Part shown: positions 1 to 64,000 of the stretch, one piece after another
Layout of the letters: each line of letters opens with the position of its first letter
Numbering within the stretch: position 1 is the stretch's first letter
Source: Merdibacter massiliensis
Lineage (GTDB): Bacteria > Bacillota_I > Bacilli_A > Erysipelotrichales > Erysipelotrichaceae
Reading direction: 5' to 3'
Length of the DNA: 64,000 nt
Assembly: GCF_900155395.1 (NCBI RefSeq)
Contig: NZ_LT699728.1
Span: 248,001-312,000, forward strand
Position numbers and translations under genes: made by a program
Notes under the pieces: model-generated
What the model saw: only the letters and a program-made list of their open reading frames with translations
Told to the model about the DNA's origin: nothing
Databases searched by the model: none

Positions 1-2
1 TA

Positions 3-41
3 TGCAGAAAAGCATTGAAAAAATTGGAGGAAACCGCATGA
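3..41 (+). CDS. 3' end of an upstream gene, possibly the FAD subunit of the Mo hydroxylase
   Basis: An open frame enters from the left edge and reads CRKALKKLEETA before a TGA at 39-41. This stop overlaps the ATG of the next gene (ATGA), the usual sign of translational coupling in an operon. Position and a helical, lysine-rich tail fit the C-terminus of an FAD-binding CutM/XdhB-type subunit, which commonly precedes the FeS subunit. Only 12 residues are visible, so the identity is an inference from gene order. Confidence 0.4.
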   Translation, partial: CRKALKKLEETA

Positions 42-514
42 AGATAACGATCACACTTAATGGAAAAAGGATTCAGGAAGAAATTGCAAATGATGTATTG
101 TTGATCGACTTTTTACGGGCTCACGGCTGTTACAGCGTCAAACGCGGCTGCGAAACAAGCAACTGCGGGCTTTGTACGGTCTGGATGGATCAAAAGCCGG
201 TATTATCCTGTTCCCTGTTATGTGCGAAATGTGATGGTCACAGCATCACGACCTTGGAAGGCGTACAAAAACAGGCAGAAGCATTTGCTTATTTCATGGC
301 TCATGAAGGGGCTGAGCAATGCGGTTTTTGTTCACCGGGACTGATCATGAACGTATTAGCCATGGAACAAGAATTACAAGCACCTACCATGGATGAGATC
401 CGCTCTTATTTAGCAGGCAATCTGTGCCGCTGCACAGGTTATATGGGACAGATGCGGGCCATTCAAAAATATCTGCATCGAAACAAGGAGGCCGCACATG
501 AAACAGATCAATAA
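38..514 (+). CDS. Molybdenum hydroxylase (xanthine dehydrogenase family) 2Fe-2S subunit
   Basis: Small iron-sulfur subunit that passes electrons from the molybdenum site to FAD in xanthine dehydrogenase-type hydroxylases; cytoplasmic. The start at 38 has GGAGG at 26-30; an ATG at position 2 in the same frame lacks a site. At 158 residues it is the usual length. The N-terminal plant-type ferredoxin domain carries the cysteine cluster GCETSNCGLC plus a later LSC, and the C-terminal helical domain has CGFCSPG and NLCRCTGY for the second 2Fe-2S centre. It overlaps the Mo subunit gene by 17 bases, so the two are co-translated. The substrate (purine, nicotinate or other N-heterocycle or aldehyde) cannot be read from this subunit. 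Confidence 0.93.
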   Translation: MKITITLNGKRIQEEIANDVLLIDFLRAHGCYSVKRGCETSNCGLCTVWMDQKPVLSCSLLCAKCDGHSITTLEGVQKQAEAFAYFMAHEGAEQCGFCSPGLIMNVLAMEQELQAPTMDEIRSYLAGNLCRCTGYMGQMRAIQKYLHRNKEAAHETDQ

Positions 515-2774
515 AGCTGTCGTAAAAAAGGACGCCTACGCATTGCTCAGCGGAAAGCCGCTTTTTACAGACGATCTGGCAATGAAAGATTGCCTGATCA
601 TCAAGATCCTGCACTCGCCCCATGCGTTTGCCAAGATTTTGTCCATCGATACCTCCATGGCAAAAAAGATTCCGGGAGTGGAAGCTGTCTTTACTTATGA
701 AGATGTTCCTTCTTCCCGCTTCACCTTGGCTGGCCAAACCTATCCCGAACCTTCTCCTTATGATCGAAAGATCTTAGATCAGATCGTGCGCTATGTAGGA
801 GACGAAGTTGCCTTGGTCGTGGCGGTTGATGAAGAAACCGCATTAAAAGCTATGAAGCTGATCAAAGTACAATATGAAGTATATCCGCCTGTCTTAGATT
901 TTCGCAATGCATTAGATTCTTCCAGCATCATCCATCCGGAAGAAGACTATCGCACGCTATGCGATATCGGCAATGACCGCATGCGCAATCTGTGTGCACA
1001 TGATGAAAGCAATTATCAGGATGTGGATGCCGTATTCCCTGCTTGCGATGTCGTATTGGAAAGAACCTATCATACCAAAGCCAATGCACAGGCAATGATG
1101 GAAACCATGCGTTCTTATGCCTATATCGATGCTTATGGAAGATTAAACTGTGTCAGTTCCACACAAGTGCCTTTCCATATCCGGCGTATCTTGAGCAATG
1201 CACTGGAGATCCCCAAAAGCAAGATCCGGGTCGTCAAACCAAGGATCGGCGGAGGGTTTGGCGCCAAGCAAACCGGCTGTACCGAGATCTTCAGCGGTTT
1301 TGTCACATGGAAGCTAAAAAAGCCAAGCAAGATCGTCTATACCCGGGAAGAAACGCTCACTGCCAGCAATTCTAGGCACGAAATGCAGATGCGGGTAAAG
1401 ATCGGTGCCAGCAAAGAAGGCATCATCAAAGCAATCGATCTGTACACATTGTCGAATACGGGGGCCTATGGAGAGCATGGTTCAACGACTGTCGGTCTTT
1501 CCGGCCACAAGTCATTGCCATTATATAACCATGTAGAAGCCGCACGTTTTACCAGCGATGTTGTTTACAGCAATACCATGACTGCCGGTGCTTATCGCGG
1601 TTATGGAGCCACACAAGGTCTTTTTGCCGTTGAATCGATCGTGAATGAACTGGCGGATGCCCTGCATATGGATCCTTGTGAACTGCGTTTTAAAAATATG
1701 GTAAAAGAAAATGAAACTTTACATATGTATTATGGCGAATATCTCAACAGCTGCGCACTGGACCGCTGTCTGCGCAAAGCCATGGAAATGATCGATTATC
1801 AAAATAAACCGCTTTGTTTAGATCTAGGAGACAAAGTGCGCGGGCTTGGCGTCGCATTATCTATGCAAGGTTCCGGTATCGCCAATGTCGATCTTGCTGC
1901 TGTAGAGATCAAACTGCAGGATGACGGCTTTTATACACTATCGATCGGCGCAACCGATATGGGAACCGGCTGTGATACGATCTTGGCACAGATGGCAGCC
2001 GAATGTCTGGATTGCAGCGTCGATCAAGTAGTGACCCAAGGTGTTGATACAGATTATTCTCCTTATGATACAGGTTCCTATGCCAGCGCTACGACTTATG
2101 TAACCGGTATGGCAGTGGTAAAAGCCTGTGAGATCTTGCGAAAACAGATCATCGAAGAAGCCAGCATCCTGATGGAAGTCGATCCTTCTCACATCACATT
2201 TGATGGAGACAAGATCGAAGCAATCGAAGATCAAAAAGAAATGCTGCTGCGGGAATTTGCCAACCGCTGCTTTGCCGGCGGAAAAGGGAAAGCATTGATT
2301 GCCAGTGCTTCTCATGTATCCCCGACTTCCCCTCCGCCATTCATGGCCGGTATTGCGGAAGTCGATGTAGATAAATTAACAGGTGAAATTTCGATCCATG
2401 ACTATGTCGCCGTCGTAGACTGCGGTACGATCATCAACCCAAATCTCGTTCGCATTCAGGCAGAAGGCGGTATTGCCCAGGGAATCGGCATGGCACTGTT
2501 TGAGGATATTTCTTATGCCGAAGACGGCAAGATGCGCAATCGTTCTTTCCTGCAATATAAGATTCCTACTCGTCTGGATGTAGGAAACATTCGCGTTGCC
2601 TTTGAAAGCAGTTATGAAAACAATGGTCCCTTCGGCGCAAAATCGATCGGTGAAGTTGTCATCAACACGCCGTCTCCCGCAATTGCCAGCGCTGTTGCCC
2701 ATGCGACAGGTTTCCAGGTCCGCACCTTGCCGATCACTGCAGAGAAAGTGCTGTTGAGAAAAGATGAAGATTGA
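498..2774 (+). CDS. Molybdenum hydroxylase (xanthine dehydrogenase family) Mo-binding subunit
   Basis: Large catalytic subunit of 758 residues that binds the molybdopterin cofactor and hydroxylates the substrate. Visible family marks are the N-terminal a/b hammerhead domain, the cofactor loops GGGFGAKQ (about residue 250) and GAYRGYGATQG (about 367), a QGSG-type loop near 454, and the C-terminal GAKSIGE, whose glutamate matches the catalytic base of the family (normally GAKGVGE). AAGGAGG lies just upstream of 498. The gene overlaps the FeS subunit upstream and the nucleotidyltransferase downstream, so the set is one operon. Xanthine dehydrogenase, nicotinate or purine hydroxylase are all possible; a selenium-dependent form cannot be excluded. 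Confidence 0.92.
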   Translation: MKQINKAVVKKDAYALLSGKPLFTDDLAMKDCLIIKILHSPHAFAKILSIDTSMAKKIPGVEAVFTYEDVPSSRFTLAGQTYPEPSPYDRKILDQIVRYVGDEVALVVAVDEETALKAMKLIKVQYEVYPPVLDFRNALDSSSIIHPEEDYRTLCDIGNDRMRNLCAHDESNYQDVDAVFPACDVVLERTYHTKANAQAMMETMRSYAYIDAYGRLNCVSSTQVPFHIRRILSNALEIPKSKIRVVKPRIGGGFGAKQTGCTEIFSGFVTWKLKKPSKIVYTREETLTASNSRHEMQMRVKIGASKEGIIKAIDLYTLSNTGAYGEHGSTTVGLSGHKSLPLYNHVEAARFTSDVVYSNTMTAGAYRGYGATQGLFAVESIVNELADALHMDPCELRFKNMVKENETLHMYYGEYLNSCALDRCLRKAMEMIDYQNKPLCLDLGDKVRGLGVALSMQGSGIANVDLAAVEIKLQDDGFYTLSIGATDMGTGCDTILAQMAAECLDCSVDQVVTQGVDTDYSPYDTGSYASATTYVTGMAVVKACEILRKQIIEEASILMEVDPSHITFDGDKIEAIEDQKEMLLREFANRCFAGGKGKALIASASHVSPTSPPPFMAGIAEVDVDKLTGEISIHDYVAVVDCGTIINPNLVRIQAEGGIAQGIGMALFEDISYAEDGKMRNRSFLQYKIPTRLDVGNIRVAFESSYENNGPFGAKSIGEVVINTPSPAIASAVAHATGFQVRTLPITAEKVLLRKDED

Positions 2775-3309
2775 TCTAATGATCCTGGCTGCCGGCTACA
2801 GTCGCCGTTTCCAAGGAAATAAACTGTTATATCCTTATGCAGGCAAGCCTTTGATCCAGCATACTTTTGATCAGATCAATCCTGCACTGTTTCATCGCAT
2901 CATCGTTGTCACACAATATCCAAAAGTCATGCAGCTTGCCCAAACTTATCATTTTTCATGTGTATATAATGAAGATCCCTCCCGCGGCATCTCCTCTTCC
3001 ATCCTTTGCGGGATGCATGCCCTGACAAAGAGCGAAGCCATCTTGTTCCTGGTAGCCGATCAGCCTCATATCCGCAAACAAACATTGGCAAAAATGGTAC
3101 AACTGGCAAATCCGCAACAGATCATCAGTGCATATGACCAAGAAATAAAAAATCCGATGCTCTTTCCCAAACGCTACTTTCCTCAGCTGCAGACATTAAC
3201 AGGTGATCATGGAGCCAAAAAAATTGCCCTGCAGCATATCGATCAAGTACTTTGTGTTTCCTGTATTCAACAAGAGCTGCAGGATATCGATCAAAGAGAA
3301 GACATCTGA
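2764..3309 (+). CDS. MocA/MobA-like molybdenum cofactor nucleotidyltransferase
   Basis: A 181-residue NTP transferase. The N-terminus has the nucleotide-binding loop LAAGYSRRFQGNK (consensus LAAGxSxRxGxxK), and VADQPH near residue 98 fits the metal-binding DQP motif of this group. MocA converts molybdopterin to its cytosine dinucleotide form, which is inserted into xanthine dehydrogenase-type enzymes. The gene overlaps the Mo subunit gene by 11 bases, which argues that it matures the cofactor for the enzyme encoded just upstream. CTP rather than GTP use is inferred from this context. A strong terminator follows directly. Confidence 0.85.
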   Translation: MKIDLMILAAGYSRRFQGNKLLYPYAGKPLIQHTFDQINPALFHRIIVVTQYPKVMQLAQTYHFSCVYNEDPSRGISSSILCGMHALTKSEAILFLVADQPHIRKQTLAKMVQLANPQQIISAYDQEIKNPMLFPKRYFPQLQTLTGDHGAKKIALQHIDQVLCVSCIQQELQDIDQREDI

Positions 3310-3343
3310 AAAGACGTTCGCTTCAAAAGCAAACGTCTTTTTA
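3310..3343. terminator. Terminator between mocA-like gene and EFR1 gene
   Basis: An inverted repeat AAAGACGTT...AACGTCTTT with a short A-rich loop is followed by T residues on the plus strand and by A/T-rich sequence on the minus strand. It lies between two convergent genes and can serve both; the stop codon of the minus-strand gene falls in the plus-strand T tract. Confidence 0.8.
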
Positions 3344-4099
3344 TATAAATAATTCATTCTCTTTTCGTTCTGCACAGCTTTTGCTTAACATTTTTTCGGC
3401 TGCAAAATACAAAAGCTCATTGATCTTGCGAGCATGTTTCGGACATATTTCCACACAGCGCATGCAGGAGATACAGCGCTGTTTATCTACTTTTTTCACA
3501 TTGTGTGGATCAATGGCCTGCACCGGGCAGAGCTTTGCACATTCTCCGCACTGATTGCAATCCTTTGTCGGTTTTGGAATCATTGGGGTTCCTCCCGCTT
3601 TTTTATATGGATGATTTCCCGGGACCTTCACTTCCAACATCTGACCTTCTGTATACTTTTGAAGGATCTGCTGTGCAAATCGTTTTAATGTTTCTGCATC
3701 ATTCATATCTGGACGATCTGCGGCTATTGTATGAACGATCGAATGACGGGCAATTGCACTGACTGCCGCCAAGATCTGAAATCCGCCTTCTTTTAGAGTA
3801 TCCTTTAATTCCATCAGTGTATCTTCATATGCGCGATTGCCATACACGACCACAGCTACTGCTTTAGCTCCATTTCCTTGGATTTTTTGGATACGCTCAA
3901 TGGCAACAGCAGGCACACGTCCTGCATAAGATGGAACAGCAACGATTGCCAGATCCTGTGCCTGCAGTGAAATAGATGCGAAATTTTTATTTGGATCTGT
4001 CAGATCTACCTCTTGTTTAGCAGATGAAAATTCCTCTGCTAAGACGTCTGCTACTTTTTTTGTTGATCCGCATGGACTAAAAACAAATGTATATACCAT
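3341..4099 (-). CDS. EFR1-type protein: flavodoxin-like domain plus two 4Fe-4S clusters
   Basis: A 252-residue fusion of an N-terminal flavodoxin-like domain (FSPCGSTKK phosphate-loop-like start) and a C-terminal bacterial ferredoxin domain with CNQCGECAKLCP and CISCMRCVEICP, each a full CxxCxxCxxxCP motif. This is the EFR1 ferrodoxin architecture of anaerobic Firmicutes, expected to carry FMN and two 4Fe-4S clusters and to act as a cytoplasmic electron carrier. The partner is unknown. It lies 11 bases downstream of the broken oxidoreductase gene on the same strand, so the two probably share a transcript under the Rrf2 regulator. Confidence 0.88.
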   Translation of the reverse strand: MVYTFVFSPCGSTKKVADVLAEEFSSAKQEVDLTDPNKNFASISLQAQDLAIVAVPSYAGRVPAVAIERIQKIQGNGAKAVAVVVYGNRAYEDTLMELKDTLKEGGFQILAAVSAIARHSIVHTIAADRPDMNDAETLKRFAQQILQKYTEGQMLEVKVPGNHPYKKAGGTPMIPKPTKDCNQCGECAKLCPVQAIDPHNVKKVDKQRCISCMRCVEICPKHARKINELLYFAAEKMLSKSCAERKENELFI

Positions 4100-4110
4100 C
4101 TTGACTCCCC

Positions 4111-5144
4111 CTATTCTACTTTTAAGATCACTTTTCCATTGGTATGTCCATTTTCTGCATATGCTAATGCTTCTTGTGCCTGCTCAAGCGTAAAAACACG
4201 ATCATCAATTTGCGGCTGGATCTTTTGTTTTTCAATGATTTCTGTGAGGGTGCTTAATTGTTCCCCATCGCTGCGGACAAATAAAAAGCGATACCGACAG
4301 CCCTTCTTTTTAGCCAAGCGATCATATTTAGCTCCGGCTATCGTAAATAAACAGCGCTGAAACCAAGGATAGTGCATGCTTTGGGCAAATTCCTTATTAG
4401 GGATCCCCTTTAGGCTCAGCAAGGTACCGCCCGGCTTCAAGATCGACAGCTCTTTTTCAAACTCTTTGACGCCTAACGTGTCAATGACATGATCTACATG
4501 TTCTATACATTCCCAATAGTTCTCTTTTCGATAATCCAGATAACGATCTGCCCCTAATGAACAGATGATATCCCTTGCCCGGTCATTTCCCGTCACGATC
4601 ACATGCATGCCCAATGCTTTTGCAATGGGAACCAGCATCTGTCCCAAACTGCCAGAACCGCCCGTAACCAAGATCGTTTCTCCCTTCTTTGCCTGCAGAC
4701 CTTCCATTATTGCCTGATAAGAAGTCAACGCTGCCAACGGTATCGCCGCGGCGATCGCAAATGGATATCCTTTTGGCATCTTTGCTACTGCTGATGAGTC
4801 CACTGCAACGAATTGGGCAAATGCTCCGATTTGCTGGATTGGAAGACGTGCATATACGTGATCCCCAGGCTGAAAGGAAGTTACATCTTCCCCTGCTTCT
4901 CGAATAATGCCGCTGCATTCATTGCCTAAGACAAGAGGCATCCGGTAAGAATGAACAAACGAATGTCTCCATGAAGGATCAATAAATCGAGCGGATTCAC
5001 TGCTGCTGCCTGTACCTGGATCAACACCTCTCGCTTGCCCGGTTTGGGCATCTCACGCTCGCTTGCCTCTAGTGCAATCTGCTTGCTGTATCGTTGGATC
5101 TGCATTACTTTCAATGATATTCTCCCTTTCTTGCTTCCTTGCAT
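4111..5144 (-). pseudogene. Zinc-type alcohol dehydrogenase/quinone oxidoreductase-like gene, split by a frameshift
   Basis: Two reading frames make one medium-chain dehydrogenase/reductase. The upstream part (to about 4926) holds the GroES-like start with AAAVNPLDLLILHGDIRLF; the downstream part (from about 4941) continues MPLVLGNECSG and holds the Rossmann loop TGGSGSLGQ. The frames join if one T is added near 4947-4957, giving RLFHSYRMPLVLGNE. A TTG at 5114 with AAGGGAG seven bases before it, or an ATG at 5105, is the likely start. Real homologues are NAD(P)H-dependent quinone or enone reductases of about 335 residues. The break is either a genuine inactivating deletion or a base-call error. 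It is transcribed away from the Rrf2 gene. Confidence 0.8.
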
Positions 5145-5170
5145 TTTTTTCTATACTTTCTTATAATAAA

Positions 5171-5237
5171 TGTAAATCATCAGATTACATCTGACACCAA
5201 TATAACACCGTTATGATGTAATGTCAACATTTACATC
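5171..5237. promoter_or_regulatory. Candidate Rrf2 operator region with repeated TTACATC dyads
   Basis: The 120-base divergent spacer contains GATGTAA-N9-TTACATC (5215-5237), a further TTACATC at 5185-5191 and a TGTAAATC at 5171-5178 in opposite orientation. Three or four copies of one short word in dyad arrangement between a regulator and its divergent target fit a local operator. Binding by the Rrf2 protein is inferred. Confidence 0.55.
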
Positions 5238-5264
5238 TAAACGACATGAGAAAGGAAGGATCGC

Positions 5265-5717
5265 ATGCAACTAAGTATGAAATGTTCCATTGCTGTGCAT
5301 TGTCTCATCTTCATTCACGAGGCAAAAGGCATCGCAAAAGTAACAAGCAGCTTGTTAGCGGAAAGCACTGGCAGCAACCCGGTCATCATCCGCAATACCT
5401 TGAGTGCTTTGAAAAAAGCAGGATTGATCGAAGTGAAACGTGGAAGCGGAGGTGCCTGTTTATGCAAAGATCCGAAAGAAATCACTTTGTATGCCATCTA
5501 TGACGCATTGGAGCCCCACGGGCTTTCTTCTTTGATCGGCATTCATCCATGCGAGCACCGTGCTTGTCCCGTTGCCCAAAATATTCGATCTGTCTTACAG
5601 AAACCATATCAAAAAATAGAAGAAGCCATTCAACAAACGATGGAATCCATCACCTTAGCAGATATGCTCGACGATTTTCATACGATCATTCAGGAAAAAG
5701 TCCAAAATAAAACATGA
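5265..5717 (+). CDS. Rrf2 family transcriptional regulator
   Basis: A 150-residue winged-helix regulator. Residues 1-80 show the Rrf2 pattern: MQLSMKCSIAVHCL at the start, a recognition helix region with STGSNPVIIRNTLSALKKAGLI, and the wing RGSGGACL. The second half has HPCEHRACPVAQNI, the CP-containing segment found in YwnA-like members, rather than the three-cysteine FeS cluster of IscR/NsrR. Members of this branch usually repress oxidoreductase genes and sense electrophiles or redox signals. It diverges from the broken oxidoreductase and EFR1 genes, with TTACATC dyads between them. AAGGAAGGA precedes the start. Confidence 0.87.
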   Translation: MQLSMKCSIAVHCLIFIHEAKGIAKVTSSLLAESTGSNPVIIRNTLSALKKAGLIEVKRGSGGACLCKDPKEITLYAIYDALEPHGLSSLIGIHPCEHRACPVAQNIRSVLQKPYQKIEEAIQQTMESITLADMLDDFHTIIQEKVQNKT

Positions 5718-5866
5718 CTGTATATTGATCTGATTCCTGTCAAATGGACACGTTAAGTAAATAAAAAGTATTACCCAATTACATCATGCTGATTGGTTTT
5801 TTACTTTTAAAGATTCTATATTTTTTTCTCAGAATAAAGGCAATTGAACAATGATTCGGATCTTCT

Positions 5867-6800
5867 TTATTGATAGCTTCTTTCTCTTACCTTTATCAGT
5901 GTTCTCGAACCAAATCTTGATTGGTAGCACTGATAATTACAGAATTTGATATATTTGTGGATTGCTTCGATCAAGTCCTCATTATTTTGAATCTCATACA
6001 TCTTTGTTTTGATGATTCCACATAGTCCTTCTGTTGGATTATTATCTAAACAACAGGCTATTCTGGACATCAATTGTGTCATCCCCTGTTCCCTCAACTT
6101 ATTCAGAAACACTAAACTTGTATATTGAAAACCCCGATCTGAGTGGAATAGAGGATATGTATTTGAATTATCCTTGATTGCTTGATGAAAGGTATCCAAT
6201 ACAAGCACATTATCATTCTTGTTACTGATCGGTCGTATAATGATAGAACGCTCGTATAAATCAAAAATACATTAATATATATTTTTTCTGTTGAACGAGG
6301 AACTCTGAACTCCATTACATCTGTTGTCCTCTTTGCATTTGGCTTCAACGCTTCAAATTCTCGATGAACTACATTTACAACTTTATAATCTATCTTGCTT
6401 GTAACATTACAACAGGTTCTTGTTCTTCTAAACATAGAATGAATCCCTAAGATATTTATTATTCTATGAATGCGTTTCGTATTATAGTGTTTATTGTTAT
6501 TCCGATTAATAAAGAGACGCATTCTATGACAACCTAAAATTTCGCCATATTTTTGATGATAATCATAACGGTTTCTGATCATTTCATATTTTCTTGTTCA
6601 TTCGGGAATAGGTCGATTCAACCATTTATAGTATGATGAACGTCCAAGATCTTATTGTTTACTCATCCAGCTGATACTATATTTCTCTTCTTCATGAAGT
6701 TCTTTGATTGCTACGTATTTTGTTTCGTTTTTCGATTTGGAGAATATAATCTCCTTTCGTTTTCCTGCACTTTTTAAGAGTCTATTCTCCATCTCCTTTT
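5867..6800 (-). pseudogene. IS3-family orfB transposase remnant
   Basis: Minus-strand frames give the DDE integrase of IS150-like elements in pieces. Recognisable segments are KYVAIKELHEEEKYSISWM, GRSSYYKWLNRP, YGEILGCHRMRLF, FEALKPNAKRTTDVMEF and HSDRGFQYTS, then NNPTEGLCGIIKTK, where DNxPxE carries the catalytic glutamate. In-frame stops follow WMSKQ (about 6660) and RPIPE (about 6600), and a frameshift lies near 6112-6240. The protein cannot be made as one chain; this is a relic. Confidence 0.85.
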
Positions 6801-6810
6801 CTTTTAGTTG

Positions 6811-7393
6811 TCATTCAAAGATTTTTATCCTGCGCTGTAGTTTCTCTGTTTCGCTTAATTGTTCCTCGCTCTTATGCTGTCTATGACGATCAATGAGATC
6901 TTTCTTTCCAGATGCCAGATATTTTTTATCCCATCGATATACTTGTATGTAATAGATATCAAATCGTTCAGCACTCTCCTTATAATTCCTATTATGTTCC
7001 AAACAATAATTTACGATTTTATACGTTCTTCCTGTGATGTCTTTCTGCTACACTCTTTCATATAAAACCTCCGGCTTAGGATCATAATTCTTAAGTACTT
7101 AGAGGTTATTATACTTCTTGATTCAAATTTGGACAGTATCAGCTGAAGGAATTTCATATCTAATGGCAATATCTACAAGAGAAAATTCTTCTGTTAAATA
7201 GGCTTCAACCACTTGTTGTTTAAATTTTTTCGTATATTTTGCGTTATGTGGTTTTATATTGAAATAACCTGATCCTAATGACTGATATACCCTTGCCCAT
7301 TTTCGTATCGCCTTGTCACTGATATCAAAATTGTGAGAAAACTTACTTGTATTTCTTATCTCCATTAAAATTAATATTGTCAATCTATATTTT
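6811..7393 (-). pseudogene. IS3-family orfA remnant, 3' part
   Basis: Helix-turn-helix pieces of an IS150-type OrfA: SDKAIRKWARVYQSLG, then KYTKKFKQQVVEAYL with SLVDIAIRYEIPSADTVQIW, then in another frame RFDIYYIQVYRWDKKYLASG and a coiled LSETEKLQRRIKIFE. The frame shifts around 7000-7130, and the 5' part is separated by the IS21 insertion (rest at 9528-9605). Confidence 0.8.
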
Positions 7394-7427
7394 ACTAAAA
7401 ATGCTGTTTTTAATTTCACCAGTTTTG

Positions 7428-8182
7428 CTAGTCTTTCTCTTCTAGCTGGGACAGTATATCCTTGACTCTGTAAGAGGGGCCAACAATATTGATGATGTGA
7501 CTATGATGCAGTAAACGATCTAGTATTGCATTTGTTATCACTGGATCATTGAATATTTCTGCCCATTTGGATAGTGCTTTATTGGTGGTGATGATTGTTG
7601 ATCTTTTTTCGTATCTTCTGGATATGAGCTGAAAAAAAGATTGGCTGCTTTTTCATCTAGATTAAGGTATCCGATTTCATCAATGATCAGCACCCTATAT
7701 CTCATATACAGTTTCAGTCTCTTTTCCAGTCGGTTCTCTTCTGCCGCAGCCATCAGATCGGAAATCAGGTTCTGGCATGATATGAAATGTACACTGTACC
7801 TTTTGAGTGCCGCTTCAATCCCAATTGAGGTTGCCAAATGAGTCTTTCCAGTCCCAGGTGATCCTACAAACAGAATGTTTTCTTTGTTTTCGATGAATCT
7901 CAAGGTAGCCAGATCGTCAATTTCTTCCCTGTCCAGAGAAGGCTGAAATGCAAAATCATAGTCATTGATTCTTTTTAGAAACGGAAAGCCGGCTGTCTTG
8001 ACGCTGTTGTTCATGAGCCTTTCATTGCGCATTGTTCTTTCTTTTTCGGTCAGTTCATAAAGCGCATCGATGAAGCTTTTTTCTTTGCTGGCAACCATAT
8101 CGGTATAGACTGACAGATTGCTTTTTATTGACAGCAGCTTGAGTTCTTCCAGGTTGTTGATAAGTTTGTTATAGTTTGTCAT
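7428..8182 (-). pseudogene. istB: IS21-family helper ATPase IstB, frameshifted
   Basis: The first part reads as a normal IstB with N-terminal helical domain, Walker A GSPGTGKTHLA (about residue 106) and Walker B VLIIDEIGYL. At a run of seven A (7632-7638, plus strand) the frame slips: the visible frame continues FFSSYPED, whereas restoring one base gives FFQLISRRYEKRSTIITTNK and runs through IFNDPVITNAILDRLLHHSH to a stop at 7428. The restored length, about 251 residues, is typical. The slip in a homopolymer may be a mutation, a sequencing error or, less likely, a programmed shift. Confidence 0.85.
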
Positions 8183-9421
8183 TGGTCATTTTTTCTCCTT
8201 TTCCCAGTATGCTCAGTCTTTTCAGATTTTCATCGGACATTTTTCTGATATCCGCATCACTGATTCCGCGAATATTGTCAGATAGTGCTCTTAAGTAATG
8301 ATCGGTATCGTAATTGACCTTATTATGTGTTATATTATGTTTGGCGATGAGTTTAGAATTACAGTAGATATACAGTTCTTCGGAAACAGGATATATATAT
8401 CAACGGTTCTATTGATATATTCAGAGCCAACAGAATATTTATTTCCACGATAGCTGATCAGCAGAGTATCAGGTACTGTCTGTTTTATATGTTCGGTCAG
8501 ATATGAATCAAGGAGTACCTTGCTGGCAAGTGGTCTTAAATATTCTTTTTCTTTTTCAAACAGTACCGATGGCGGCATGTTTGTTCCTGTATTGATCTGT
8601 CTGTTGGCATCGGCCGTTACTGTATCTTCGATCAGTTCAATAAGATCATTTTCAGTTTTCAGCTTGCCGTTGTACGGAAATATCCAGCTGATAAACTTGT
8701 TGGAATTTTCCACCTTTCCCTTCGTCTGTGGTGTCTTTGCCTTACACAGCTTTAAAGTGGCACCTATGTCTTTAAAAAGCGCAGAGACTTTTGGATTGAT
8801 TTTTTTTGTTGGCATCTCTGCAGGAAACGATGGCAGACATGTTGTCCGTCAGATATTCATCGCAGATTCCACCGATCTTGTTGACGGCCTTGATAAAGCA
8901 GTGAAGAAAGTCATCCGTTTCCTTGTGTGATGAATAAATAAATACATGCTCTCTTGAATAGCCCAAAGTCAGGGAAAAGACATTAAAATGAATGACCTGA
9001 CCGTTTTCAAGCGTAAACTGCAGATCTTCTTTCCAGTCAAACTGTGCCTGTTTGCCGGGAGGTGTTTCATAAAGGACATGAGGCCTGTTGTTTTTTCTGA
9101 TCCGTCCTCTTTTGTGGTAGAAATAGTTTCTCAGCGAGTTGTAATCACCAGGCAGTTTGTCCTCGCCATACTGATGGGAGAGGAACAGCCAAAGAGCCTT
9201 GTAAGAGACATGTCCTGATCTTAAAAGCTGATCACACTCTTGTGAATACCGGTCCCATTTGGATATTCCTTTTCTACTTTTTCTTTTAGGAATGCCATCA
9301 TTGTCATAGTATTTTTTATGGTGTGCCGATCAATTCCGTATTCTCTTTGAAGTGCAGAATAGTTGGGCTTGATACCGTAATCTTTCATAATTCGTAATTC
9401 TCCTAACAGATTTCTGTTCAT
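8169..9421 (-). pseudogene. istA: IS21-family transposase IstA, multiply frameshifted
   Basis: Fragments in order: an N-terminal helix-turn-helix (NYSALQREYGIDRHTIKNTM) from 9421; a degraded middle including GYSREHVFIYSSHKETDDFL and YLTDNMSAIVS (8772-8966), where DN belongs to the DDE triad; then KAKTPQTKGKVENSNKFISW (8330-8815), which holds the glutamate of the triad; and a tail ending over the istB start (stop 8169-8171). At least three frame changes separate the parts. The total span of about 1250 bases is the normal istA size. Confidence 0.82.
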
Positions 9422-9462
9422 AATATTACCCTTTATATACCTTTCAAAAACAGTATATAAAA

Positions 9463-9527
9463 AGTAACCCTAAGCTGATATAAATTTACCAATATTGGTG
9501 AATTTATTTTCAGCATTTTTGGTTACT
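9463..9527. repeat. Imperfect 65-base palindrome at the right IS21 end
   Basis: AAGTAACCCTAAGCTGATAT on the left arm mirrors the reverse complement of the right arm, AAGTAACCAAAAATGCTGAA, around TTTACCAATATTGGTGAA. The right arm is also the inverted repeat shared with 7394-7422. It may form a cruciform or hairpin. Confidence 0.6.
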
Positions 9528-9605
9528 TTAAGATTAGCAGTATTAAAATACTGTTCACAAATATCTACTTTTTGTTTAGTTGATAATTTTGGTTTTCTTC
9601 TCATA
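9528..9605 (-). pseudogene. IS3-family orfA remnant, 5' end
   Basis: From an ATG at 9605 the minus strand reads MRRKPKLSTKQKVDICEQYF and a few more codons, the typical first helix of an IS150-type OrfA, before running into the IS21 terminal repeat. GGAGGTGGGC precedes the start. The gene continues beyond the insertion at 7393. Confidence 0.7.
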
Positions 9606-9692
9606 GAAAAAGCCCACCTCCATAGATACACATTTGTTTATTTCATGTGTCTACTTTAGTGGGATCATATCAGTCTATATCAAGAACCCTTT

Positions 9693-12122
9693 TTATTCTT
9701 CAATATAAGAAGAAAAGATTTCTGAAATATAGACTAATTCATTTTTAGGTATTTTAATTCCGAATGAATTATTTACTAATTTCATTGAGTCATCTATTAT
9801 TTGAATCAAATCTGTATGTAAACGTACATATTTATTAGCCCTTGAATTTTCCCAAGTTTCATTTTTGATTACTCTTTCAATCATATTTGAACAATGGCAT
9901 AAATATTTGGTTGCTATTTCATCACTATATGGGACATTTATTTTTTGTAATATTAGTTCCAAACATTGCATTAAAGTATCAACTGCTTTATTTGCATCCA
10001 AAAATGTTAAAGTTTTTGCAATTACTCTTTTTGTTATTTTTTTTATAAAACGATCACTATTATTTAATATTTCTTGATTTTCTTGTTTTTCATTAGAATC
10101 AATTAATGCACTTAAATCACATATGGATGTCATTGTCTTTTCTACCAATAAAATCAAAAGATTTAGTGATAAATTATTAATGCTTCTAGTAGGGATATTT
10201 GTTTGTGAAGTAATGTAATCACCAATACTATTTAAAGGCTCCTTGTCACTTACCACTAATATGCCTGCTCCTTTATTTAATTCTATTGATTTTACACATG
10301 CTAGTTCTAAGCAATCGTTTAATTGCAGTTGCTCATTAAAATCGATAGAATCTAAATAATATTCCCCTTGAATATTCTCTTTAATATATTTTACCATTTG
10401 TGTTGCTACACTATCTCCATGAGCAATAACAAGAATTGCAACTTTCGTCTGATTAGCCCATTGATTTGCAATAACCAAATAATTAATTAAAAAGATTATC
10501 TCTCTTCTATCCCTTTTTACATGAAAATAGTGGTATATCTCATCGAATATTTCAATAGTTGCTTTATATTCTGTAGGATATATTTGCTGTAAATCATTAA
10601 TATTAACCATATTATTTTCACTCAAATCTTTACGATGTATACCATTGGTAATATGAAGTAAGATCCCATATAATAATTCCTCATGCTCTCTAAGTTTGTT
10701 AAATATTGAATATTTATAGAGTATTGTCATAACAATTTGATAGATTAATGGATCAATATTTTTTTTTAAAGAGATAAGCTGCAATTTATTTAGATTTTTT
10801 AAACAAGTTATGTTCTCACTTGCATAATTTTCTATACTAGATAAATTATTCAAATCAAAATTAAATTCATTGATAAATTGCGACAATAGATGTGTTGCAG
10901 ATTTTTTTGGAAATTCTTTAAAAAAGATATACTCTTTTGAGTGTCCAGTTTCATCAAAAGTTATATATTCTTCTTGAATCATATTTAGAATCCTGCCGGA
11001 ATCATTTAATTTTATAAAACTACTTGATTTCATTTGAAGCATTTCCTGTGGCAAATTATGCAAATGTATAGTGACAATTTCCATCTGAGTTTTATTCTGC
11101 TGTAAATAAGCATCTGAACATATTAATTTAATTTGATTTTTTAAGTCTATTATATTTAATTTATGTTGTGTTTTCAAAAGAATATATAATACATCTTTTG
11201 ATATTCTAATTTTTTTATTGATATTTGTAGCTTCTAATGCAAATAAATGCATAATTATCTCCATTTTTTCATACGCACCTCGTTGATCAATATCATTCAG
11301 TTCTATTTTTACAGGACAATATTTTGAAATAATAGAAATAGGGTATTCTTGAAACTGAAGCTCTGTTGTTATAATAAACATACATTTTAGATCATTTTTT
11401 TTATTTTGTTTAAAATATGCATTCTTTTCTAATATACCACTTAATAATTGAATACATTGACTGCTCATAGATTCAACGTTCTCAAAAATCAAAAAATGTA
11501 TACGTAATCTATCAAGAACACCCTTTGTCTGTTCATCACCAAACAATAATTTTTCAAGCATATCTAGCTCAGAATAACGCTTACAGTCAATAATATGAAA
11601 TTGAAATGCACATCCATGTATATTTTTAGCATACTCCACCATACCATATGCAATTTCTGCTTTTTCCGTCCCCGTAGACCCACAAATAATTGTATGTAAC
11701 CCATGTGGTGGATAAGATATTGCTGCTTTTGCTTTTTCTATTTGTTTGCTTAATGACCCATTTTCACCAATCAATTCATCAAGCAATAGATTTTTCTTAA
11801 TATCGTTTTCATTAGAATCCTCTACTATGAGATATTTTGATATTTTCTCACCTTTCTTAATAAAAGATGGAATATCAGCATTAGGAAAAGCTCGTCTTAA
11901 AACGCCATAATCCAAATAAAAAACAGGTCTACCAAAAATTTTTACCAAATAATTTCTTTTCCACAAATCATTCATGATACGTGAAACGTTGGCGCGATCC
12001 TTTTTAAATAATATAGAGATTTCTTCTGCATCAATTCCAAAATTATCCAACTCCCTAGAATTAGTTATCATTTTAGTTTTGTTTTTAATATATTTTAAAA
12101 CATCTTCCTCTATTTTTTTCAT
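9693..12122 (-). CDS. LevR-like PRD regulator with degenerate AAA+ domain
   Basis: An 809-residue multidomain regulator, divergent from a mannose-family PTS operon. Order: winged helix (about 1-85), AAA+-like domain (about 110-330), PRD1 with LLLHITNGIHR (about 490-500), an EIIA-Man-like domain with VIAHGDS (about 560) and PRD2 with CHCSNMIERVI (about 735). This is the LevR layout, in which PTS phosphorylation of the histidines controls activity. However, the Walker A loop is GSTGTEKAE instead of GxxGTGKT/S, the Walker B position reads LIFENVE, and no GAFTGA sigma-54 contact loop is present. It probably regulates without sigma-54 remodelling. Very AT-rich, like the operon it faces. Confidence 0.85.
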   Translation of the reverse strand: MKKIEEDVLKYIKNKTKMITNSRELDNFGIDAEEISILFKKDRANVSRIMNDLWKRNYLVKIFGRPVFYLDYGVLRRAFPNADIPSFIKKGEKISKYLIVEDSNENDIKKNLLLDELIGENGSLSKQIEKAKAAISYPPHGLHTIICGSTGTEKAEIAYGMVEYAKNIHGCAFQFHIIDCKRYSELDMLEKLLFGDEQTKGVLDRLRIHFLIFENVESMSSQCIQLLSGILEKNAYFKQNKKNDLKCMFIITTELQFQEYPISIISKYCPVKIELNDIDQRGAYEKMEIIMHLFALEATNINKKIRISKDVLYILLKTQHKLNIIDLKNQIKLICSDAYLQQNKTQMEIVTIHLHNLPQEMLQMKSSSFIKLNDSGRILNMIQEEYITFDETGHSKEYIFFKEFPKKSATHLLSQFINEFNFDLNNLSSIENYASENITCLKNLNKLQLISLKKNIDPLIYQIVMTILYKYSIFNKLREHEELLYGILLHITNGIHRKDLSENNMVNINDLQQIYPTEYKATIEIFDEIYHYFHVKRDRREIIFLINYLVIANQWANQTKVAILVIAHGDSVATQMVKYIKENIQGEYYLDSIDFNEQLQLNDCLELACVKSIELNKGAGILVVSDKEPLNSIGDYITSQTNIPTRSINNLSLNLLILLVEKTMTSICDLSALIDSNEKQENQEILNNSDRFIKKITKRVIAKTLTFLDANKAVDTLMQCLELILQKINVPYSDEIATKYLCHCSNMIERVIKNETWENSRANKYVRLHTDLIQIIDDSMKLVNNSFGIKIPKNELVYISEIFSSYIEE

Positions 12123-12394
12123 AAATTGGTGTAATTTCCTCCTATCATATCAAAGATAATTATATTTTCTGTGTAAAGCTACTTATAAACTGTGTATTAA
12201 TAAATATTTATATATACACATTTACTAATTATTAATTATTAACTTTAGTTTAACACCATTTATACATTTTATAAATAGTATTACATGGATAATCTAGTGT
12301 GTAATTAATTCTAATATTTTGACTTTCTTTTATTAATGCGTTAAATCTAAATTAACTGAAATACATGTATTCAGAATAACAACAATGAAGGGAG
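12123..12394. promoter_or_regulatory. Divergent control region of LevR-like gene and PTS operon
   Basis: A 272-base AT-rich spacer. The best plus-strand promoter is TTGACT at 12319-12324 with a weak TAAATC 17 bases later. No -24/-12 sigma-54 element (TGGCAC-N5-TTGCA) was found in front of the operon, which agrees with the lost GAFTGA motif of the regulator. No other gene is seen. Confidence 0.4.
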
Positions 12395-12814
12395 ATGTTT
12401 ACTATTCGTATCATATTAATTAGTCATGGAAAACTAGCTAAAGAATTATATGAAACCGCAAAAATGATTTTAGGTGATGTATCTAATTTATGCTATCTAG
12501 AGTTTCCAAATGGACAAGATTTAGACTTATATAAAAACCAAATCGAACAAATTGTAAGAAATGAGAATGAAATTTTAATTTTAGCAGATTTATTTTCAGG
12601 AAGTCCATTTATGCAAGCGTCGAAAGTATTTATGGAACATCATTTTTCAGATAACATTGAACTGTTTGCTGGAGTGAATCTACCTATGTTGCTTGAAATT
12701 GCTGTATTAGCAAAGACAATGCCATTAAAAGAATTAAGAAAAATAGTTGTTGATATTGGCAAAGCAGGTATTGTTGATTTTAGAAATAAAACTAAAGAAA
12801 TAAGGGGTGATTAA
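12395..12814 (+). CDS. PTS mannose-family EIIA component
   Basis: A 139-residue EIIA of the mannose-fructose-sorbose family. The phosphorylated histidine lies in IILISHGKLAKEL near residue 11, and LADLFSGSPF matches the conserved family segment. It takes phosphate from HPr and gives it to the EIIB encoded next. The AAGGGAG site lies immediately before the ATG at 12395, which is unusually close. An in-frame ATT at 12404 would have ideal spacing and would give the usual family start RIILISHG, so the true start is uncertain. First gene of a six-gene operon. Confidence 0.9.
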   Translation: MFTIRIILISHGKLAKELYETAKMILGDVSNLCYLEFPNGQDLDLYKNQIEQIVRNENEILILADLFSGSPFMQASKVFMEHHFSDNIELFAGVNLPMLLEIAVLAKTMPLKELRKIVVDIGKAGIVDFRNKTKEIRGD

Positions 12815-12818
12815 GTTT

Positions 12819-13283
12819 ATGTCAATTAAGATGATACGTATTGACGATCGTTTAATACATGGACAAGTTGTTGCTGCATGGTCCAAAGTTTTAAATATCA
12901 ATCGGATTTGGGTTATAGATGATAATACAGCAAAAGATGAATTTCTATCTGGTGTAATGCGTCTTGTTGCTCCACCGCATGTTGAATTAGTCATTACTGA
13001 TGAAAATCGCATAAAAGAGTTAGCAAAAGATTTTGATGAAGATAATAAAAATACTCTAATTTTATCCAAAGGTCCAGAAGTTATGAAGAAAATCTTTATG
13101 ACAGGAATAAGTCATAAGGAATTAAATTTAGGTGGAATGTGTGCTAGACCTGATAGAACAAAATTATTTAAACAAATATCTGCAAATAAAAAGGAATTAG
13201 AATTATTACACGATATTAAAAACATGGGTATACATGTTTATTTCCGTGTAACACCAGACGACATTGAAACAGAATTTGAATAA
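12819..13283 (+). CDS. PTS mannose-family EIIB component
   Basis: A 154-residue EIIB. The start is set at the ATG at 12819, preceded by AAGGGG at 12802-12807; a GTG at 12807 is in frame but overlaps that site. MIRIDDRLIHGQVVAAW carries the active histidine (DxRLIHGQV), and GGMCARPDRTK fits the later conserved loop. It phosphorylates the incoming sugar bound by EIIC/EIID. The sugar is unknown; motifs do not separate mannose, fructose, sorbose, galactosamine or fructoselysine types. Confidence 0.92.
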   Translation: MSIKMIRIDDRLIHGQVVAAWSKVLNINRIWVIDDNTAKDEFLSGVMRLVAPPHVELVITDENRIKELAKDFDEDNKNTLILSKGPEVMKKIFMTGISHKELNLGGMCARPDRTKLFKQISANKKELELLHDIKNMGIHVYFRVTPDDIETEFE

Positions 13284-13295
13284 GGAGGTAAGAAA

Positions 13296-14039
13296 ATGTT
13301 ATTTATTCAATCAATTTTAATTGGACTATTTGCTGCTTTTATTCGTACTTTTGAGCTTGCGACTTGGGTCATATATTGTTCTCCTTTAGTTTGTAGTAGT
13401 ATTGTTGGCACCATTTTAGGAAATCCAACCTTAGGAGTAGAAATAGGAGCACAATTACAGCTTGTTTATATGGGAGCATTAGTTGTTGGTGGTGTTTCTT
13501 CATATAGTTATATATGGGCAGGAGTAATTGGACCAGCTATCTGTATTGTATCAGGTTTGGATCCTATTGAATCAGCAACAGTTTGTGTTACAGTTGGAGC
13601 TCTCGGAGTTATTGCAGATAATATTCGCATGACCGTAAATGGAATTTGGGTTCATATGGCTGATAAATATGTACAAAACGGAGAAACAAGTAAACTTTGG
13701 ATTTATAACATTATTCTCCCTTTCCTACTATATTGTCTAATTTATGGTTTACCTGCGGTCATAGGTATTATGTTAGGAGCAAACTATCTTTCTGATTTAA
13801 TGAATTCTTTGCCACTCTGGATTTCTAACGCAATCACAGCTATAGGAAAGCTCCTTCCTGCATTAGGTATTGGTATGATGCTTAAAGCCGTTTACAACAA
13901 AAAATTAATTGCGTTTGCAATTGTAGGCTATGTATTATCTGGCTATCTCCATGTTCCAACATTAGGTGTTGCTTTAGTCGGAATTGCATGTACATTGGTA
14001 TATTTTAATAGTTTAAATGCAAAAAAGGAGGAAATTTAA
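13296..14039 (+). CDS. PTS mannose-family EIIC permease subunit
   Basis: A 247-residue hydrophobic protein with about seven membrane segments. GNPTLGVEIGAQLQLVYMGA near residue 45 is the EIIC signature of the mannose family. With EIID it forms the membrane channel. GGAGG at 13283-13287 precedes the start. It overlaps no neighbour but is 12 bases after EIIB, so it is co-transcribed. Confidence 0.93.
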   Translation: MLFIQSILIGLFAAFIRTFELATWVIYCSPLVCSSIVGTILGNPTLGVEIGAQLQLVYMGALVVGGVSSYSYIWAGVIGPAICIVSGLDPIESATVCVTVGALGVIADNIRMTVNGIWVHMADKYVQNGETSKLWIYNIILPFLLYCLIYGLPAVIGIMLGANYLSDLMNSLPLWISNAITAIGKLLPALGIGMMLKAVYNKKLIAFAIVGYVLSGYLHVPTLGVALVGIACTLVYFNSLNAKKEEI

Positions 14040-14040
14040 T

Positions 14041-14859
14041 ATGTCTAATTCAGTCGAAAAAAAATTGACGAAAAAAGATCTACTTAAAGTTTTTATTCGA
14101 TGGGAAACAGGAACTGAAGCATGTAATAGCTATGAACGCTTAATGTCACTTGGTTTTTGTTGGTCTATGGTACCAATCATAAAAAAATTATATGACACGA
14201 AAGAAGAAAGAGTAGCTGCTCTAAACAGACACTTAGTTTTTTTCAATACCGAAAATAATTGGGGAGCATTCATTCCAGGCATAGTTTGTTCTTTAGAAGA
14301 AGAAAGAGCAAATTCCAAAGATATCTCAGATGAAGCAATTAACGGAATTAAAGTAGGACTAATGGGGCCTTTGGCAGGCATGGGAGATACAATCACACAA
14401 AGTTTGGTAAATGTTGTTCTTTTATCAGTAATTGTCAATATGACCTTAAATGGAAATTTATTTGCCCCTATCATTTACGTAATCATTTACACTGCTTATA
14501 TTTTAGGAGTCGGTTATTTTACTTTCACACAAGGCTATTCTTTAGGACGCAATGTTCTTAGTAAAATAATGGATAAATCCATTTTACAAAAACTTACTGA
14601 ATGTATGTCTGTTCTGGGAATGACTATAGCAGGAAGCATGATAGTATCCAATGTTAATATCACAACTCCATTAGTAATCACTACCAATGAATCATCTATA
14701 GTTTTAAACGATATTCTAACTTCTATAGCACCAAATATATTAGGTGTACTAACAGTAGCAATTGTATTTTCTTTATTAAGAAAAAAAATTTCTATTAACA
14801 AAATAATAGTAGGCATCTTCTTTATTGGATTAATTGGATCCTTACTTGGAATCTTATAA
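14041..14859 (+). CDS. PTS mannose-family EIID permease subunit
   Basis: A 272-residue EIID. The start at 14041 is chosen because AAGGAGG lies at 14024-14030; an ATG at 14017 lies inside the EIIC gene. The N-terminal half is cytoplasmic, with RWETGTEACNSYERLMSLGF and FFNTENNWGAFIPGIVCSLEE, and GLMGPLAGMGDTITQ is the family signature. The C-terminal half holds the membrane segments. Partner of EIIC in sugar transport. Confidence 0.93.
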   Translation: MSNSVEKKLTKKDLLKVFIRWETGTEACNSYERLMSLGFCWSMVPIIKKLYDTKEERVAALNRHLVFFNTENNWGAFIPGIVCSLEEERANSKDISDEAINGIKVGLMGPLAGMGDTITQSLVNVVLLSVIVNMTLNGNLFAPIIYVIIYTAYILGVGYFTFTQGYSLGRNVLSKIMDKSILQKLTECMSVLGMTIAGSMIVSNVNITTPLVITTNESSIVLNDILTSIAPNILGVLTVAIVFSLLRKKISINKIIVGIFFIGLIGSLLGIL

Positions 14860-14873
14860 GGAGGTGTTCTTAC

Positions 14874-15671
14874 ATGTGGTATCAAGAAATGTTTCATGCA
14901 AACAAACCTGTAATTGGAATGGTTCATTTACAGGCATTACCTACTGATCCAAAATACGATAGTAAAGGTGGCATGAAAAAAATAATCAAGATGGCCAGAG
15001 AGGATTTAAACTCCCTCCAAAATGGCGGTGTTAATGGGATATTATTTTGTAATGAGTTTAGCATCCCCTATACAAAGAAAATAAATGGAGCTGTAATTGC
15101 TGCATTTGCTGAAATTATAGGTGAATTAAAAAAAGATATAAAATTACCTTTTGGAATTACATGTGCTTCTAGTGTTAAAGCAACATTTGACATTGCATGT
15201 GCTACTGGAGCTGATTTTGTGAGAGCGCATTATCATGGAGCTAATGCTGGGGTCTATGGAATTAATGATTATGATCCAGGAGATATTGAACGATATCGAT
15301 ACTATATAGGATGTGGCAATGTAAAAGTATTAACAGCTGTCATTCAAGAAGGTACGCGTCAAATTGCAGAAAGATCTTTAGAAGAAGTTACTAAAACTCT
15401 CACGTTTAACATAAATCCAGATGCTTTGCTTATTTATAGTTCGACCCCTGGATCTGCCATTGACATCAATCAAGTTAAAAAAGTAAAAAGCGTTACTACA
15501 ACTCCAGTATTTGCTTCAAATGGAGTCACACCAGAAACCATAGGTAAAATCCTACAATACGTTGACGGTTGCATTGTTGGTACTGGCGTAAAATATAATG
15601 GGAATTTTTATCAACAAGTAGATATAAATCGTGTTAAATCGTTAATGAATAATGCAAAGAATTATGAATAA
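14874..15671 (+). CDS. BtpA/SgcQ family TIM-barrel protein
   Basis: A 265-residue protein of the BtpA/SgcQ family. Marks are the start KPVIGMVHLQALPTDPKY, NGILFCNEFSIPY, GADFVRAHYHGA and the C-terminal ASNGVTPETIGKIL with GCIVGTGVKY, the phosphate-binding end of a TIM barrel. BtpA was first tied to photosystem I in cyanobacteria; SgcQ-like copies sit in PTS operons of gut bacteria, with unproven function. Location after EIID and before a phosphatase suggests work on the imported phosphosugar. AAGGAGGTG precedes the start. Confidence 0.85.
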   Translation: MWYQEMFHANKPVIGMVHLQALPTDPKYDSKGGMKKIIKMAREDLNSLQNGGVNGILFCNEFSIPYTKKINGAVIAAFAEIIGELKKDIKLPFGITCASSVKATFDIACATGADFVRAHYHGANAGVYGINDYDPGDIERYRYYIGCGNVKVLTAVIQEGTRQIAERSLEEVTKTLTFNINPDALLIYSSTPGSAIDINQVKKVKSVTTTPVFASNGVTPETIGKILQYVDGCIVGTGVKYNGNFYQQVDINRVKSLMNNAKNYE

Positions 15672-16341
15672 TAATAAATTGAATATAGAAAAGATTAAAG
15701 GTATTATTTTTGATTTTGATGGTGTTATTGTTGATAGTGAGCTAATCTTTATTAAGAGTGTCCAAACATATCTTAATAATAAAAAAATATTTTTGGAACA
15801 AAGCAAGATTCAATCATTAGTTGGTCAATCACTTGACAAAATAGCAGAAGATATTAAAATAATGTTCACAATGAAAGAAGATACTCAAACTATATCAACT
15901 GATATACGTAAGTTATATGAAATGAATTTTGATTTAAATAATATTTATACTATGCCAGATCTCATTTCTACATTAGAAGTTCTCAAAAGAAATAACTTCA
16001 AAATAGCAATTGCATCTTCTTCACCTCTTTCTTATGTAAAAACTATTATGCAAAAATTAGAAATTGATCATTATTTCCACTATATATTATCTTCTTCTAT
16101 TAACTTTAAAAGCAAACCCTGTCCCGATATATATTTAGCAGCAATCCATACCTTGAATTTGTTAACAGAAGAAATAATTGCTATTGAAGATTCACCTAAT
16201 GGTATTAAAGCCGCAAAGGCTGCTGGGTTATACACCATTGGATATAAAGGATCCGCTTTAATTCAAGATACTACACAAGCAGATTTAGAAATCTATCATT
16301 TTTCTCAGCTTAAAGAAATACTTTTTCCACATGACCTATGA
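15664..16341 (+). CDS. HAD superfamily phosphatase/phosphomutase-like
   Basis: A 225-residue HAD hydrolase of the beta-phosphoglucomutase-like subfamily. Motif I is FDFDGVIVDSE (nucleophile and acid aspartates), motif II IASSSP, motif III lysine in SSINFKSKPCPD and motif IV AIEDSPNGIKAAKAAG. The start at 15664 overlaps the BtpA-like gene by eight bases; an ATG at 15652 is also in frame. It probably dephosphorylates or isomerises the sugar phosphate delivered by the PTS. Last gene of the operon; a terminator lies about 130 bases on. Confidence 0.88.
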   Translation: MNNNKLNIEKIKGIIFDFDGVIVDSELIFIKSVQTYLNNKKIFLEQSKIQSLVGQSLDKIAEDIKIMFTMKEDTQTISTDIRKLYEMNFDLNNIYTMPDLISTLEVLKRNNFKIAIASSSPLSYVKTIMQKLEIDHYFHYILSSSINFKSKPCPDIYLAAIHTLNLLTEEIIAIEDSPNGIKAAKAAGLYTIGYKGSALIQDTTQADLEIYHFSQLKEILFPHDL

Positions 16342-16469
16342 AGTATAAGCCAACAGTTATTTTATAGGAAATATCATAATTAAAAATGAACTAATAATAA
16401 CACTCTCCTATGTTTTGAAACAATTCACTATTATGACATATAACACAAATCCCTATTTCCTATAATTGC

Positions 16470-16514
16470 AATACATCCTATAACTTGAAGAGATATTATA
16501 GGATGTATTTTTTG
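16470..16514 (+). terminator. Terminator of the mannose-family PTS operon
   Basis: AATACATCCTATAA pairs perfectly with TTATAGGATGTATT across a 12-base loop, followed by a T run. The stem is 14 bases long. Confidence 0.85.
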
Positions 16515-16935
16515 TTATAAAACTAACGTAAAAGTAAATACAAGAAGCGTATTACTTTCATTGTCTAATGAATAACTTGATAAACTAACACATTAAGTTT
16601 ACTTATCCCATAATTTATAAAATTAGTTCTTCTAAAATAAATAAGATGATACTATTATGATACAGATTTCTAAAGATTCATAAAACGTATATTTTTTAAC
16701 TAATAGAAAAGACTGTTAACTTCCTATAATATATTTCTTTCTGGATTTTATATTTATTTTGATTAGTACTATCTTCCTCTTTAGAATTAGATTGTTTAAT
16801 CTATAAATTTTACCCAAATGTTAAGGTGCTTTTTTAAATTATCGCCATTAAGAATAGTAATTTTTTAGACCAATTAACAAGTACTGCTTAAAGGTCTACT
16901 TTTTTAATCACTCTTTTATAATTCTCACTTTAAAA

Positions 16936-16972
16936 AGGTAATCTTAAGCCCAACATTTGCCCAAGATTACCT
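16936..16972 (-). terminator. Probable terminator of the aconitase gene
   Basis: AGGTAATCTT and AAGATTACCT form a 10-base stem. Read on the minus strand it is followed by TTTTTAAAG. It lies about 175 bases after the aconitase stop codon. Confidence 0.55.
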
Positions 16973-17147
16973 GATAAATGAATTCTCTATATTATAAAAA
17001 TATAGAGCTTATCAACAAATTGTGATTTATAATTATTAATATCTGCTTTTAATCCAAAAGATCATTTATCTATACTTTAATTCAATAGTATATACTTAAA
17101 ATTAAAGCTAGTACATATACATTTATAACTTCACAAAATAATATTTT

Positions 17148-19073
17148 TTATTGCTGTTTTTGACGAATCAGGTTCAATGTGCCGCCCGCACGCAAGGTTT
17201 CGATATCCAAATCACTGAGATCATAAGTGACCGTAAAGGTAAATTGTTTGCTTCGATCTTCGATCGTCAATGTGCCGCCCGGCTGGATCGCACAAACATC
17301 TTTGATCAACAGCTCATCCATTTCCTCTATCCGCTCATAATCTTCTTCATTGGCAAATGTTAACGGCAAGATACCGAAATTGATCAGATTCGCTTTATGG
17401 ATACGTGCAAAACTTTTTGCAATCACGGCTTTGATTCCCAGATACATTGGCGCCAAAGCTGCATGTTCGCGGCTGGATCCTTGTCCATAGTTTTGTCCGG
17501 CAATGATAAAACCGCCGCCGTTTTCTTTGCAACAATCATAGAAGTCCGCTTTATTGTTCATAAAGACAAAAGTAGAGATCTTTTCGATATTCGAACGATA
17601 AGGAAGTACCTTTGCACCTGCCGGAGCGATATGATCGGTTGTGATGTTATCCCCGACTTTGATCATGACTTTCTTATCGATCGTATCCGCTAATGGCGTA
17701 TTGATCGGCAGCGGACGAATGTTCGGACCGCGTACCACTTCTACCTCTTTTGCTTCTTGAGCAGGCTTTGGCAAAATGAACATGGAATCATCTACCGGCA
17801 TTTTCTCCAGTTCTTCTGGCACTGTGTAATCTGCAAGCAGCGGCGAACGCAATTCACCGTAAATTGCACTGTAAGCTGCTGTTTCAGGAGATACCAGGCA
17901 GACTTTCGCCGTCAATGTTCCGCTTCTGCCATAGAAGTTACGGTTAAATGTACGCAGCGACACCGCATTTGAAATCGGTGATTGTCCCATCCCGATGCAA
18001 GGACCGCATGTACATTCCAAGATACGCGCACCGGCTGCGATCAGATCGGCCAATGCACCATTGCGCGAGAGTTCCATAAAGATCCCTCTGGACCCTGGAG
18101 AAATGGTTAATGAAACATCCGGATGGACATGTTTTCCTTTCAACAGACTGGCCACGGACATCAGATCATGATAGCTGGAGTTCGTGCAGCTGCCAATACA
18201 TACCTGATCGATCTTCATCCCTTCCATTTCCTTGACACTGCATACATGATCTGGCGAATGCGGCAATGCGATCATCGGTTCCAGCTGTGCCAGATCGATC
18301 GTGATCACAGAATCGTATCGCGCATCCTCATCTGCATGCAATTCCACAAAATCTTGTTCTCTTCCCTGCTGTTTCAAAAATGCCAGCGTCTGCTCATCAC
18401 TTGGAAAAATAGATGAAGTCGCACCTAATTCCGCCCCCATATTCGTAATGGTCGCACGCTGCGGAACACTTAAATGCTTCACACCGTCACCAAAATATTC
18501 CATCACACAGCCGACGCCGCCTTTTACTGTAAGCTGCTGCAGGACTTTAAGTATGATGTCTTTTGAACTGACTCCTTTGCGCAGATCATTTTTCAATTCG
18601 ACCCCGATCACTTTCGGCATGCGCAGATGAAAAGGCATGCCGGCCATTGCACAGGCAACATCCAAACCGCCGGCACCGATCGCTAATGACCCTATTCCTC
18701 CGGCCGTCGGCGTATGAGAATCTGAACCAAGCAATGTCTTGCCGGGTTTCGCAAACCGTTCCAAATGGACCTGATGACAGATACCATTCCCCGGACGCGA
18801 AAACAAAACGCCATGTTTTTGTGCAACTGTCTGTAAATATTTATGATCATCTGCATTTTCAAAACCGCTTTGCAAAGTATTGTGATCGACATAGCTGACA
18901 CTGAGTTCTGTCTGCACCTGGTCGACCCCCATTGCTTCCAGCTGCAGATACGCCATCGTACCCGTGGCATCTTGGGTCAATGTTTGATCAATCAAGATCG
19001 CAATGGGTTCTCCTGCATTCTCTTTTCCTTCTTTTAGATGCTGATGAATAATCTTTTGTGTTAAATTCGGCAT
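17148..19073 (-). CDS. acnA: Aconitate hydratase
   Basis: Converts citrate to isocitrate through cis-aconitate in the cytoplasm using a 4Fe-4S cluster. The 641-residue length fits the short Aquifex-type putative aconitase group rather than the roughly 900-residue AcnA. Cluster ligands are in GSCTNSSYHD (about 295) and CTCGPCIGMGQ (about 353). GSDSHTPTAGGIG is the substrate-region signature, and the C-terminal swivel domain has GDNITTDHIAPAG and GQNYGQGSSREHAA. It diverges from citrate synthase, with a shared control region. GGAAAGGAG precedes the start. Confidence 0.93.
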   Translation of the reverse strand: MPNLTQKIIHQHLKEGKENAGEPIAILIDQTLTQDATGTMAYLQLEAMGVDQVQTELSVSYVDHNTLQSGFENADDHKYLQTVAQKHGVLFSRPGNGICHQVHLERFAKPGKTLLGSDSHTPTAGGIGSLAIGAGGLDVACAMAGMPFHLRMPKVIGVELKNDLRKGVSSKDIILKVLQQLTVKGGVGCVMEYFGDGVKHLSVPQRATITNMGAELGATSSIFPSDEQTLAFLKQQGREQDFVELHADEDARYDSVITIDLAQLEPMIALPHSPDHVCSVKEMEGMKIDQVCIGSCTNSSYHDLMSVASLLKGKHVHPDVSLTISPGSRGIFMELSRNGALADLIAAGARILECTCGPCIGMGQSPISNAVSLRTFNRNFYGRSGTLTAKVCLVSPETAAYSAIYGELRSPLLADYTVPEELEKMPVDDSMFILPKPAQEAKEVEVVRGPNIRPLPINTPLADTIDKKVMIKVGDNITTDHIAPAGAKVLPYRSNIEKISTFVFMNNKADFYDCCKENGGGFIIAGQNYGQGSSREHAALAPMYLGIKAVIAKSFARIHKANLINFGILPLTFANEEDYERIEEMDELLIKDVCAIQPGGTLTIEDRSKQFTFTVTYDLSDLDIETLRAGGTLNLIRQKQQ

Positions 19074-19106
19074 ATCCGTTTCTCCTTTCCTCGGACTGTA
19101 ACGTTG

Positions 19107-19162
19107 TTATTATAACATATTACAGAAAAAAGTTTCATAAATTATGAAAAATATGATATAAT
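19107..19162. promoter_or_regulatory. Divergent promoter with a perfect dyad (acnA / citrate synthase)
   Basis: TTTCATAA-A-TTATGAAA at 19133-19149 is a perfect 17-base inverted repeat. It covers the -35 position of a plus-strand promoter whose -10 is TATAAT at 19157-19162, and it lies at the -35 position of a minus-strand promoter whose TATAAT is around 19109-19114. One bound protein could thus control both directions. The regulator is unknown. Confidence 0.6.
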
Positions 19163-19192
19163 TGTGAAACAAATGAAAAGGGAGTGGAATGC

Positions 19193-20539
19193 ATGCATAC
19201 GGTGGAGGCGTATTTTCAACAGTCTTTAAAAGAAAACCAGATCGATAATGAACTGTATCGTTGCTATAATGTAAAAAAAGGACTGAGAAACGAAGATGGG
19301 ACTGGTGTGCGAATTGGTTTGACCCGTATTGCGGATGTTGTCGGCTATACTTATGATCATAGTATCAAAACACCTTGCGAAGGAAAGCTGATCTATCGGG
19401 GATACGAGATCAAAGATCTGGTCAAGCATAAAGCACATCGAGGATTTGAAGAAGTCTGTTTTTTATTGTTATTTGGATGGCTGCCGACCCAGCAGCAATT
19501 AGATAATTTTCATGCGGTACTGGCCGCTTCATATGAATTGCCGTCTCATTTCATGGAGACCAATATCTTACTGACCCCTTCTTCTCATTTAATGAATCGT
19601 TTACAGCAGATGGTCTTAGCACTGTTTGATTATGATGCTACGCCAGAAGATACCTCTGCACAAAATATCCTACGTCAAGGGCTGGAACTGATTGCCCGTA
19701 TGCCGGCACTCATTACATCGTTATACCAAGTGAAGCAGCACCATGTGGATCGTCGTTCTTTAACGATCCATTATCCAAAAGAAGAATTATCAATTGCCGA
19801 AAACATCTTATATTTATTACGCGAAGATCATCATTATACAGAAGTAGAAGCACAGACACTGGATGTGTTATTGATGCTGCATGCGGACCATGGAGGAGGA
19901 AACAATTCCACATTTACCAATGTCGTGGTTGCTTCCACAGGTTCTGATCTCTATTCAACGATCAGCGCATCGATTGGATCTTTAAAAGGCCCACTTCACG
20001 GCGGTGCAAACCTGCGTGTCGTAGAAATGATGCAGGCGATCGAAAAAGAAATATCATTGGATGCAAGCGATGAACAGATGAGAGCAGTTCTTTGCAAGAT
20101 CTTGCAGCGTGATTTTTATGACCACAGCGGCCTGCTATATGGAATCGGACATGCGATCTATACATTATCCGATCCGCGTGCCGAGATCATCCGTTCGTAT
20201 TGTGAACAATTAGCGAAAGAAAAAGGAAAAGAAAATATCTTTGCTTTTTATCTTCGCTATGAACGCATCGCAAAACAATTAATGAAAGAAATCAAGGGTA
20301 TCGATGCCTGTGCCAACGTTGATCTGTACAGCGGTTTTGCCTATACGATGCTCAATATTCCAAGAGATCTGTATACCCCGCTGTTTGTCTGCAGCCGCTT
20401 GGTTGGCTGGCTGGCACACAATATCGAAAATAAATTATATGATGGACGGATCATGCGTCCAGCTACCCGCTATGTAGGAGATCTACGCACGTATGTAGAA
20501 ATGGAGGATCGAAAAAATGAAGACGATTACTGTATTTAA
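19193..20539 (+). CDS. gltA: Citrate synthase
   Basis: Condenses acetyl-CoA and oxaloacetate to citrate. The ATG at 19193 is preferred because AAAAGGGAG ends about nine bases before it; a GTG at 19184 is in frame but overlaps the site. The 448-residue chain has the small-domain start YRGYEIKDL, the active-site histidine segments GPLHGGAN (about 270) and GHAIYTLSDPRA (about 320), and HADHGGGNNSTF in the middle. The gene overlaps isocitrate dehydrogenase by 23 bases. With aconitase it supplies isocitrate for 2-oxoglutarate and glutamate synthesis. Confidence 0.94.
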   Translation: MHTVEAYFQQSLKENQIDNELYRCYNVKKGLRNEDGTGVRIGLTRIADVVGYTYDHSIKTPCEGKLIYRGYEIKDLVKHKAHRGFEEVCFLLLFGWLPTQQQLDNFHAVLAASYELPSHFMETNILLTPSSHLMNRLQQMVLALFDYDATPEDTSAQNILRQGLELIARMPALITSLYQVKQHHVDRRSLTIHYPKEELSIAENILYLLREDHHYTEVEAQTLDVLLMLHADHGGGNNSTFTNVVVASTGSDLYSTISASIGSLKGPLHGGANLRVVEMMQAIEKEISLDASDEQMRAVLCKILQRDFYDHSGLLYGIGHAIYTLSDPRAEIIRSYCEQLAKEKGKENIFAFYLRYERIAKQLMKEIKGIDACANVDLYSGFAYTMLNIPRDLYTPLFVCSRLVGWLAHNIENKLYDGRIMRPATRYVGDLRTYVEMEDRKNEDDYCI

Positions 20540-21521
20540 AGGCGATGGCATCGGACCGGAAATTACGGATGCCGTCTTGCAGATCTTAGAAGCAGCCAAA
20601 GCACCATTGGAATATGAAATATTTCAAGTAGGCATCCCTTTGTATGAACAATGTCAGCAATTGATCAGTGAAGAAGCATTTGCTTCTTTTGAGAAAAACA
20701 AGGTCTTGTTAAAATCACCGATCACGACACCGATCGGCTCTGGTTTCCGTTCGATCAACGTATTGCTTCGGAAAAAATACGATTTATATGCGAATGTACG
20801 GCCAGCCAAAAGCAACCCGGCGATCCATACGCCTTTCCAAAATGTCGATATCGTTACATTCCGTGAAAATACTGAAGATCTTTACGTTGGAGTGGAAGAA
20901 CAGATCGATGCAGACACTGTACATGCCACCAAGATCATTACACGAAAAGCAAGTGAACGCATCATTCATGCAGCATTCCAATATGCCATGCAAAATCAAA
21001 GAAAACGGGTCACTTGCGTGCATAAGGCCAACATCTTAAAAATGAGTGATGGACTGTTCTTTTCCTGTTTTAAAGAAATTGCCAAACAGTATCCAACGAT
21101 CCAAAGTGATGATCGGATCGTTGACAACATGTGCATGCAGCTGGTACAGCATCCACAGGATTATGATGTACTTGTCATGCCTAATCTTTACGGCGATATC
21201 TTATCGGATCTGACCAGCGGGCTGATCGGCGGATTGGGATTGATGCCAAGCGCCAACATCGGCGACAACTACGCCATGTTTGAAGCAGTGCACGGCAGCG
21301 CTCCTGATATTGCAAACAAAGGAATCGCAAACCCTACTGCCTTGTTGTGGTCTGCCTGCATGATGCTGGATCATCTTCAAGAACAAGCCTGTGCCGATCG
21401 AATTCGCAAAGCGGTCAACCAAGTATTGTATGATCCGGAAATGCTGACGCCGGATCTTGGCGGAAAAGCAACGACAAAACAATACACTGAAGCAATCATT
21501 CATCTGCTTTCAAAAGAATAA
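20517..21521 (+). CDS. icd: Isocitrate dehydrogenase (isopropylmalate-dehydrogenase-type)
   Basis: Oxidises isocitrate to 2-oxoglutarate. 334 residues, the short NAD-type form. [15 protein letters not shown] opens the Rossmann-like fold; [13 protein letters not shown] gives the isocitrate-binding serine/threonine-arginine region; [19 protein letters not shown] carries the metal-binding aspartates; [17 protein letters not shown] is the nucleotide loop. Homoisocitrate or isopropylmalate dehydrogenase would be the alternatives, but translational overlap with citrate synthase and divergence from aconitase fix the pathway well. NAD versus NADP use is not certain. Confidence 0.9.
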
Positions 21522-21523
21522 AT

Positions 21524-21549
21524 AAAAAATGGCTGGATGCCATTTTTTT
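21524..21549. terminator. Bidirectional terminator between icd and yfcE-like gene
   Basis: AAAAAATGGC and GCCATTTTTT enclose a five-base loop; both strands have a T run. It lies between convergent genes. Confidence 0.85.
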
Positions 21550-22081
21550 ATTGTCCCATTGGCAGCAGCGTAAAATCACACTGTAATACATCCTTTTCAA
21601 TCGTAACACATGCATAAGAAATAGACTTTCCATCACGATTAAAGAATAAAGAACCCGGATTGATGATTCGTACACCATCGATCACCTTGTCCAGATATAA
21701 ATGTGTATGGCCATGAAAGACAACATTGCAGCCGTGCTGTTTTGCTAGTTGTGCTGCTTCTTCTTCCATCCATTCCATGAATGTTTCATAGCTTTGGATC
21801 TTATCATCGCTGCGCAATCGATAGGCTGCACGCATCTCCAACTGGTGACCATGCAGCAATAAGATCTTGCAGTCCTCTATGTCTAAGATTTGCTCATTCG
21901 GCAAGTGATCAGATGCATCATCGTGATTGCCGCGTATGATCGTAAAGTGAGCAAGACAGCCAGGAGCAAAACCCAGATCGCCTAAATGAATATATTCATC
22001 CATGTGCGGATGCTGTTTACACACTTGCTGAATACGTTTTCTTTCACCATGACTGTCGCTGATCAACAAGATTTTATGCAT
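21548..22081 (-). CDS. YfcE-family metallophosphoesterase
   Basis: A 177-residue calcineurin-like phosphoesterase. Metal-binding motifs are complete: ISDSHG at the N-terminus, LGDLGF, RGNHDD, LLHGHQ and VFHGHTH. The YfcE/MJ0936 group hydrolyses phosphodiesters in vitro; the physiological substrate is not known. A terminator hairpin separates it from the gene upstream on the same strand, so it is probably transcribed alone. RBS is AAAGAGGTG close to the start. Confidence 0.88.
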   Translation of the reverse strand: MHKILLISDSHGERKRIQQVCKQHPHMDEYIHLGDLGFAPGCLAHFTIIRGNHDDASDHLPNEQILDIEDCKILLLHGHQLEMRAAYRLRSDDKIQSYETFMEWMEEEAAQLAKQHGCNVVFHGHTHLYLDKVIDGVRIINPGSLFFNRDGKSISYACVTIEKDVLQCDFTLLPMGQ

Positions 22082-22099
22082 ATACTCACCTCTTTTTAA

Positions 22100-22126
22100 A
22101 AGAAGCGCAGTTCCCTGCGCTTTTTC
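22100..22126. terminator. Terminator after the H1-like fusion gene
   Basis: AAGCGCAG-TTCC-CTGCGCTT with T-rich flanks on both sides. On the minus strand it directly follows the stop of the gene at 22127. Confidence 0.8.
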
Positions 22127-23347
22127 TTAACGATTCAAGATATCAATGATCGGTTGATAGTAATCATACCTTCCATCTACATATTGCAAAGCATCATAAG
22201 CAATGCTCTTTGCTTTATCCAGATCAATATCTTCATATACATGAGCAAAGCGATAATAGACATAGTCTTTGATCTGGTTCTCACGAATGAGATAACCATA
22301 ATCCGCATCGCCTTGTCCATAATCTTCATGCAAGATATAAAGATCAGCCACATCCATCATCAGTTCATTATTATAATCTGCAAACAGGTCCGTAAATTGC
22401 GACAAAACGGCATAAGCAAAGTTTTCAAAATACTTCACATCATCATACTGCCAGTTTGCCAGTACACTGCGTGCCAATTGCAGGAAATGAGACAGGAAGG
22501 CATGCAGATCCGCTTTGATCACCGTACCAAGTTCTTCTTCACTACGATAGCCCTGACGCTGCGCAATCATCAATAAACGTTCCCACAAATGGAATTCCAA
22601 CAAATATTCTTCCCCGTTTTTTTCTGTATCGCCTGCGATGATATAAGTGACTGCATCCGCCACATCTTTCTCCATCTGCGGATAATCGCTTGCTTTAAAA
22701 TCGATTGTCTCTGCAATTTTTTCCAATACAACAGGAACCAGATCCAGATCATAGCCATCGTCGTCATAATGGAATGCCTCTTTTGTGAGCTTAAAATCAT
22801 TGATGATCTTTTCCTCTATTTTCTTTAGATCTGCTTCATTCATCAGCAAAGCAGCATAATCGTCATACGCGTAGCGAACGCCCATCGCCTGCATCATGGC
22901 AATGCAAGTGTCCATGCTGTGGCTTTGATATTGTTCCAATTTTGCTTTCTTGCTTGTTGTTTTTGGAGCACTTGTCTTTGCAGAGTTTGTACTCTTGGCA
23001 GCAGCTGGTTTCTTTGCTGTTGCTTTGCTCGTTGTCTTCTTTGCTGTTGTTTTTTTCGTTTCTTTTACGCTCTTGCTGGCCGCAGCTGTTTTAGAAGAAG
23101 ATGCTTTGGCAATCGTTTCTTTCTTCGCAGTGGTTTTTTTCGCTGTCGTCTTCTTTGCTGCTGTCTTTTTTGCAGCCGTGCTCTTCTTATCCGCTGTGTC
23201 CGTTTTTTTATCTGTTGCTTTCGCAGTCAATTCTTTCTCATTTACTGCTGCTGTTTCTTTTTCCTGATCAGCCTTTTTTACCTTGCTTGCAGTCGTTGTC
23301 TTTACTGCCTTTGCTGAAGGTTTCGCTGCTGTTTTCTTTTCTGCCAT
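22127..23347 (-). CDS. Protein with histone-H1-like Lys/Ala/Thr-rich N-terminus and acidic C-terminal domain
   Basis: A 406-residue protein of unknown function. Residues 1-138 are low-complexity and strongly basic, built from AKKTTAKK-like units as in bacterial H1-type DNA-binding tails. Residues 139-406 form an unrelated, acidic, helix-rich region with many Tyr and Asp (YDDDGYDLDL, YILHEDYGQGDADYGYL); I do not recognise its family. No signal peptide or membrane segment is seen. A charge split of this kind suggests nucleic-acid or nucleoid binding by the tail and a separate role for the folded part, but that is inference. It stands alone, flanked by a terminator and the divergent htrA gene. 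Confidence 0.75.
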   Translation of the reverse strand: MAEKKTAAKPSAKAVKTTTASKVKKADQEKETAAVNEKELTAKATDKKTDTADKKSTAAKKTAAKKTTAKKTTAKKETIAKASSSKTAAASKSVKETKKTTAKKTTSKATAKKPAAAKSTNSAKTSAPKTTSKKAKLEQYQSHSMDTCIAMMQAMGVRYAYDDYAALLMNEADLKKIEEKIINDFKLTKEAFHYDDDGYDLDLVPVVLEKIAETIDFKASDYPQMEKDVADAVTYIIAGDTEKNGEEYLLEFHLWERLLMIAQRQGYRSEEELGTVIKADLHAFLSHFLQLARSVLANWQYDDVKYFENFAYAVLSQFTDLFADYNNELMMDVADLYILHEDYGQGDADYGYLIRENQIKDYVYYRFAHVYEDIDLDKAKSIAYDALQYVDGRYDYYQPIIDILNR

Positions 23348-23723
23348 TGAGTAACCCCTCCAATACTTTCTCCTCGATTATGAGGATCTGTTCTATTGCC
23401 ATTATAACACAGTTTGAAAATGAACAAAAGATTTCCGACAGTATTTTCGAAAGCACTTTCATTTTTTACATTTTCTTCCTTATTTGTTCCTGATTCGACA
23501 AAAGCATCAAAGATACTCTCTACCGCGTATTTTCACACCAATGACAGAATATGTTGTTTATGTGAATGTCATTTCACTTCAATTTCATCTTTTATACACA
23601 TTCCCTTGCTTTACAAATCTTTCTCTTTTGAGTATATTATGAGTCGTAGACGAGATATCTACCCTGGTTCCTGTTATATTTCTTTTTCATTATAGACAGG
23701 GCAAACAAAAGGAGGTCTTTTTT
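23348..23723. promoter_or_regulatory. Divergent spacer with htrA promoter
   Basis: A 376-base spacer without a credible gene. TTTACA at 23610-23615, a 17-base gap and TATATT at 23633-23638 make a good sigma-70-type promoter for htrA, leaving an untranslated leader of about 80 bases that contains a CCCTG/CAGGG pair around 23661-23701. Confidence 0.6.
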
Positions 23724-24899
23724 ATGGATGAAGACAATAGATTAGAAGAAAATGTGAGTGAACCTGCATCAGAAATAGTGGAAAGTCCAATAGTGGAAAA
23801 TCCAAAGAAAAAAGCAAAAAAAGTGATCCAGTTGACATGGGGCAAGCTCGCCGTGATCATTTGCTGCTGCATGGCACTCTCATTAGGATGCGGTATCGGA
23901 GGCGCCTATTTGATTGCCCAAAACAATTCTTCCAGTGTCATTTATCAAGATACTTCGAAGGTAGTCAATACAGGCACAAAAGATTCCAGTACGATCAAAT
24001 CTGTAGTAGAACAATGTGCAAACGCCGTAGTTGAGATCCAGACAGAATCCGTTACAAACGGCAGCAATCCATTCCAGCAATACGTAAGCAGCGGTGCCGG
24101 CAGCGGCGTGATCTTGACACAAGACGGCTATATCGTTACCAACCATCATGTGATCGAAGGTGCAAACTCCATCGTCGTACGTACACGCAGCGGTGATGAG
24201 TACAAAGCCACACTGATCGGTTCGGATGAACAAAGCGATCTCGCAGTGTTGAAAATCGATGCTACCGGATTAACAACTGCTGTTCTTGGCGATTCTACAA
24301 AATTGGAAGTTGGCGATCTGGCCATTGCCATCGGCAATCCATTAGGTGAACTCGGCGGTTCTGTCACCAGCGGTATCATTTCTGCATTGGATCGTGAAAT
24401 GAACATTGACGGTCAGACCATGACCTTGTTACAGACAGATGCTGCGGTCAATCCAGGCAACTCTGGCGGAGGCTTATTTGATGCAAACGGCGATCTGATC
24501 GGTATCGTCAATGCGAAATCCAGCGGAGAGAATGTGGAAGGTATCGGATTTGCTATTCCAATTTCTACCGCAAAAGACATCATCGATGAATTGATCGACA
24601 ATGGAGAGATCACTTCTCGCCCTACATTAGGTGTTTCCCTTTACAATGTAGACAGTGAAACAGCAGCTGCACAATTAGGTGTAGACAACACTGGCGTCTA
24701 TATCGTGCAGATCGTAGATGGAGGTTGCGCAGATAAAGCCGGCTTAAAGACCGGTGACCGCATCACTGCAGTAGATGACAGTGTTGTAAGCAGCGCATCG
24801 GATGTAAAAACAGCCTTGAACAAACATAAGGTTGGTGAAACGATCACGATCACTGTCGATCGAGACGGCAGATCCATGGACTTTAAAGTTTCTCTCTAG
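23724..24899 (+). CDS. htrA: HtrA/DegP-like membrane-anchored serine protease with PDZ domain
   Basis: Envelope quality-control protease of 391 residues. A cytoplasmic acidic N-terminus (1-33) is followed by one membrane segment (about 36-60), so the protease domain lies outside. The catalytic triad is visible: His in TNHHVIEG, Asp in SDLAVLKID, Ser in NPGNSGGGLF. A single C-terminal PDZ domain (about 295-391) has GCADKAGLKTGDRI. Length and layout match Firmicutes HtrA proteins. AAAGGAGG precedes the start. It has its own promoter and terminator. Stress regulation (CssRS-like) is not evident from the DNA. Confidence 0.94.
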   Translation: MDEDNRLEENVSEPASEIVESPIVENPKKKAKKVIQLTWGKLAVIICCCMALSLGCGIGGAYLIAQNNSSSVIYQDTSKVVNTGTKDSSTIKSVVEQCANAVVEIQTESVTNGSNPFQQYVSSGAGSGVILTQDGYIVTNHHVIEGANSIVVRTRSGDEYKATLIGSDEQSDLAVLKIDATGLTTAVLGDSTKLEVGDLAIAIGNPLGELGGSVTSGIISALDREMNIDGQTMTLLQTDAAVNPGNSGGGLFDANGDLIGIVNAKSSGENVEGIGFAIPISTAKDIIDELIDNGEITSRPTLGVSLYNVDSETAAAQLGVDNTGVYIVQIVDGGCADKAGLKTGDRITAVDDSVVSSASDVKTALNKHKVGETITITVDRDGRSMDFKVSL

Positions 24900-24919
24900 C
24901 AAACTTTGCCAAATAATGT

Positions 24920-24966
24920 AAAACACACGGGTTTTCTCTTTTCTTGGAGCTTCTTGTGTGTTTTTT
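24920..24966 (+). terminator. Terminator after htrA
   Basis: AAAACACAC and GTGTGTTTT pair across a 27-base loop and are followed by T residues. Confidence 0.7.
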
Positions 24967-25012
24967 CTTGCATAATACGGTATAATGATAGTATATGGAG
25001 GTAACAAGTTTT

Positions 25013-25984
25013 ATGGAACTAAAAATTAGAAAGCGGAAAATCGTTCTAGTCGGTACCGGCTTTGTAGGTATGAGCTTTGCCTATTCATTGCTTTCAGAAA
25101 AGGGAATCAACGAATTGATCCTTATCGATATGAATAAAGAAAAAGCGGTAGGGGAACAAATGGATCTGAGTGACGGGCTTCCTTATGCAGATTCAAAGAT
25201 GACCATTCGTGCAGGGGATTATGAAGAATGCAAAGATGCAGATATCGTCGTCATTACAGCCGGTGCTGCACAAAAGCCGGGGCAGACTCGCTTGGAGTTA
25301 GTTACGATCAATGCAAAGATCACGAAAGATGTAGCGACACAGATCAAAAATTCAGGATTTAACGGTATCATGGTCGTTGCAAATAACCCAGTCGATATCA
25401 TGACTTATGTTGCTTATAAAGCAAGTGGTTTACCAAAAGAACATGTTATTGGTTCCGGAACGATCCTGGATACTGCTCGTTTACGTTACAATATCTCTAA
25501 ACATTTGGGTATTGCGCCAAGCAATGTCCATGCATATATCATGGGGGAACATGGAGACTCCAGCTTTGTTCCGTGGATCCACTGCTACTTAGGATGCAAA
25601 CATTTATTAGAATATATTGATGAAGAAGACAATCTAACAATGGAAGATCTGCAGACGATCTACATGGAAGTACGCAATGCTGCTTATGAGATCATCGATC
25701 GAAAGAAAGCAACGTATTATGGAATCGGTCTGGCATTGAAACGTCTCGTTTCCTGCTTGCTGAATGATGAAAAAGCAATCTTGACCGTATCTGCATTCCA
25801 GAATGGGGAATATGGCCGAAACGGTTATTACATCGGTACGCCTGCCATCGTCGGAAGCAATGGTGTTGAAAAGATCATCAAACTGCCATTGAATGAAATG
25901 GATCAAGATAAATTCAATCATTCCTTTGATACATTGCAGAAAACAATCGAAGAAAATCTAAAAGAAATCTTAGCCGATCTATAA
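25013..25984 (+). CDS. ldh: L-lactate dehydrogenase
   Basis: Reduces pyruvate to L-lactate with NADH, regenerating NAD in fermentation. Start at 25013, since TGGAGGT lies 13-18 bases before it; the upstream ATG at 24995 is part of that site. 323 residues. VGTGFVGMSFAYSL is the NAD loop, IDMNKEKA gives the ribose-binding aspartate, AQKPGQTR is the active-site loop with glutamine as in LDH (arginine in malate dehydrogenase), and GEHGDSSF carries the catalytic histidine. Monocistronic, with terminators on both sides. Confidence 0.92.
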   Translation: MELKIRKRKIVLVGTGFVGMSFAYSLLSEKGINELILIDMNKEKAVGEQMDLSDGLPYADSKMTIRAGDYEECKDADIVVITAGAAQKPGQTRLELVTINAKITKDVATQIKNSGFNGIMVVANNPVDIMTYVAYKASGLPKEHVIGSGTILDTARLRYNISKHLGIAPSNVHAYIMGEHGDSSFVPWIHCYLGCKHLLEYIDEEDNLTMEDLQTIYMEVRNAAYEIIDRKKATYYGIGLALKRLVSCLLNDEKAILTVSAFQNGEYGRNGYYIGTPAIVGSNGVEKIIKLPLNEMDQDKFNHSFDTLQKTIEENLKEILADL

Positions 25985-25990
25985 TAGCTA

Positions 25991-26020
25991 GTGTCCTGAA
26001 TTCCATCAGGACACTTTTTT
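25991..26020 (+). terminator. Terminator after ldh
   Basis: GTGTCCTGA and TCAGGACAC form a perfect nine-base stem followed by six T. Confidence 0.92.
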
Positions 26021-26099
26021 GTACCTTGCTTCCTGCAACAAAGAGGTCTATGATTATAGTAAATGATCAGTGAACTAAGCTGTCTGGAAAGGAGATCCT

Positions 26100-26612
26100 A
26101 TGGAAATACATACCTTGCTGAATGAAGATGCCCTGCATGAATTGCGAAAGCATCTCATCAATCCCGGTAATAAGAAAGTAATTTACATCATATGCGTATT
26201 GTTTCTGTTTCTTAGCATATGCAGTTTCATTTTAAGCATCTACTACCTGGCTATGATATTTTTGATCGGTGCCGTCATTTTATACTGCGAATTAACTATG
26301 ATTTCAAAAAAATTGATCAAGAAAGTCATGCGGCAAATAAGCGAAACATATGGCAGCACTGCCGTAGAAGGAAAGATCATTTTTGATGATGACGATCTAA
26401 AGATATTTAATCAGAAAACCAAAGGTGAATTGTGTTTGTCTTACAGCGTAATGAAGACACTTGTCGAAACAAAGAACTACTATGCTTTATTTACCAAAGA
26501 ACATCAAATGACTCTGATCGACAAGCAGCAGTTCACTGTACAGACAAAGAAACAATTTTTACAACTGATCGATAAGAAGATGCCAGCCATCAAAAAGCAA
26601 ATAGAAAAATAA
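26100..26612 (+). CDS. YcxB-like membrane protein
   Basis: A 170-residue protein with two adjacent hydrophobic segments (about 26-45 and 47-66) and a C-terminal soluble domain. The pattern of the second half (DDDLKIFNQKTKGELCLSYSVMKTLVETKNYYALF) fits the YcxB-like family found in Firmicutes, whose function is unknown. AAGGAG precedes the start. It stands alone between two terminators. The family assignment rests on pattern recognition only. Confidence 0.65.
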   Translation: MEIHTLLNEDALHELRKHLINPGNKKVIYIICVLFLFLSICSFILSIYYLAMIFLIGAVILYCELTMISKKLIKKVMRQISETYGSTAVEGKIIFDDDDLKIFNQKTKGELCLSYSVMKTLVETKNYYALFTKEHQMTLIDKQQFTVQTKKQFLQLIDKKMPAIKKQIEK

Positions 26613-26675
26613 AAAAGATAGGAAAAGGAAGCAAATTTCTATGGCTTGAATGCCCGGCTTCATTTCCTATCTTTT
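26612..26675. terminator. Terminator between ycxB-like and yitT genes
   Basis: AAAGATAGGAAA pairs with TTTCCTATCTTT over an internal GAAGC/GGCTTC pair. It lies between convergent genes and can serve both strands. Confidence 0.75.
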
Positions 26676-26683
26676 CATTGTTA

Positions 26684-27547
26684 TTATAATCTTTTTTCAA
26701 AGTTGCCGCTGATGCTCATTCCTTCGCTAAAGATGACAAAAGCATGTTCATCCAAAGTATAAATGATCTTTTTCAATTGATTTTCCTCATATTTGTTGAT
26801 TGCGCAAACCAAGATCAATGTTTCATCATCCGTATAGGCGCCGGCACCTTTCCAGTATGTAACCCCGCGGCCTGTTTCATACATGATGGCATACTGTACA
26901 TCGATATTTTTGGTAAAGATCATGGCTGTCATATTGATATTTTGATAATGGATATGATCACAGACACTGTACATGACAACCATATAGATAATAGAATAAA
27001 TTGCTGTTTGTACATTAAATAAAAGTGCACAGATACCAAACACGCCGATATTGATAATGATCGACAATTGTCCTACCGTAATTGGAAAATTCTTATTTGA
27101 AAGATAAAAACCGATGATATCGGTACCTCCGCAGCTGCCGCTTGCACGCAATGTGATTCCGACACCAAAACCGGAAAGGATCCCACCGATCAAACAAGAA
27201 GCCAGCACATCGTCCAAGATCGGTGTTTTGGGAATCATGACCAATGACATCACCAATGTCTGAATGATGATGCTCAAGATCGTTTTAAAGAAAAAACTGC
27301 GGGAAATAGAACGAAAAGCGAGCAGGAACAAAGGAATATTCAACAATAAATTGATGATACCTGCAATATCGAATTGACTGGCAAATGGTAAAAACGGCGA
27401 CAATAACGTACGAAGGATCTGCGCAATACCAACGATTCCAGCACTATAAAGACTGACTGGTACGATCAGTAAATTCACGCTGGCCGCAAATAAAGCACTG
27501 CCTAAGATCACATAGAGATATTGTTTCCAGCTGTCCAGTTTTTTCAT
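26684..27547 (-). CDS. YitT family membrane protein (DUF161 plus DUF2179)
   Basis: A 287-residue integral membrane protein. The start MKKLDSWKQY at 27547 has GGGGGAG at the right distance; longer in-frame starts lack a site. The N-terminal two-thirds contain about five membrane segments with glycine-rich GSALFAASVNLLIVP and LRASGSCGGTDIIGFYLS, typical of DUF161; the C-terminal domain (about 205-287) is the soluble DUF2179 with GRGVTYWKGAGAY. Function is unknown in this family, with roles in transport proposed. Divergent from the uracil-DNA glycosylase gene. Confidence 0.87.
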   Translation of the reverse strand: MKKLDSWKQYLYVILGSALFAASVNLLIVPVSLYSAGIVGIAQILRTLLSPFLPFASQFDIAGIINLLLNIPLFLLAFRSISRSFFFKTILSIIIQTLVMSLVMIPKTPILDDVLASCLIGGILSGFGVGITLRASGSCGGTDIIGFYLSNKNFPITVGQLSIIINIGVFGICALLFNVQTAIYSIIYMVVMYSVCDHIHYQNINMTAMIFTKNIDVQYAIMYETGRGVTYWKGAGAYTDDETLILVCAINKYEENQLKKIIYTLDEHAFVIFSEGMSISGNFEKRL

Positions 27548-27665
27548 AACACATACTCCCCCTAAACAAAAGGATTGTAGCATACTTTCTGCTTTGTGGA
27601 AAGGGATGTTTACCGAAAAGTAAAAAGCGAGTATAATGACTGCATATGAGAAAAGAGGAAATGAA

Positions 27666-28343
27666 ATGGTACATATTGGCAATGATTGGGACGATCTGTT
27701 AAAAGAAGAATTTCAAAAAACATATTACTTAAAATTGCGGCAATTTCTAGCCTATGAATATCGTCATACAACGGTTTATCCGGATATGTACGACATCTTC
27801 AACGCATTGAAATATACACCTTATGCGAAAGTGAAAGTGGTATTATTAGGACAAGATCCTTATCATGGAAAAGGTCAGGCACACGGCTTATGCTTTTCTG
27901 TACAAAAAGGCGTGGCGCCTCCGCCTTCTTTGCAGAACATCTATCAGGAATTACATCGCGATGTTGGTTTTATGATTCCCTCCCATGGCAATTTATCTTC
28001 TTGGACAAAACAAGGCGTGCTCTTACTGAACACCGTTTTGACCGTAAGGGCCAACCAGCCAAACTCCCATGCAAATAAAGGATGGGAACAGTTGACCGAT
28101 CGTATCATCACTTTGCTGGATCAAAAGAAAGAACCCCTTGTTTTCTTGTTATGGGGAAAAAATGCAAAAGCAAAACAAGCTCTGCTGCACAATCCTGATC
28201 ATTTAGTACTGACCACCTCTCATCCAAGTCCTTATTCGGTCCATTACGGATTTGACGGATGCGCACACTTCTCAAAGACAAATGCATATTTAAGAGAACA
28301 TGGCTTAGAAGAGATCCAATGGCAACTGCCGCTGCAGATATAA
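27666..28343 (+). CDS. ung: Uracil-DNA glycosylase (family 1)
   Basis: Removes uracil from DNA as the first step of base-excision repair. Start at 27666, preceded by AAGAGGAA. 225 residues, the normal length. Signature elements are VVLLGQDPYHGKGQAHGLCFSV (water-activating aspartate), PPSLQNIYQEL, LLLNTVLTV with the uracil-binding asparagine, and the DNA-insertion loop TSHPSPYSV. Promoter elements are weak in the short spacer to the divergent YitT gene. Confidence 0.95.
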   Translation: MVHIGNDWDDLLKEEFQKTYYLKLRQFLAYEYRHTTVYPDMYDIFNALKYTPYAKVKVVLLGQDPYHGKGQAHGLCFSVQKGVAPPPSLQNIYQELHRDVGFMIPSHGNLSSWTKQGVLLLNTVLTVRANQPNSHANKGWEQLTDRIITLLDQKKEPLVFLLWGKNAKAKQALLHNPDHLVLTTSHPSPYSVHYGFDGCAHFSKTNAYLREHGLEEIQWQLPLQI

Positions 28344-28371
28344 AAAAAGTTCACATCGTGAACTTTTTTAT
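28344..28371. terminator. Bidirectional terminator between ung and the ABC-F gene
   Basis: AAAAAGTTCAC-ATC-GTGAACTTTTT is a near-perfect hairpin with A/T runs on both sides, between convergent genes. Confidence 0.9.
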
Positions 28372-30119
28372 CGTTTTGTCAATGCATCGATCTGTGCTTT
28401 GCGCTCACTGAGTTCCATCCAGCGCTCCATCTTTGCTTCTAATTCCTGCTGCAATGCTTCCCGCTGCTTGGAAAGCATGTCTAAAGATTGAAAATCACTG
28501 GTTTCCCCCATTTGCTGATCAACCGCAGCCATTTGTTTTTCAATAGCATCGATCGTTTCTTCCATATGATTCAGTTCTTGTTTTTCCTTGCTTGACATCT
28601 TTGGAACCGCAGTTGTCTTTACATGTTCCTTTTTGCTTTCCGGACTTGTCTTCTGTGTCACAAAGTATTCTTGATTGGCACTGTAACCGCCGATATGGTG
28701 CATGATCTGTCCATTTTGGAAAATAAATAGTGCATCACAGATGCGGTCCAAAAAGTAACGATCATGTGATACGGTCACCACGATTCCTGGAAAAGTATCC
28801 ATATAATCTTCCAGGATCGCTAGAGTCGTAATATCCAAATCATTGGTCGGTTCATCCAATAATAAAACATTTGGCTTTTCCATCAATACTTTTAATAAAT
28901 ATAATCTTCGTTTTTCACCGCCAGAGAGAAACTTGATCGGCAGATACTGCATCGATCGGTCAAATAGAAAACGCTCCAACATCTGAGATGCATTGAGGAT
29001 CCCGTCTCCAGTATCCACGGCATCTCTTTGTTCCCGGATATAATCGATGACTCTTTGCTGCGGATCCATTTCTTCATGTCCCTGATGAAAGTAACCGATC
29101 CTTACCGTTTCTCCATAAATGACTTCTCCTTCATCCGGCTGCAATTCACCAGAGAGGATACGCAATAAGGTCGTTTTGCCGCAGCCATTCTGCCCGATGA
29201 TGCCGATACGGTCATGCCGTTTGAAAGGATAATTGAAATGTGCAAATAACAGATGATCGCCAAAGCTTTTTGCAATATTGCTACATTCGATCGTCTTTTT
29301 ACCTAAGCGCGCATTGGCAAATGACAATGCGATCTTTTCTTCCACTTCTTCATATTTCTGCTCACTCATCTTTTCGAAACGTTCCAGACGAGAGCGGCTT
29401 TTGGTCGTCCGCGCCTGTACGCCGGCCCGTACCCATTCTAATTCCTTTTTCAAGATCTGCTGCCGCTTTTGTTCTTTGGTCCGTGCCAACTCCAATCGTT
29501 TTTCTTTTTCTTCGATATACGTCGAATAATTGGCTTCATAAACATAAAGAGAGCCTTGGGACAGTTCAAACATGCGCTGACAGATGCGTTCCATAAAATA
29601 ACGGTCATGGGTGACCATAAAAACAGCAGCCGTACTCTTTTGTAAATATTGTTCCAGCCAGGCTATCATCTCAACATCCAAATGGTTGGTCGGCTCATCC
29701 AACAGCAAGAGATCACATGGCTGTAAGAGCGCTTTAGCCAATGCCACACGCTTTTTCTGGCCGCCGGAAAGATGTTTGCATATCAGTGAAAGATCTTTCA
29801 TTCCCAAACGTGTCAAGATACTCTTTGCTTCATATTCCGCAACATCTTTTCCATGCTGCAGCACTTCTTGCAAGATCGTAGCCTCATCGTCCAGAATTGG
29901 ATCCTGTTCCAACACGGATATGCGCAGATCGCGTTTTTTCAACAAGGTGCCATCATCGCACTGTTCTTTTCCGCTCAAGATTTTTAACAAGGTGCTTTTG
30001 CCGGTTCCATTGATTCCCACCAATGCGATCTTGTCCCTTTCTTCAATTGAAAAGCTCACATCCTGCAAGATTGATTTTAATGCATATTTTTTTGATACAT
30101 GTTCTGCACTGATCAACAT
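28368..30119 (-). CDS. ABC-F family ATP-binding protein (Uup-like)
   Basis: A 583-residue cytoplasmic protein with two ABC domains and no membrane segment. Walker A sites are GINGTGKST (about residue 36) and GQNGCGKTT (about 313); signature motifs are LSGGQKKR and LSGGEKRR; Walker B LLLLDEPTNHLD and VLLLDEPTNDLD. A charged linker follows the first domain, and a coiled C-terminal tail (about 520-583) with many Glu, Gln and Lys resembles Uup. ABC-F proteins act on ribosomes, and Uup-types have been linked to ribosome assembly and transposon excision. The start overlaps the upstream methyltransferase gene by seven bases. Confidence 0.9.
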   Translation of the reverse strand: MLISAEHVSKKYALKSILQDVSFSIEERDKIALVGINGTGKSTLLKILSGKEQCDDGTLLKKRDLRISVLEQDPILDDEATILQEVLQHGKDVAEYEAKSILTRLGMKDLSLICKHLSGGQKKRVALAKALLQPCDLLLLDEPTNHLDVEMIAWLEQYLQKSTAAVFMVTHDRYFMERICQRMFELSQGSLYVYEANYSTYIEEKEKRLELARTKEQKRQQILKKELEWVRAGVQARTTKSRSRLERFEKMSEQKYEEVEEKIALSFANARLGKKTIECSNIAKSFGDHLLFAHFNYPFKRHDRIGIIGQNGCGKTTLLRILSGELQPDEGEVIYGETVRIGYFHQGHEEMDPQQRVIDYIREQRDAVDTGDGILNASQMLERFLFDRSMQYLPIKFLSGGEKRRLYLLKVLMEKPNVLLLDEPTNDLDITTLAILEDYMDTFPGIVVTVSHDRYFLDRICDALFIFQNGQIMHHIGGYSANQEYFVTQKTSPESKKEHVKTTAVPKMSSKEKQELNHMEETIDAIEKQMAAVDQQMGETSDFQSLDMLSKQREALQQELEAKMERWMELSERKAQIDALTKR

Positions 30120-31450
30120 AATTTCACCTGCTCACTCATACGCATTCCTTTTGGATATCGATTTTTGATCCATGTTCCATCCCCTTTTCCATAGCCTAAT
30201 GGAAAGCCTTCATAACGCATGCATAAAAAGCCTTTTGCCTCTGCCATGATCGGATGTCCCTTTAAAAACTGTTCGCATTTCGCTATATCCATATCATAAG
30301 TATGACGCAATCCTTCCTGGTGGATCGACGCCATATAAAAGTGCTGATGCGGTTCGAACCGTTTTTTTACGATTTCTCCACACAATATTCCTTGTCTGAT
30401 CACATTCAGCTTCCCTAATGATAGAAACGGCTGCCTTCGTGCAAATACTTTTTCTTTCTGCTGTAACAGATAAGGATCCTGCTGTGTCAATTGATCTTTG
30501 AAAAAATGAAGTGCCAGAGGATCGATCGTTGACGATTTCATTGTTTTGATCGATGTTCGCTGCTGATCCCCTCGTTTTTGCAGTTTGGCGATAAAATGGC
30601 CTTCCCCTCCATCCATTGGAAAGATACGGCGGACCTTTGCTGCATCGATTCCGCAACCTGAAAAACCGATCCTGCCAAAAGAAACACCGCAGTCGATCAA
30701 TTCCATATCTGGAAATTCTTGTAAAAATGCCGCAATGGTTTCTTCATTTTCTTCCTTTGCATATGTACATGTCGAATAGACCATGATCCCGCCCGGCCGC
30801 AACGTCTCATAGGCACTGCGCAGGATCTCTCTTTGCCGCTGTGCACAAAACGCCACTTGTTCTTCGCTCCAATCTTCGATTGCCTGCTCATGCTTTTTAA
30901 ACATTCCTTCTCCGCTGCAAGGTGCATCGACCAATACTTTATCGAAACATGCCGGTAAAGCGGCTGCGATCTTTTGCGGACGTTCATTGGTGATGGCATA
31001 TTCACTAAAACCTAATCGTTCCATATTGGACAAAAGGATCATCGCACGTTTAAATTCAATTTCATTGCTTAATAAAAAGCCGGTATGACGGAGTTTGGAA
31101 GCAATCTGAGTACTTTTTCCGCCAGGTGCTGCACACAGATCCAAGATCCATTCTCCTTCTTGCACATCCAATACTTCCACTGCACTGCTGGCACTAGGTT
31201 CCTGCAGATAAAACACACCGGAAAGATGCAATGGATGATTACCGATATGTTCTTCTTTGATATAGAAGGATTGGGGACAGATCACACTAGGCGTGCATTC
31301 CCATGGCGAGATCGAAAGAAAATGTTCAATGCTGCAGCGTGTTTCATTGATACGCAATCCGCGAAACCGCGGCTGCTGCAAAGATTCTACATAGGCATCA
31401 TATTCGTCCTTCAAATACAGTTTCATCCGGTTCAAAAAAGCCTCTTTCAT
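30113..31450 (-). CDS. RsmF-like RNA 5-methylcytosine methyltransferase (NOL1/NOP2/Sun family)
   Basis: A 445-residue rRNA cytosine-C5 methyltransferase. The SAM-binding site is LCAAPGGKSTQIAS (about 107); the two catalytic cysteines are in DAPCSGEGMFKK (about 175) and YSTCTYAKEENE (about 227). The C-terminal 150 residues, with FFKDQL and KGFLCMRYEGFPLGYGKG, match the RNA-binding extension of RsmF-type enzymes rather than the NusB domain of RsmB. Coupled to the ABC-F gene downstream by a seven-base overlap. The exact rRNA position modified cannot be told. Confidence 0.9.
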   Translation of the reverse strand: MKEAFLNRMKLYLKDEYDAYVESLQQPRFRGLRINETRCSIEHFLSISPWECTPSVICPQSFYIKEEHIGNHPLHLSGVFYLQEPSASSAVEVLDVQEGEWILDLCAAPGGKSTQIASKLRHTGFLLSNEIEFKRAMILLSNMERLGFSEYAITNERPQKIAAALPACFDKVLVDAPCSGEGMFKKHEQAIEDWSEEQVAFCAQRQREILRSAYETLRPGGIMVYSTCTYAKEENEETIAAFLQEFPDMELIDCGVSFGRIGFSGCGIDAAKVRRIFPMDGGEGHFIAKLQKRGDQQRTSIKTMKSSTIDPLALHFFKDQLTQQDPYLLQQKEKVFARRQPFLSLGKLNVIRQGILCGEIVKKRFEPHQHFYMASIHQEGLRHTYDMDIAKCEQFLKGHPIMAEAKGFLCMRYEGFPLGYGKGDGTWIKNRYPKGMRMSEQVKLC

Positions 31451-31480
31451 CGTATTCTCCTCTCTGCAAAAGAACAGGGC

Positions 31481-32038
31481 TTATTCACCCCGTTCCTCTC
31501 CTTTTTTATCTTTTGCCAGATTCACGATCTTCTTTGCTACCATTCTGGAAGCAAAAGCAAGTGTGATCAATCGAATCGGTACATTATCACCATGAAAATT
31601 CATCAGGTATTCACTGACTTTGCCTTCTTGCTTCTCCAAAACCTGTGTTGCAATCATCTGCAGAGCATTTTCCTGTTCATCACAAAATAAATTGAAAGCG
31701 CCTTTCGGTCCCAGTTGTGCGATCTGAAAGTCAATACCGTCTTTTACTTGAGAAATTGTTAATACTTGTTTCATCAAAGTGATTGCCAGCAAATAAGCAA
31801 TATGTTCTCTATTATAACGTTTTTTCACTGGTTTTGGTATCAGTTCCATCTTCACATAATTATTGATCATTGAATTGGTGATGATCACATCTTCTTCATC
31901 AAACAAATTTTTCAAATACTGTTTGACCAGTGTGATCAACTGATCCATATAAATATCAAACGTTGGCAGATCTTCCCAGCGGGGTAAACGATAGGCAATC
32001 ATTTGCTGACAAAATTCCTTCAGCTTCTCATTCTCCAT
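31481..32038 (-). CDS. DUF1836 domain protein
   Basis: A 185-residue protein. The start MENEKLKEF at 32038 follows AAGGAGAGG. RLPRWEDLPTFDIYMDQLI and the segment TNSMINNYVKMELIPKPVKKRY are typical of DUF1836, a MerR-like helix-turn-helix group. IAYLLAITLMKQVLTISQV continues the domain. These proteins are presumed regulators but their targets are unknown. The gene ends about 30 bases before the methyltransferase start, so read-through is possible. Confidence 0.8.
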   Translation of the reverse strand: MENEKLKEFCQQMIAYRLPRWEDLPTFDIYMDQLITLVKQYLKNLFDEEDVIITNSMINNYVKMELIPKPVKKRYNREHIAYLLAITLMKQVLTISQVKDGIDFQIAQLGPKGAFNLFCDEQENALQMIATQVLEKQEGKVSEYLMNFHGDNVPIRLITLAFASRMVAKKIVNLAKDKKGEERGE

Positions 32039-32145
32039 TCCCAAAAAACCTCTCCTTCTGTGACATCTCGTTTTAATTATTATATTCTCATACTCAGTAT
32101 TCGTCAATAATCGTTTAAATTACTAATAATTGTGATGAAACAGCA

Positions 32146-32171
32146 ATAAAAAAGCTTCCTAAGAAGCTTTT
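32146..32171. terminator. Terminator after nagA
   Basis: AAAAAGCTTC-CTAA-GAAGCTTTTT, a ten-base perfect stem with T and A runs on either side. It lies just after the nagA stop on the minus strand. Confidence 0.88.
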
Positions 32172-32183
32172 TAAATACTTTGA

Positions 32184-33323
32184 TTAAAACGCCTTTTGAC
32201 CTCTTACGTATGTCATCTCTACAGAATAGTCATCATTCAATACAACGATATCTGCATCACAACCTACACGGATCGCACCTTTGCGATTGTCGATGCCCAG
32301 CAGACGTGCAGGGTTCAATGTACATGAATTGATGGCATAGTCCCAAGGTACTTGTGCTTTTTCAACTAAAACACGCAGTCCTTCATTTACTTTCAATGTA
32401 GATCCTGCCAAGCCCTTTGTGCTGGTCAAATGCGCACTGCCATCTGGATACAGTTCGATTTCATTTCCGCCAAAGAGAACCTTTGTACCGACTGGCAAAC
32501 CTTTTACCATCAATGCATCTGTTATCATGATCGTATAGTCGCGTCCTTTTGACATGAACAATGTATTTAATGAATTAACGTTTGAGTGATTTCCATCACA
32601 AATAACTTCTCCATATGTATCACGGAAACGCATAGCTGCACCGATCAAACCTGGATTACGATGATGGAATGGCGTCATACCATTAAAGATATGTGTCATG
32701 CTTCTTGCACCATTGGCAATAGCCATTTGTGCTTGTTCAAATGTTGCCCCGGAATGTCCAATGCTGACAATCACTCCGTGTTGTGCTAAATAACGAGTCA
32801 ATGTGAAATCATCATCATGTTCTGTTGCCATCGTTATGATCTTGATCAATCCGTTTGCTGCTTTCTGATAACGTTCAAATTGTTCGATCGTACCCTTTAC
32901 ACAGTATTGTTCCGGCTGTGCACCTTTGTATTTTTGATCCAAATACGGTCCTTCAAAATGAATACCCAGGATCTCTGCTCCTTCATAACCTTCATCAACG
33001 ACTTTTGCAACATTGGCAACTGCTTTTGTCAATACTTCTTCACTTTGCGTAATCGTTGTTGGCAGGATGCCGGTGACTCCTTCCTGCGGAATGTTCTTCA
33101 TCCATTTACGCAAACCTTCTTCGTTTGCATCATTGGTATCAAATCCATATGCTCCATGTGTATGAATATCAATGAATCCAGGTACAACACGTTTCTCTCC
33201 ATAATCTTCATCTGGTGTTTTTTCCCCATAAGGTAAAATTGCCGTAATCTTTCCATCTTCTACTTCAACCTGTGCCTCCAGCCAATTGCCAAGAACCCAG
33301 ACCTTTTTACTTTGAATGATCAT
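32184..33323 (-). CDS. nagA: N-acetylglucosamine-6-phosphate deacetylase
   Basis: Removes acetate from GlcNAc-6-phosphate in amino-sugar recycling and catabolism. 379 residues, the usual length. Metal and substrate motifs: GFIDIHTHGAYGFD, HFEGPYLD, SIGHSGATFEQA, HIFNGMTPFHHRNPG and the catalytic aspartate in MITDALMV. No nagB or GlcNAc PTS gene adjoins it here; it is transcribed alone, followed by a terminator. GGGAGGTAATT precedes the start. Confidence 0.94.
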   Translation of the reverse strand: MIIQSKKVWVLGNWLEAQVEVEDGKITAILPYGEKTPDEDYGEKRVVPGFIDIHTHGAYGFDTNDANEEGLRKWMKNIPQEGVTGILPTTITQSEEVLTKAVANVAKVVDEGYEGAEILGIHFEGPYLDQKYKGAQPEQYCVKGTIEQFERYQKAANGLIKIITMATEHDDDFTLTRYLAQHGVIVSIGHSGATFEQAQMAIANGARSMTHIFNGMTPFHHRNPGLIGAAMRFRDTYGEVICDGNHSNVNSLNTLFMSKGRDYTIMITDALMVKGLPVGTKVLFGGNEIELYPDGSAHLTSTKGLAGSTLKVNEGLRVLVEKAQVPWDYAINSCTLNPARLLGIDNRKGAIRVGCDADIVVLNDDYSVEMTYVRGQKAF

Positions 33324-33459
33324 ATAGAATTACCTCCCGTATCAATAAATGATCTCTTTACTCTTATTATACTCCCTTTTTGGTAGATGCCAAAGGAAAC
33401 GCTTTCTGTCTATCAAATAATGCAAACATTCTGGTGAAAAATCCAAATGATATCGATTC

Positions 33460-33975
33460 CTATTTTAACTTTGATAAAATGAAATCTAATTTTTTGGCCG
33501 CTTCATATGCCCCTATTCTTTCTTTTTCAACTAGCCAAGATTGCAGAAAACCGCTGATGCCTTCTGCTAAAAAAGAAACCGTTAAAGGATCCAGATTCTT
33601 TGCCTCCTTATAAAACAGCATTTTAAATGCCTGTTTTACATGTGTTTGTTGCAGAAAAGAGGATCGTAAATAAAAAGATCGATCTTCTTTTGCCCATTCA
33701 AATAATACAAATGTTTTAGGGAGCAGCTTTTGATTTAATGGATCTTGTTGAAACTGAGTGACTCTTTTTTTCAAATCATCTAAAATTTGAGCATATAAGT
33801 CTTCATAAGCTTCTTCCATTGATGAAAAATGCAGATAAAAAGTTCCACGCGTAATTGATAGATCCTGACATAACTCTTTGATGGATGGCGGGATTCCCTC
33901 TTTCATGATTGTATCATGCAATTGTTTCAAGATCTTTTGATGCGTCTCAATCGAACACTGATATGTTTTTTTCAC
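33460..33975 (-). CDS. TetR family regulator
   Basis: A 171-residue regulator. The start is taken as the GTG at 33973-33975 (VKKTYQCS) because AAGGGAG lies nine bases upstream; longer in-frame ATG starts would add a hydrophobic segment foreign to the family. The N-terminal helix-turn-helix is IKELCQDLSITRGTFYLHFSS, followed by the usual EEAYEDLYAQIL. The C-terminal ligand domain is not specific. It resembles the TetR group with a C-terminal helical domain near PF14278, common in Firmicutes. The target is unknown. Confidence 0.82.
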   Translation of the reverse strand: MKKTYQCSIETHQKILKQLHDTIMKEGIPPSIKELCQDLSITRGTFYLHFSSMEEAYEDLYAQILDDLKKRVTQFQQDPLNQKLLPKTFVLFEWAKEDRSFYLRSSFLQQTHVKQAFKMLFYKEAKNLDPLTVSFLAEGISGFLQSWLVEKERIGAYEAAKKLDFILSKLK

Positions 33976-34044
33976 AGCTCTGTTCTCCCTTCTTTCACCT
34001 ATTATAACGAATGTATTCACAAATGACAACGCATGGAATAAACA

Positions 34045-34086
34045 GTAAAACCAACAGCATCTGTAGGAACAGGCTGTTGATTTTAC
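34045..34086. repeat. Inverted repeat in front of tRNA-Thr
   Basis: GTAAAACCAACAG pairs with CTGTTGATTTTAC at 12 of 13 positions across a 16-base loop. It is not followed by a T run on either strand, so it is not a standard terminator. Confidence 0.6.
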
Positions 34087-34102
34087 CAGCATCTATGATT
34101 TT

Positions 34103-34147
34103 CACTCTTGAAAAATCCAATAAAACACTCTTGAAAATCCAATAAAA
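34103..34147. repeat. Two tandem copies of a 22-23 base unit
   Basis: CACTCTTGAAAAATCCAATA plus AAA is followed at once by CACTCTTGAAAATCCAATAA plus AA. The copies differ by one A. They lie just upstream of the tRNA promoter. Confidence 0.75.
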
Positions 34148-34152
34148 AAGAT

Positions 34153-34180
34153 TTGCTTCTTTTAAAATTTGAGGTATAAT
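34153..34180 (+). promoter_or_regulatory. Promoter of tRNA-Thr
   Basis: TTGCTT, a 16-base gap and a perfect TATAAT end 19 bases before the tRNA. Confidence 0.7.
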
Positions 34181-34199
34181 ATATACGTTCATGACTTAT

Positions 34200-34275
34200 G
34201 CCGACTTAGCACAGCTGGTAGTGCAACGCACTCGTAACGCGTAGGTCGGGGGTTCGAGTCCCTTAGTCGGCACCA
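34200..34275 (+). tRNA. tRNA-Thr (anticodon CGT)
   Basis: A complete cloverleaf: acceptor stem GCCGACT/AGTCGGC, D-loop with AGCTGGTAGTGCA, anticodon loop CTCGTAA with CGT at the anticodon, T-loop GGTTCGAGTCC, and an encoded CCA. The last anticodon-stem pair is an A-C mismatch. CGT reads the threonine codon ACG. Confidence 0.95.
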
Positions 34276-34287
34276 TCTAAAAAAGGA

Positions 34288-34320
34288 AAGAAGCAAGTAC
34301 AGGTACCTGCTTCTTTTTTT
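34288..34320 (+). terminator. Terminator after tRNA-Thr
   Basis: GAAGCAAGTAC and GTACCTGCTTC form a stem broken by one mismatch and are followed by seven T. Confidence 0.88.
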
Positions 34321-34397
34321 GCATGATTTTGTGCATTGTGCAATAATAGGAAGCTTGATTTTCAGCTTCCTATCTAATGGATACAACCGCAAGCGAT

Positions 34398-35639
34398 TCA
34401 TTCATTTGTTTCTTCTTCATTGTGTTGCAGCATTCGACGTTTGCGGATCGTATAGGCTTTCTGTGAAGCATGGTAAAGAAGATGACTGACCGGAAGATCA
34501 AACTCGCCAATAAATTCATTGATATGCGGATGAAAATTGGCTTTGAATTTGGTCAATCCATCTTGCAGGCTTCCTTCGATGCCGCCCATATTGTAGTAAT
34601 CACATCCGCTTTCAAATCCCCATTCCATACAGGCAGTGAAAACAGCATAGGATGGCATATAACGCTTAAATCGCTCATCCATACCAGCATACAGCAGTTC
34701 AGCAGTATGCCCATATTTGATGCATAAACCACCCGCAATGGTAATTTCTTCTCCATTTTTTTCTAACAATTCTTTTAGCTCGCTCACTTCTCGCGTATAG
34801 GAACTGTGTTGTTCTTCCAACGTAAAACGTTTTTTCTTTGCATTTTCGGGACAAGCGGCGAGCTCCTGTTCATTGGCATTCAATTTTTGCACACTTTCTT
34901 CGTATAGCTTACGAACCGGCAAAACAGCTAAACAGATGATCGAATCATTGGGATATGCTTCCAGTAACTTTTTGAAATATTCCTGATCACGTAAAGAAAT
35001 CCCTTTTCGTTCTTCTGTACAATGCAGCACTTGGGCAAAGCGTGCAACCGCTTCTTCACCGCATAAACGGATCTGTACATGTTTCTTTTCGGCAATTGAC
35101 AAACCTTTGCGAGCATGTTTAGAAAATAATTCGCGAATATTTTCTTCTTTATACACATTTGCCTGAAAGCGAGGTTGAATGCTGTCTTTGATCGAGAGTG
35201 AAAGTCCCTGGTGGATGGCTCCCGCTTCTTTCATATTTTCCAAGATCTGCGCGATCTCTTCATGAACTTGTGCCTCTTCTTTCTCTTCTAGCAAATAATC
35301 ACGGTAATGGATGCCCGGATCCATTTTGATGAATAAGCAATGATGCTTTTTTGCCCACCGCTGCAAATGCTTCATAAAAAAGCAGACCAATTCTTTATTT
35401 TGATAATCCATGACGGGACCTCTAGGTATATAGAACATCGTAAAATGCAATGGCAATCGTTTGATCAAAACCAAAGCACTTGCCACCAAGTGATCTCCCT
35501 CTTTTACAGCTACGATCGCATGATCCCAATTTTCTTTGACTTTTGCCCAGCTTGCAGACTGCAAAAGATTACACATCGCGTTTGTTTGCACAAATGCATC
35601 ATGTTGGCCAGGATCTACTTGTTCTAGAAAGCAATACAT
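34398..35639 (-). CDS. FemX/FemAB-like peptidoglycan bridge aminoacyltransferase
   Basis: A 413-residue tRNA-dependent transferase that adds amino acids to the stem-peptide side chain of lipid II. The ATG at 35639 has GGAAGGAG eight bases before it; the ATG at 35645 is too close. Family marks are SASWAKVKENWDH at the N-terminus, YIPRGPVMDYQN, FIKMDPGI, a charged coiled segment around 235-300, as in the FemA/FemX helical arm, and YNMGGIEGSLQDGLTKFKANFHP near the end. The amino acid used cannot be read from sequence. It faces a tRNA-Thr gene on the other strand, which may be chance. Confidence 0.9.
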   Translation of the reverse strand: MYCFLEQVDPGQHDAFVQTNAMCNLLQSASWAKVKENWDHAIVAVKEGDHLVASALVLIKRLPLHFTMFYIPRGPVMDYQNKELVCFFMKHLQRWAKKHHCLFIKMDPGIHYRDYLLEEKEEAQVHEEIAQILENMKEAGAIHQGLSLSIKDSIQPRFQANVYKEENIRELFSKHARKGLSIAEKKHVQIRLCGEEAVARFAQVLHCTEERKGISLRDQEYFKKLLEAYPNDSIICLAVLPVRKLYEESVQKLNANEQELAACPENAKKKRFTLEEQHSSYTREVSELKELLEKNGEEITIAGGLCIKYGHTAELLYAGMDERFKRYMPSYAVFTACMEWGFESGCDYYNMGGIEGSLQDGLTKFKANFHPHINEFIGEFDLPVSHLLYHASQKAYTIRKRRMLQHNEEETNE

Positions 35640-35810
35640 CTGCATAACTCCTTCCGCCTTGTTTATTCGTCTTTTTGATAAACGAATCTTTTCAGCTGCT
35701 GATTTTTCATCAGCATTATCAGCAAGCAGTATTATATCATTGTCTCACCAATAATCCAACAAGGTCATCTGACTTCTTTTATGATTCAGAACTTTTTCAT
35801 TCTGCAACAT

Positions 35811-35843
35811 AAAAAGAAGGAAATCTTTTTTCAGATATCCTTC
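35811..35843 (-). terminator. Terminator after the PfkB kinase gene
   Basis: On the minus strand GAAGGATATCT and AGATTTCCTTC form a stem with one bulge, followed by TTTTTATG. It lies directly after the kinase stop. Confidence 0.75.
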
Positions 35844-35856
35844 GCTCTTTGCTCAC

Positions 35857-36789
35857 TCAATTTTTATCCGATTCACGTAAAATTTCAATTTCGATCTGGT
35901 CTGCCAATTGTTTTACAGCTTCTCCTTTCGCAATGCCATAGGTAAAAGCACTTGCACTTCCAGCTGCCAATCCCATCCGGAAAGCTTCTTTATAATCACC
36001 ATGTTGCAGCCATCCATACAAGAAGCCGGCAGTCATCGAATCACCGCAGCCAATCGTGCTGACGACAATGCCGTGTGCACTTTTTCCATAATAGATAGCT
36101 CCCTGTTCATCAAGCAGATAAGCCCCGTCCCCTCCACAGGAAACCAATACATTTTTTACACCTTTTTGCTGAAGGGCCTGCATGCTGGAAAATAAGATGC
36201 CCTCTTTCATCGGACATTGAAATACTTCTTCAAGTTCATGAATATTGGGTTTTATCAGAAATGGTTTTTCCTTGATGGCATGCAGCAGGCTTTCCCCATT
36301 CGTATCCACGACGCACAATGCGCCGTTTGCTGAAACCACTTGCATCAATTGTGCATAAAAAGTTGCCGGTATGCTTTTTTGAACGCTCCCGGATAAGATC
36401 AGGATATCGCCTTGTCCTAAAGAAGACAGAGATTCAATCATTTTCGTTAATTCTTCCTGATCCGGCTGCGTCCCCTGTCCGTTGATCTCGGTTTCTTCTT
36501 CTGCATTGATTTTAATATTGATTCGGGTAAATCCATTCTTCACCGGCAGAAATGCTGTCCGCAAACCCATCGCTTGGACACCGGCCTCATACATCTGTGC
36601 GGTCTCGCCGCCAATAAATCCATAAGCGATCGAATCCAATCCTAACTCTTTTAACATAAGAGATACATTGATGCCTTTTCCCCCATAAATCAGTTTTTCA
36701 TCTTTTGTACGCTGCATCGCGCCCAAAGTTAATGACTCTAGTTTGATCATGTAATCCAATGACGGATTGACTGTTAATGTATAGATCAT
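35857..36789 (-). CDS. 1-phosphofructokinase-like PfkB family sugar kinase
   Basis: A 310-residue kinase of the FruK/LacC group. Start MIYTLTVNPSLDYMIKL at 36789 has AAAGGAGG upstream. YGGKGINVSLMLKELG is the PfkB first signature, and STIGCGDSMTAGFLYGW is the second, with the catalytic aspartate. These enzymes phosphorylate fructose-1-phosphate or tagatose-6-phosphate. No fructose PTS gene or FruR adjoins it, so the substrate is open. Its promoter lies in a 53-base segment that was copied when the neighbouring IS inserted. Confidence 0.88.
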   Translation of the reverse strand: MIYTLTVNPSLDYMIKLESLTLGAMQRTKDEKLIYGGKGINVSLMLKELGLDSIAYGFIGGETAQMYEAGVQAMGLRTAFLPVKNGFTRINIKINAEEETEINGQGTQPDQEELTKMIESLSSLGQGDILILSGSVQKSIPATFYAQLMQVVSANGALCVVDTNGESLLHAIKEKPFLIKPNIHELEEVFQCPMKEGILFSSMQALQQKGVKNVLVSCGGDGAYLLDEQGAIYYGKSAHGIVVSTIGCGDSMTAGFLYGWLQHGDYKEAFRMGLAAGSASAFTYGIAKGEAVKQLADQIEIEILRESDKN

Positions 36790-36856
36790 AGTTTCCTCCT
36801 TTTGCACATTGCAAATTCTGAGCTTCACTGACTATATTTACAGCATATTTCAATAT

Positions 36857-36909
36857 TATTATACTATGCACCAGTTCACCGTCAAGCGCCATTTCATCGA
36901 CAAAATATA
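36857..36909. repeat. Left copy of the 53-bp target duplication
   Basis: Identical at all 53 positions to 38815-38867. It directly abuts the left inverted repeat of the IS1634-like element. Confidence 0.95.
36858..36885 (-). promoter_or_regulatory. Promoter of the PfkB kinase gene
   Basis: On the minus strand TTGACG (36885-36880), a 16-base gap and a perfect TATAAT (36863-36858) sit about 62 bases before the kinase start. The whole promoter is inside the 53-base direct repeat flanking the IS. Confidence 0.75.
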
Positions 36910-38814
36910 CCCGTCTTTAGAGGTTTGCACCATGAATGTTTAGAGGCTATTCTGAGAAAAAGTCGAGATTATCCAGTATTTATCGTTGTTTTTTGTACTT
37001 TAAATTTATTTTATTTTTTTTATTTATTTGATATAATTATGGTGTAAATGTGTAATGCTTGGAGGACACTTTCTATGGCCTATTTTCTTAAAAAAACAAA
37101 ACGAAATGACAGACTTTATCTTTCCATCTATGAGAGTTTTTATTCTCCAGAAACTAAAAACACTCGACATAAAAGTTTTCGTAAAATCGGTTTCGTTGAT
37201 GCTCTTATCGAACAGGGTATAGATGATCCAATCTCTCATTTTCAGAAAGAAGTCAATGAACTGAATTCTAAACGGGAGACAGAAAAGTGTCGCATCAACT
37301 TTCAACAGATTTCCGACATTTCACCAGAACTGTGTCTGGGTTATGTGCCAATTGCGAAAATCTTGAACATGCTGGATGTAAAAGAACATTTTGGGTATTT
37401 AAGTTCTTCAAGGAAATTCGAGTTCGATGTATATGATGTCTTTTCCGCTCTTGTATATGCTCGTGTTGTTGCGCCTTTATCTAAACATCAGACTTTTCAT
37501 GATATTCTTCCAAAGCTATCTGTTCAAAAAAACTTCAGTTATGATCAACTCCTAGAGGGCTTGGAATTCATGGGCGAAGAATATGAGAAACTGGTTGAAA
37601 TACTGACCGTTGCGACTGATGACAATTTTATTCTGGATTCCAGCCGTTCTTATTTTGATTGTACAAACTATTATTTTGAAATCGATAAGGAATCTACTCT
37701 TCAAAAAAGAGGGCCTTCCAAAGAAAATCGAAGAGACCCTATTGTGGGAATGGGCCTTCTTTTAGACGCACAGATGTTACCAATCGGCATGAAGATATTC
37801 CCAGGCAATGAATCTGAAAAGCCGGTCATGCGTGATCTAATCCACGATTTGAAATCAAGAAACAATATCAAGGGCCGTACCATCCAAATAGCTGATAAAG
37901 GCCTTAACTGTGCTAAAAATATTATTGAAGCTATTGATAATGGAGATGGCTATCTGTTTTCGAAATCTGTAAAAACCCTTCCTGAAAGAGAAAGACAATG
38001 GGTTCTTCTTGATGACGGATTCGAAACAGTGTTTGATCAGAACGGAGAACCCGTTTATAAAATCAAGGAATGCATCGATACGTTTACTTATTCATACAAG
38101 GATGAATATGGGAATGTAATAACTCGTAATATAAAAGAAAAAAGAACAGTTACCTATAACTTCAGTCTCGCAAAGAAGAAACTGATGGAAATCAATAGAA
38201 TGATTGAAAAAGCCAAGGCACACCGTGCATGCCAGGCCAAAAAAGAAGAATATGGTGAATCATCAAAATATATGCAGTTTCTAGATGATCAGGGGAAAAG
38301 TATAAAACCCCAGCTAAATCAAAAAGCTATAGACAAAGACAAAGAACTAGCCGGATATAATATGCTCGTAACATCTGAAATCAATATGTCATCAAAAGAC
38401 ATATACAATGCTTATCATCAGCTTTGGCAAATCGAAGAATCCTTCCGCATCATGAAGTCCGAACTTGATACACGTCCGGTCTATCTACAAAAAGAAAATC
38501 GGATCAAAGGTCATTTCTTCATCTGTTACACAGCCGTGTTATTATCACGAATCCTTCAATTCAAGATTCTGGAAAATAAATACTCAGCAAGTACAATATA
38601 CGATTTCATGAGAAAATTTCGAGTTGTAAGAATCAACTCAACAAGATTCATAAATCTATTAACCAGCAAAGAATTCGTAACAGATCTATCCAAAAAATTA
38701 AATCAACCAATAACAAATTATTATCTAACAGATAAACAAATAAAAATGATGCATACTCGATAATCAAATATCGAGTGTTGCACCATTTTTTACTATTCAA
38801 CCTCTAAAGTCAGG
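36910..38814 (+). mobile_element. IS1634-like element (IS4 superfamily), 1905 bp
   Basis: Bounded by imperfect inverted repeats: CCCGTCTTTAGAGGTTTG at the left and, as reverse complement, CCTGACTTTAGAGGTTGA at the right. The single transposase gene is intact. The flanking 53-bp direct repeat fits what is known of IS1634, which makes unusually long and variable target duplications. A perfect duplication and an intact gene indicate a recent insertion. Confidence 0.9.
37075..38763 (+). CDS. IS1634 family transposase
   Basis: A DDE transposase of about 562 residues. The start is probably the ATG at 37075 (MAYFLKKTKRN), which has GGAGGA upstream; an ATG at 37048 is in frame and would add nine residues. 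Catalytic region candidates are SYFDCTNYYFEID (first Asp), IADKGLNCAKNII (second Asp) and HQLWQIEESFRIMKSELDTRP (Glu in the conserved IEESFR context). No frameshift or stop is seen, so it is likely functional. Confidence 0.9.
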   Translation: MAYFLKKTKRNDRLYLSIYESFYSPETKNTRHKSFRKIGFVDALIEQGIDDPISHFQKEVNELNSKRETEKCRINFQQISDISPELCLGYVPIAKILNMLDVKEHFGYLSSSRKFEFDVYDVFSALVYARVVAPLSKHQTFHDILPKLSVQKNFSYDQLLEGLEFMGEEYEKLVEILTVATDDNFILDSSRSYFDCTNYYFEIDKESTLQKRGPSKENRRDPIVGMGLLLDAQMLPIGMKIFPGNESEKPVMRDLIHDLKSRNNIKGRTIQIADKGLNCAKNIIEAIDNGDGYLFSKSVKTLPERERQWVLLDDGFETVFDQNGEPVYKIKECIDTFTYSYKDEYGNVITRNIKEKRTVTYNFSLAKKKLMEINRMIEKAKAHRACQAKKEEYGESSKYMQFLDDQGKSIKPQLNQKAIDKDKELAGYNMLVTSEINMSSKDIYNAYHQLWQIEESFRIMKSELDTRPVYLQKENRIKGHFFICYTAVLLSRILQFKILENKYSASTIYDFMRKFRVVRINSTRFINLLTSKEFVTDLSKKLNQPITNYYLTDKQIKMMHTR

Positions 38815-38867
38815 TATTATACTATGCACCAGTTCACCGTCAAGCGCCATTTCATCGACAAAATATA
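38815..38867. repeat. Right copy of the 53-bp target duplication, carrying a second promoter
   Basis: Identical to 36857-36909. It contains TTGACG-N16-TATAAT on the minus strand (38843-38816), pointing into the right end of the IS and so antisense to the transposase gene. Confidence 0.95.
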
Positions 38868-38868
38868 G

Positions 38869-38896
38869 AAAAAACGATGAAAATCCCATCGTTTTA
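38869..38896. terminator. Terminator after the CDF transporter gene
   Basis: AAAACGATG and CATCGTTTT pair across a seven-base loop with A and T runs. It overlaps the stop codon of the minus-strand gene. Confidence 0.8.
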
Positions 38897-40090
38897 TTTG
38901 TCTCCTTCTTCTCTTTTTTCATCACTCGTATAGGCGTGATCGAAAGTGATCACTGCATAACATTCCGGTCGCTGTTCATGAACCAGATCTGTGATCTGTT
39001 TCATCAATTGTTCATCTGAGCTCGCGATGCCAAAAGGAACGACCACATCAAATATCATATTTGTATGCGTGGTCCCCGGCACTACTCGAAAATCATGAAA
39101 AGTCAAACGGCCATCCACTTTATCCAAGATCTTGCGTACCATTTCTTTCAGCTCATTTGTAAGTGCATCATCCGTACGGATCGGATCCATATGGACGACT
39201 GTTTCAATACCCATTTCTTCTTTGATCTCTTTTTCGATATTATCCACCATGTCATGGCTTTCAAAAATATCCCTGCGATAATCGACCTCCACATGGACAC
39301 TGACAAACAGGCGATTCGGTCCATAATCATGCACGATCATATCATGGACACCTAAGACCCCGTCATATTTCTTTATACGCTCATAGATTTCCTGTACCAG
39401 TTCCGGATCAGGCGCCTTTCCTAATAAATCATCTAATGCGCTGCGGATAAGCGAGATCCCTGTATAAAGGATAAATGCGGCTACGATCATGCCCATATAG
39501 CCGTCCAGATTAAATTTTAGAACCGGTGATAAGATTGTAGATAACAACACCGCACTGGTTCCTAACACATCCGAAAGAGAGTCTGCAGCTGTTGCTTCCA
39601 ACAGTGAAGAATGCAGACGTTTTCCATAAGCATGATTATAGGTATACATCCAGACCTTTACCAAGATCGATGCCAGCAGCACGATGATCGCTACCCATGA
39701 GAATATAATTTCTTCCGGATGCAAGATTTTTTGAAAACTCTGCTGAACCATCTCTACTCCTAAATATAAGATCAATACAGCGACCAATAAAGAAGCAAGA
39801 CATTCATATCGTGCATGACCAAAGGGATGTTTGGCATCTGCCGGACGGCTGGACAAACGAAAACTGATTAAAGAGATGATGGAACTTCCTGCATCTGATA
39901 AGTTATTGATTGCATCTGCTGTAATAGATACACTGTTTGCTAAAGTACCCGCAACAAATTTAAAAATGCACAAAAAAACATTATTGATCACTCCAACAGT
40001 AGCTGTTACATTCCCGATTGCCTTGCGGACATGTTCATTTTCTGTTTGTTCATGATCTTTTACAAAAAAGCGGACCAATAAACGCATCAT
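38894..40090 (-). CDS. Cation diffusion facilitator (CDF) family transporter
   Basis: A 398-residue metal exporter driven by proton exchange. About six membrane segments occupy residues 25-220. The metal site motifs are SITADAINNLSDAGSS in TM2 and ATAADSLSDVLGTS in TM5, both with the HDxxD-like spacing used for Zn, Mn or Fe (here NLSD and DSLSD). GHARYECLASL follows TM2. The C-terminal domain (about 225-398) is cytoplasmic, with two repeats of a ferredoxin-like fold, one more than usual. Metal preference is uncertain. Now located just downstream of the IS target repeat, with the IS on its 3' side. Confidence 0.9.
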   Translation of the reverse strand: MMRLLVRFFVKDHEQTENEHVRKAIGNVTATVGVINNVFLCIFKFVAGTLANSVSITADAINNLSDAGSSIISLISFRLSSRPADAKHPFGHARYECLASLLVAVLILYLGVEMVQQSFQKILHPEEIIFSWVAIIVLLASILVKVWMYTYNHAYGKRLHSSLLEATAADSLSDVLGTSAVLLSTILSPVLKFNLDGYMGMIVAAFILYTGISLIRSALDDLLGKAPDPELVQEIYERIKKYDGVLGVHDMIVHDYGPNRLFVSVHVEVDYRRDIFESHDMVDNIEKEIKEEMGIETVVHMDPIRTDDALTNELKEMVRKILDKVDGRLTFHDFRVVPGTTHTNMIFDVVVPFGIASSDEQLMKQITDLVHEQRPECYAVITFDHAYTSDEKREEGDK

Positions 40091-40176
40091 ATTGCACTCC
40101 CCCTTTTATTCATCCCTATAATCTATCACATTTTGATTCAAAACGCAAAATTTGCACTGTTTCTACATACAATACA

Positions 40177-41067
40177 ATGGTGATGGAAATGCGTCGATTC
40201 GAATATGCTTGTCTTTATCTGCTGATCCTGCTGCTTTTCTTTTTTGGCAATGCGGTCAGTTCCAGCGTCGTCATGTCTTTAAAAATCTGGTGGAACACTT
40301 TGATTCCCGGCATGCTGGTTCCCATGATCCTTATTCGCTTTCTCTATCTACGTCAAGGTTTTGATGCCCTGGGTTCCTCCTTTTTCAATCGGATCTTTCA
40401 TATGAAAAACAATGGGATCGCTTATGTGGTTTGCCCCATGCTGTTAGGATTTCCAGCAGGATCTTTGTTTATTGACCAAGCTTATGAAGAACATCATCTC
40501 AATGCAGAAGGAATGCGCCGGTTATTGCTCTGTTGTTGTTTTCCAACACCAGGCTTTGTTATCCTGACCCTAGGTACCCTATATCAAGACATCGCTGTTG
40601 GCTGGAAACTCTATTTCTGTATCATCATTGGCGGATGTATTTTATTATTTATGACCAGGAAACAAATCGTCATTCCCTCTTTGTCTTCTTCGCATGTTCC
40701 ATCCCTTTTTTCTGCTTTGTCTGATTCGATCTGGTATAGTGTTCGATCCATGCTGCTGATCGGTGTCTATTTGTTATTATTTCTTTCCATTGCCTCCATC
40801 CTGCAATTTTTTCTGCCCTCTTTTCTCATCCTTCCTTTTCAATTGATTGCCGAGTTCAGCAGCGGTGTGCTGCTTTGTGCAACCCTTTCTCTTCCTATAA
40901 AGATAAAACTGCTCATTACAGTGGCTTTGCTTGCATTTGGCGGCTTATGCGTGCACTTACAAATTCTCTCTTCTTTGCAGCATCACCCTTTTTCTTATCT
41001 GACATTTCTTCGCTATCGACTCCTTCATGCATGTTTTGCTGTTTTGATTGCTTGTATCATCATCTAA
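40177..41067 (+). CDS. YlbJ-like multi-pass membrane protein (nucleoside recognition domain)
   Basis: A protein of about 296 residues with seven or eight hydrophobic segments. VVCPMLLGFPAGSLF (consensus GYPxG) and LLCCCFPTPGFVILTLG match the two conserved gate segments of the sporulation protein YlbJ/SpoVV. YlbJ-type proteins export small acids such as dipicolinate in spore formers, but related copies occur outside sporulation. The start is uncertain: ATG at 40177, 40183 or 40189, none with a strong RBS. No sporulation gene is adjacent. Confidence 0.7.
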   Translation: MVMEMRRFEYACLYLLILLLFFFGNAVSSSVVMSLKIWWNTLIPGMLVPMILIRFLYLRQGFDALGSSFFNRIFHMKNNGIAYVVCPMLLGFPAGSLFIDQAYEEHHLNAEGMRRLLLCCCFPTPGFVILTLGTLYQDIAVGWKLYFCIIIGGCILLFMTRKQIVIPSLSSSHVPSLFSALSDSIWYSVRSMLLIGVYLLLFLSIASILQFFLPSFLILPFQLIAEFSSGVLLCATLSLPIKIKLLITVALLAFGGLCVHLQILSSLQHHPFSYLTFLRYRLLHACFAVLIACIII

Positions 41068-41246
41068 AGATACAGTTCCTCCCTCTTTAAGAATTCTTTC
41101 CTGTCTTATCCATGTCACCCTCTGCTTGCTCATGGAAACAACATAAGAATGCTCAACACAGAACAGTCTAAGATCTTTTATTTTTGCAGAACGATCTTGG
41201 ACTTTTTTCATTCCTTATTTCATACATAGGCAAAGAAAATCAACCA

Positions 41247-41266
41247 TTTCCACTTTAAAGTGGAAA
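41247..41266. promoter_or_regulatory. Perfect 20-bp palindrome upstream of the cellobiose PTS operon
   Basis: TTTCCACTTTAAAGTGGAAA is its own reverse complement. It is centred about 40 bases upstream of a TACAAT -10 box at 41297-41302, which lacks a good -35. That position suits an activator, and the LicR-like protein encoded at the end of the cluster is the obvious candidate. The surrounding 264-base spacer holds no gene. Confidence 0.6.
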
Positions 41267-41331
41267 ATTCTGTTTTTTCAAATGATTCATAAATATTTAC
41301 AATAAAATGTAAGACAGAAAGGAGATAATGA

Positions 41332-41652
41332 ATGGATATTGAAGTGAGCTGCATGCAAATGATATTGCATAGTGGAAATGCACGAGGCAACGCCTATGAA
41401 GCAATCGATGAAATCAAAAAAAAGAATTTTGATCATGCTGTTTCCTTATTAGATGATGCGAAACAAGAACTGCTGCTTTCACAAAAGACACATGCTCAGC
41501 TGCTGAGAGAAATGGCTTCTCAAAATGATGTACCAGCGAATTTGCTGTTGATTCACGCTGAAGACCATGTAGCCAGTTCGGAAGTCGTTTGTGATATGGC
41601 AAAAGAACTATTTGCTGTCTATGAAATTTTAGCAAAAAGAAAGGAGTATTAA
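41332..41652 (+). CDS. PTS lactose/cellobiose-family EIIA
   Basis: A 106-residue all-helical EIIA. The active histidine is in LLLIHAEDHVASS near residue 81, the family pattern; SGNARGNAYEAI at the start is also typical. It carries phosphate from HPr to the EIIB encoded two genes on. AAAGGAG precedes the start. First gene of an operon with phospho-beta-glucosidase, EIIB and EIIC. Confidence 0.93.
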   Translation: MDIEVSCMQMILHSGNARGNAYEAIDEIKKKNFDHAVSLLDDAKQELLLSQKTHAQLLREMASQNDVPANLLLIHAEDHVASSEVVCDMAKELFAVYEILAKRKEY

Positions 41653-41653
41653 A

Positions 41654-43069
41654 GTGCCGCTTAGAAAAGATTTTTTATGGGGAAGCGCAACTGCTTCTTA
41701 TCAGTGTGAAGGAGCCTGGAACGTTGATGATCGTGCACCAAGCATGTGGGACGTTTATCTTCATGATGGAAATTATGAAAATGGAGATATTGCCAGCGAT
41801 CACTATCATCACTACAAAGAAGATATTGAAATGATGGCCAAAGGTGGACAGAATACATATCGCTTATCCTTGTCATGGCCGCGCATTATCAAAGACAAAG
41901 AAGGAAATGTCAATGAAAAAGGAATTGCTTTTTATCGAGATCTTCTGCTGACCTGCAAAAAGAACAACATCGTTCCTTTTGTTACAATTTACCACTGGGA
42001 TCTTCCGCAATATTGGGAAGAAGAAGGCGGTTGGCTCAACAAACAGACTTGTTACGCCTATGAACACTATGCAAAAGTCTGCTTTGATCATTTTCATGAT
42101 CTTGTCGAGCACTGGGTTACTTTTAACGAACCTAAATGGTTCACGTTCAGTGGTTATCTGGTTGGAAACTATCCGCCGGGACACCAAAGCGTACAGGAAA
42201 TGATCACAGCTGCTTATCATGTTATGTACGCAAGTGCGCTGGGTGTCAGGGCTTTCCGCCAAGGTCATTATCCAGGTCAAATCGGAATCGTTCACAGTTT
42301 TGGTCCAGTGGACGGCGTCGATGACAGCTTGCAAACGCGGATCGCTATGCGCTATGCCGATAATTATGCAAACAATTGGATATTGGATACGGCTGCCAAA
42401 GGAGAAATTCCTTTTGATCTGTTATGTGTGTTATCACAGAAATATGATCTTTCCTTCATAAAAGATGAAGAACTGAAAGTCATAAAGGAAAATACCGTGG
42501 ATTTTCTTGGACTGAACTATTATTCACGCATTCTCGTTCGTCCATATAAAAGCGGGGAGACCACTTTTGTAGTCAATAACCAAGGGAAAAATTTCAAAGG
42601 AGAAAGCAAGATCGTCATCAAAGGATGGTTTGAACAAATTATGAAAAATCCGGATGCCATCTACACAGAATGGGACACTGAAATTTATCCGCAAGGTCTG
42701 GAAAAAGGATTGATCGATGTATATGAACGATATCATTTACCGATCTTCATCACGGAAAATGGCGTCGGTGTGCGGGAAGATGTCAAAGTTGATCAGGTAC
42801 AGGATGATTATCGTATTTCTTTCATGAATGACCACATCAATTCCATGATGAATGCAGCGGATAAGGGAGTCGATATCCGAGGTTACTATGCATGGAGCAG
42901 TTTTGACCTGTATTCATGGAAAAACGGTGTTGAAAAACGTTATGGATTGGTTGCAATTGATTTTGATGATCCGCAATTAACCCGCAAGCCTAAAAAAAGT
43001 TATGATTGGTTCAAAGAAATCATAGAAAGCAACGGCGAAAAAATAAAAAGAAAGGAATGGAATTTATGA
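41654..43069 (+). CDS. 6-phospho-beta-glucosidase (GH1)
   Basis: Splits phosphorylated beta-glucosides such as cellobiose-6-phosphate delivered by the PTS. The start is a GTG at 41654, one base after the EIIA stop, with AAAGGAG upstream. 471 residues. DFLWGSATASYQCEGA is the GH1 N-terminal signature, TFNEPKWF holds the acid/base glutamate and FITENGVG the nucleophile. SWKNGVEKRYG near the C-terminus carries the Lys and Tyr that bind the 6-phosphate, separating it from plain beta-glucosidases. The EIIB start overlaps its stop (ATGA). Confidence 0.92.
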   Translation: MPLRKDFLWGSATASYQCEGAWNVDDRAPSMWDVYLHDGNYENGDIASDHYHHYKEDIEMMAKGGQNTYRLSLSWPRIIKDKEGNVNEKGIAFYRDLLLTCKKNNIVPFVTIYHWDLPQYWEEEGGWLNKQTCYAYEHYAKVCFDHFHDLVEHWVTFNEPKWFTFSGYLVGNYPPGHQSVQEMITAAYHVMYASALGVRAFRQGHYPGQIGIVHSFGPVDGVDDSLQTRIAMRYADNYANNWILDTAAKGEIPFDLLCVLSQKYDLSFIKDEELKVIKENTVDFLGLNYYSRILVRPYKSGETTFVVNNQGKNFKGESKIVIKGWFEQIMKNPDAIYTEWDTEIYPQGLEKGLIDVYERYHLPIFITENGVGVREDVKVDQVQDDYRISFMNDHINSMMNAADKGVDIRGYYAWSSFDLYSWKNGVEKRYGLVAIDFDDPQLTRKPKKSYDWFKEIIESNGEKIKRKEWNL

Positions 43070-43356
43070 AAGTAATGTTAGTCTGCAATGCAGGTATGTC
43101 TACAGGAATACTGGCTAAGAAGATCGAAGAAGCCAGTGAAGGCAAACTGGAATGCAAAGCTTATGGAGAAGCAGAATATCTTGATCACATGGATGAAGGA
43201 TATCAGCTGATTTTGATCGGTCCGCAAATCCGTCATCTAAAAGGACAGATTGAAGAATCAGTCGATATTCCGGTCGATACGATTCCTCCGCAGTATTATG
43301 GAATCATGAACGGAAAAGCAATCTTTCAGGAGATTCAAAAAAAATATAACATTTAG
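43066..43356 (+). CDS. PTS lactose/cellobiose-family EIIB
   Basis: A 96-residue EIIB. MKVMLVCNAGMSTGILAKKI carries the active cysteine in the phosphate loop CNAGMSTG. The start at 43066 overlaps the stop of the glucosidase gene, with AAAGGA before it; an upstream in-frame start would lie deep inside that gene. It hands phosphate to the sugar in EIIC. Confidence 0.93.
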   Translation: MKVMLVCNAGMSTGILAKKIEEASEGKLECKAYGEAEYLDHMDEGYQLILIGPQIRHLKGQIEESVDIPVDTIPPQYYGIMNGKAIFQEIQKKYNI

Positions 43357-43378
43357 TAGTTAAAAAGAGAGGGATATT

Positions 43379-44668
43379 ATGATGAATACTTTTACATCGT
43401 TTCTAGAAAGAAAATTGATGCCTTTTGCGACGAAGTTTTCCACACAGCGACATTTAAAAGCGATACGTGATGCTTTTATCTGTATCATGCCGATCACATT
43501 AGCCGGCGGTATCGTTTCCGTTATTTCTGCAGCACCTGTGACAGAAAACACAACCAATGGATTTTTATTAGCATGGTCAAATTTTGCTACCAGCAACAGC
43601 ACGATCCTCTCCTGGATCAATACGATCACGATGGGAGCCATGTCGCTTTATATTGTGATTGCACTGACCAGCTTTTTAGCAAAATCTTATAAACTGGACA
43701 ATTTATTACCGATCCTATTGTCTCTTTGCGGGTTTATCTTAACTTCTGTCGCTCCCATTGAACTGGGATTTGATTCTAAGAGTGCAGAGATTTCTTATAT
43801 GGATGGAAAAGGGATCCTTGCCGCTATTTTCATTTCCATCGTAACTGTTGAATTGTACCGCATCATGCGAAGCAAAAATTTTGGACGAATCAAACTTCCT
43901 GATTCTGTACCAGCTTCTCTGTCTGAGACATTTGCTTCTCTTTGCCCAGGTGTTGTCATCATCGCTTTATATTCTGTTTTATTCATTATTTTCTACAACA
44001 TGCAGACAACGATGCCGGGATGGATCTATACAACGCTGGCACCGGCCTTTACGATTGCAGACAGCCTTCCAGCAACTGTCATCATGACCGCATTCGTGCA
44101 ATTGTTCTGGTTCTTTGGTGTCCACGATGCTGCTTTTTCCGGAATCCTTGCTCCTATTCGCGAAAGCGGACTTTCTGTGAATGCTGCAGCTAAGTTGGCT
44201 GGAGAAACAATGCCTCGTATCTTTACGACTCCATTCTGGGTATACTTTGTCATCATTGGCGGATGCGGATCCGTACTGGCGCTTGCGATCCTGCTTTGCC
44301 GTTCCAAATCAAAACAGTTAAAAACCGTTGGCCGCGTTGGTATCATTCCAGCTTTCTTTAATATCTCTGAACCGATCATCTTTGGAGTACCACTGATGTT
44401 AAACCCGATCTTTTTCATTCCATTTATCTTGACATCTACTTTGAACTGCTTTATCGCTTATATCTGCACAAGCATCGGCTTGATTGGAAAATCATTCGCC
44501 ATGTTATCATGGAACATGCCTTCCATCTTCGGAAGTTTCTTATCTACAATGGATATCCGTGCCTTGATTTTAGTCGTTATTCTGATTATCATAGATGCAG
44601 TTATCTATTTCCCATTCTTTAAGGTTCAAGAAAAAGCATTGTTAAAAGAAGAAAATGCAAATGATTAA
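43379..44668 (+). CDS. PTS cellobiose-family EIIC permease
   Basis: A 429-residue membrane protein with about ten segments. KLMPFATKFSTQRHLKAIRDAF at the start, WFFGVHDA in the middle and NISEPIIFGVPLMLNPIFFIPF later are the characteristic CelB-type motifs (the NEP/SEPIIFG loop contacts the sugar). Two adjacent ATG codons, 43379 and 43382, could start it; AGAGAGGG lies upstream. Imports a beta-glucoside while EIIB phosphorylates it. A GGCGC/GCGCC hairpin lies at about 44692-44710, after the stop. Confidence 0.92.
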   Translation: MMNTFTSFLERKLMPFATKFSTQRHLKAIRDAFICIMPITLAGGIVSVISAAPVTENTTNGFLLAWSNFATSNSTILSWINTITMGAMSLYIVIALTSFLAKSYKLDNLLPILLSLCGFILTSVAPIELGFDSKSAEISYMDGKGILAAIFISIVTVELYRIMRSKNFGRIKLPDSVPASLSETFASLCPGVVIIALYSVLFIIFYNMQTTMPGWIYTTLAPAFTIADSLPATVIMTAFVQLFWFFGVHDAAFSGILAPIRESGLSVNAAAKLAGETMPRIFTTPFWVYFVIIGGCGSVLALAILLCRSKSKQLKTVGRVGIIPAFFNISEPIIFGVPLMLNPIFFIPFILTSTLNCFIAYICTSIGLIGKSFAMLSWNMPSIFGSFLSTMDIRALILVVILIIIDAVIYFPFFKVQEKALLKEENAND

Positions 44669-44815
44669 ATGATTCTAATATAATGATGAAGCGGCGCCAT
44701 GTGCGCCCTTCAGTCATTAGGGATTGCCTGCTTATTGCATATCCCACATAAACATTTTGACATCCCCTATGAAACTGTCAATTGTTAGGAAGGGTGTATA
44801 GAAAGTAGAGGCAGC

Positions 44816-46687
44816 ATGAATACTATTACCAATCGACAAGCAGAAATTGTGAAAGAATTAAGCAAAAATGATATTCTTACTTCACAGCAGCTGGCTAGTA
44901 TCTTACATGTATCTTCCAGAACCATACGAAATGATATTCACACTATCAACAAAATATATCCAGACAGTATTTCCATACTGCAATCCAGCGGATACAGATT
45001 GAATAATAAACAGTTTTTACAAAAGATCCATTATCATCTCTCCAGAGATGAAGATGGAGATACCCAAGATTTCAAAGTATTGAAAAAGATCTTGTCTGCT
45101 TCAGAAAACGATATTGAAAATCTGAGCGATGAATTGTTCATGAGTTCTACTTCCCTGCTGCGCATCGTCAAAAGAATTAACCAGAAGCTGGAAAACAGCA
45201 ATATCCATGTCGATATCGTACGGCGGAAAAATCATTTGATACTGATTGGAACAGAAGAAGATAAACGCAAAGTAATGTCATACTATCTTTTACATGAATT
45301 TAGCTCGAATACGCTGAATATCAATGATTATCAAAACTTTTTCAGCAAATCGATCGATCTGAAAGAATTAGAAAAAAACACGATTGCTTTTTTTCGCGAA
45401 AATAAGATCAAGATAAAAGATATCCAGTTTATCTCTTTCATCCTTCATGTGACGATCATGATTGACCGTATCCTGCATGATCACAGTATCCTATATGAAA
45501 ATGATATGGAAATCAATCCATATTATTTAGAATTGGGAAAACGTTACTATGCGATGCTGCATACAATGATCGATATCACTTTAGACAATAATGAATTAAT
45601 GTATCTGGCTTCCTTATTTGCCGGGAAAATAAATATACGATCGGAAGATGAATCAAAGAAGTTATCGATGCTGATCAATCTGATATTGAAAGATGTCAAT
45701 GAAATCTATGGTTTTGATTTTCAAAAAGATGAAAAGTTAAAGGATAATTTATTAAGCCATCTGGTAAATCTGCAAAACAGGATCAAGTACAGCACGTATC
45801 TACGCAATCCAATGTTAGAAGACATCAAAAAGCGATTTCCTATTTTGTATGATATCAGCGTATACATGGCCGATCAGATACAAAACTATTTTCATATCAG
45901 TTTGTACGAAGATGAAATCAGCTACTTAACACTGCATTTAATGGGTTCTTTGGAACGTGCAGACAGTTCCCATAAGAAATATGTTGTCATCGTATCTCCT
46001 GTGGGAAACTCAGGCGTACAATATTTTAAAAAAAGACTTGCCCGTATTCATCAGTATGAAATCGAGATCAAAGGTGTGCTTTCTGCTTTTGACCTCGATA
46101 GAGTAAAGGAAATCAAACCGGATCTGATCATCAGTTTTGATGATAAGATCTCCCTGTCTGACTATCCTGTCTATATCGTTAGAAATCTTCTAAATGACAA
46201 GGATATCGAAAATATCTTCTTTTTTCTCAATCATCACAAAAAGGATTCTCCCTGTGCAAACTTTTTTGAGGCTGATTTGTTTTATCCGAGAATGGACTTT
46301 TCTACAAAAGAACAAGTCATCGATTTTCTATGCGAAAAATTAAAAAGCAAAGGCTATGTGGAAGCAAATTATGAAAAGCTGGTTTTAGAAAGAGAAAAAG
46401 TAGCCCCTACAGCCTATGGAAATTTTCTTGCTCTTCCTCATCCAATCAAAAAAGAAGGCCTTTTTAACAAGATTGCGGTTTGTACGCTGAATAATGCAAT
46501 CGAATGGAATGACAAGAAAGTAAAAATTGTCTTATTGATTTGTTTGAGCCGCAATGAACAGCATGCGGATGAATTTGACGATCTGTTTGGCCGCATTTCC
46601 GAAATCCTGGACGATGAAGAAAAAGCGAAGAAACTGATGAAATCAAATGATTTGGAAGAATTTCTTCATTTATTTTTGAACAATTAA
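44816..46687 (+). CDS. LicR/MtlR-like PRD transcriptional activator
   Basis: A 623-residue PTS-controlled regulator. Order: two winged-helix domains (LTSQQLASILHVSSRTIRNDI at about 20-42, and a second near 80-110), PRD1 (about 170-270), PRD2 (about 280-385), an EIIB-like domain (about 390-470, VVIVSPVGNSGVQY, with Ser/Pro in place of the usual Cys) and an EIIA domain with ALPHPIKK (active His, about 543). It is encoded 147 bases after the EIIC gene and most likely activates the operon via the palindrome at 41247-41266. TTGACA at about 44758 may be its own -35. Confidence 0.9.
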   Translation: MNTITNRQAEIVKELSKNDILTSQQLASILHVSSRTIRNDIHTINKIYPDSISILQSSGYRLNNKQFLQKIHYHLSRDEDGDTQDFKVLKKILSASENDIENLSDELFMSSTSLLRIVKRINQKLENSNIHVDIVRRKNHLILIGTEEDKRKVMSYYLLHEFSSNTLNINDYQNFFSKSIDLKELEKNTIAFFRENKIKIKDIQFISFILHVTIMIDRILHDHSILYENDMEINPYYLELGKRYYAMLHTMIDITLDNNELMYLASLFAGKINIRSEDESKKLSMLINLILKDVNEIYGFDFQKDEKLKDNLLSHLVNLQNRIKYSTYLRNPMLEDIKKRFPILYDISVYMADQIQNYFHISLYEDEISYLTLHLMGSLERADSSHKKYVVIVSPVGNSGVQYFKKRLARIHQYEIEIKGVLSAFDLDRVKEIKPDLIISFDDKISLSDYPVYIVRNLLNDKDIENIFFFLNHHKKDSPCANFFEADLFYPRMDFSTKEQVIDFLCEKLKSKGYVEANYEKLVLEREKVAPTAYGNFLALPHPIKKEGLFNKIAVCTLNNAIEWNDKKVKIVLLICLSRNEQHADEFDDLFGRISEILDDEEKAKKLMKSNDLEEFLHLFLNN

Positions 46688-46731
46688 AAGGACCAAGACA
46701 TTGTTTTTAGACAATGACCCTGGTCCTTTTC
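46686..46731 (+). terminator. Terminator after the LicR-like gene
   Basis: AAAAGGACCA and TGGTCCTTTT with an inner CATTG/CAATG pair make a long hairpin followed by T-rich sequence. Confidence 0.9.
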
Positions 46732-46762
46732 TATTCAAAAACCTTTATTTCTGTTTATCAAA

Positions 46763-47143
46763 TTATGCTTCTACTTCTGTTTTCCACAAACCATGCAGGT
46801 TGCAGTACTCGTAAACTTCCACTTTGCCTTTATAATCACCTAATGCAAATACTGCTTTAGGTGCAGCACCCGGCTGCAGATCTGCACGCAATACCTGATT
46901 GCCTGCTACTGCCCAAATATTAGTAATGTAGTGCTCTGGCAGCATTGGATGTTCAACAGAACCAACGACTACTTCCAGCTTGCCATCTTTTACTTCTGCA
47001 GCTGGCACGTGTTTCTCTAATGCACCATCTGTCGTATTTGCTGTTAATTCAACCATCGGCTTTCCACAGCACATAACCGGTACACCTTTATCGACAACTT
47101 TTTCAATGATATTTCCACAAATCTCACACTTAAATACTTTCAT
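46763..47143 (-). CDS. Desulfoferrodoxin (superoxide reductase)
   Basis: A 126-residue two-iron superoxide reductase, typical of anaerobes; reduces superoxide to peroxide without making oxygen. The N-terminal desulforedoxin centre uses CEICGN and VMCCGKPM (four cysteines). The catalytic centre has EKHVP (Glu and His ligands), VEHPMLPEHYI (His) and YCNLHGLW (Cys and His). All ligands are present. Transcribed alone; a dyad overlaps its promoter. AGGAGG-like site precedes the start. Confidence 0.94.
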   Translation of the reverse strand: MKVFKCEICGNIIEKVVDKGVPVMCCGKPMVELTANTTDGALEKHVPAAEVKDGKLEVVVGSVEHPMLPEHYITNIWAVAGNQVLRADLQPGAAPKAVFALGDYKGKVEVYEYCNLHGLWKTEVEA

Positions 47144-47182
47144 TTCTCTTTCCTCCTGTCATTATTCTTTTCTTTACATCGT

Positions 47183-47205
47183 CAGTATAACATAACTCTA
47201 TACTG
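47183..47205. promoter_or_regulatory. Dyad over the desulfoferrodoxin promoter
   Basis: CAGTATA-N9-TATACTG is a perfect seven-base-arm inverted repeat overlapping a minus-strand TATACT -10-like box about 45 bases before the start codon. It may bind a redox regulator; the identity is unknown and it is not a clear PerR box. Confidence 0.4.
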
Positions 47206-47254
47206 TCGTCATGCTAGATGCATTTATTTGATCAGAAAAATATGCATTAACTTA

Positions 47255-47512
47255 TTATGGATAATAAGTGTCTGTGAAACGGTGTTCTAAAGCTTTTTGT
47301 ATTTTATGCACGATTGCCTTGCTGATCAGATAATCCAGTGGAACAATGAAAAACAAAAGAAGAAACCAGCTGATGATGCCAACCATCATTGTGCTTTGCC
47401 ATGCTAATATACCAAACAATTCATTATTGATCTTTGCTATGAATCCATAACAAAGCATAAAAATAATGAGAAAGCATAGCACGCCAGCAAAAGAAATCAT
47501 AAACTTTTTCAT
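47255..47512 (-). CDS. Small two-helix membrane protein
   Basis: An 85-residue protein of unknown function. Start at 47512 (MKKFMISFAG), with GAGAGGTGG upstream; an ATG at 47530 overlaps that site. Two hydrophobic helices (about 5-25 and 38-62) are joined by a short loop, followed by a basic amphipathic tail. No family recognised. Stands alone between the superoxide reductase gene and a smaller ORF. Confidence 0.6.
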   Translation of the reverse strand: MKKFMISFAGVLCFLIIFMLCYGFIAKINNELFGILAWQSTMMVGIISWFLLLFFIVPLDYLISKAIVHKIQKALEHRFTDTYYP

Positions 47513-47576
47513 GTTGCCACCTCTCTTCATCTTTATTATACGAAATCAACTCATCGCTTTACAATAAAAAAGTACA

Positions 47577-47678
47577 TTAGTGTTTCGAATGCATTTGTGC
47601 TTCTTCCTTACACTGCATGTACAATTCTTTAGCTGCTGTCACCATGATGATGACAACTACAATCGCAGCTATTTTCAT
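47577..47678 (-). CDS. Putative 33-residue single-helix membrane peptide
   Basis: From an ATG at 47678 the minus strand reads MKIAAIVVVIIMVTAAKELY and 13 further residues to a TAA at 47577. The N-terminus is one hydrophobic helix, the rest is charged. GAGGATGAGAGG lies immediately upstream, giving a plausible but crowded RBS. No family recognised. It could be a real small protein or a chance frame. Confidence 0.4.
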   Translation of the reverse strand: MKIAAIVVVIIMVTAAKELYMQCKEEAQMHSKH

Positions 47679-47820
47679 CCTCTCATCCTCTTTCCTTATC
47701 CATTTTTATCTTATCACCTTTTATGTAAATATACGGTTAAAAAATATCAATTCGTTATGAAATATCTGGCGTTGACATCAAATGTACAATTCGTTAAGAT
47801 GAAGAAAAGCGAGGAACAAT

Positions 47821-48726
47821 ATGAAATTTACAATTACTGATCAACAGCTTTCCATTCCTATTTCACAAAAGACCAGTATCGATCAGATACTGCAAGATCT
47901 TTTTCTTTCTAAAAAGACACGTTATTTGTTATATCAAAATGCTTTGATCACGGTCAATGGCAACATACAAAAACAAAATAAGTCTTTGCAAAACGGCGAT
48001 CTTCTCATGATCCAATCTGTTTTCCCATCTGAATCGATTCCTTCTTATGCACACGCCATTGATATCTTATATGAGGACGATATATTCCTCGTCATCAATA
48101 AAGAACCTCATATGCTGGTACATAGCGATGGCATCAACACAGATCATACAGTTTGCAATTGTGTGCAGTATTACTTTATGCAAAGCCAACAAACGTGTCC
48201 TGTTCGTCCCTTGCATCGTTTAGATCAAGAGACCAGCGGCATCCTGCTTTTTTGTAAATATCCACTATTGCAGCCTCTGCTGGATCATTGGATGGAAAGC
48301 AAACAGATCCACCGCAGTTATCTTGCAGTCGTCGAAGGAAAATTTCCAAACAAGAAACAAGTGTATACAGATCCGATCGGCAGAGACCGCCATGATGCTC
48401 GTCGTTATATCACCTATCCGAAAGGAAAACCTGCTTGTACCAAAGCAGCATTGCTGCAATATGATGAGAGAACAAATCGTTCTTTGATCCGCTGTACGCT
48501 GGAAACAGGACGTACCCATCAGATACGTGTCCATCTGAGCGCACACGGCTATCCTTTGGTCAATGACCCATTATATGGCAGAAAGAAAAAAAGAAGCGGC
48601 CGATTAGCTTTGCATTCAGCAACGATTTCACTTTTCCATCCATTGACGCAGCAAATGCTGACCATTTCTTGTCCGCTGCCAAAGGATTTGACACAATTGA
48701 TGCATCTAACAAAAAAGGGACTATAA
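47821..48726 (+). CDS. RluA/RluD family pseudouridine synthase
   Basis: A 301-residue RNA modification enzyme. Residues 1-70 look like an S4-type RNA-binding domain (YLLYQNALITVNGNIQKQNKSLQNGDLL), and the catalytic domain has PLHRLDQETSGILLFCK, with the active aspartate in HRLDxxTSG, and GRTHQIRVHLSAHGYPLVND. Target is probably 23S rRNA or tRNA uridines. GAGGAAC precedes the start. It converges with the Lrp gene, their ends overlapping by six bases. Confidence 0.93.
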   Translation: MKFTITDQQLSIPISQKTSIDQILQDLFLSKKTRYLLYQNALITVNGNIQKQNKSLQNGDLLMIQSVFPSESIPSYAHAIDILYEDDIFLVINKEPHMLVHSDGINTDHTVCNCVQYYFMQSQQTCPVRPLHRLDQETSGILLFCKYPLLQPLLDHWMESKQIHRSYLAVVEGKFPNKKQVYTDPIGRDRHDARRYITYPKGKPACTKAALLQYDERTNRSLIRCTLETGRTHQIRVHLSAHGYPLVNDPLYGRKKKRSGRLALHSATISLFHPLTQQMLTISCPLPKDLTQLMHLTKKGL

Positions 48727-49179
48727 GCGAAGTCCCTTGATATCTTTGATCCTGGATAAAATAATGTGACAGCTGCATTCTAAAACACCGGGTAATCGAT
48801 CGATCGTTTCCTTCATCAGCCGTTCTAATTCCTCATTCGATGAAGCCACTGCATGTACATGCAAGCGGCTTTTTCCAGATACGCGGTAAATCTGCGTAAT
48901 TGTTTCTTGTGCATTTAACAATTCAGCTACGTGCATCAGTTGATCCGGCTCCGTAATTATTTCAAAGTAACAAGAAATAGCTCCACTAATCTTTTGCGGA
49001 TTGATGATCGTTGTATATTCTTCGATCACCCCTCTTTTTTCTAAGGCCTGCACACGCATCTTGACCGCAACACGTGAAATACCGATCTGTTCACCTATCT
49101 GTGAATATGTCATTCGAGCATTTTGAATCAATAACTGAACGATTTTCTGATCAAGTTCATCCAAACCATCCAAAAACAT
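48721..49179 (-). CDS. Lrp/AsnC family regulator
   Basis: A 152-residue feast/famine regulator. The N-terminal helix-turn-helix reads LDQKIVQLLIQNARMTYSQIGEQIGISRVAVKMRV, and the C-terminal RAM domain (about 65-150) has the usual ligand-binding fold with ETITQIYRVSGKSRLHVHAVASS. These proteins bind amino acids or related metabolites. The targets are not evident. It lies just upstream of and divergent from ssrA. GAAAGGGCGG precedes the start. Confidence 0.9.
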   Translation of the reverse strand: MFLDGLDELDQKIVQLLIQNARMTYSQIGEQIGISRVAVKMRVQALEKRGVIEEYTTIINPQKISGAISCYFEIITEPDQLMHVAELLNAQETITQIYRVSGKSRLHVHAVASSNEELERLMKETIDRLPGVLECSCHIILSRIKDIKGLRL

Positions 49180-49240
49180 CTGACATCCGCCCTTTCTCTG
49201 TTATTATAGCCTGTCGCCATGCTTTGAGCAAACAAAAACA

Positions 49241-49269
49241 TTGAAGGATACCCGGTTTTGTGATACACT
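49241..49269 (+). promoter_or_regulatory. Promoter of ssrA
   Basis: TTGAAG, a 17-base gap and TACACT end about 20 bases before the mature tmRNA 5' end. Confidence 0.65.
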
Positions 49270-49289
49270 GAGAATGCCTATCGAAAGCA

Positions 49290-49672
49290 GGGGGTGTTCT
49301 GGTTTCGACAGGGATATGTCTGATATGGACTGCAGCCGAGTGATTACGTAATAATCAACTTAAATTAAACGCAAAAACTAAATTAGCTAACGTGTTCGGT
49401 GTAAACCGTGCCGTTGCTTTCGCTGCTTAATAACCGACGATAGGTTCGCAGCCTCCCACTGACAGAGTGTTCTGCGCTGTCTTGGTGAGCTTAATCTAGT
49501 GGAACTCAAGGCAGAGAACTTGTTTCGATTCTCTGCACAAAAATTTAGAAACACATTTAACAGATGTTTGCTCATGCACAAACTGTTAAATTATCCAGCC
49601 ATGAGATAAGCTGTAGATGTCTGTATGGGGGACTGTTTCTGGACAGGGGTTCGATTCCCCTCACCTCCACCA
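49290..49672 (+). ncRNA. ssrA: Transfer-messenger RNA (tmRNA)
   Basis: Rescues stalled ribosomes with SmpB. The 5' GGGGGTG pairs with 3' CACCTCC to form the acceptor stem; GGTTTCGACAGGGAT near the start and GGGGTTCGATTCCCC near the end are hallmark segments, and CCA is encoded. The tag frame begins at the GCA at 49371 and reads A-KTKLANVFGVNRAVAFAA, then TAA TAA at 49428-49433. The tag is longer than the common 10-15 residues and ends FAA rather than the usual LAA. Length is 383 bases, normal. An IS lies only eight bases after the 3' end. Confidence 0.95.
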
Positions 49673-49726
49673 GTATACGTAAAAAGCCTTTAAATAACAA
49701 TGTCATTAAGTTAAGAAGGCTTAAAA

Positions 49727-49763
49727 AGTCACGGGTTAAATTTTCCTGTGGCTTTTATTATTT
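49727..49763 (+). terminator. Terminator downstream of ssrA, inside the IS end
   Basis: AGTCACGGG pairs with CCTGTGGCT (two G-U pairs) across a nine-base loop and is followed by TTTTATTATTT. It lies inside the IS, so ssrA transcripts may now end within it. Confidence 0.65.
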
Positions 49764-49843
49764 AGGAGAATTAATTTGCTTTTTTGGCATGATAAAAACA
49801 ACTTTTATCAAAAGTTTTAAAAAATATGTTATAGTAGTAGTGG

Positions 49844-51181
49844 TTAATAGATACGATAATTAGATGCAGTATAGTTTTGTGGATGTGGAGATCTCACAAA
49901 ACTTCTTCCTTTTCTAATTGGGGATGTATCACTAATTATTTGTATATCGAGATTAGGTGGAATTCCGCCTTTTCTTTTTGTTTTGAAGAAGACATCCATT
50001 ATAAGATGGATGGCATTAGAAAAATTTATCTTATGTAATAACTTCTTCTTCATCTTTTGTTTCCTTTGACTCTCTAGATATGTATTAATGATAGAACATA
50101 GATTGTACATGACAAGTTTAGCCAAAATCTCCTGTATGATGAATTCTTTTTTTCTACTTTTAAAATTGATTACGTTTATATCGTGTTTTAAATAATTAAA
50201 GGCAATTTCGATGTTCCATCTTAATCCGTAAATATATTTTATATCTTCACAAGAAAACACATCACGTTCTAAATTTGTAATCAGCACTTCATAATTGTTC
50301 TTTAATTTGAATCTAAGAATCCTCCATGTTGTGTTATAAAAATGTGTATCTTCATTTAAAAAATCAAATTCCTGTGATTTTTGGATGATCTTATATTTTG
50401 ACTTCTGTTTTTGATATTCCTTTCGATTGTAATTAGTAAATATCAGGTCTATATCTTTATCAAGTTCACTTTCAGGTATATCTAAACCGGTAATAATTCC
50501 ATTCCCTCCATTAATATCTTTTGCGCGAATGATAAATTTTGTTTTCTGTTTTAAATTTTCAATCAGATTAGCTCCTTCATAGCCTCGATCAGCGATCCAA
50601 ATGGTTTTATCATTTTCATTGCAGCTAACGAGCTGCATCATTTGTATACGTTCATCATATTGCCTAATACCTTTGATCATGGCATCTATAAATCTAGAAT
50701 TCAGGACATCGTAAGCAGCACTCAAATGCACTTGGTTATAACCTTTCCCTTGTGTATTGTCTGTTTTTCTTTTGCCATTATGAAAAGTAGAAACATCGTC
50801 TGGATTATAAGGGATATTGATCTTACTTCCATCCACCGCAATGAGTTTATAGCCTTTAAAGGTTTTCTTATAAGGATACTTTTGATTTAATGAGTCTAAT
50901 AAGAAATAGAATAGATTTTCTTTAAGTTTCGCTCTGGATTGGACCATAGCGCTGCTTGATACAGAAATTTTCGTATCTTTACAAAAGTTACGCAATTCAT
51001 TTTTTAAAGTAGAAGGACCGGAACCTAAAATGAATCGGACGGTTTCTACGATTCCAAGTTTAGAAGAACGAATAAAATTTTTCTGAGGATCAAGCACCAA
51101 AGAACGATGAATGGATTTATCAGCCAGGGACTCAATGATTTTGTTTAAATCAGAGATGACATTAGAAGAAAAAGAACTCAT
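49844..51181 (-). CDS. IS4 family transposase
   Basis: An intact 445-residue DDE transposase. IAVDGSKINIP (first Asp), IWIADRGYEGANLI (second Asp) and the IS4 signature YGLRWNIEIAFNYLKHD, which fits the Y-(2)-R-(3)-E-(6)-K pattern exactly, identify the family. GGAGGTGAT lies upstream of the start at 51181. No frameshift is visible, so it is probably active. Confidence 0.93.
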   Translation of the reverse strand: MSSFSSNVISDLNKIIESLADKSIHRSLVLDPQKNFIRSSKLGIVETVRFILGSGPSTLKNELRNFCKDTKISVSSSAMVQSRAKLKENLFYFLLDSLNQKYPYKKTFKGYKLIAVDGSKINIPYNPDDVSTFHNGKRKTDNTQGKGYNQVHLSAAYDVLNSRFIDAMIKGIRQYDERIQMMQLVSCNENDKTIWIADRGYEGANLIENLKQKTKFIIRAKDINGGNGIITGLDIPESELDKDIDLIFTNYNRKEYQKQKSKYKIIQKSQEFDFLNEDTHFYNTTWRILRFKLKNNYEVLITNLERDVFSCEDIKYIYGLRWNIEIAFNYLKHDINVINFKSRKKEFIIQEILAKLVMYNLCSIINTYLESQRKQKMKKKLLHKINFSNAIHLIMDVFFKTKRKGGIPPNLDIQIISDTSPIRKGRSFVRSPHPQNYTASNYRIY

Positions 51182-51644
51182 AAGATATCACCTCCAAAAC
51201 AAAAATCCTACAGAAATAAATAATAGAAACAAATAAGAAAGTATAGATAAGGAACATAATTGATACCTCCTAACACTTCCTACGAAAGCGTGGAGCATAG
51301 CTCCACGCCGCATATTTTCATTTTTGTCAAGAATAAAATAAAAAAGTAGAGCAAAAAAAGATTTCTGCTCTACTAATTAAAAGCCCTCATATTTAACTTA
51401 ATGACATTGTTTATTTAAAGGCTTTTTTTGTGTTTTTAAAGGTGTCTGCTAATGTTTTTGCTAATGAGTTAAAAAAATTATAGGGGATACATTTCATATT
51501 TTATATTAGTAACCATTCTATTACAGTTTTGTCATAGTTATAAAACAACATATACATTACATCCTATACCCTGTATACTAATAATTGCCGAATTCGATAG
51601 ACTAGTGATAGAAACAAAAATGAATATAGCTTGGGAGGAAAAGG
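51182..51644. other. IS right part and spacer before the small membrane protein gene
   Basis: No gene seen. Within the IS lie two strong hairpins, GCGTGGAGC-ATA-GCTCCACGC at 51289-51309 and AGTAGAGCA/TGCTCTACT at about 51344-51374, and then the right inverted repeat (51393-51429). The remaining 215 bases are AT-rich leader of the next gene. Confidence 0.7.
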
Positions 51645-51917
51645 ATGGATTTTTTATATGAAATGATTTTTTTAGGATTAATAGAAACAATGAAAAGCAA
51701 ACATGTTACACGATGGATCAAACTAGTTATTGCAATCCTTGTATCCATCTTATTTGTTAGTGTATTTACTGTCATTGCTGCTTACATTGTGTTTGGAGAA
51801 GACATTCACATTTCAGAGCGTATTTTATATGCAATCTTTATGGTGATTATCACCAGTTATTATATACATCTTATTAAAGGCATCAATCAGAAAAAAATTT
51901 CTAATAACAGAACTTGA
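51645..51917 (+). CDS. Small membrane protein of unknown function
   Basis: A 90-residue protein with a strong GGGAGGAAAAGG site upstream. Two hydrophobic helices (about 26-49 and 62-80) with a short charged start and a basic tail. No family recognised. It has its own terminator, so it is an independent unit in the accessory island between the IS4-type element and the recombinase gene. Confidence 0.65.
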   Translation: MDFLYEMIFLGLIETMKSKHVTRWIKLVIAILVSILFVSVFTVIAAYIVFGEDIHISERILYAIFMVIITSYYIHLIKGINQKKISNNRT

Positions 51918-52307
51918 TATGAAAAATCAAATTTTTCATTTTTTTAAGATATAATTCCATATTCATTTATATTTGATGATATACATCATGAATATATAAA
52001 GTATGTCTAAGTGACAAAAGCAATATTCTATTTTGTCACTTTTTTTTGTCTATGCTTCCCTAAAATAAATTACCAATTGAAAATTGAAACCTATATATAC
52101 CTTTCAGAAATAAACTCTGATAAGAGCCAATATAATTTAACAGCTTGAATAATAAATAACCTTTTTCGTTTAAAAACACCTTTTGAAATATTTACTTATG
52201 ATAAATCAAATGACCTATAATTTATTTAATCACTGTAAGTTTATCTATAAAAAAATCTCGACATTCTTATAAAACAAATCCAATAGATACATTAGGAGGT
52301 ATTGTAA
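51918..52307. other. Spacer with terminator, AT-rich leader of the recombinase gene
   Basis: About 390 bases. The terminator at 52010-52047 ends the small gene; the rest is AT-rich without a convincing ORF. I see no resolvase-type site here, in contrast to the spacer after the recombinase. Confidence 0.6.
52010..52047 (+). terminator. Terminator after the small membrane protein gene
   Basis: AGTGACAAAA and TTTTGTCACT form a perfect ten-base stem followed by a T run. Confidence 0.9.
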
Positions 52308-52904
52308 ATGAAAAAAAATATTTATGGATATGTACGAGTTTCTACTAAAGAACAATGTGTAGATAGACAGTTAATTGCATTAAAATCTTTTCCTGTAAAC
52401 GAAAAAGATATTTTTATGGATAAACTCAGCGGAAAAGATTTTAATCGTCCACAATATCAGCGTTTACTCTATAAATTAGAAGAACAAGACATCCTAGTCA
52501 TAACATCAATTGATCGTTTAGGAAGAAATTATGAAGAAATTTTAGAACAATGGCGAATTATTACAAGAGAAAAAAAGGCAAACATTGTTGTCCTAGATAT
52601 GCCACTTCTTGATACACGCCATGCCGGAAAAGATCTAACTGGTACATTTGTTGCAGATCTTGTATTACAAATTTTATCTTATGTAGCACAAACAGAACGT
52701 GAAAATATACGTCAGCGTCAAAAAGAAGGTATCGCTGCTGCGAAAATGCGAGGTGTTCAATTTGGAAGACCCCGAAAAAAAATACCTGAAAATTTCGAAC
52801 AAATTAAAATAGATTGGTACAATAAAAAAATAACAGCTCGATCAGCCGCTAAGAAACTACATATAGCACCAGATACCTTCTTACGATGGGTTGAGAATAA
52901 ATAA
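52308..52904 (+). CDS. Serine recombinase (resolvase/invertase type)
   Basis: A 198-residue small serine recombinase. The catalytic domain opens IYGYVRVSTKEQCVDRQL with the nucleophile serine near residue 10; DIFMDKLSGKDFNRPQ, VITSIDRLGRNYEEIL and TERENIRQRQKEGIAAAK follow in family order, with the active arginines. The C-terminal helix-turn-helix (about 155-198) ends ITARSAAKKLHIAPDTFLRW. Such proteins either resolve cointegrates or invert short DNA segments. AGGAGGTATT precedes the start. It is followed by resolvase-like half-sites and then a surface-protein gene in the same orientation. Confidence 0.93.
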   Translation: MKKNIYGYVRVSTKEQCVDRQLIALKSFPVNEKDIFMDKLSGKDFNRPQYQRLLYKLEEQDILVITSIDRLGRNYEEILEQWRIITREKKANIVVLDMPLLDTRHAGKDLTGTFVADLVLQILSYVAQTERENIRQRQKEGIAAAKMRGVQFGRPRKKIPENFEQIKIDWYNKKITARSAAKKLHIAPDTFLRWVENK

Positions 52905-52925
52905 AACAATTTGTTCTTTAAAAAA

Positions 52926-53101
52926 TGTGCGAAAATGTAGGAATTATCAAACACTATTAGTCAAATCTGTTTAACTCATTAAATATCTAATATGAAGGGT
53001 ACAGTCGAACAAAAAAAGGCAAAATCTTGATCAATAATTATACACCCCTCCCCTATTTTCATTATATAGCATGTATCAAAAAAAGCCTACATTATCGAAC
53101 A
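52926..53101. repeat. Resolvase-type half-sites in inverted orientation
   Basis: TGTGCGAAAATGTAGG (52926-52941) and CCTACATTATCGAACA (53086-53101) are inverted copies matching at 14 of 16 positions. The left one is part of a 28-base dyad ending AATTATCAAACA (52953), the size and shape of a resolvase crossover site. The right one sits in a 30-base partial dyad (53072-53101). A further TGTTCGACTGTA half-site lies at 53011-53000 on the minus strand. The 144 bases between the inverted cores hold two TATAAT boxes on the minus strand (53066-53061 and 53042-53037), without good -35 boxes. Confidence 0.55.
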
Positions 53102-53212
53102 ATCAAATATAGAAACATTCATCCTAGCAAAAGCAAAATATTCTTATTTTCGATTATAAAATATTGAAGGGATTAGCAAATTGAAAATGGTTATGGATCT
53201 AGGAGGAACATC

Positions 53213-56200
53213 ATGAAAAATAGATTTGATTGTCGTAAACGTCTCGCATCTTTTTTAGTTATTTTATTACTATTCTCTATTGTTTCTCCAGTTGTTTATG
53301 CTCAAACAGCTGACAATATAGAAGAAAATGAAAAACTTGATGATACAAACAAAGAAAACAATACATCTGGTGATATGAATGAAAAATCAGATGGTTCCAT
53401 CCACTATAACAATTCATCACTATCAATAGAAAATATTGAAAATGATGAATCTGAACAAAATCATGCAATAGAACAACCACTTTTCTTATCTACAAAAAAT
53501 ACACTTACTTTAAAAAATAATTTAGGTTTATCTGCAGAAGATCCTATCATCGTCCCTGAAGAAGGGATGGTAATCAAGAATAAGACGTATTATGGAATAG
53601 AAAAAGACTGGTTTAAAACAATAAATCCAAATAAACAAACCATCTATCTTTCTATTCAAATTCCTAACACTGTTACTACCATTGCGAATGATGGTTTCCG
53701 TGATTCCTACACAAGTGACAAAAAGAACTACAATGCTGTAACCAGTTATGATGCTATTGGAAGATACAGTATTGTAAGTATAGATTTTTCGACAGCTACT
53801 AGTCTTACAAACATCAACAATCAAGCCGCTATGGGATGTGCGCTATCAGGGGTATTAGATTTATCCAATACTAAGATAAAAACTATAGGAAAGAGTGCTT
53901 TTAGTGGCTGTAATCAATTAACTGGAATCATTTTGCCAAATACTTTAGAAGTTCTAGGTGATGTTAGCGGAAACAGCGGTACCGTATTCAATGGTTGTAC
54001 CAGTTTACAATTTGTCAAAACTGCAAGCAGTGCAGCAAATGTCAAATTTGAATTGCCGCAATCTTTAAAGGTCATTGGAAAACAAACATTTAGAAACTCA
54101 TTTCCAAAAGGATCTAATTTAATTATTAAATTACCTACTTCTGTAGAAATAGTCGGCTCAGAAGCTTTTTATAGCAACAGTGCTTTTTCTCAAATTTACA
54201 TTGAAAGAAAATCAGATCTTTCAGGTTACAGTAGTACAGGATTTAAAGCGAATTCTTCTTCAGATTGTTTATTAATTTTTCCAAATGCTGATGCTTATCA
54301 GGCAACAAGCAGCTTCACACGCGTATCAAAAACTTACCCTGTAACATTACAATTCACAAATGCAGATAATACAACCATTATTCAAAAAAAATTATATGGT
54401 CAAAGCATTAAATATACGTTGAACAGCGATAATATCTGGTATTTAGATGATCAATACACCTTGCCGGAAATAGATCCAATCAATACAGTACCTGGTTATG
54501 ATCTTGGATGGCAAATAAATGGTAGTACTTTTGTGTTATCAACTTCATCAAAAGTAACTGGCTGGATTGACGATATTCTGACCATTGAAACTGTTAATGA
54601 CTCAATTGTAGCTAAACCGACTGTTGACTTTACTGTCAATGGAAATGTTGTAAAAGATCCAGTAGAAGGTGTACAAACTTTAAATGTAGATGTAGATGAA
54701 AATAATCCCGGCAGCATAGGAGTACGCGTAACCCATCCATTGGCAACAAAGGAAGCAAAGGAAAAAGGAACATACGTATATTTCAAATATTGCTGGTGGG
54801 ATGAAAGTAACAACGGGGTGAATGGTCCACGAAGTGAAGAACAACCGGATATATTTTCCACCTCAACTACCTCTTCAAAATTAAATCGGGTTTATACAGA
54901 TTTATCTGCTATCGAAATACGAGATCCATCTGATGCACGAACAAATGGCAATTATTATCTAGTTGAGATATATGGATATTATGTTGAAAAAAATGGGACT
55001 CCTAAACAATTTTATAAATCAAATCATAATTTTATAGGCGTCGGTCAAGATGGAAATGCGGGAAAAGGTTATGTCATGGAAGTAAATGTGGTAGACAAGA
55101 CACCAATCACCATTACACCTGCAGATATAACGATTTATACTGGCGGAGAAGGACATGATGGAATTGTAGATGAAAATGGTGAATTTGTAAAAGATTCATC
55201 TACTAACGGATTTCCTGAGCCTGAATTTTATCTAACGCTTCCTGATTATATAAATACACTTTTGGGTGATGAGGCTAGTTCTACAAACCTAAGCAATCAA
55301 ATAACCTTCTATTATGATGATGGACAAGGTACGAAACGAGAATGGAAAATCGAGCCATATGGAACTACTGCGCATAGCACAAACAAAAACGCACAAGAAG
55401 GAGGGTCAAAATTTCTATACCGCATACTGCCGAGCAGCGACGAAAAAATTCCTGTTCGCATAGAAGTTACAGATCCAATTACTGGAAATACCGTCATTGA
55501 GGATAAATTTGATCCGTCAAGTACTGAAAACTACAAAGTATATGACATATCCATTTATTCAGACGGGATTAATCAAAACTTTGTCAAAGCAGTGATCACA
55601 ATTGGTAGTGATCATTATACTCTACCTATACAATTTGATACTGGTAAACTAACTGTTCGAAAACTGAATCAAGAAGTAACAACAAATATCGTATCACATG
55701 AGCAACAAATAGACAAAGATACAGTTAATGCAGTATTACCAGATGATACAACATATTTTATAAACGACAGTAATGTAGAAATTAAAAATACCGACGGTCT
55801 ACATCTATTAGTTGACAATATCCAAAATTCGCATATATTCATACAGTACATACAAAATAACATTATTCTTGATGATATGAAAGATATTCACTTTGGCTAT
55901 GAGCATTTTTATTTGGATTTGATAGACACCGAAAATGGTAATGTTTATGTAACATTAGAAAATAATACGACAACAACGCTTTATTGGCCATTGCCGTCAG
56001 ATTACTCACCTAATGGACATTTACAGATATTACATTTTTCTTCACTTGATCGCAACCACAGTGAAAGCCTAGAAAACATGTTAGGCAAATATCCACCAGA
56101 ATCTCTTGATTATGTTATTAAAGAAATCAACGGAAAACAGTACATTCAATTTGAAGCTTCTTCATTTTCACCATTTGTATTGTTATATGAAAAAAATCCA

Positions 56201-56635
56201 GATAAGTATAATTTAACTGTGGAAAACGGTAGTGGAGATGGACAATATGAAGAAGGAGAAAAAATATCTATTGTTGCTGACAAAGCTCCTACAGGAAAAA
56301 TTTTTGATAAATGGATAACTTCTGATAGCACTTATTTAGAGGATGTTTATAATGCGCATACTACTTTCACAATGCCAAATCATGATGCAACGATTATAGC
56401 ATCTTACAAACCAAAAACCACGGATACTCAAGAACCAACAGATCCGAACAATCCTCAAACACCTCCAGAAGAAATAGAACAGCCACAGCAAAACAACCAA
56501 ATAGAAGCATTAGAAAAAGCAGAATCTGATGTAGATACCAATTCTTTGGATGCAACCAACCTATGGATTTCTGGATTCTTAATTAGTTTACTCTTATGCA
56601 GTACTATATATACAATAAAACGACAGAAAAAATAA
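53213..56635 (+). CDS. Large surface protein: BspA-like LRR, bacterial repeat domain, C-terminal membrane anchor
   Basis: An 1140-residue exported protein. A signal peptide (about 1-31, FLVILLLFSIVSPVVYA) is followed by an acidic Asn/Glu-rich linker, then BspA-type leucine-rich repeats (about 150-380; IGKSAFSGCNQLTGIILPNT, VIGKQTFRNSFP, IVGSEAFYSNSAF). The middle (about 480-900) resembles surface stalk modules but I do not recognise a family. Near 1000-1070 is an InlB-type repeat module (GSGDGQYEEGEKISI, FTMPNHDATIIASYKP). The tail has a membrane helix and RQKK end, but no LPXTG; VDTNSLDATNLW precedes the helix. Probably an adhesin. AGGAGGAAC precedes the start. Confidence 0.88.
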   Translation: MKNRFDCRKRLASFLVILLLFSIVSPVVYAQTADNIEENEKLDDTNKENNTSGDMNEKSDGSIHYNNSSLSIENIENDESEQNHAIEQPLFLSTKNTLTLKNNLGLSAEDPIIVPEEGMVIKNKTYYGIEKDWFKTINPNKQTIYLSIQIPNTVTTIANDGFRDSYTSDKKNYNAVTSYDAIGRYSIVSIDFSTATSLTNINNQAAMGCALSGVLDLSNTKIKTIGKSAFSGCNQLTGIILPNTLEVLGDVSGNSGTVFNGCTSLQFVKTASSAANVKFELPQSLKVIGKQTFRNSFPKGSNLIIKLPTSVEIVGSEAFYSNSAFSQIYIERKSDLSGYSSTGFKANSSSDCLLIFPNADAYQATSSFTRVSKTYPVTLQFTNADNTTIIQKKLYGQSIKYTLNSDNIWYLDDQYTLPEIDPINTVPGYDLGWQINGSTFVLSTSSKVTGWIDDILTIETVNDSIVAKPTVDFTVNGNVVKDPVEGVQTLNVDVDENNPGSIGVRVTHPLATKEAKEKGTYVYFKYCWWDESNNGVNGPRSEEQPDIFSTSTTSSKLNRVYTDLSAIEIRDPSDARTNGNYYLVEIYGYYVEKNGTPKQFYKSNHNFIGVGQDGNAGKGYVMEVNVVDKTPITITPADITIYTGGEGHDGIVDENGEFVKDSSTNGFPEPEFYLTLPDYINTLLGDEASSTNLSNQITFYYDDGQGTKREWKIEPYGTTAHSTNKNAQEGGSKFLYRILPSSDEKIPVRIEVTDPITGNTVIEDKFDPSSTENYKVYDISIYSDGINQNFVKAVITIGSDHYTLPIQFDTGKLTVRKLNQEVTTNIVSHEQQIDKDTVNAVLPDDTTYFINDSNVEIKNTDGLHLLVDNIQNSHIFIQYIQNNIILDDMKDIHFGYEHFYLDLIDTENGNVYVTLENNTTTTLYWPLPSDYSPNGHLQILHFSSLDRNHSESLENMLGKYPPESLDYVIKEINGKQYIQFEASSFSPFVLLYEKNPDKYNLTVENGSGDGQYEEGEKISIVADKAPTGKIFDKWITSDSTYLEDVYNAHTTFTMPNHDATIIASYKPKTTDTQEPTDPNNPQTPPEEIEQPQQNNQIEALEKAESDVDTNSLDATNLWISGFLISLLLCSTIYTIKRQKK

Positions 56636-56686
56636 AGGAATTTGATACTTTAGTTCCTGTTATTGATTAATTTTATATTTCTACAT

Positions 56687-56730
56687 AAATTCCTTCTTAC
56701 TAAACAATTCAGTAGGGAGGAATTTTTTTA
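56687..56730. terminator. Terminator between surface protein gene and lon
   Basis: AAATTCCTTCTTACT pairs over 12 or more positions, with some G-U pairs, with AGTAGGGAGGAATTT, followed by T residues. It lies between convergent genes. Confidence 0.8.
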
Positions 56731-56815
56731 TAGAACGCATATAAAGTTAAAAAAATGGAAACCTCCTGCTGTATCCTAGAAGGTATCCATTGGTTAGATA
56801 ATATATTTTACTATC

Positions 56816-59236
56816 CTATAAAATTGGCATCTGATGAGTCGCATGTTCCAGATCGGTTGAAATCTTTCCATGATTCTCTTTTGTATCTGGATGAAGTCGC
56901 TGGAATGAATATTGCAACTGCTTTAATGAAATACCTAATGCATGGTGCAATACATCTTCCACCGTCTCTACGCATTGGATCTCCATTGAATCTTTGATGA
57001 CTTGCGGCAATTCTTTAAGATCACCTTCATTGTCTTTTGGAATCAATACTTTCGTGATACCGGCCTGACGTGCTGCTAATAGTTTTTCTTTCAAACCGCC
57101 AATCGGCAAGACAGTACCGCGCAATGTGATCTCACCGGTCATAGCGAGCGGCGGACTTACTTTGATTCCGGTCAATAACGATGCCAAAGCGGTAAATAAA
57201 GTAACACCCGCAGATGGTCCATCTTTTGGAACAGCTCCGCTTGGCACATGAATATGCAGATCGTGTTCTTTAAAATACGACGTATTCAGCGGCAGGCGAG
57301 AACGCAACAGACTGACTGAGATCATCGCAGATTCTTGCATGACATCGCCTAATTTTCCAGTCAATTTGAGATGTCCAGATCCTGGCATATCCACCGCTTC
57401 AATAAACAAGATCTCTCCGCCGACCGGTGTCCAAGCTAAACCTGTTACTACACCTGCAGGATTTTCCTTTTGTGCACGATCGTGTCTTGCTAGTGGTTGT
57501 CCTAATACTGTTTCCAGATCTTTCTTTTTAATGCTGTATGGAAGCGTAAGCTCACCCATGACATATTTTTGTGCTACACTGCGTGCTGCATGTGCTAATT
57601 GTTTTTTCAGACCACGTACGCCTGCTTCTCGCGTATAGTTTTCGATTATGCTCTTTAATGCTCCATCTGTATACGACAACTGATTCGTATCCAATCCAAT
57701 TTCATCTAATACTTGCGGAATCAGATGTTCTTTTCCAATATGATATTTTTCTTCATCTGTATAACCAGATATAGAAATCACTTCCATACGGTCAAGCAAC
57801 GGCTGAGGAATCGTATCGAGAGAGTTTGCAGTCGCAATAAAGAATACATCCGATAAATCATACGGCAGATCCAAATAATGATCGGTAAACGTATTGTTCT
57901 GTTCGGGATCCAATACTTCCAACAAAGCACTGGCCGGATCACCATTAAAGCCGCCGCCTTGTAATTTATCCACTTCATCCAATACCATGACCGGATTGGT
58001 GCTGTTTGCTTTTTGCATGCTTTTTAAAATACTGCCTGGCAATGCCCCTACATACGTACGGCGATGACCACGAATCTCTGCTTCATCGTGAACACCTCCC
58101 AAACTTAGACGTACATACTTTCGATCAAGTGCACGTGCAATACTTTTGCCTAAGCTGGTCTTGCCGGTTCCAGGAGGACCCACCAGCAACAAGATAGATC
58201 CTTTCTTGTCTTCTTTCAGTTTCATCACAGCTAAATGCTGCAAAATTCTTTCTTTTACTTTTTCCAAACCATAGTGATCATGATCTAAGATCTTCTTTGC
58301 TTTTTTCAGATCGATCGGTTTCGATTTTTCACGCTCCCATGGCAGAGACAATAAGAAGTCCAGATAATTGCGAATGATGTTTTCTTCTGAATTTCCCATA
58401 CCCATGGATTCCAGTTTTTTGGCTTCTTTCAATGCTGCTTTTTCAATATCTTCAGGCAGATGAGCCTGCAGGATCCTGCTTTGATAGCTTTCTTCCTCTT
58501 CGCTGTTTTCTTCATCTTCCTCTAATTCTTCTTGAATGGCTTTCATCTGCTCGCGCAAGATCTGTTTACGATACGTTCGACTTGTCTTATCCGAAATCTT
58601 TTCGCGCATTTCCAAGTTTATTTCCAGTGTTTCTTTTTGTTTCAACAGAATATCCATAAATGTCAAACCGCGTTTCTTTATGGAATCCATTTCTAGCATT
58701 TCATATTTTTCTTGTGCAGATAATGGCAAGAATTGACTCAGATAAGCAATCATCGTATTTAAATCTTCGATATTGTCTAACATCTTCGTATAGATCTCAC
58801 CATTTTTAAAGTGAGATGCCAACTCGCCAACAGTCTCTTTCATATAAGACAGCATTTGACCGGCTGCTTTTTCATCCAGGTCTGCTTGTTCAATATCTGT
58901 TGTAAACTCTGCGATCCATTGTCCGTCTTCTTGATATAAATCAAGCACTTTGACACGATGCATCAGTTTGGCGGAAAAATACGTTCCTTTTTCATTTGTT
59001 GCCAGCTGTCCGTTTGCAAAAGATACACCATAACTGTAAAAATCTTCTTTTTGGATATCTTCTTTTGTCACATCCCTGCGTAACGGCAGCAACAAAAAGG
59101 CAGCATCTTGACGAAGTGTTTCTTTCAGATTGACCGGTTCTTTGCTGTAATAGATCATGGTAGAAACACCCGGTAATAACATAATATTATATACAGGAAA
59201 AACATATCCTTTTTCAACATATGGTACAGTATCCAT
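56816..59236 (-). CDS. lon: Lon protease (LonA)
   Basis: ATP-dependent cytoplasmic protease of 806 residues. Start MDTVPYVEKG at 59236, with AAAGGAGGGG upstream. The N-terminal substrate domain (about 1-190) and coiled linker (about 190-300, rich in Glu and Lys) precede the AAA+ domain with Walker A GPPGTGKTSLGKS (about 356) and Walker B MVLDEVDKL. The protease domain has the catalytic serine in KDGPSAGVTLF and the lysine in GGLKEKLLAARQAG. Complete. A TetR-type palindrome lies 15-34 bases upstream of its start, so transcription is probably controlled by the adjacent regulator. Confidence 0.95.
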   Translation of the reverse strand: MDTVPYVEKGYVFPVYNIMLLPGVSTMIYYSKEPVNLKETLRQDAAFLLLPLRRDVTKEDIQKEDFYSYGVSFANGQLATNEKGTYFSAKLMHRVKVLDLYQEDGQWIAEFTTDIEQADLDEKAAGQMLSYMKETVGELASHFKNGEIYTKMLDNIEDLNTMIAYLSQFLPLSAQEKYEMLEMDSIKKRGLTFMDILLKQKETLEINLEMREKISDKTSRTYRKQILREQMKAIQEELEEDEENSEEEESYQSRILQAHLPEDIEKAALKEAKKLESMGMGNSEENIIRNYLDFLLSLPWEREKSKPIDLKKAKKILDHDHYGLEKVKERILQHLAVMKLKEDKKGSILLLVGPPGTGKTSLGKSIARALDRKYVRLSLGGVHDEAEIRGHRRTYVGALPGSILKSMQKANSTNPVMVLDEVDKLQGGGFNGDPASALLEVLDPEQNNTFTDHYLDLPYDLSDVFFIATANSLDTIPQPLLDRMEVISISGYTDEEKYHIGKEHLIPQVLDEIGLDTNQLSYTDGALKSIIENYTREAGVRGLKKQLAHAARSVAQKYVMGELTLPYSIKKKDLETVLGQPLARHDRAQKENPAGVVTGLAWTPVGGEILFIEAVDMPGSGHLKLTGKLGDVMQESAMISVSLLRSRLPLNTSYFKEHDLHIHVPSGAVPKDGPSAGVTLFTALASLLTGIKVSPPLAMTGEITLRGTVLPIGGLKEKLLAARQAGITKVLIPKDNEGDLKELPQVIKDSMEIQCVETVEDVLHHALGISLKQLQYSFQRLHPDTKENHGKISTDLEHATHQMPIL

Positions 59237-59250
59237 CAATACCCCTCCTT

Positions 59251-59270
59251 TTAAATGAATGTTCATTTAA
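59251..59270. promoter_or_regulatory. TetR-type palindrome in front of lon
   Basis: TTAAATGAATGTTCATTTAA, a nine-base-arm dyad with two central bases, ends 14 bases before the lon start codon. It is nearly the same as the palindrome in front of the tetR gene (59881-59900). Confidence 0.75.
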
Positions 59271-59295
59271 TAATAGAATAAAAATAATTACAAAA

Positions 59296-59856
59296 TTACA
59301 ACACAGCTTTTTGGATCATTTCAATCAATTCCTCCAATTGATTTTCCTTTTCACGTTCATTTTGATAATGATCGGATGCAATTGCTTTGATCGGATAGAA
59401 CAAAATAGCGGAGACACTTTCATCACTGTAGCGGCGTGCCAACGGCCGTTCATTCTTTTCTTCGATCCATCGAAAGATATTTTGCACTGTTTTCTTACAG
59501 CTGCATTTATTTGACAAAGCTGGACAGTTTGAAAATTGCTCAACAAAGCAGTACGCTTCCGGATGATGGGTCACATAGTCATAGTAACGACGAATCAGTG
59601 TTTCGATCATCTGTGCACCGCTCATATTGCGATCGATGCCAGTCAATAGATAATCAAATACTTCCTCTGAATATTCCAAATAAATATCCTGCAGCATTTC
59701 CTCCTTATTCTCATAGTATATGTATACAGTTGCCGGAGATACACCTGCTAATTTTGCAATTTTTGCTATGGAGGTTCCATTGAATCCTTCTCGCAACATC
59801 AATTCAATCACAGCATGTCGAATACGCCGTTCTTTTTCATCATCTTTTCGTCTCAT
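59296..59856 (-). CDS. TetR family regulator, probable autoregulator and lon regulator
   Basis: A 186-residue regulator. Start MRRKDDEKERRIRH at 59856, with AGAGGTGGG upstream. The helix-turn-helix is GTSIAKIAKLAGVSPATVYIYYENKEEML, the TetR signature. The C-terminal domain has a CSCKK segment (ALSNKCSCKKTVQ) with a nearby Cys (FSNCP), which might sense redox or metal state; this is a guess. The gene is followed within 60 bases by lon, with matching palindromes before both genes. Confidence 0.88.
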   Translation of the reverse strand: MRRKDDEKERRIRHAVIELMLREGFNGTSIAKIAKLAGVSPATVYIYYENKEEMLQDIYLEYSEEVFDYLLTGIDRNMSGAQMIETLIRRYYDYVTHHPEAYCFVEQFSNCPALSNKCSCKKTVQNIFRWIEEKNERPLARRYSDESVSAILFYPIKAIASDHYQNEREKENQLEELIEMIQKAVL

Positions 59857-59880
59857 CTGCCCACCTCTTTGTTTTCTATA

Positions 59881-59900
59881 ATAAATGAACATTCACTTAT
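59881..59900. promoter_or_regulatory. TetR-type palindrome in front of tetR
   Basis: ATAAATGAACATTCACTTAT has nine-base arms with one mismatch and two central bases. It shares the ATGAAxxTTCA core with 59251-59270 and lies 25-44 bases before the start codon, where it would block transcription or translation start. Confidence 0.7.
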
Positions 59901-59902
59901 TG

Positions 59903-61120
59903 TCAAGTTTCTTCCTTCTGTTCCATCAAATAAAAGTTGATGGAAACGTGTAATACGGTCTCAAAATCTTGTAATGAATACCCTGTGATCGTTTCAATTT
60001 TATGTATTCGATAAGGCAGAGAATTACGATGTATGTGCAATTCTTCAATGATCTTTGCACTCTGTCCCATGAAACGGATATAGCAGGCAAGCGTATCATA
60101 CAATTCACTGTGATGTTTGGCATCGTATTCCTTTAACATCAGTAGCATGGGATGGGTTGCATTATAAATGCTGGTATGACTGCTTCCTGTTTCAATCAAA
60201 GAATATAATGCATATGAAGGATAATCATACAAGCAGAGCTGCGGATCTCGTTTTTTTCCTGCTTTTAAGGCATCAATTGCCTGTTCCATATGTTCCCTGC
60301 AATATAATAAATCCGAAAAAGAAACACTGCAGCCTGCCTTTAAATGAAAACCGGTCAATAATGACTTGATTTCCCGCATATGTTGTGAAGAAGCAGCCAT
60401 AGACAAATCATAGAAAAGCACATACAGGATCTGATTGCGGATCAAGGACAATTGAGAGGGAACGATCCTTTCTAATTTTGCACAAAAATTAGTAAAGACT
60501 CTCTCTACGCTTTGTCCTTCTCCTTGAATGGCCAGCAATTGATAACTGGCCTGCGGATAGAAATCGGTATTTTGCTGCCACTGGTGAAGCTGTTCTTTCG
60601 TTGTGATCTTTCCTCTTAATAATTCATTTGCAAATGCTTTTGGCTGCAGCTTGGCTATATTGCTTTGTGAGCGCTTCTCTTGATATAGGATCGAACAAAT
60701 CTTGGCAATGATCTCTACCGCACCGGAGATGTCATCGTTCCATTGTTCTTTTTCACATAATAACGAGATAAAACCTTCCGTATGACCATTGACCTTGATC
60801 AGTGCAACGATCTTCGGTTCCTCCTTGGCAGCTCTTCCCCAATCGACAAGATATGGCCGTTCATTTTGATCAGCTGACTGCAGGATGCCGTCTTCATATA
60901 ATTCCATGATGGTCTGTGTATCATATTTTCCTTTTTCTAACAATAGATCCCAATACGGCTTGCCGCTTTTTACACGGGGATAGATGCCCAAGAGCTGATA
61001 AGTCACATCCGTTGCCAGTATTGGCAAATGCACATGATGATAGGCGGTCTCCATCAATTCCTGAATGGTGCCGGACGGCAAATGTTCCAATAGATCATGG
61101 TAGAGCTGTACATAATTCAT
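59903..61120 (-). CDS. PucR/CdaR-type transcriptional regulator
   Basis: A 405-residue regulator with a C-terminal helix-turn-helix of the PucR type: FMGQSAKIIEELHIHRNSLPYRIHKIETITGYSLQD (about 348-385), including the typical HRNTxxYRIxKIExxTG run. The N-terminal part (about 1-130) is a variable sensory domain with a GAF-like look, and the middle resembles the GGDEF-like domain of CdaR proteins. It diverges from the flavoenzyme gene, with a palindrome TTGTGCA-TC-TGCACAA between them, so it probably controls that gene in response to its substrate. Confidence 0.85.
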   Translation of the reverse strand: MNYVQLYHDLLEHLPSGTIQELMETAYHHVHLPILATDVTYQLLGIYPRVKSGKPYWDLLLEKGKYDTQTIMELYEDGILQSADQNERPYLVDWGRAAKEEPKIVALIKVNGHTEGFISLLCEKEQWNDDISGAVEIIAKICSILYQEKRSQSNIAKLQPKAFANELLRGKITTKEQLHQWQQNTDFYPQASYQLLAIQGEGQSVERVFTNFCAKLERIVPSQLSLIRNQILYVLFYDLSMAASSQHMREIKSLLTGFHLKAGCSVSFSDLLYCREHMEQAIDALKAGKKRDPQLCLYDYPSYALYSLIETGSSHTSIYNATHPMLLMLKEYDAKHHSELYDTLACYIRFMGQSAKIIEELHIHRNSLPYRIHKIETITGYSLQDFETVLHVSINFYLMEQKEET

Positions 61121-61202
61121 AGATTCACCCCTTTTCTAAAACTATCTTTACTTACATTATACGTACTTGCTGATGTGATTTCTATATTTCCTATTTTATT
61201 TT

Positions 61203-61218
61203 TTGTGCATCTGCACAA
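61203..61218. promoter_or_regulatory. Palindrome between PucR-type and flavoenzyme genes
   Basis: TTGTGCA-TC-TGCACAA is a perfect seven-base-arm dyad; a partial copy, AGCACAATGCA, lies at 61244-61254. A plus-strand TATAAT at 61273-61278 has no good -35, which suits activation from the upstream dyad. Confidence 0.6.
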
Positions 61219-61326
61219 TTTATAGAACCTGTTTTCTTTTTTCAGCACAATGCATTCTCTCAGTTTTTCTTTTATAATATTTTAGAGAAAAGCCTTACAA
61301 AAGGCGATGAACAGGAGGTTTTGCTT

Positions 61327-63267
61327 ATGGGTTATGAAAAGCTCTTCACACCATTTAAAATTGGTAAGATGGAAGTGAAAAACCGTATTGGAATGTCTCC
61401 AATGGGTACAAACTCTGCATTTACCAATGGTCGAAAAGATGCACAAGAAATTGATTATTTTATTGAACGTGCAAAAGGCGGCGTTGGCATCATCTTCATG
61501 GGATGTCAAATGTTAAATGAGAAAATTGCACAAGGTTCTATGGAAGGTTACTTAGACTCTTACACTGTATTGCCTTCTTTGACTTCCGTATGTGACGGCG
61601 TACATCGTTATGGTGCAAAGATCGTTTGTCAGGTTTCCCCGGGTACCGGACGTAATGCATTCCCGGATACTTTTGGAAATCCGCCTATTTCTTCTTCTGA
61701 AACACCATCTGTCTTTAATCCGGATGTCAAATGCCATGCATTGACAAAAGAAGAAATTGCACAGATCATGGAAGGATTTAAATTCTCTGCCGGTGTTGCC
61801 AGAGATGCAGGTTATGATGCCATTGAGATCCATGCGCATGCAGGTTATCTCATCGATCAATTCATGTCCCCTGTCTGGAACAAACGCACTGATGAATATG
61901 GAGGAAGTCCAGAAAACTGTGCGCGTTTTGCAGTCGAGATCGTACAGGCCATCAAAAGTGTCGTAGGTGATTCGATGCCTGTTATCTTCCGTATTTCTCT
62001 GGATCATCGTTTCCCAGGCGGACGTACGATCGAAGACAGCGTCAAACTGTTAAAGATCTTGGAAAAAGCCGGAGTAGATGCATTCGATGTAGATGCAGGA
62101 TGCTACGAAACATTGGATTACATTTTCCCTCCTTCTTATTTAGGAGAATCCTGCATGTCTTATGTATGCAAAGCTGCACGTGAAGCAGTTAGTGTTCCTT
62201 TATTCACTGCAGGTACATTAGCACCTGATTCAGCACTCGAGCTGATTGAATCCGGAGTCGTAGACTTCACAAATATGGGCCGTGCCCTCATTGCCGATCC
62301 GCAATTGCCAAACAAATTGATGGAAGGCCGTCCCGAAGATGTGCGTCCTTGTCTGCGCTGCAATGAATACTGTATCGGACGTATCTGGAACCGTCATACA
62401 AAACTCAGCTGTGCAGTCAATCCACAGGCAATGGAAGAAGTACGCTTTGAAATCAAGAAGACAGATGCACCAAAGAATGTCGTTGTCATCGGCGGCGGAC
62501 CTGCAGGCATGGAAGCCGCACGCGTAGCTGCAATCGAAGGACATCATGTCGTATTATATGAAAAAAATGATCGCTTAGGCGGCGTCATGGGGGATATTTG
62601 TACAGCCAGCTTTAAGCAGAACATCAAAAAATTAACAACATGGTATCAAACACAATTACAGAAATTAAATGTTGAAGTACATTTAAATACTGAAATCACA
62701 GGGGAAGAAGATTTCTTAGATACATGCGACAAGATCATCATCGGCTGCGGTGCCAAACCAATCATGCCGAAGATTCCCGGCATCGATAACGACAATGTTG
62801 TCACGATGCTGGATGCACATCGTGATCACACACGTTTGAAAGGTGAAAATATCGTTGTTTGCGGCGGCGGTGCTTCCGGATTAGACGGTGCATTGGAAAT
62901 GGCAAGCGAATTGGGCAAAAAAGTTACAGTTGTAGAAATGCAGCCGCAGTGCGGTAAAGACGTATTCTTTATCAATCAGATCACATTATTCAATAAACTA
63001 GCAGAAGCCGATGTTACCTTGATGACCAATACAAAAGTGATTGCAATGGATGCAGAAGGTCTGACAGTAGAATGTGCAGATGGCACAACAAAGAAGATTC
63101 CTGCAGATACGATCGTCAATGCCTTTGGCATGCGTCCAGATCTCAGCGTTGTCGACAAGATCAAAGCAAAATATCATATCAAGACGCGCGTCGTTGGTGA
63201 CAGCAATGCTCTAGGCAAGATTGGCGAAGCAATCCGTGATGGATTCTATGCTGCTACATCTTTATAA
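61327..63267 (+). CDS. Old-yellow-enzyme family enoate reductase (BaiCD/BaiH, 2,4-dienoyl-CoA reductase-like)
   Basis: A 646-residue FMN/FAD/4Fe-4S flavoenzyme. Start at 61327, with CAGGAGGT upstream. The TIM-barrel domain (1-370) has NRIGMSPMGTN and EIHAHAGYLIDQFMSPVWNKRTDEYGG (His pair and Tyr for substrate). RPCLRCNEYCIG with a later SCAVNP gives four cysteines for the cluster. The C-terminal half has two dinucleotide loops, VVVIGGGPAGMEAA (FAD) and NIVVCGGGASGLDGA (NADH). This layout is shared by BaiCD, BaiH, FldZ-like and dienoyl-CoA reductases. A bile-acid role is suggested only by the bile-salt hydrolase gene next door; other enoates are possible. Confidence 0.88.
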   Translation: MGYEKLFTPFKIGKMEVKNRIGMSPMGTNSAFTNGRKDAQEIDYFIERAKGGVGIIFMGCQMLNEKIAQGSMEGYLDSYTVLPSLTSVCDGVHRYGAKIVCQVSPGTGRNAFPDTFGNPPISSSETPSVFNPDVKCHALTKEEIAQIMEGFKFSAGVARDAGYDAIEIHAHAGYLIDQFMSPVWNKRTDEYGGSPENCARFAVEIVQAIKSVVGDSMPVIFRISLDHRFPGGRTIEDSVKLLKILEKAGVDAFDVDAGCYETLDYIFPPSYLGESCMSYVCKAAREAVSVPLFTAGTLAPDSALELIESGVVDFTNMGRALIADPQLPNKLMEGRPEDVRPCLRCNEYCIGRIWNRHTKLSCAVNPQAMEEVRFEIKKTDAPKNVVVIGGGPAGMEAARVAAIEGHHVVLYEKNDRLGGVMGDICTASFKQNIKKLTTWYQTQLQKLNVEVHLNTEITGEEDFLDTCDKIIIGCGAKPIMPKIPGIDNDNVVTMLDAHRDHTRLKGENIVVCGGGASGLDGALEMASELGKKVTVVEMQPQCGKDVFFINQITLFNKLAEADVTLMTNTKVIAMDAEGLTVECADGTTKKIPADTIVNAFGMRPDLSVVDKIKAKYHIKTRVVGDSNALGKIGEAIRDGFYAATSL

Positions 63268-63272
63268 AAGTT

Positions 63273-63303
63273 AAAAAAGAAAGCTCATGCAGCTTTCTTT
63301 TTT
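63273..63303 (+). terminator. Terminator after the flavoenzyme gene
   Basis: AAAAAAGAAAGCT and AGCTTTCTTTTTT enclose CATGC; T run on the plus strand. Read-through to the next gene is thus limited. Confidence 0.9.
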
Positions 63304-63353
63304 ATTGCTTAAAATCTGTTTATAATAAGAGTAGATAGAAAGAAGGTATGCCT

Positions 63354-64000
63354 ATGTGTACAAGCATTTCCATGTATGAAGGAATCTATGGCCGCAATCT
63401 GGATCTGGATCATTCTTTTGGTCAAGAGGTCATTATTACCCCTCGCCGCTACCCTTTTACGTTTCAACAAGGCGAACCGTTGCAAGAGCATCCGGCAATG
63501 ATCGGTACAGCAACAAATTTTCAAGGATATCCGCTTTATGCAGAAGCAATGAATGAATATGGTCTGTATATGGCCGGATTGAATTTCCCGGGGAATGCCG
63601 ATTACAGTTCCCATATAAACCTGGCAGCGCCAGCCTATGCCCCATATGAGCTCATCCCATGGATCTTGGGTACTTGCAAAACGGTACAGCAGGCAAAACA
63701 ACAGCTTGCAGACTTTCAGATTCTCAATAAACCGATTGTCCCTCAAATTCCATTGGCGCCATTGCATTGGCAGATTGCAGATGAAAAAGCAACCATTGTT
63801 TTAGAAATCATGCAGGATGGGATCCATATTTACGATGATCCGGTCGGTGTACTGACAAACAATCCGCCATTTCCTTTTCACCAGTATAATCTTCGCCAAT
63901 ATCGCCATCTGTCTGCAAATGCAGATCATGTTGGCTTTCCTGCACAGCAAGACCTGGAAACATTTGGCGAGGGCATGGGGGCCATCGGTCTTCCCGGTGA
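63354..64000 (+). CDS. Bile salt hydrolase/choloylglycine hydrolase family, 3' end cut by the window
   Basis: The frame is open from 63354 to the window end (215 codons) and would continue. Start MCTSISMYEG puts the nucleophile Cys at position 2, as this Ntn-hydrolase family needs; the upstream in-frame ATG at 63348 would not. Conserved residues seen are Arg14 and Asp17 in GRNLDLDHSFG, the Asn in GLNFPGNADY, PLHWQIAD and the Asn in VGVLTNNPPF. The pattern is that of Gram-positive bile salt hydrolases, which deconjugate glycine or taurine from bile salts; penicillin V acylase is the alternative. AGAAGG lies upstream. Follows a terminator, so it has its own promoter. Confidence 0.9.
   Translation, partial: MCTSISMYEGIYGRNLDLDHSFGQEVIITPRRYPFTFQQGEPLQEHPAMIGTATNFQGYPLYAEAMNEYGLYMAGLNFPGNADYSSHINLAAPAYAPYELIPWILGTCKTVQQAKQQLADFQILNKPIVPQIPLAPLHWQIADEKATIVLEIMQDGIHIYDDPVGVLTNNPPFPFHQYNLRQYRHLSANADHVGFPAQQDLETFGEGMGAIGLPG

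Follow-up and report, generated by a model that had tools for sequence, protein, structure and literature searches.

The insertion sequences IS1634 and IS1549 are flanked by direct repeats of variable length, ranging from 8 to 514 bp, for which no mechanistic model has been proposed (PMC2266710), and the literature searched on these two elements gives no target rule. Most members of the IS1634 family carry repeats of 5–6 bp (PMC2266710, PMC3281130, PMC8024623), and the family is described as having AT-rich target sites (PMC3281130, PMC8024623). Binding to the beta sliding clamp has been reported for one IS1634-family transposase (PMC4549789); that clamp binding could bear on a long stagger is speculation on our part. 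Targeting of promoters is known from TnGBS, ISLre2 and the ISKra4 group, which insert upstream of the -35 box, and has been interpreted as limiting the cost to the host (PMC3942029). Herein, we describe an IS1634-family element of Merdibacter massiliensis, located in a window of 64,000 nucleotides (the whole stretch of DNA analysed), together with related insertions in other genomes.

Results and discussion

The element and its flanking repeats

The element between the flanking repeats (Table 1) measures 1,905 bp, has imperfect inverted ends (left end CCCGTCTT; right end, as reverse complement, CCTGACTT) and holds a single long ORF of 571 aa. The ORF matches the NCBIfam model of the IS1634 transposase, NF033559, with 347 bits (cut-off 100), in agreement with the family assignment of the first-pass annotation, as well as Pfam DDE_Tnp_1 (PF01609) with 44.8 bits (cut-off 23). 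Only IS1634/IS4/IS701-type and DDE_Tnp_1 models match. The frame is open from position 37048, the ATG at 37076 being the start deduced from the sequence. Length and ends fit the IS1634 rule (1500–2000 bp, ends C-----YT). The target duplications, 53 bp at this locus and 63–64 bp at a second copy, do not fit the 5–6 bp of typical family members; judging from their length, they are instead in line with the long-repeat members IS1634 and IS1549 of the same family. The second full copy in the source genome shows five differences in 1,905 bp and is located immediately upstream of tRNA-like gene sequence. Three additional right ends were found in this genome, each at a contig end.

A repeat search showed that the two flanking copies are identical at 53 of 53 positions, and a genome search with pfkB and the left copy matched the 53-mer at these two sites only. 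Both copies carry TTGACG-N16-TATAAT on the minus strand, and these were the top promoter-like matches in a scan of 2.4 kb, with 11 of 12 consensus bases. The identical flanks and the duplicated promoter sequence had been pointed out in the first-pass annotation, as had the direction of the right copy, into the 3′ end of the element and antisense to the transposase; the repeat search and the scan bear this out.

The target gene encodes a PfkB-family kinase for which a start codon at 36789 is more probable than the GTG at 36828, given that the match to the family model sets in at ORF residue 15. Three genomes of the genus are present in the collection, including the source genome. In the two congeners (loci L260 and L261) the junction between pfkB and the cation-efflux gene is free of an insertion and carries one TTGACG-N16-TATAAT each. 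The surrounding sequence has diverged from that of the window, with hexamers and spacing unchanged. This conservation at uninterrupted loci supports the attribution of the 53 bp repeat to a target duplication and of its promoter to the conserved pfkB promoter. A long target duplication and a left copy serving pfkB had both been claimed at first pass, with an empty site already containing two copies as the stated objection; at the level of this species comparison, both claims hold and the empty site has a single promoter.

Table 1 Features of the insertion locus (positions in the window)
Feature	Position	Strand	Remarks
PfkB-family kinase (1-phosphofructokinase/hexose kinase), target gene	35857..36789	-	PF00294, TIGR03828/TIGR03168
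Left copy of 53 bp target duplication	36857..36909	.	Retains pfkB promoter; 100% identity; single copy in congeners
Left promoter	36858..36885	-	-35 TTGACG 36885-36880, spacer 16, -10 TATAAT 36863-36858; reads to pfkB
IS1634-family insertion sequence, 1,905 bp	36910..38814	+	Second full copy and three right ends elsewhere in genome
Left terminal inverted repeat CCCGTCTTTAGAGGTT	36910..36925	+	
Candidate -10 TATAAT, putative promoter of the transposase itself	37032..37037	+	No good -35 seen; absent from promoter-scan list
IS1634 transposase	37076..38763	+	NF033559, PF01609; likely start ATG 37076 after GGAGG
Predicted bidirectional intrinsic terminator	38742..38790	.	Overlaps transposase stop codon; from folding
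Right terminal inverted repeat AACCTCTAAAGTCAGG	38799..38814	+	Abuts -10 box
Right copy of 53 bp target duplication	38815..38867	.	100% identity
Right promoter	38816..38843	-	-35 TTGACG 38843-38838, -10 TATAAT 38821-38816; reads into 3′ end of element
Terminator-like hairpin of upstream gene	38871..38895	-	Separates upstream gene from promoter
Cation diffusion facilitator transporter, upstream neighbour	38894..40090	-	PF01545, TIGR01297

A -10 motif at the right junction

All right flanks of the element in the source genome (5/5) start with TATnATA, and on account of this shared sequence the targeting test was made. Loci of IS1634-family transposases were collected from relatives at the rank of genus, family, order and class, and additionally by scanning species genomes. 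Direct repeats around elements with inverted ends were detected by script, and duplicates were removed. A discovery set of 37 insertions served to find the motif, 12 insertions found later constitute an independent set, and 36 insertions of Mycoplasma-type elements were used for comparison. Another 18 right junctions came without a left end, a few of them resting on short matches. Control DNA was taken from 20 kb stretches of three of the host genomes. The target duplications span 27–831 bp over the 49 non-Mycoplasma insertions and 14–422 bp in the Mycoplasma-type set (n = 36).

In the pooled right junctions the hexamer ATTATA, i.e. the reverse complement of TATAAT, is evident as A43 T43 T40 A45 T48 A55 of 56, counts that are inflated by choosing the best of five registers for each site. 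A -10-like hexamer (score of at least 6) was identified at 46 of 67 right junctions vs. 8% of intergenic positions examined over the same range, and about a third of the right junctions are without a clear -10 hexamer. When a two-part promoter score was calculated for the strand that points into the element, the right junctions were found above the control of 107,894 intergenic positions both for the 37 discovery insertions (p = 2e-11) and for the 12 independent ones (p = 1e-5). At the left junction, this score remained at control level on both strands (p > 0.5) and no target word was found.

Mycoplasma-type elements (n = 36) show no -10 preference, their scores being near control level at both ends, and a rule for the whole IS1634 family was rejected on these grounds. 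In a maximum-likelihood tree of 43 transposases, a branch with a support of 100/99 sets the 29 non-Mycoplasma sequences apart. As membership in the class goes along with host and end sequence, the tree shows that the trait is confined and not the time of its origin.

Several loci deviate from, or add to, this picture. In a Spirochaetes MAG (L054), TTGACA-N16-TATAAT is located inside the duplication with the junction ~13 bp downstream of the -10 box, not at it. The genome G041, from the same order, has ~20 IS1634-family transposase matches, spread over several subgroups, and offers a natural setting for testing the targeting rule. Here, two different IS1634-family elements (L017 and L137, G041:C1, about 959800–967200) have a common target start, TATTATAATGGATG, the duplications being 181 and 265 bp long, which is suggestive of two insertions at one promoter. 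Near-identical copies (98–99% at the protein level) from Amedibacillus dolichus and Faecalibacillus faecis (L150, L151, L040, L041, L073 and L039) have a common right flank, TACTATACTATC..., of at least 100 bp. Two A. dolichus copies differ in the left flank, as if the element had moved together with DNA past its right end.

Promoter or target word

The motif may be explained by a transposase that merely prefers an AT-rich TATNATA word, in which case promoters are struck since the word resembles a -10 box. The strong motif at the right junction agrees with this explanation, and so does its almost palindromic form, the plus strand at the right junction also scoring above control. Moreover, a recognisable, correctly spaced -35 box is visible at no more than a quarter to a third of the sites, and several insertions fall within ORFs. 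Conversely, the strand reading into the element outscores the opposite strand, and the sites are enriched in -35 boxes. A TTG at exactly 17 nt is present at 9 of 37 junctions with a good -10 box vs. 3.8% of intergenic -10-like sites (p = 1e-5). After inclusion of the independent set, the count is 10/46 vs. 5.1% of promoter-oriented -10-like sites upstream of ORFs (p = 2e-4), and when spacings of 16–18 are allowed, 14/46 vs. 10.4% at the latter type of site (p = 4e-4). Relative to these matched -10-like controls, a properly spaced -35 TTG is 3–4 times commoner at right junctions. We therefore regard recognition of the word alone as a possible but rather doubtful explanation; it would affect host promoters the same way.

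Gene context was analysed for the same insertions. Of the 32 intergenic discovery cases, 28 have a left gene pointing away from the -10 box (p = 1e-5), its predicted start lying at a median of 44 bp, and the orientation of the right neighbour is balanced (16:17). For the left gene, the independent set yields no significant bias (6/10). Taken together, the -35 excess and the gene orientation in the discovery set suggest that true promoters are hit in many cases, though perhaps not in all. A separate observation concerns the Mycoplasma-type insertions (e.g. L196, L210 and L289), most of which have genes directed at the element, the left gene in 21 of 25 cases and the right gene in 18 of 25, i.e. 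convergent gene ends. Some of the segments duplicated by Mycoplasma-type insertions resemble terminator hairpins.

A predicted terminator inside the right end

The hairpin that overlaps the transposase stop codon comprises 49 nt, located 25–73 nt inside the right end. Folding energies of -23.5 kcal/mol (z -7.6) and -20.6 kcal/mol (z -8.1) were calculated for the antisense (minus) and sense (plus) strand, respectively, and on either strand the hairpin has an A-run ahead and a U-run behind. Hairpins with z below -3 were detected at 29 of the 34 right ends examined, some of which are closely related, and a T-run of at least four at the antisense exit in 25 of 34. In most elements the hairpin is located 20–80 nt inside the right end, the sequences being mostly different. 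We predict that the hairpin terminates the transposase message and also transcription from the captured promoter; most antisense RNA from the right promoter would end after about 70 nt.

The first-pass annotation had further suggested that the right copy may silence the transposase. This is judged unlikely because the predicted bidirectional terminator separates the right promoter from almost all of the transposase gene. The same feature speaks against the view that a long duplication picked up a promoter through a single accident and that antisense transcription from the right copy now shuts the transposase down. This view describes the geometry and the promoter sequence correctly, and IS1634 and IS1549 are known to make long duplications of variable length (PMC2266710). 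However, the register at the right end recurs in the source genome and in many others, for which reason chance duplication of a promoter was rejected, and we consider an accident of this type very unlikely. What had been overlooked is a general rule: judging from the junctions, -10 targeting by the clade makes the promoter configuration recur across insertions.

Survivorship, i.e. random intergenic insertion of which only promoter-keeping cases persist, is hardly credible, since selection could produce the low number of duplications below core-promoter length (1/49 in the clade vs. 9/36 in Mycoplasma-type elements) but cannot set a hexamer 1–2 bases from the right junction while the left junction stays motif-free.

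Proposed insertion mechanism

Based on where the motif lies and how it is oriented, on the motif-free left end, the -35 excess, the orientation of genes next to the discovery insertions and the terminator-like hairpins, all of which are read from sequence, we consider it highly probable that the elements form a promoter-targeting IS1634 clade. Here, the right end would be placed at the -10 box and the upstream DNA duplicated, so that the host promoter is kept, with the spare copy being blocked by the terminator. In the proposed sequence of events, the right end (IRR) would join at, or a few bases downstream of, the host -10 box, with the promoter mostly reading into the element, and the left end would join the opposite strand at a site upstream of the promoter, at a distance of tens to hundreds of bases. 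Repair would then copy the stretch between the two joined ends. The copy on the gene side is expected to keep the -10 box, the -35 box and some upstream DNA, and the insertion would act as if it were located upstream of the promoter. As the duplication starts at the -10 box and is nearly always longer than the core promoter (at least 38 bp in 48 of 49 insertions), the target gene should keep its promoter. The far copy, corresponding to the right copy in Table 1, would keep the native upstream DNA, its -10 box abutting the element. This spare copy would fire antisense into the element, and the bidirectional terminator should stop it. In the window, the promoter hit would be that of pfkB.

A site at or just downstream of the -10 hexamer lies within the transcription bubble. 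The transposase may locate the -10 box by reading TATAAT directly, or it may bind a promoter that is melted or occupied by RNA polymerase. It is conceivable that the clade targets the promoter itself, possibly as the -10 bubble opened by RNA polymerase, with transfer of the right end into the -10/-5 region and joining of the left end to the opposite strand far upstream, the host promoter being rebuilt each time and the antisense promoter blocked by the terminator of the element. We put this forward tentatively, as a suggestion we hold to be somewhat improbable. If true, it would give the unexplained long repeats of IS1634 and IS1549 a fixed anchor and a polarity.

With regard to the proposed promoter-targeting clade in general, a right end fixed at the -10 box combined with a free left end gives the long-duplication process a testable polarity, and the insertions could serve as natural promoter markers in gut Bacillota.

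Comparison with known systems

The elements of the clade resemble IS1634 and IS1549 in their NF033559 family transposase, similar size, and duplications of tens to hundreds of bp. They differ from the Mycoplasma-type copies (n = 36), which are without the -10 motif, have a different gene context and are separated from them in the tree by a branch with full support. ISPfe2 and ISGka5 are members of the same family with AT-rich targets; unlike the element described here, they have short fixed repeats, and promoter targeting is not reported for them in the accessible portions of the sources (PMC3281130, PMC8024623). No report of -10 or promoter targeting by IS1634 elements was found in the mostly open-access literature searched. 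Within this scope, -10 targeting appears to represent a new target specificity within a known family, as supported by the independent data.

The closest functional analogy is to TnGBS, ISLre2 and ISKra4, where sigma-A promoters are hit in one defined orientation and the right end adjoins the promoter (PMC3942029). These elements employ prokaryotic Mutator-like (p-MULT) transposases and thus belong to another superfamily than the element in the window, which has no Mutator-like match. The outcome differs as well. The proposed mechanism would offer a way for a transposon to enter promoters without destroying them, unlike the strategy of TnGBS to remain upstream of the -35 box: TnGBS inserts 15–17 bp upstream of the -35 box and no promoter is captured, whereas in the clade described here the right end is found at the -10 box and the promoter is duplicated.
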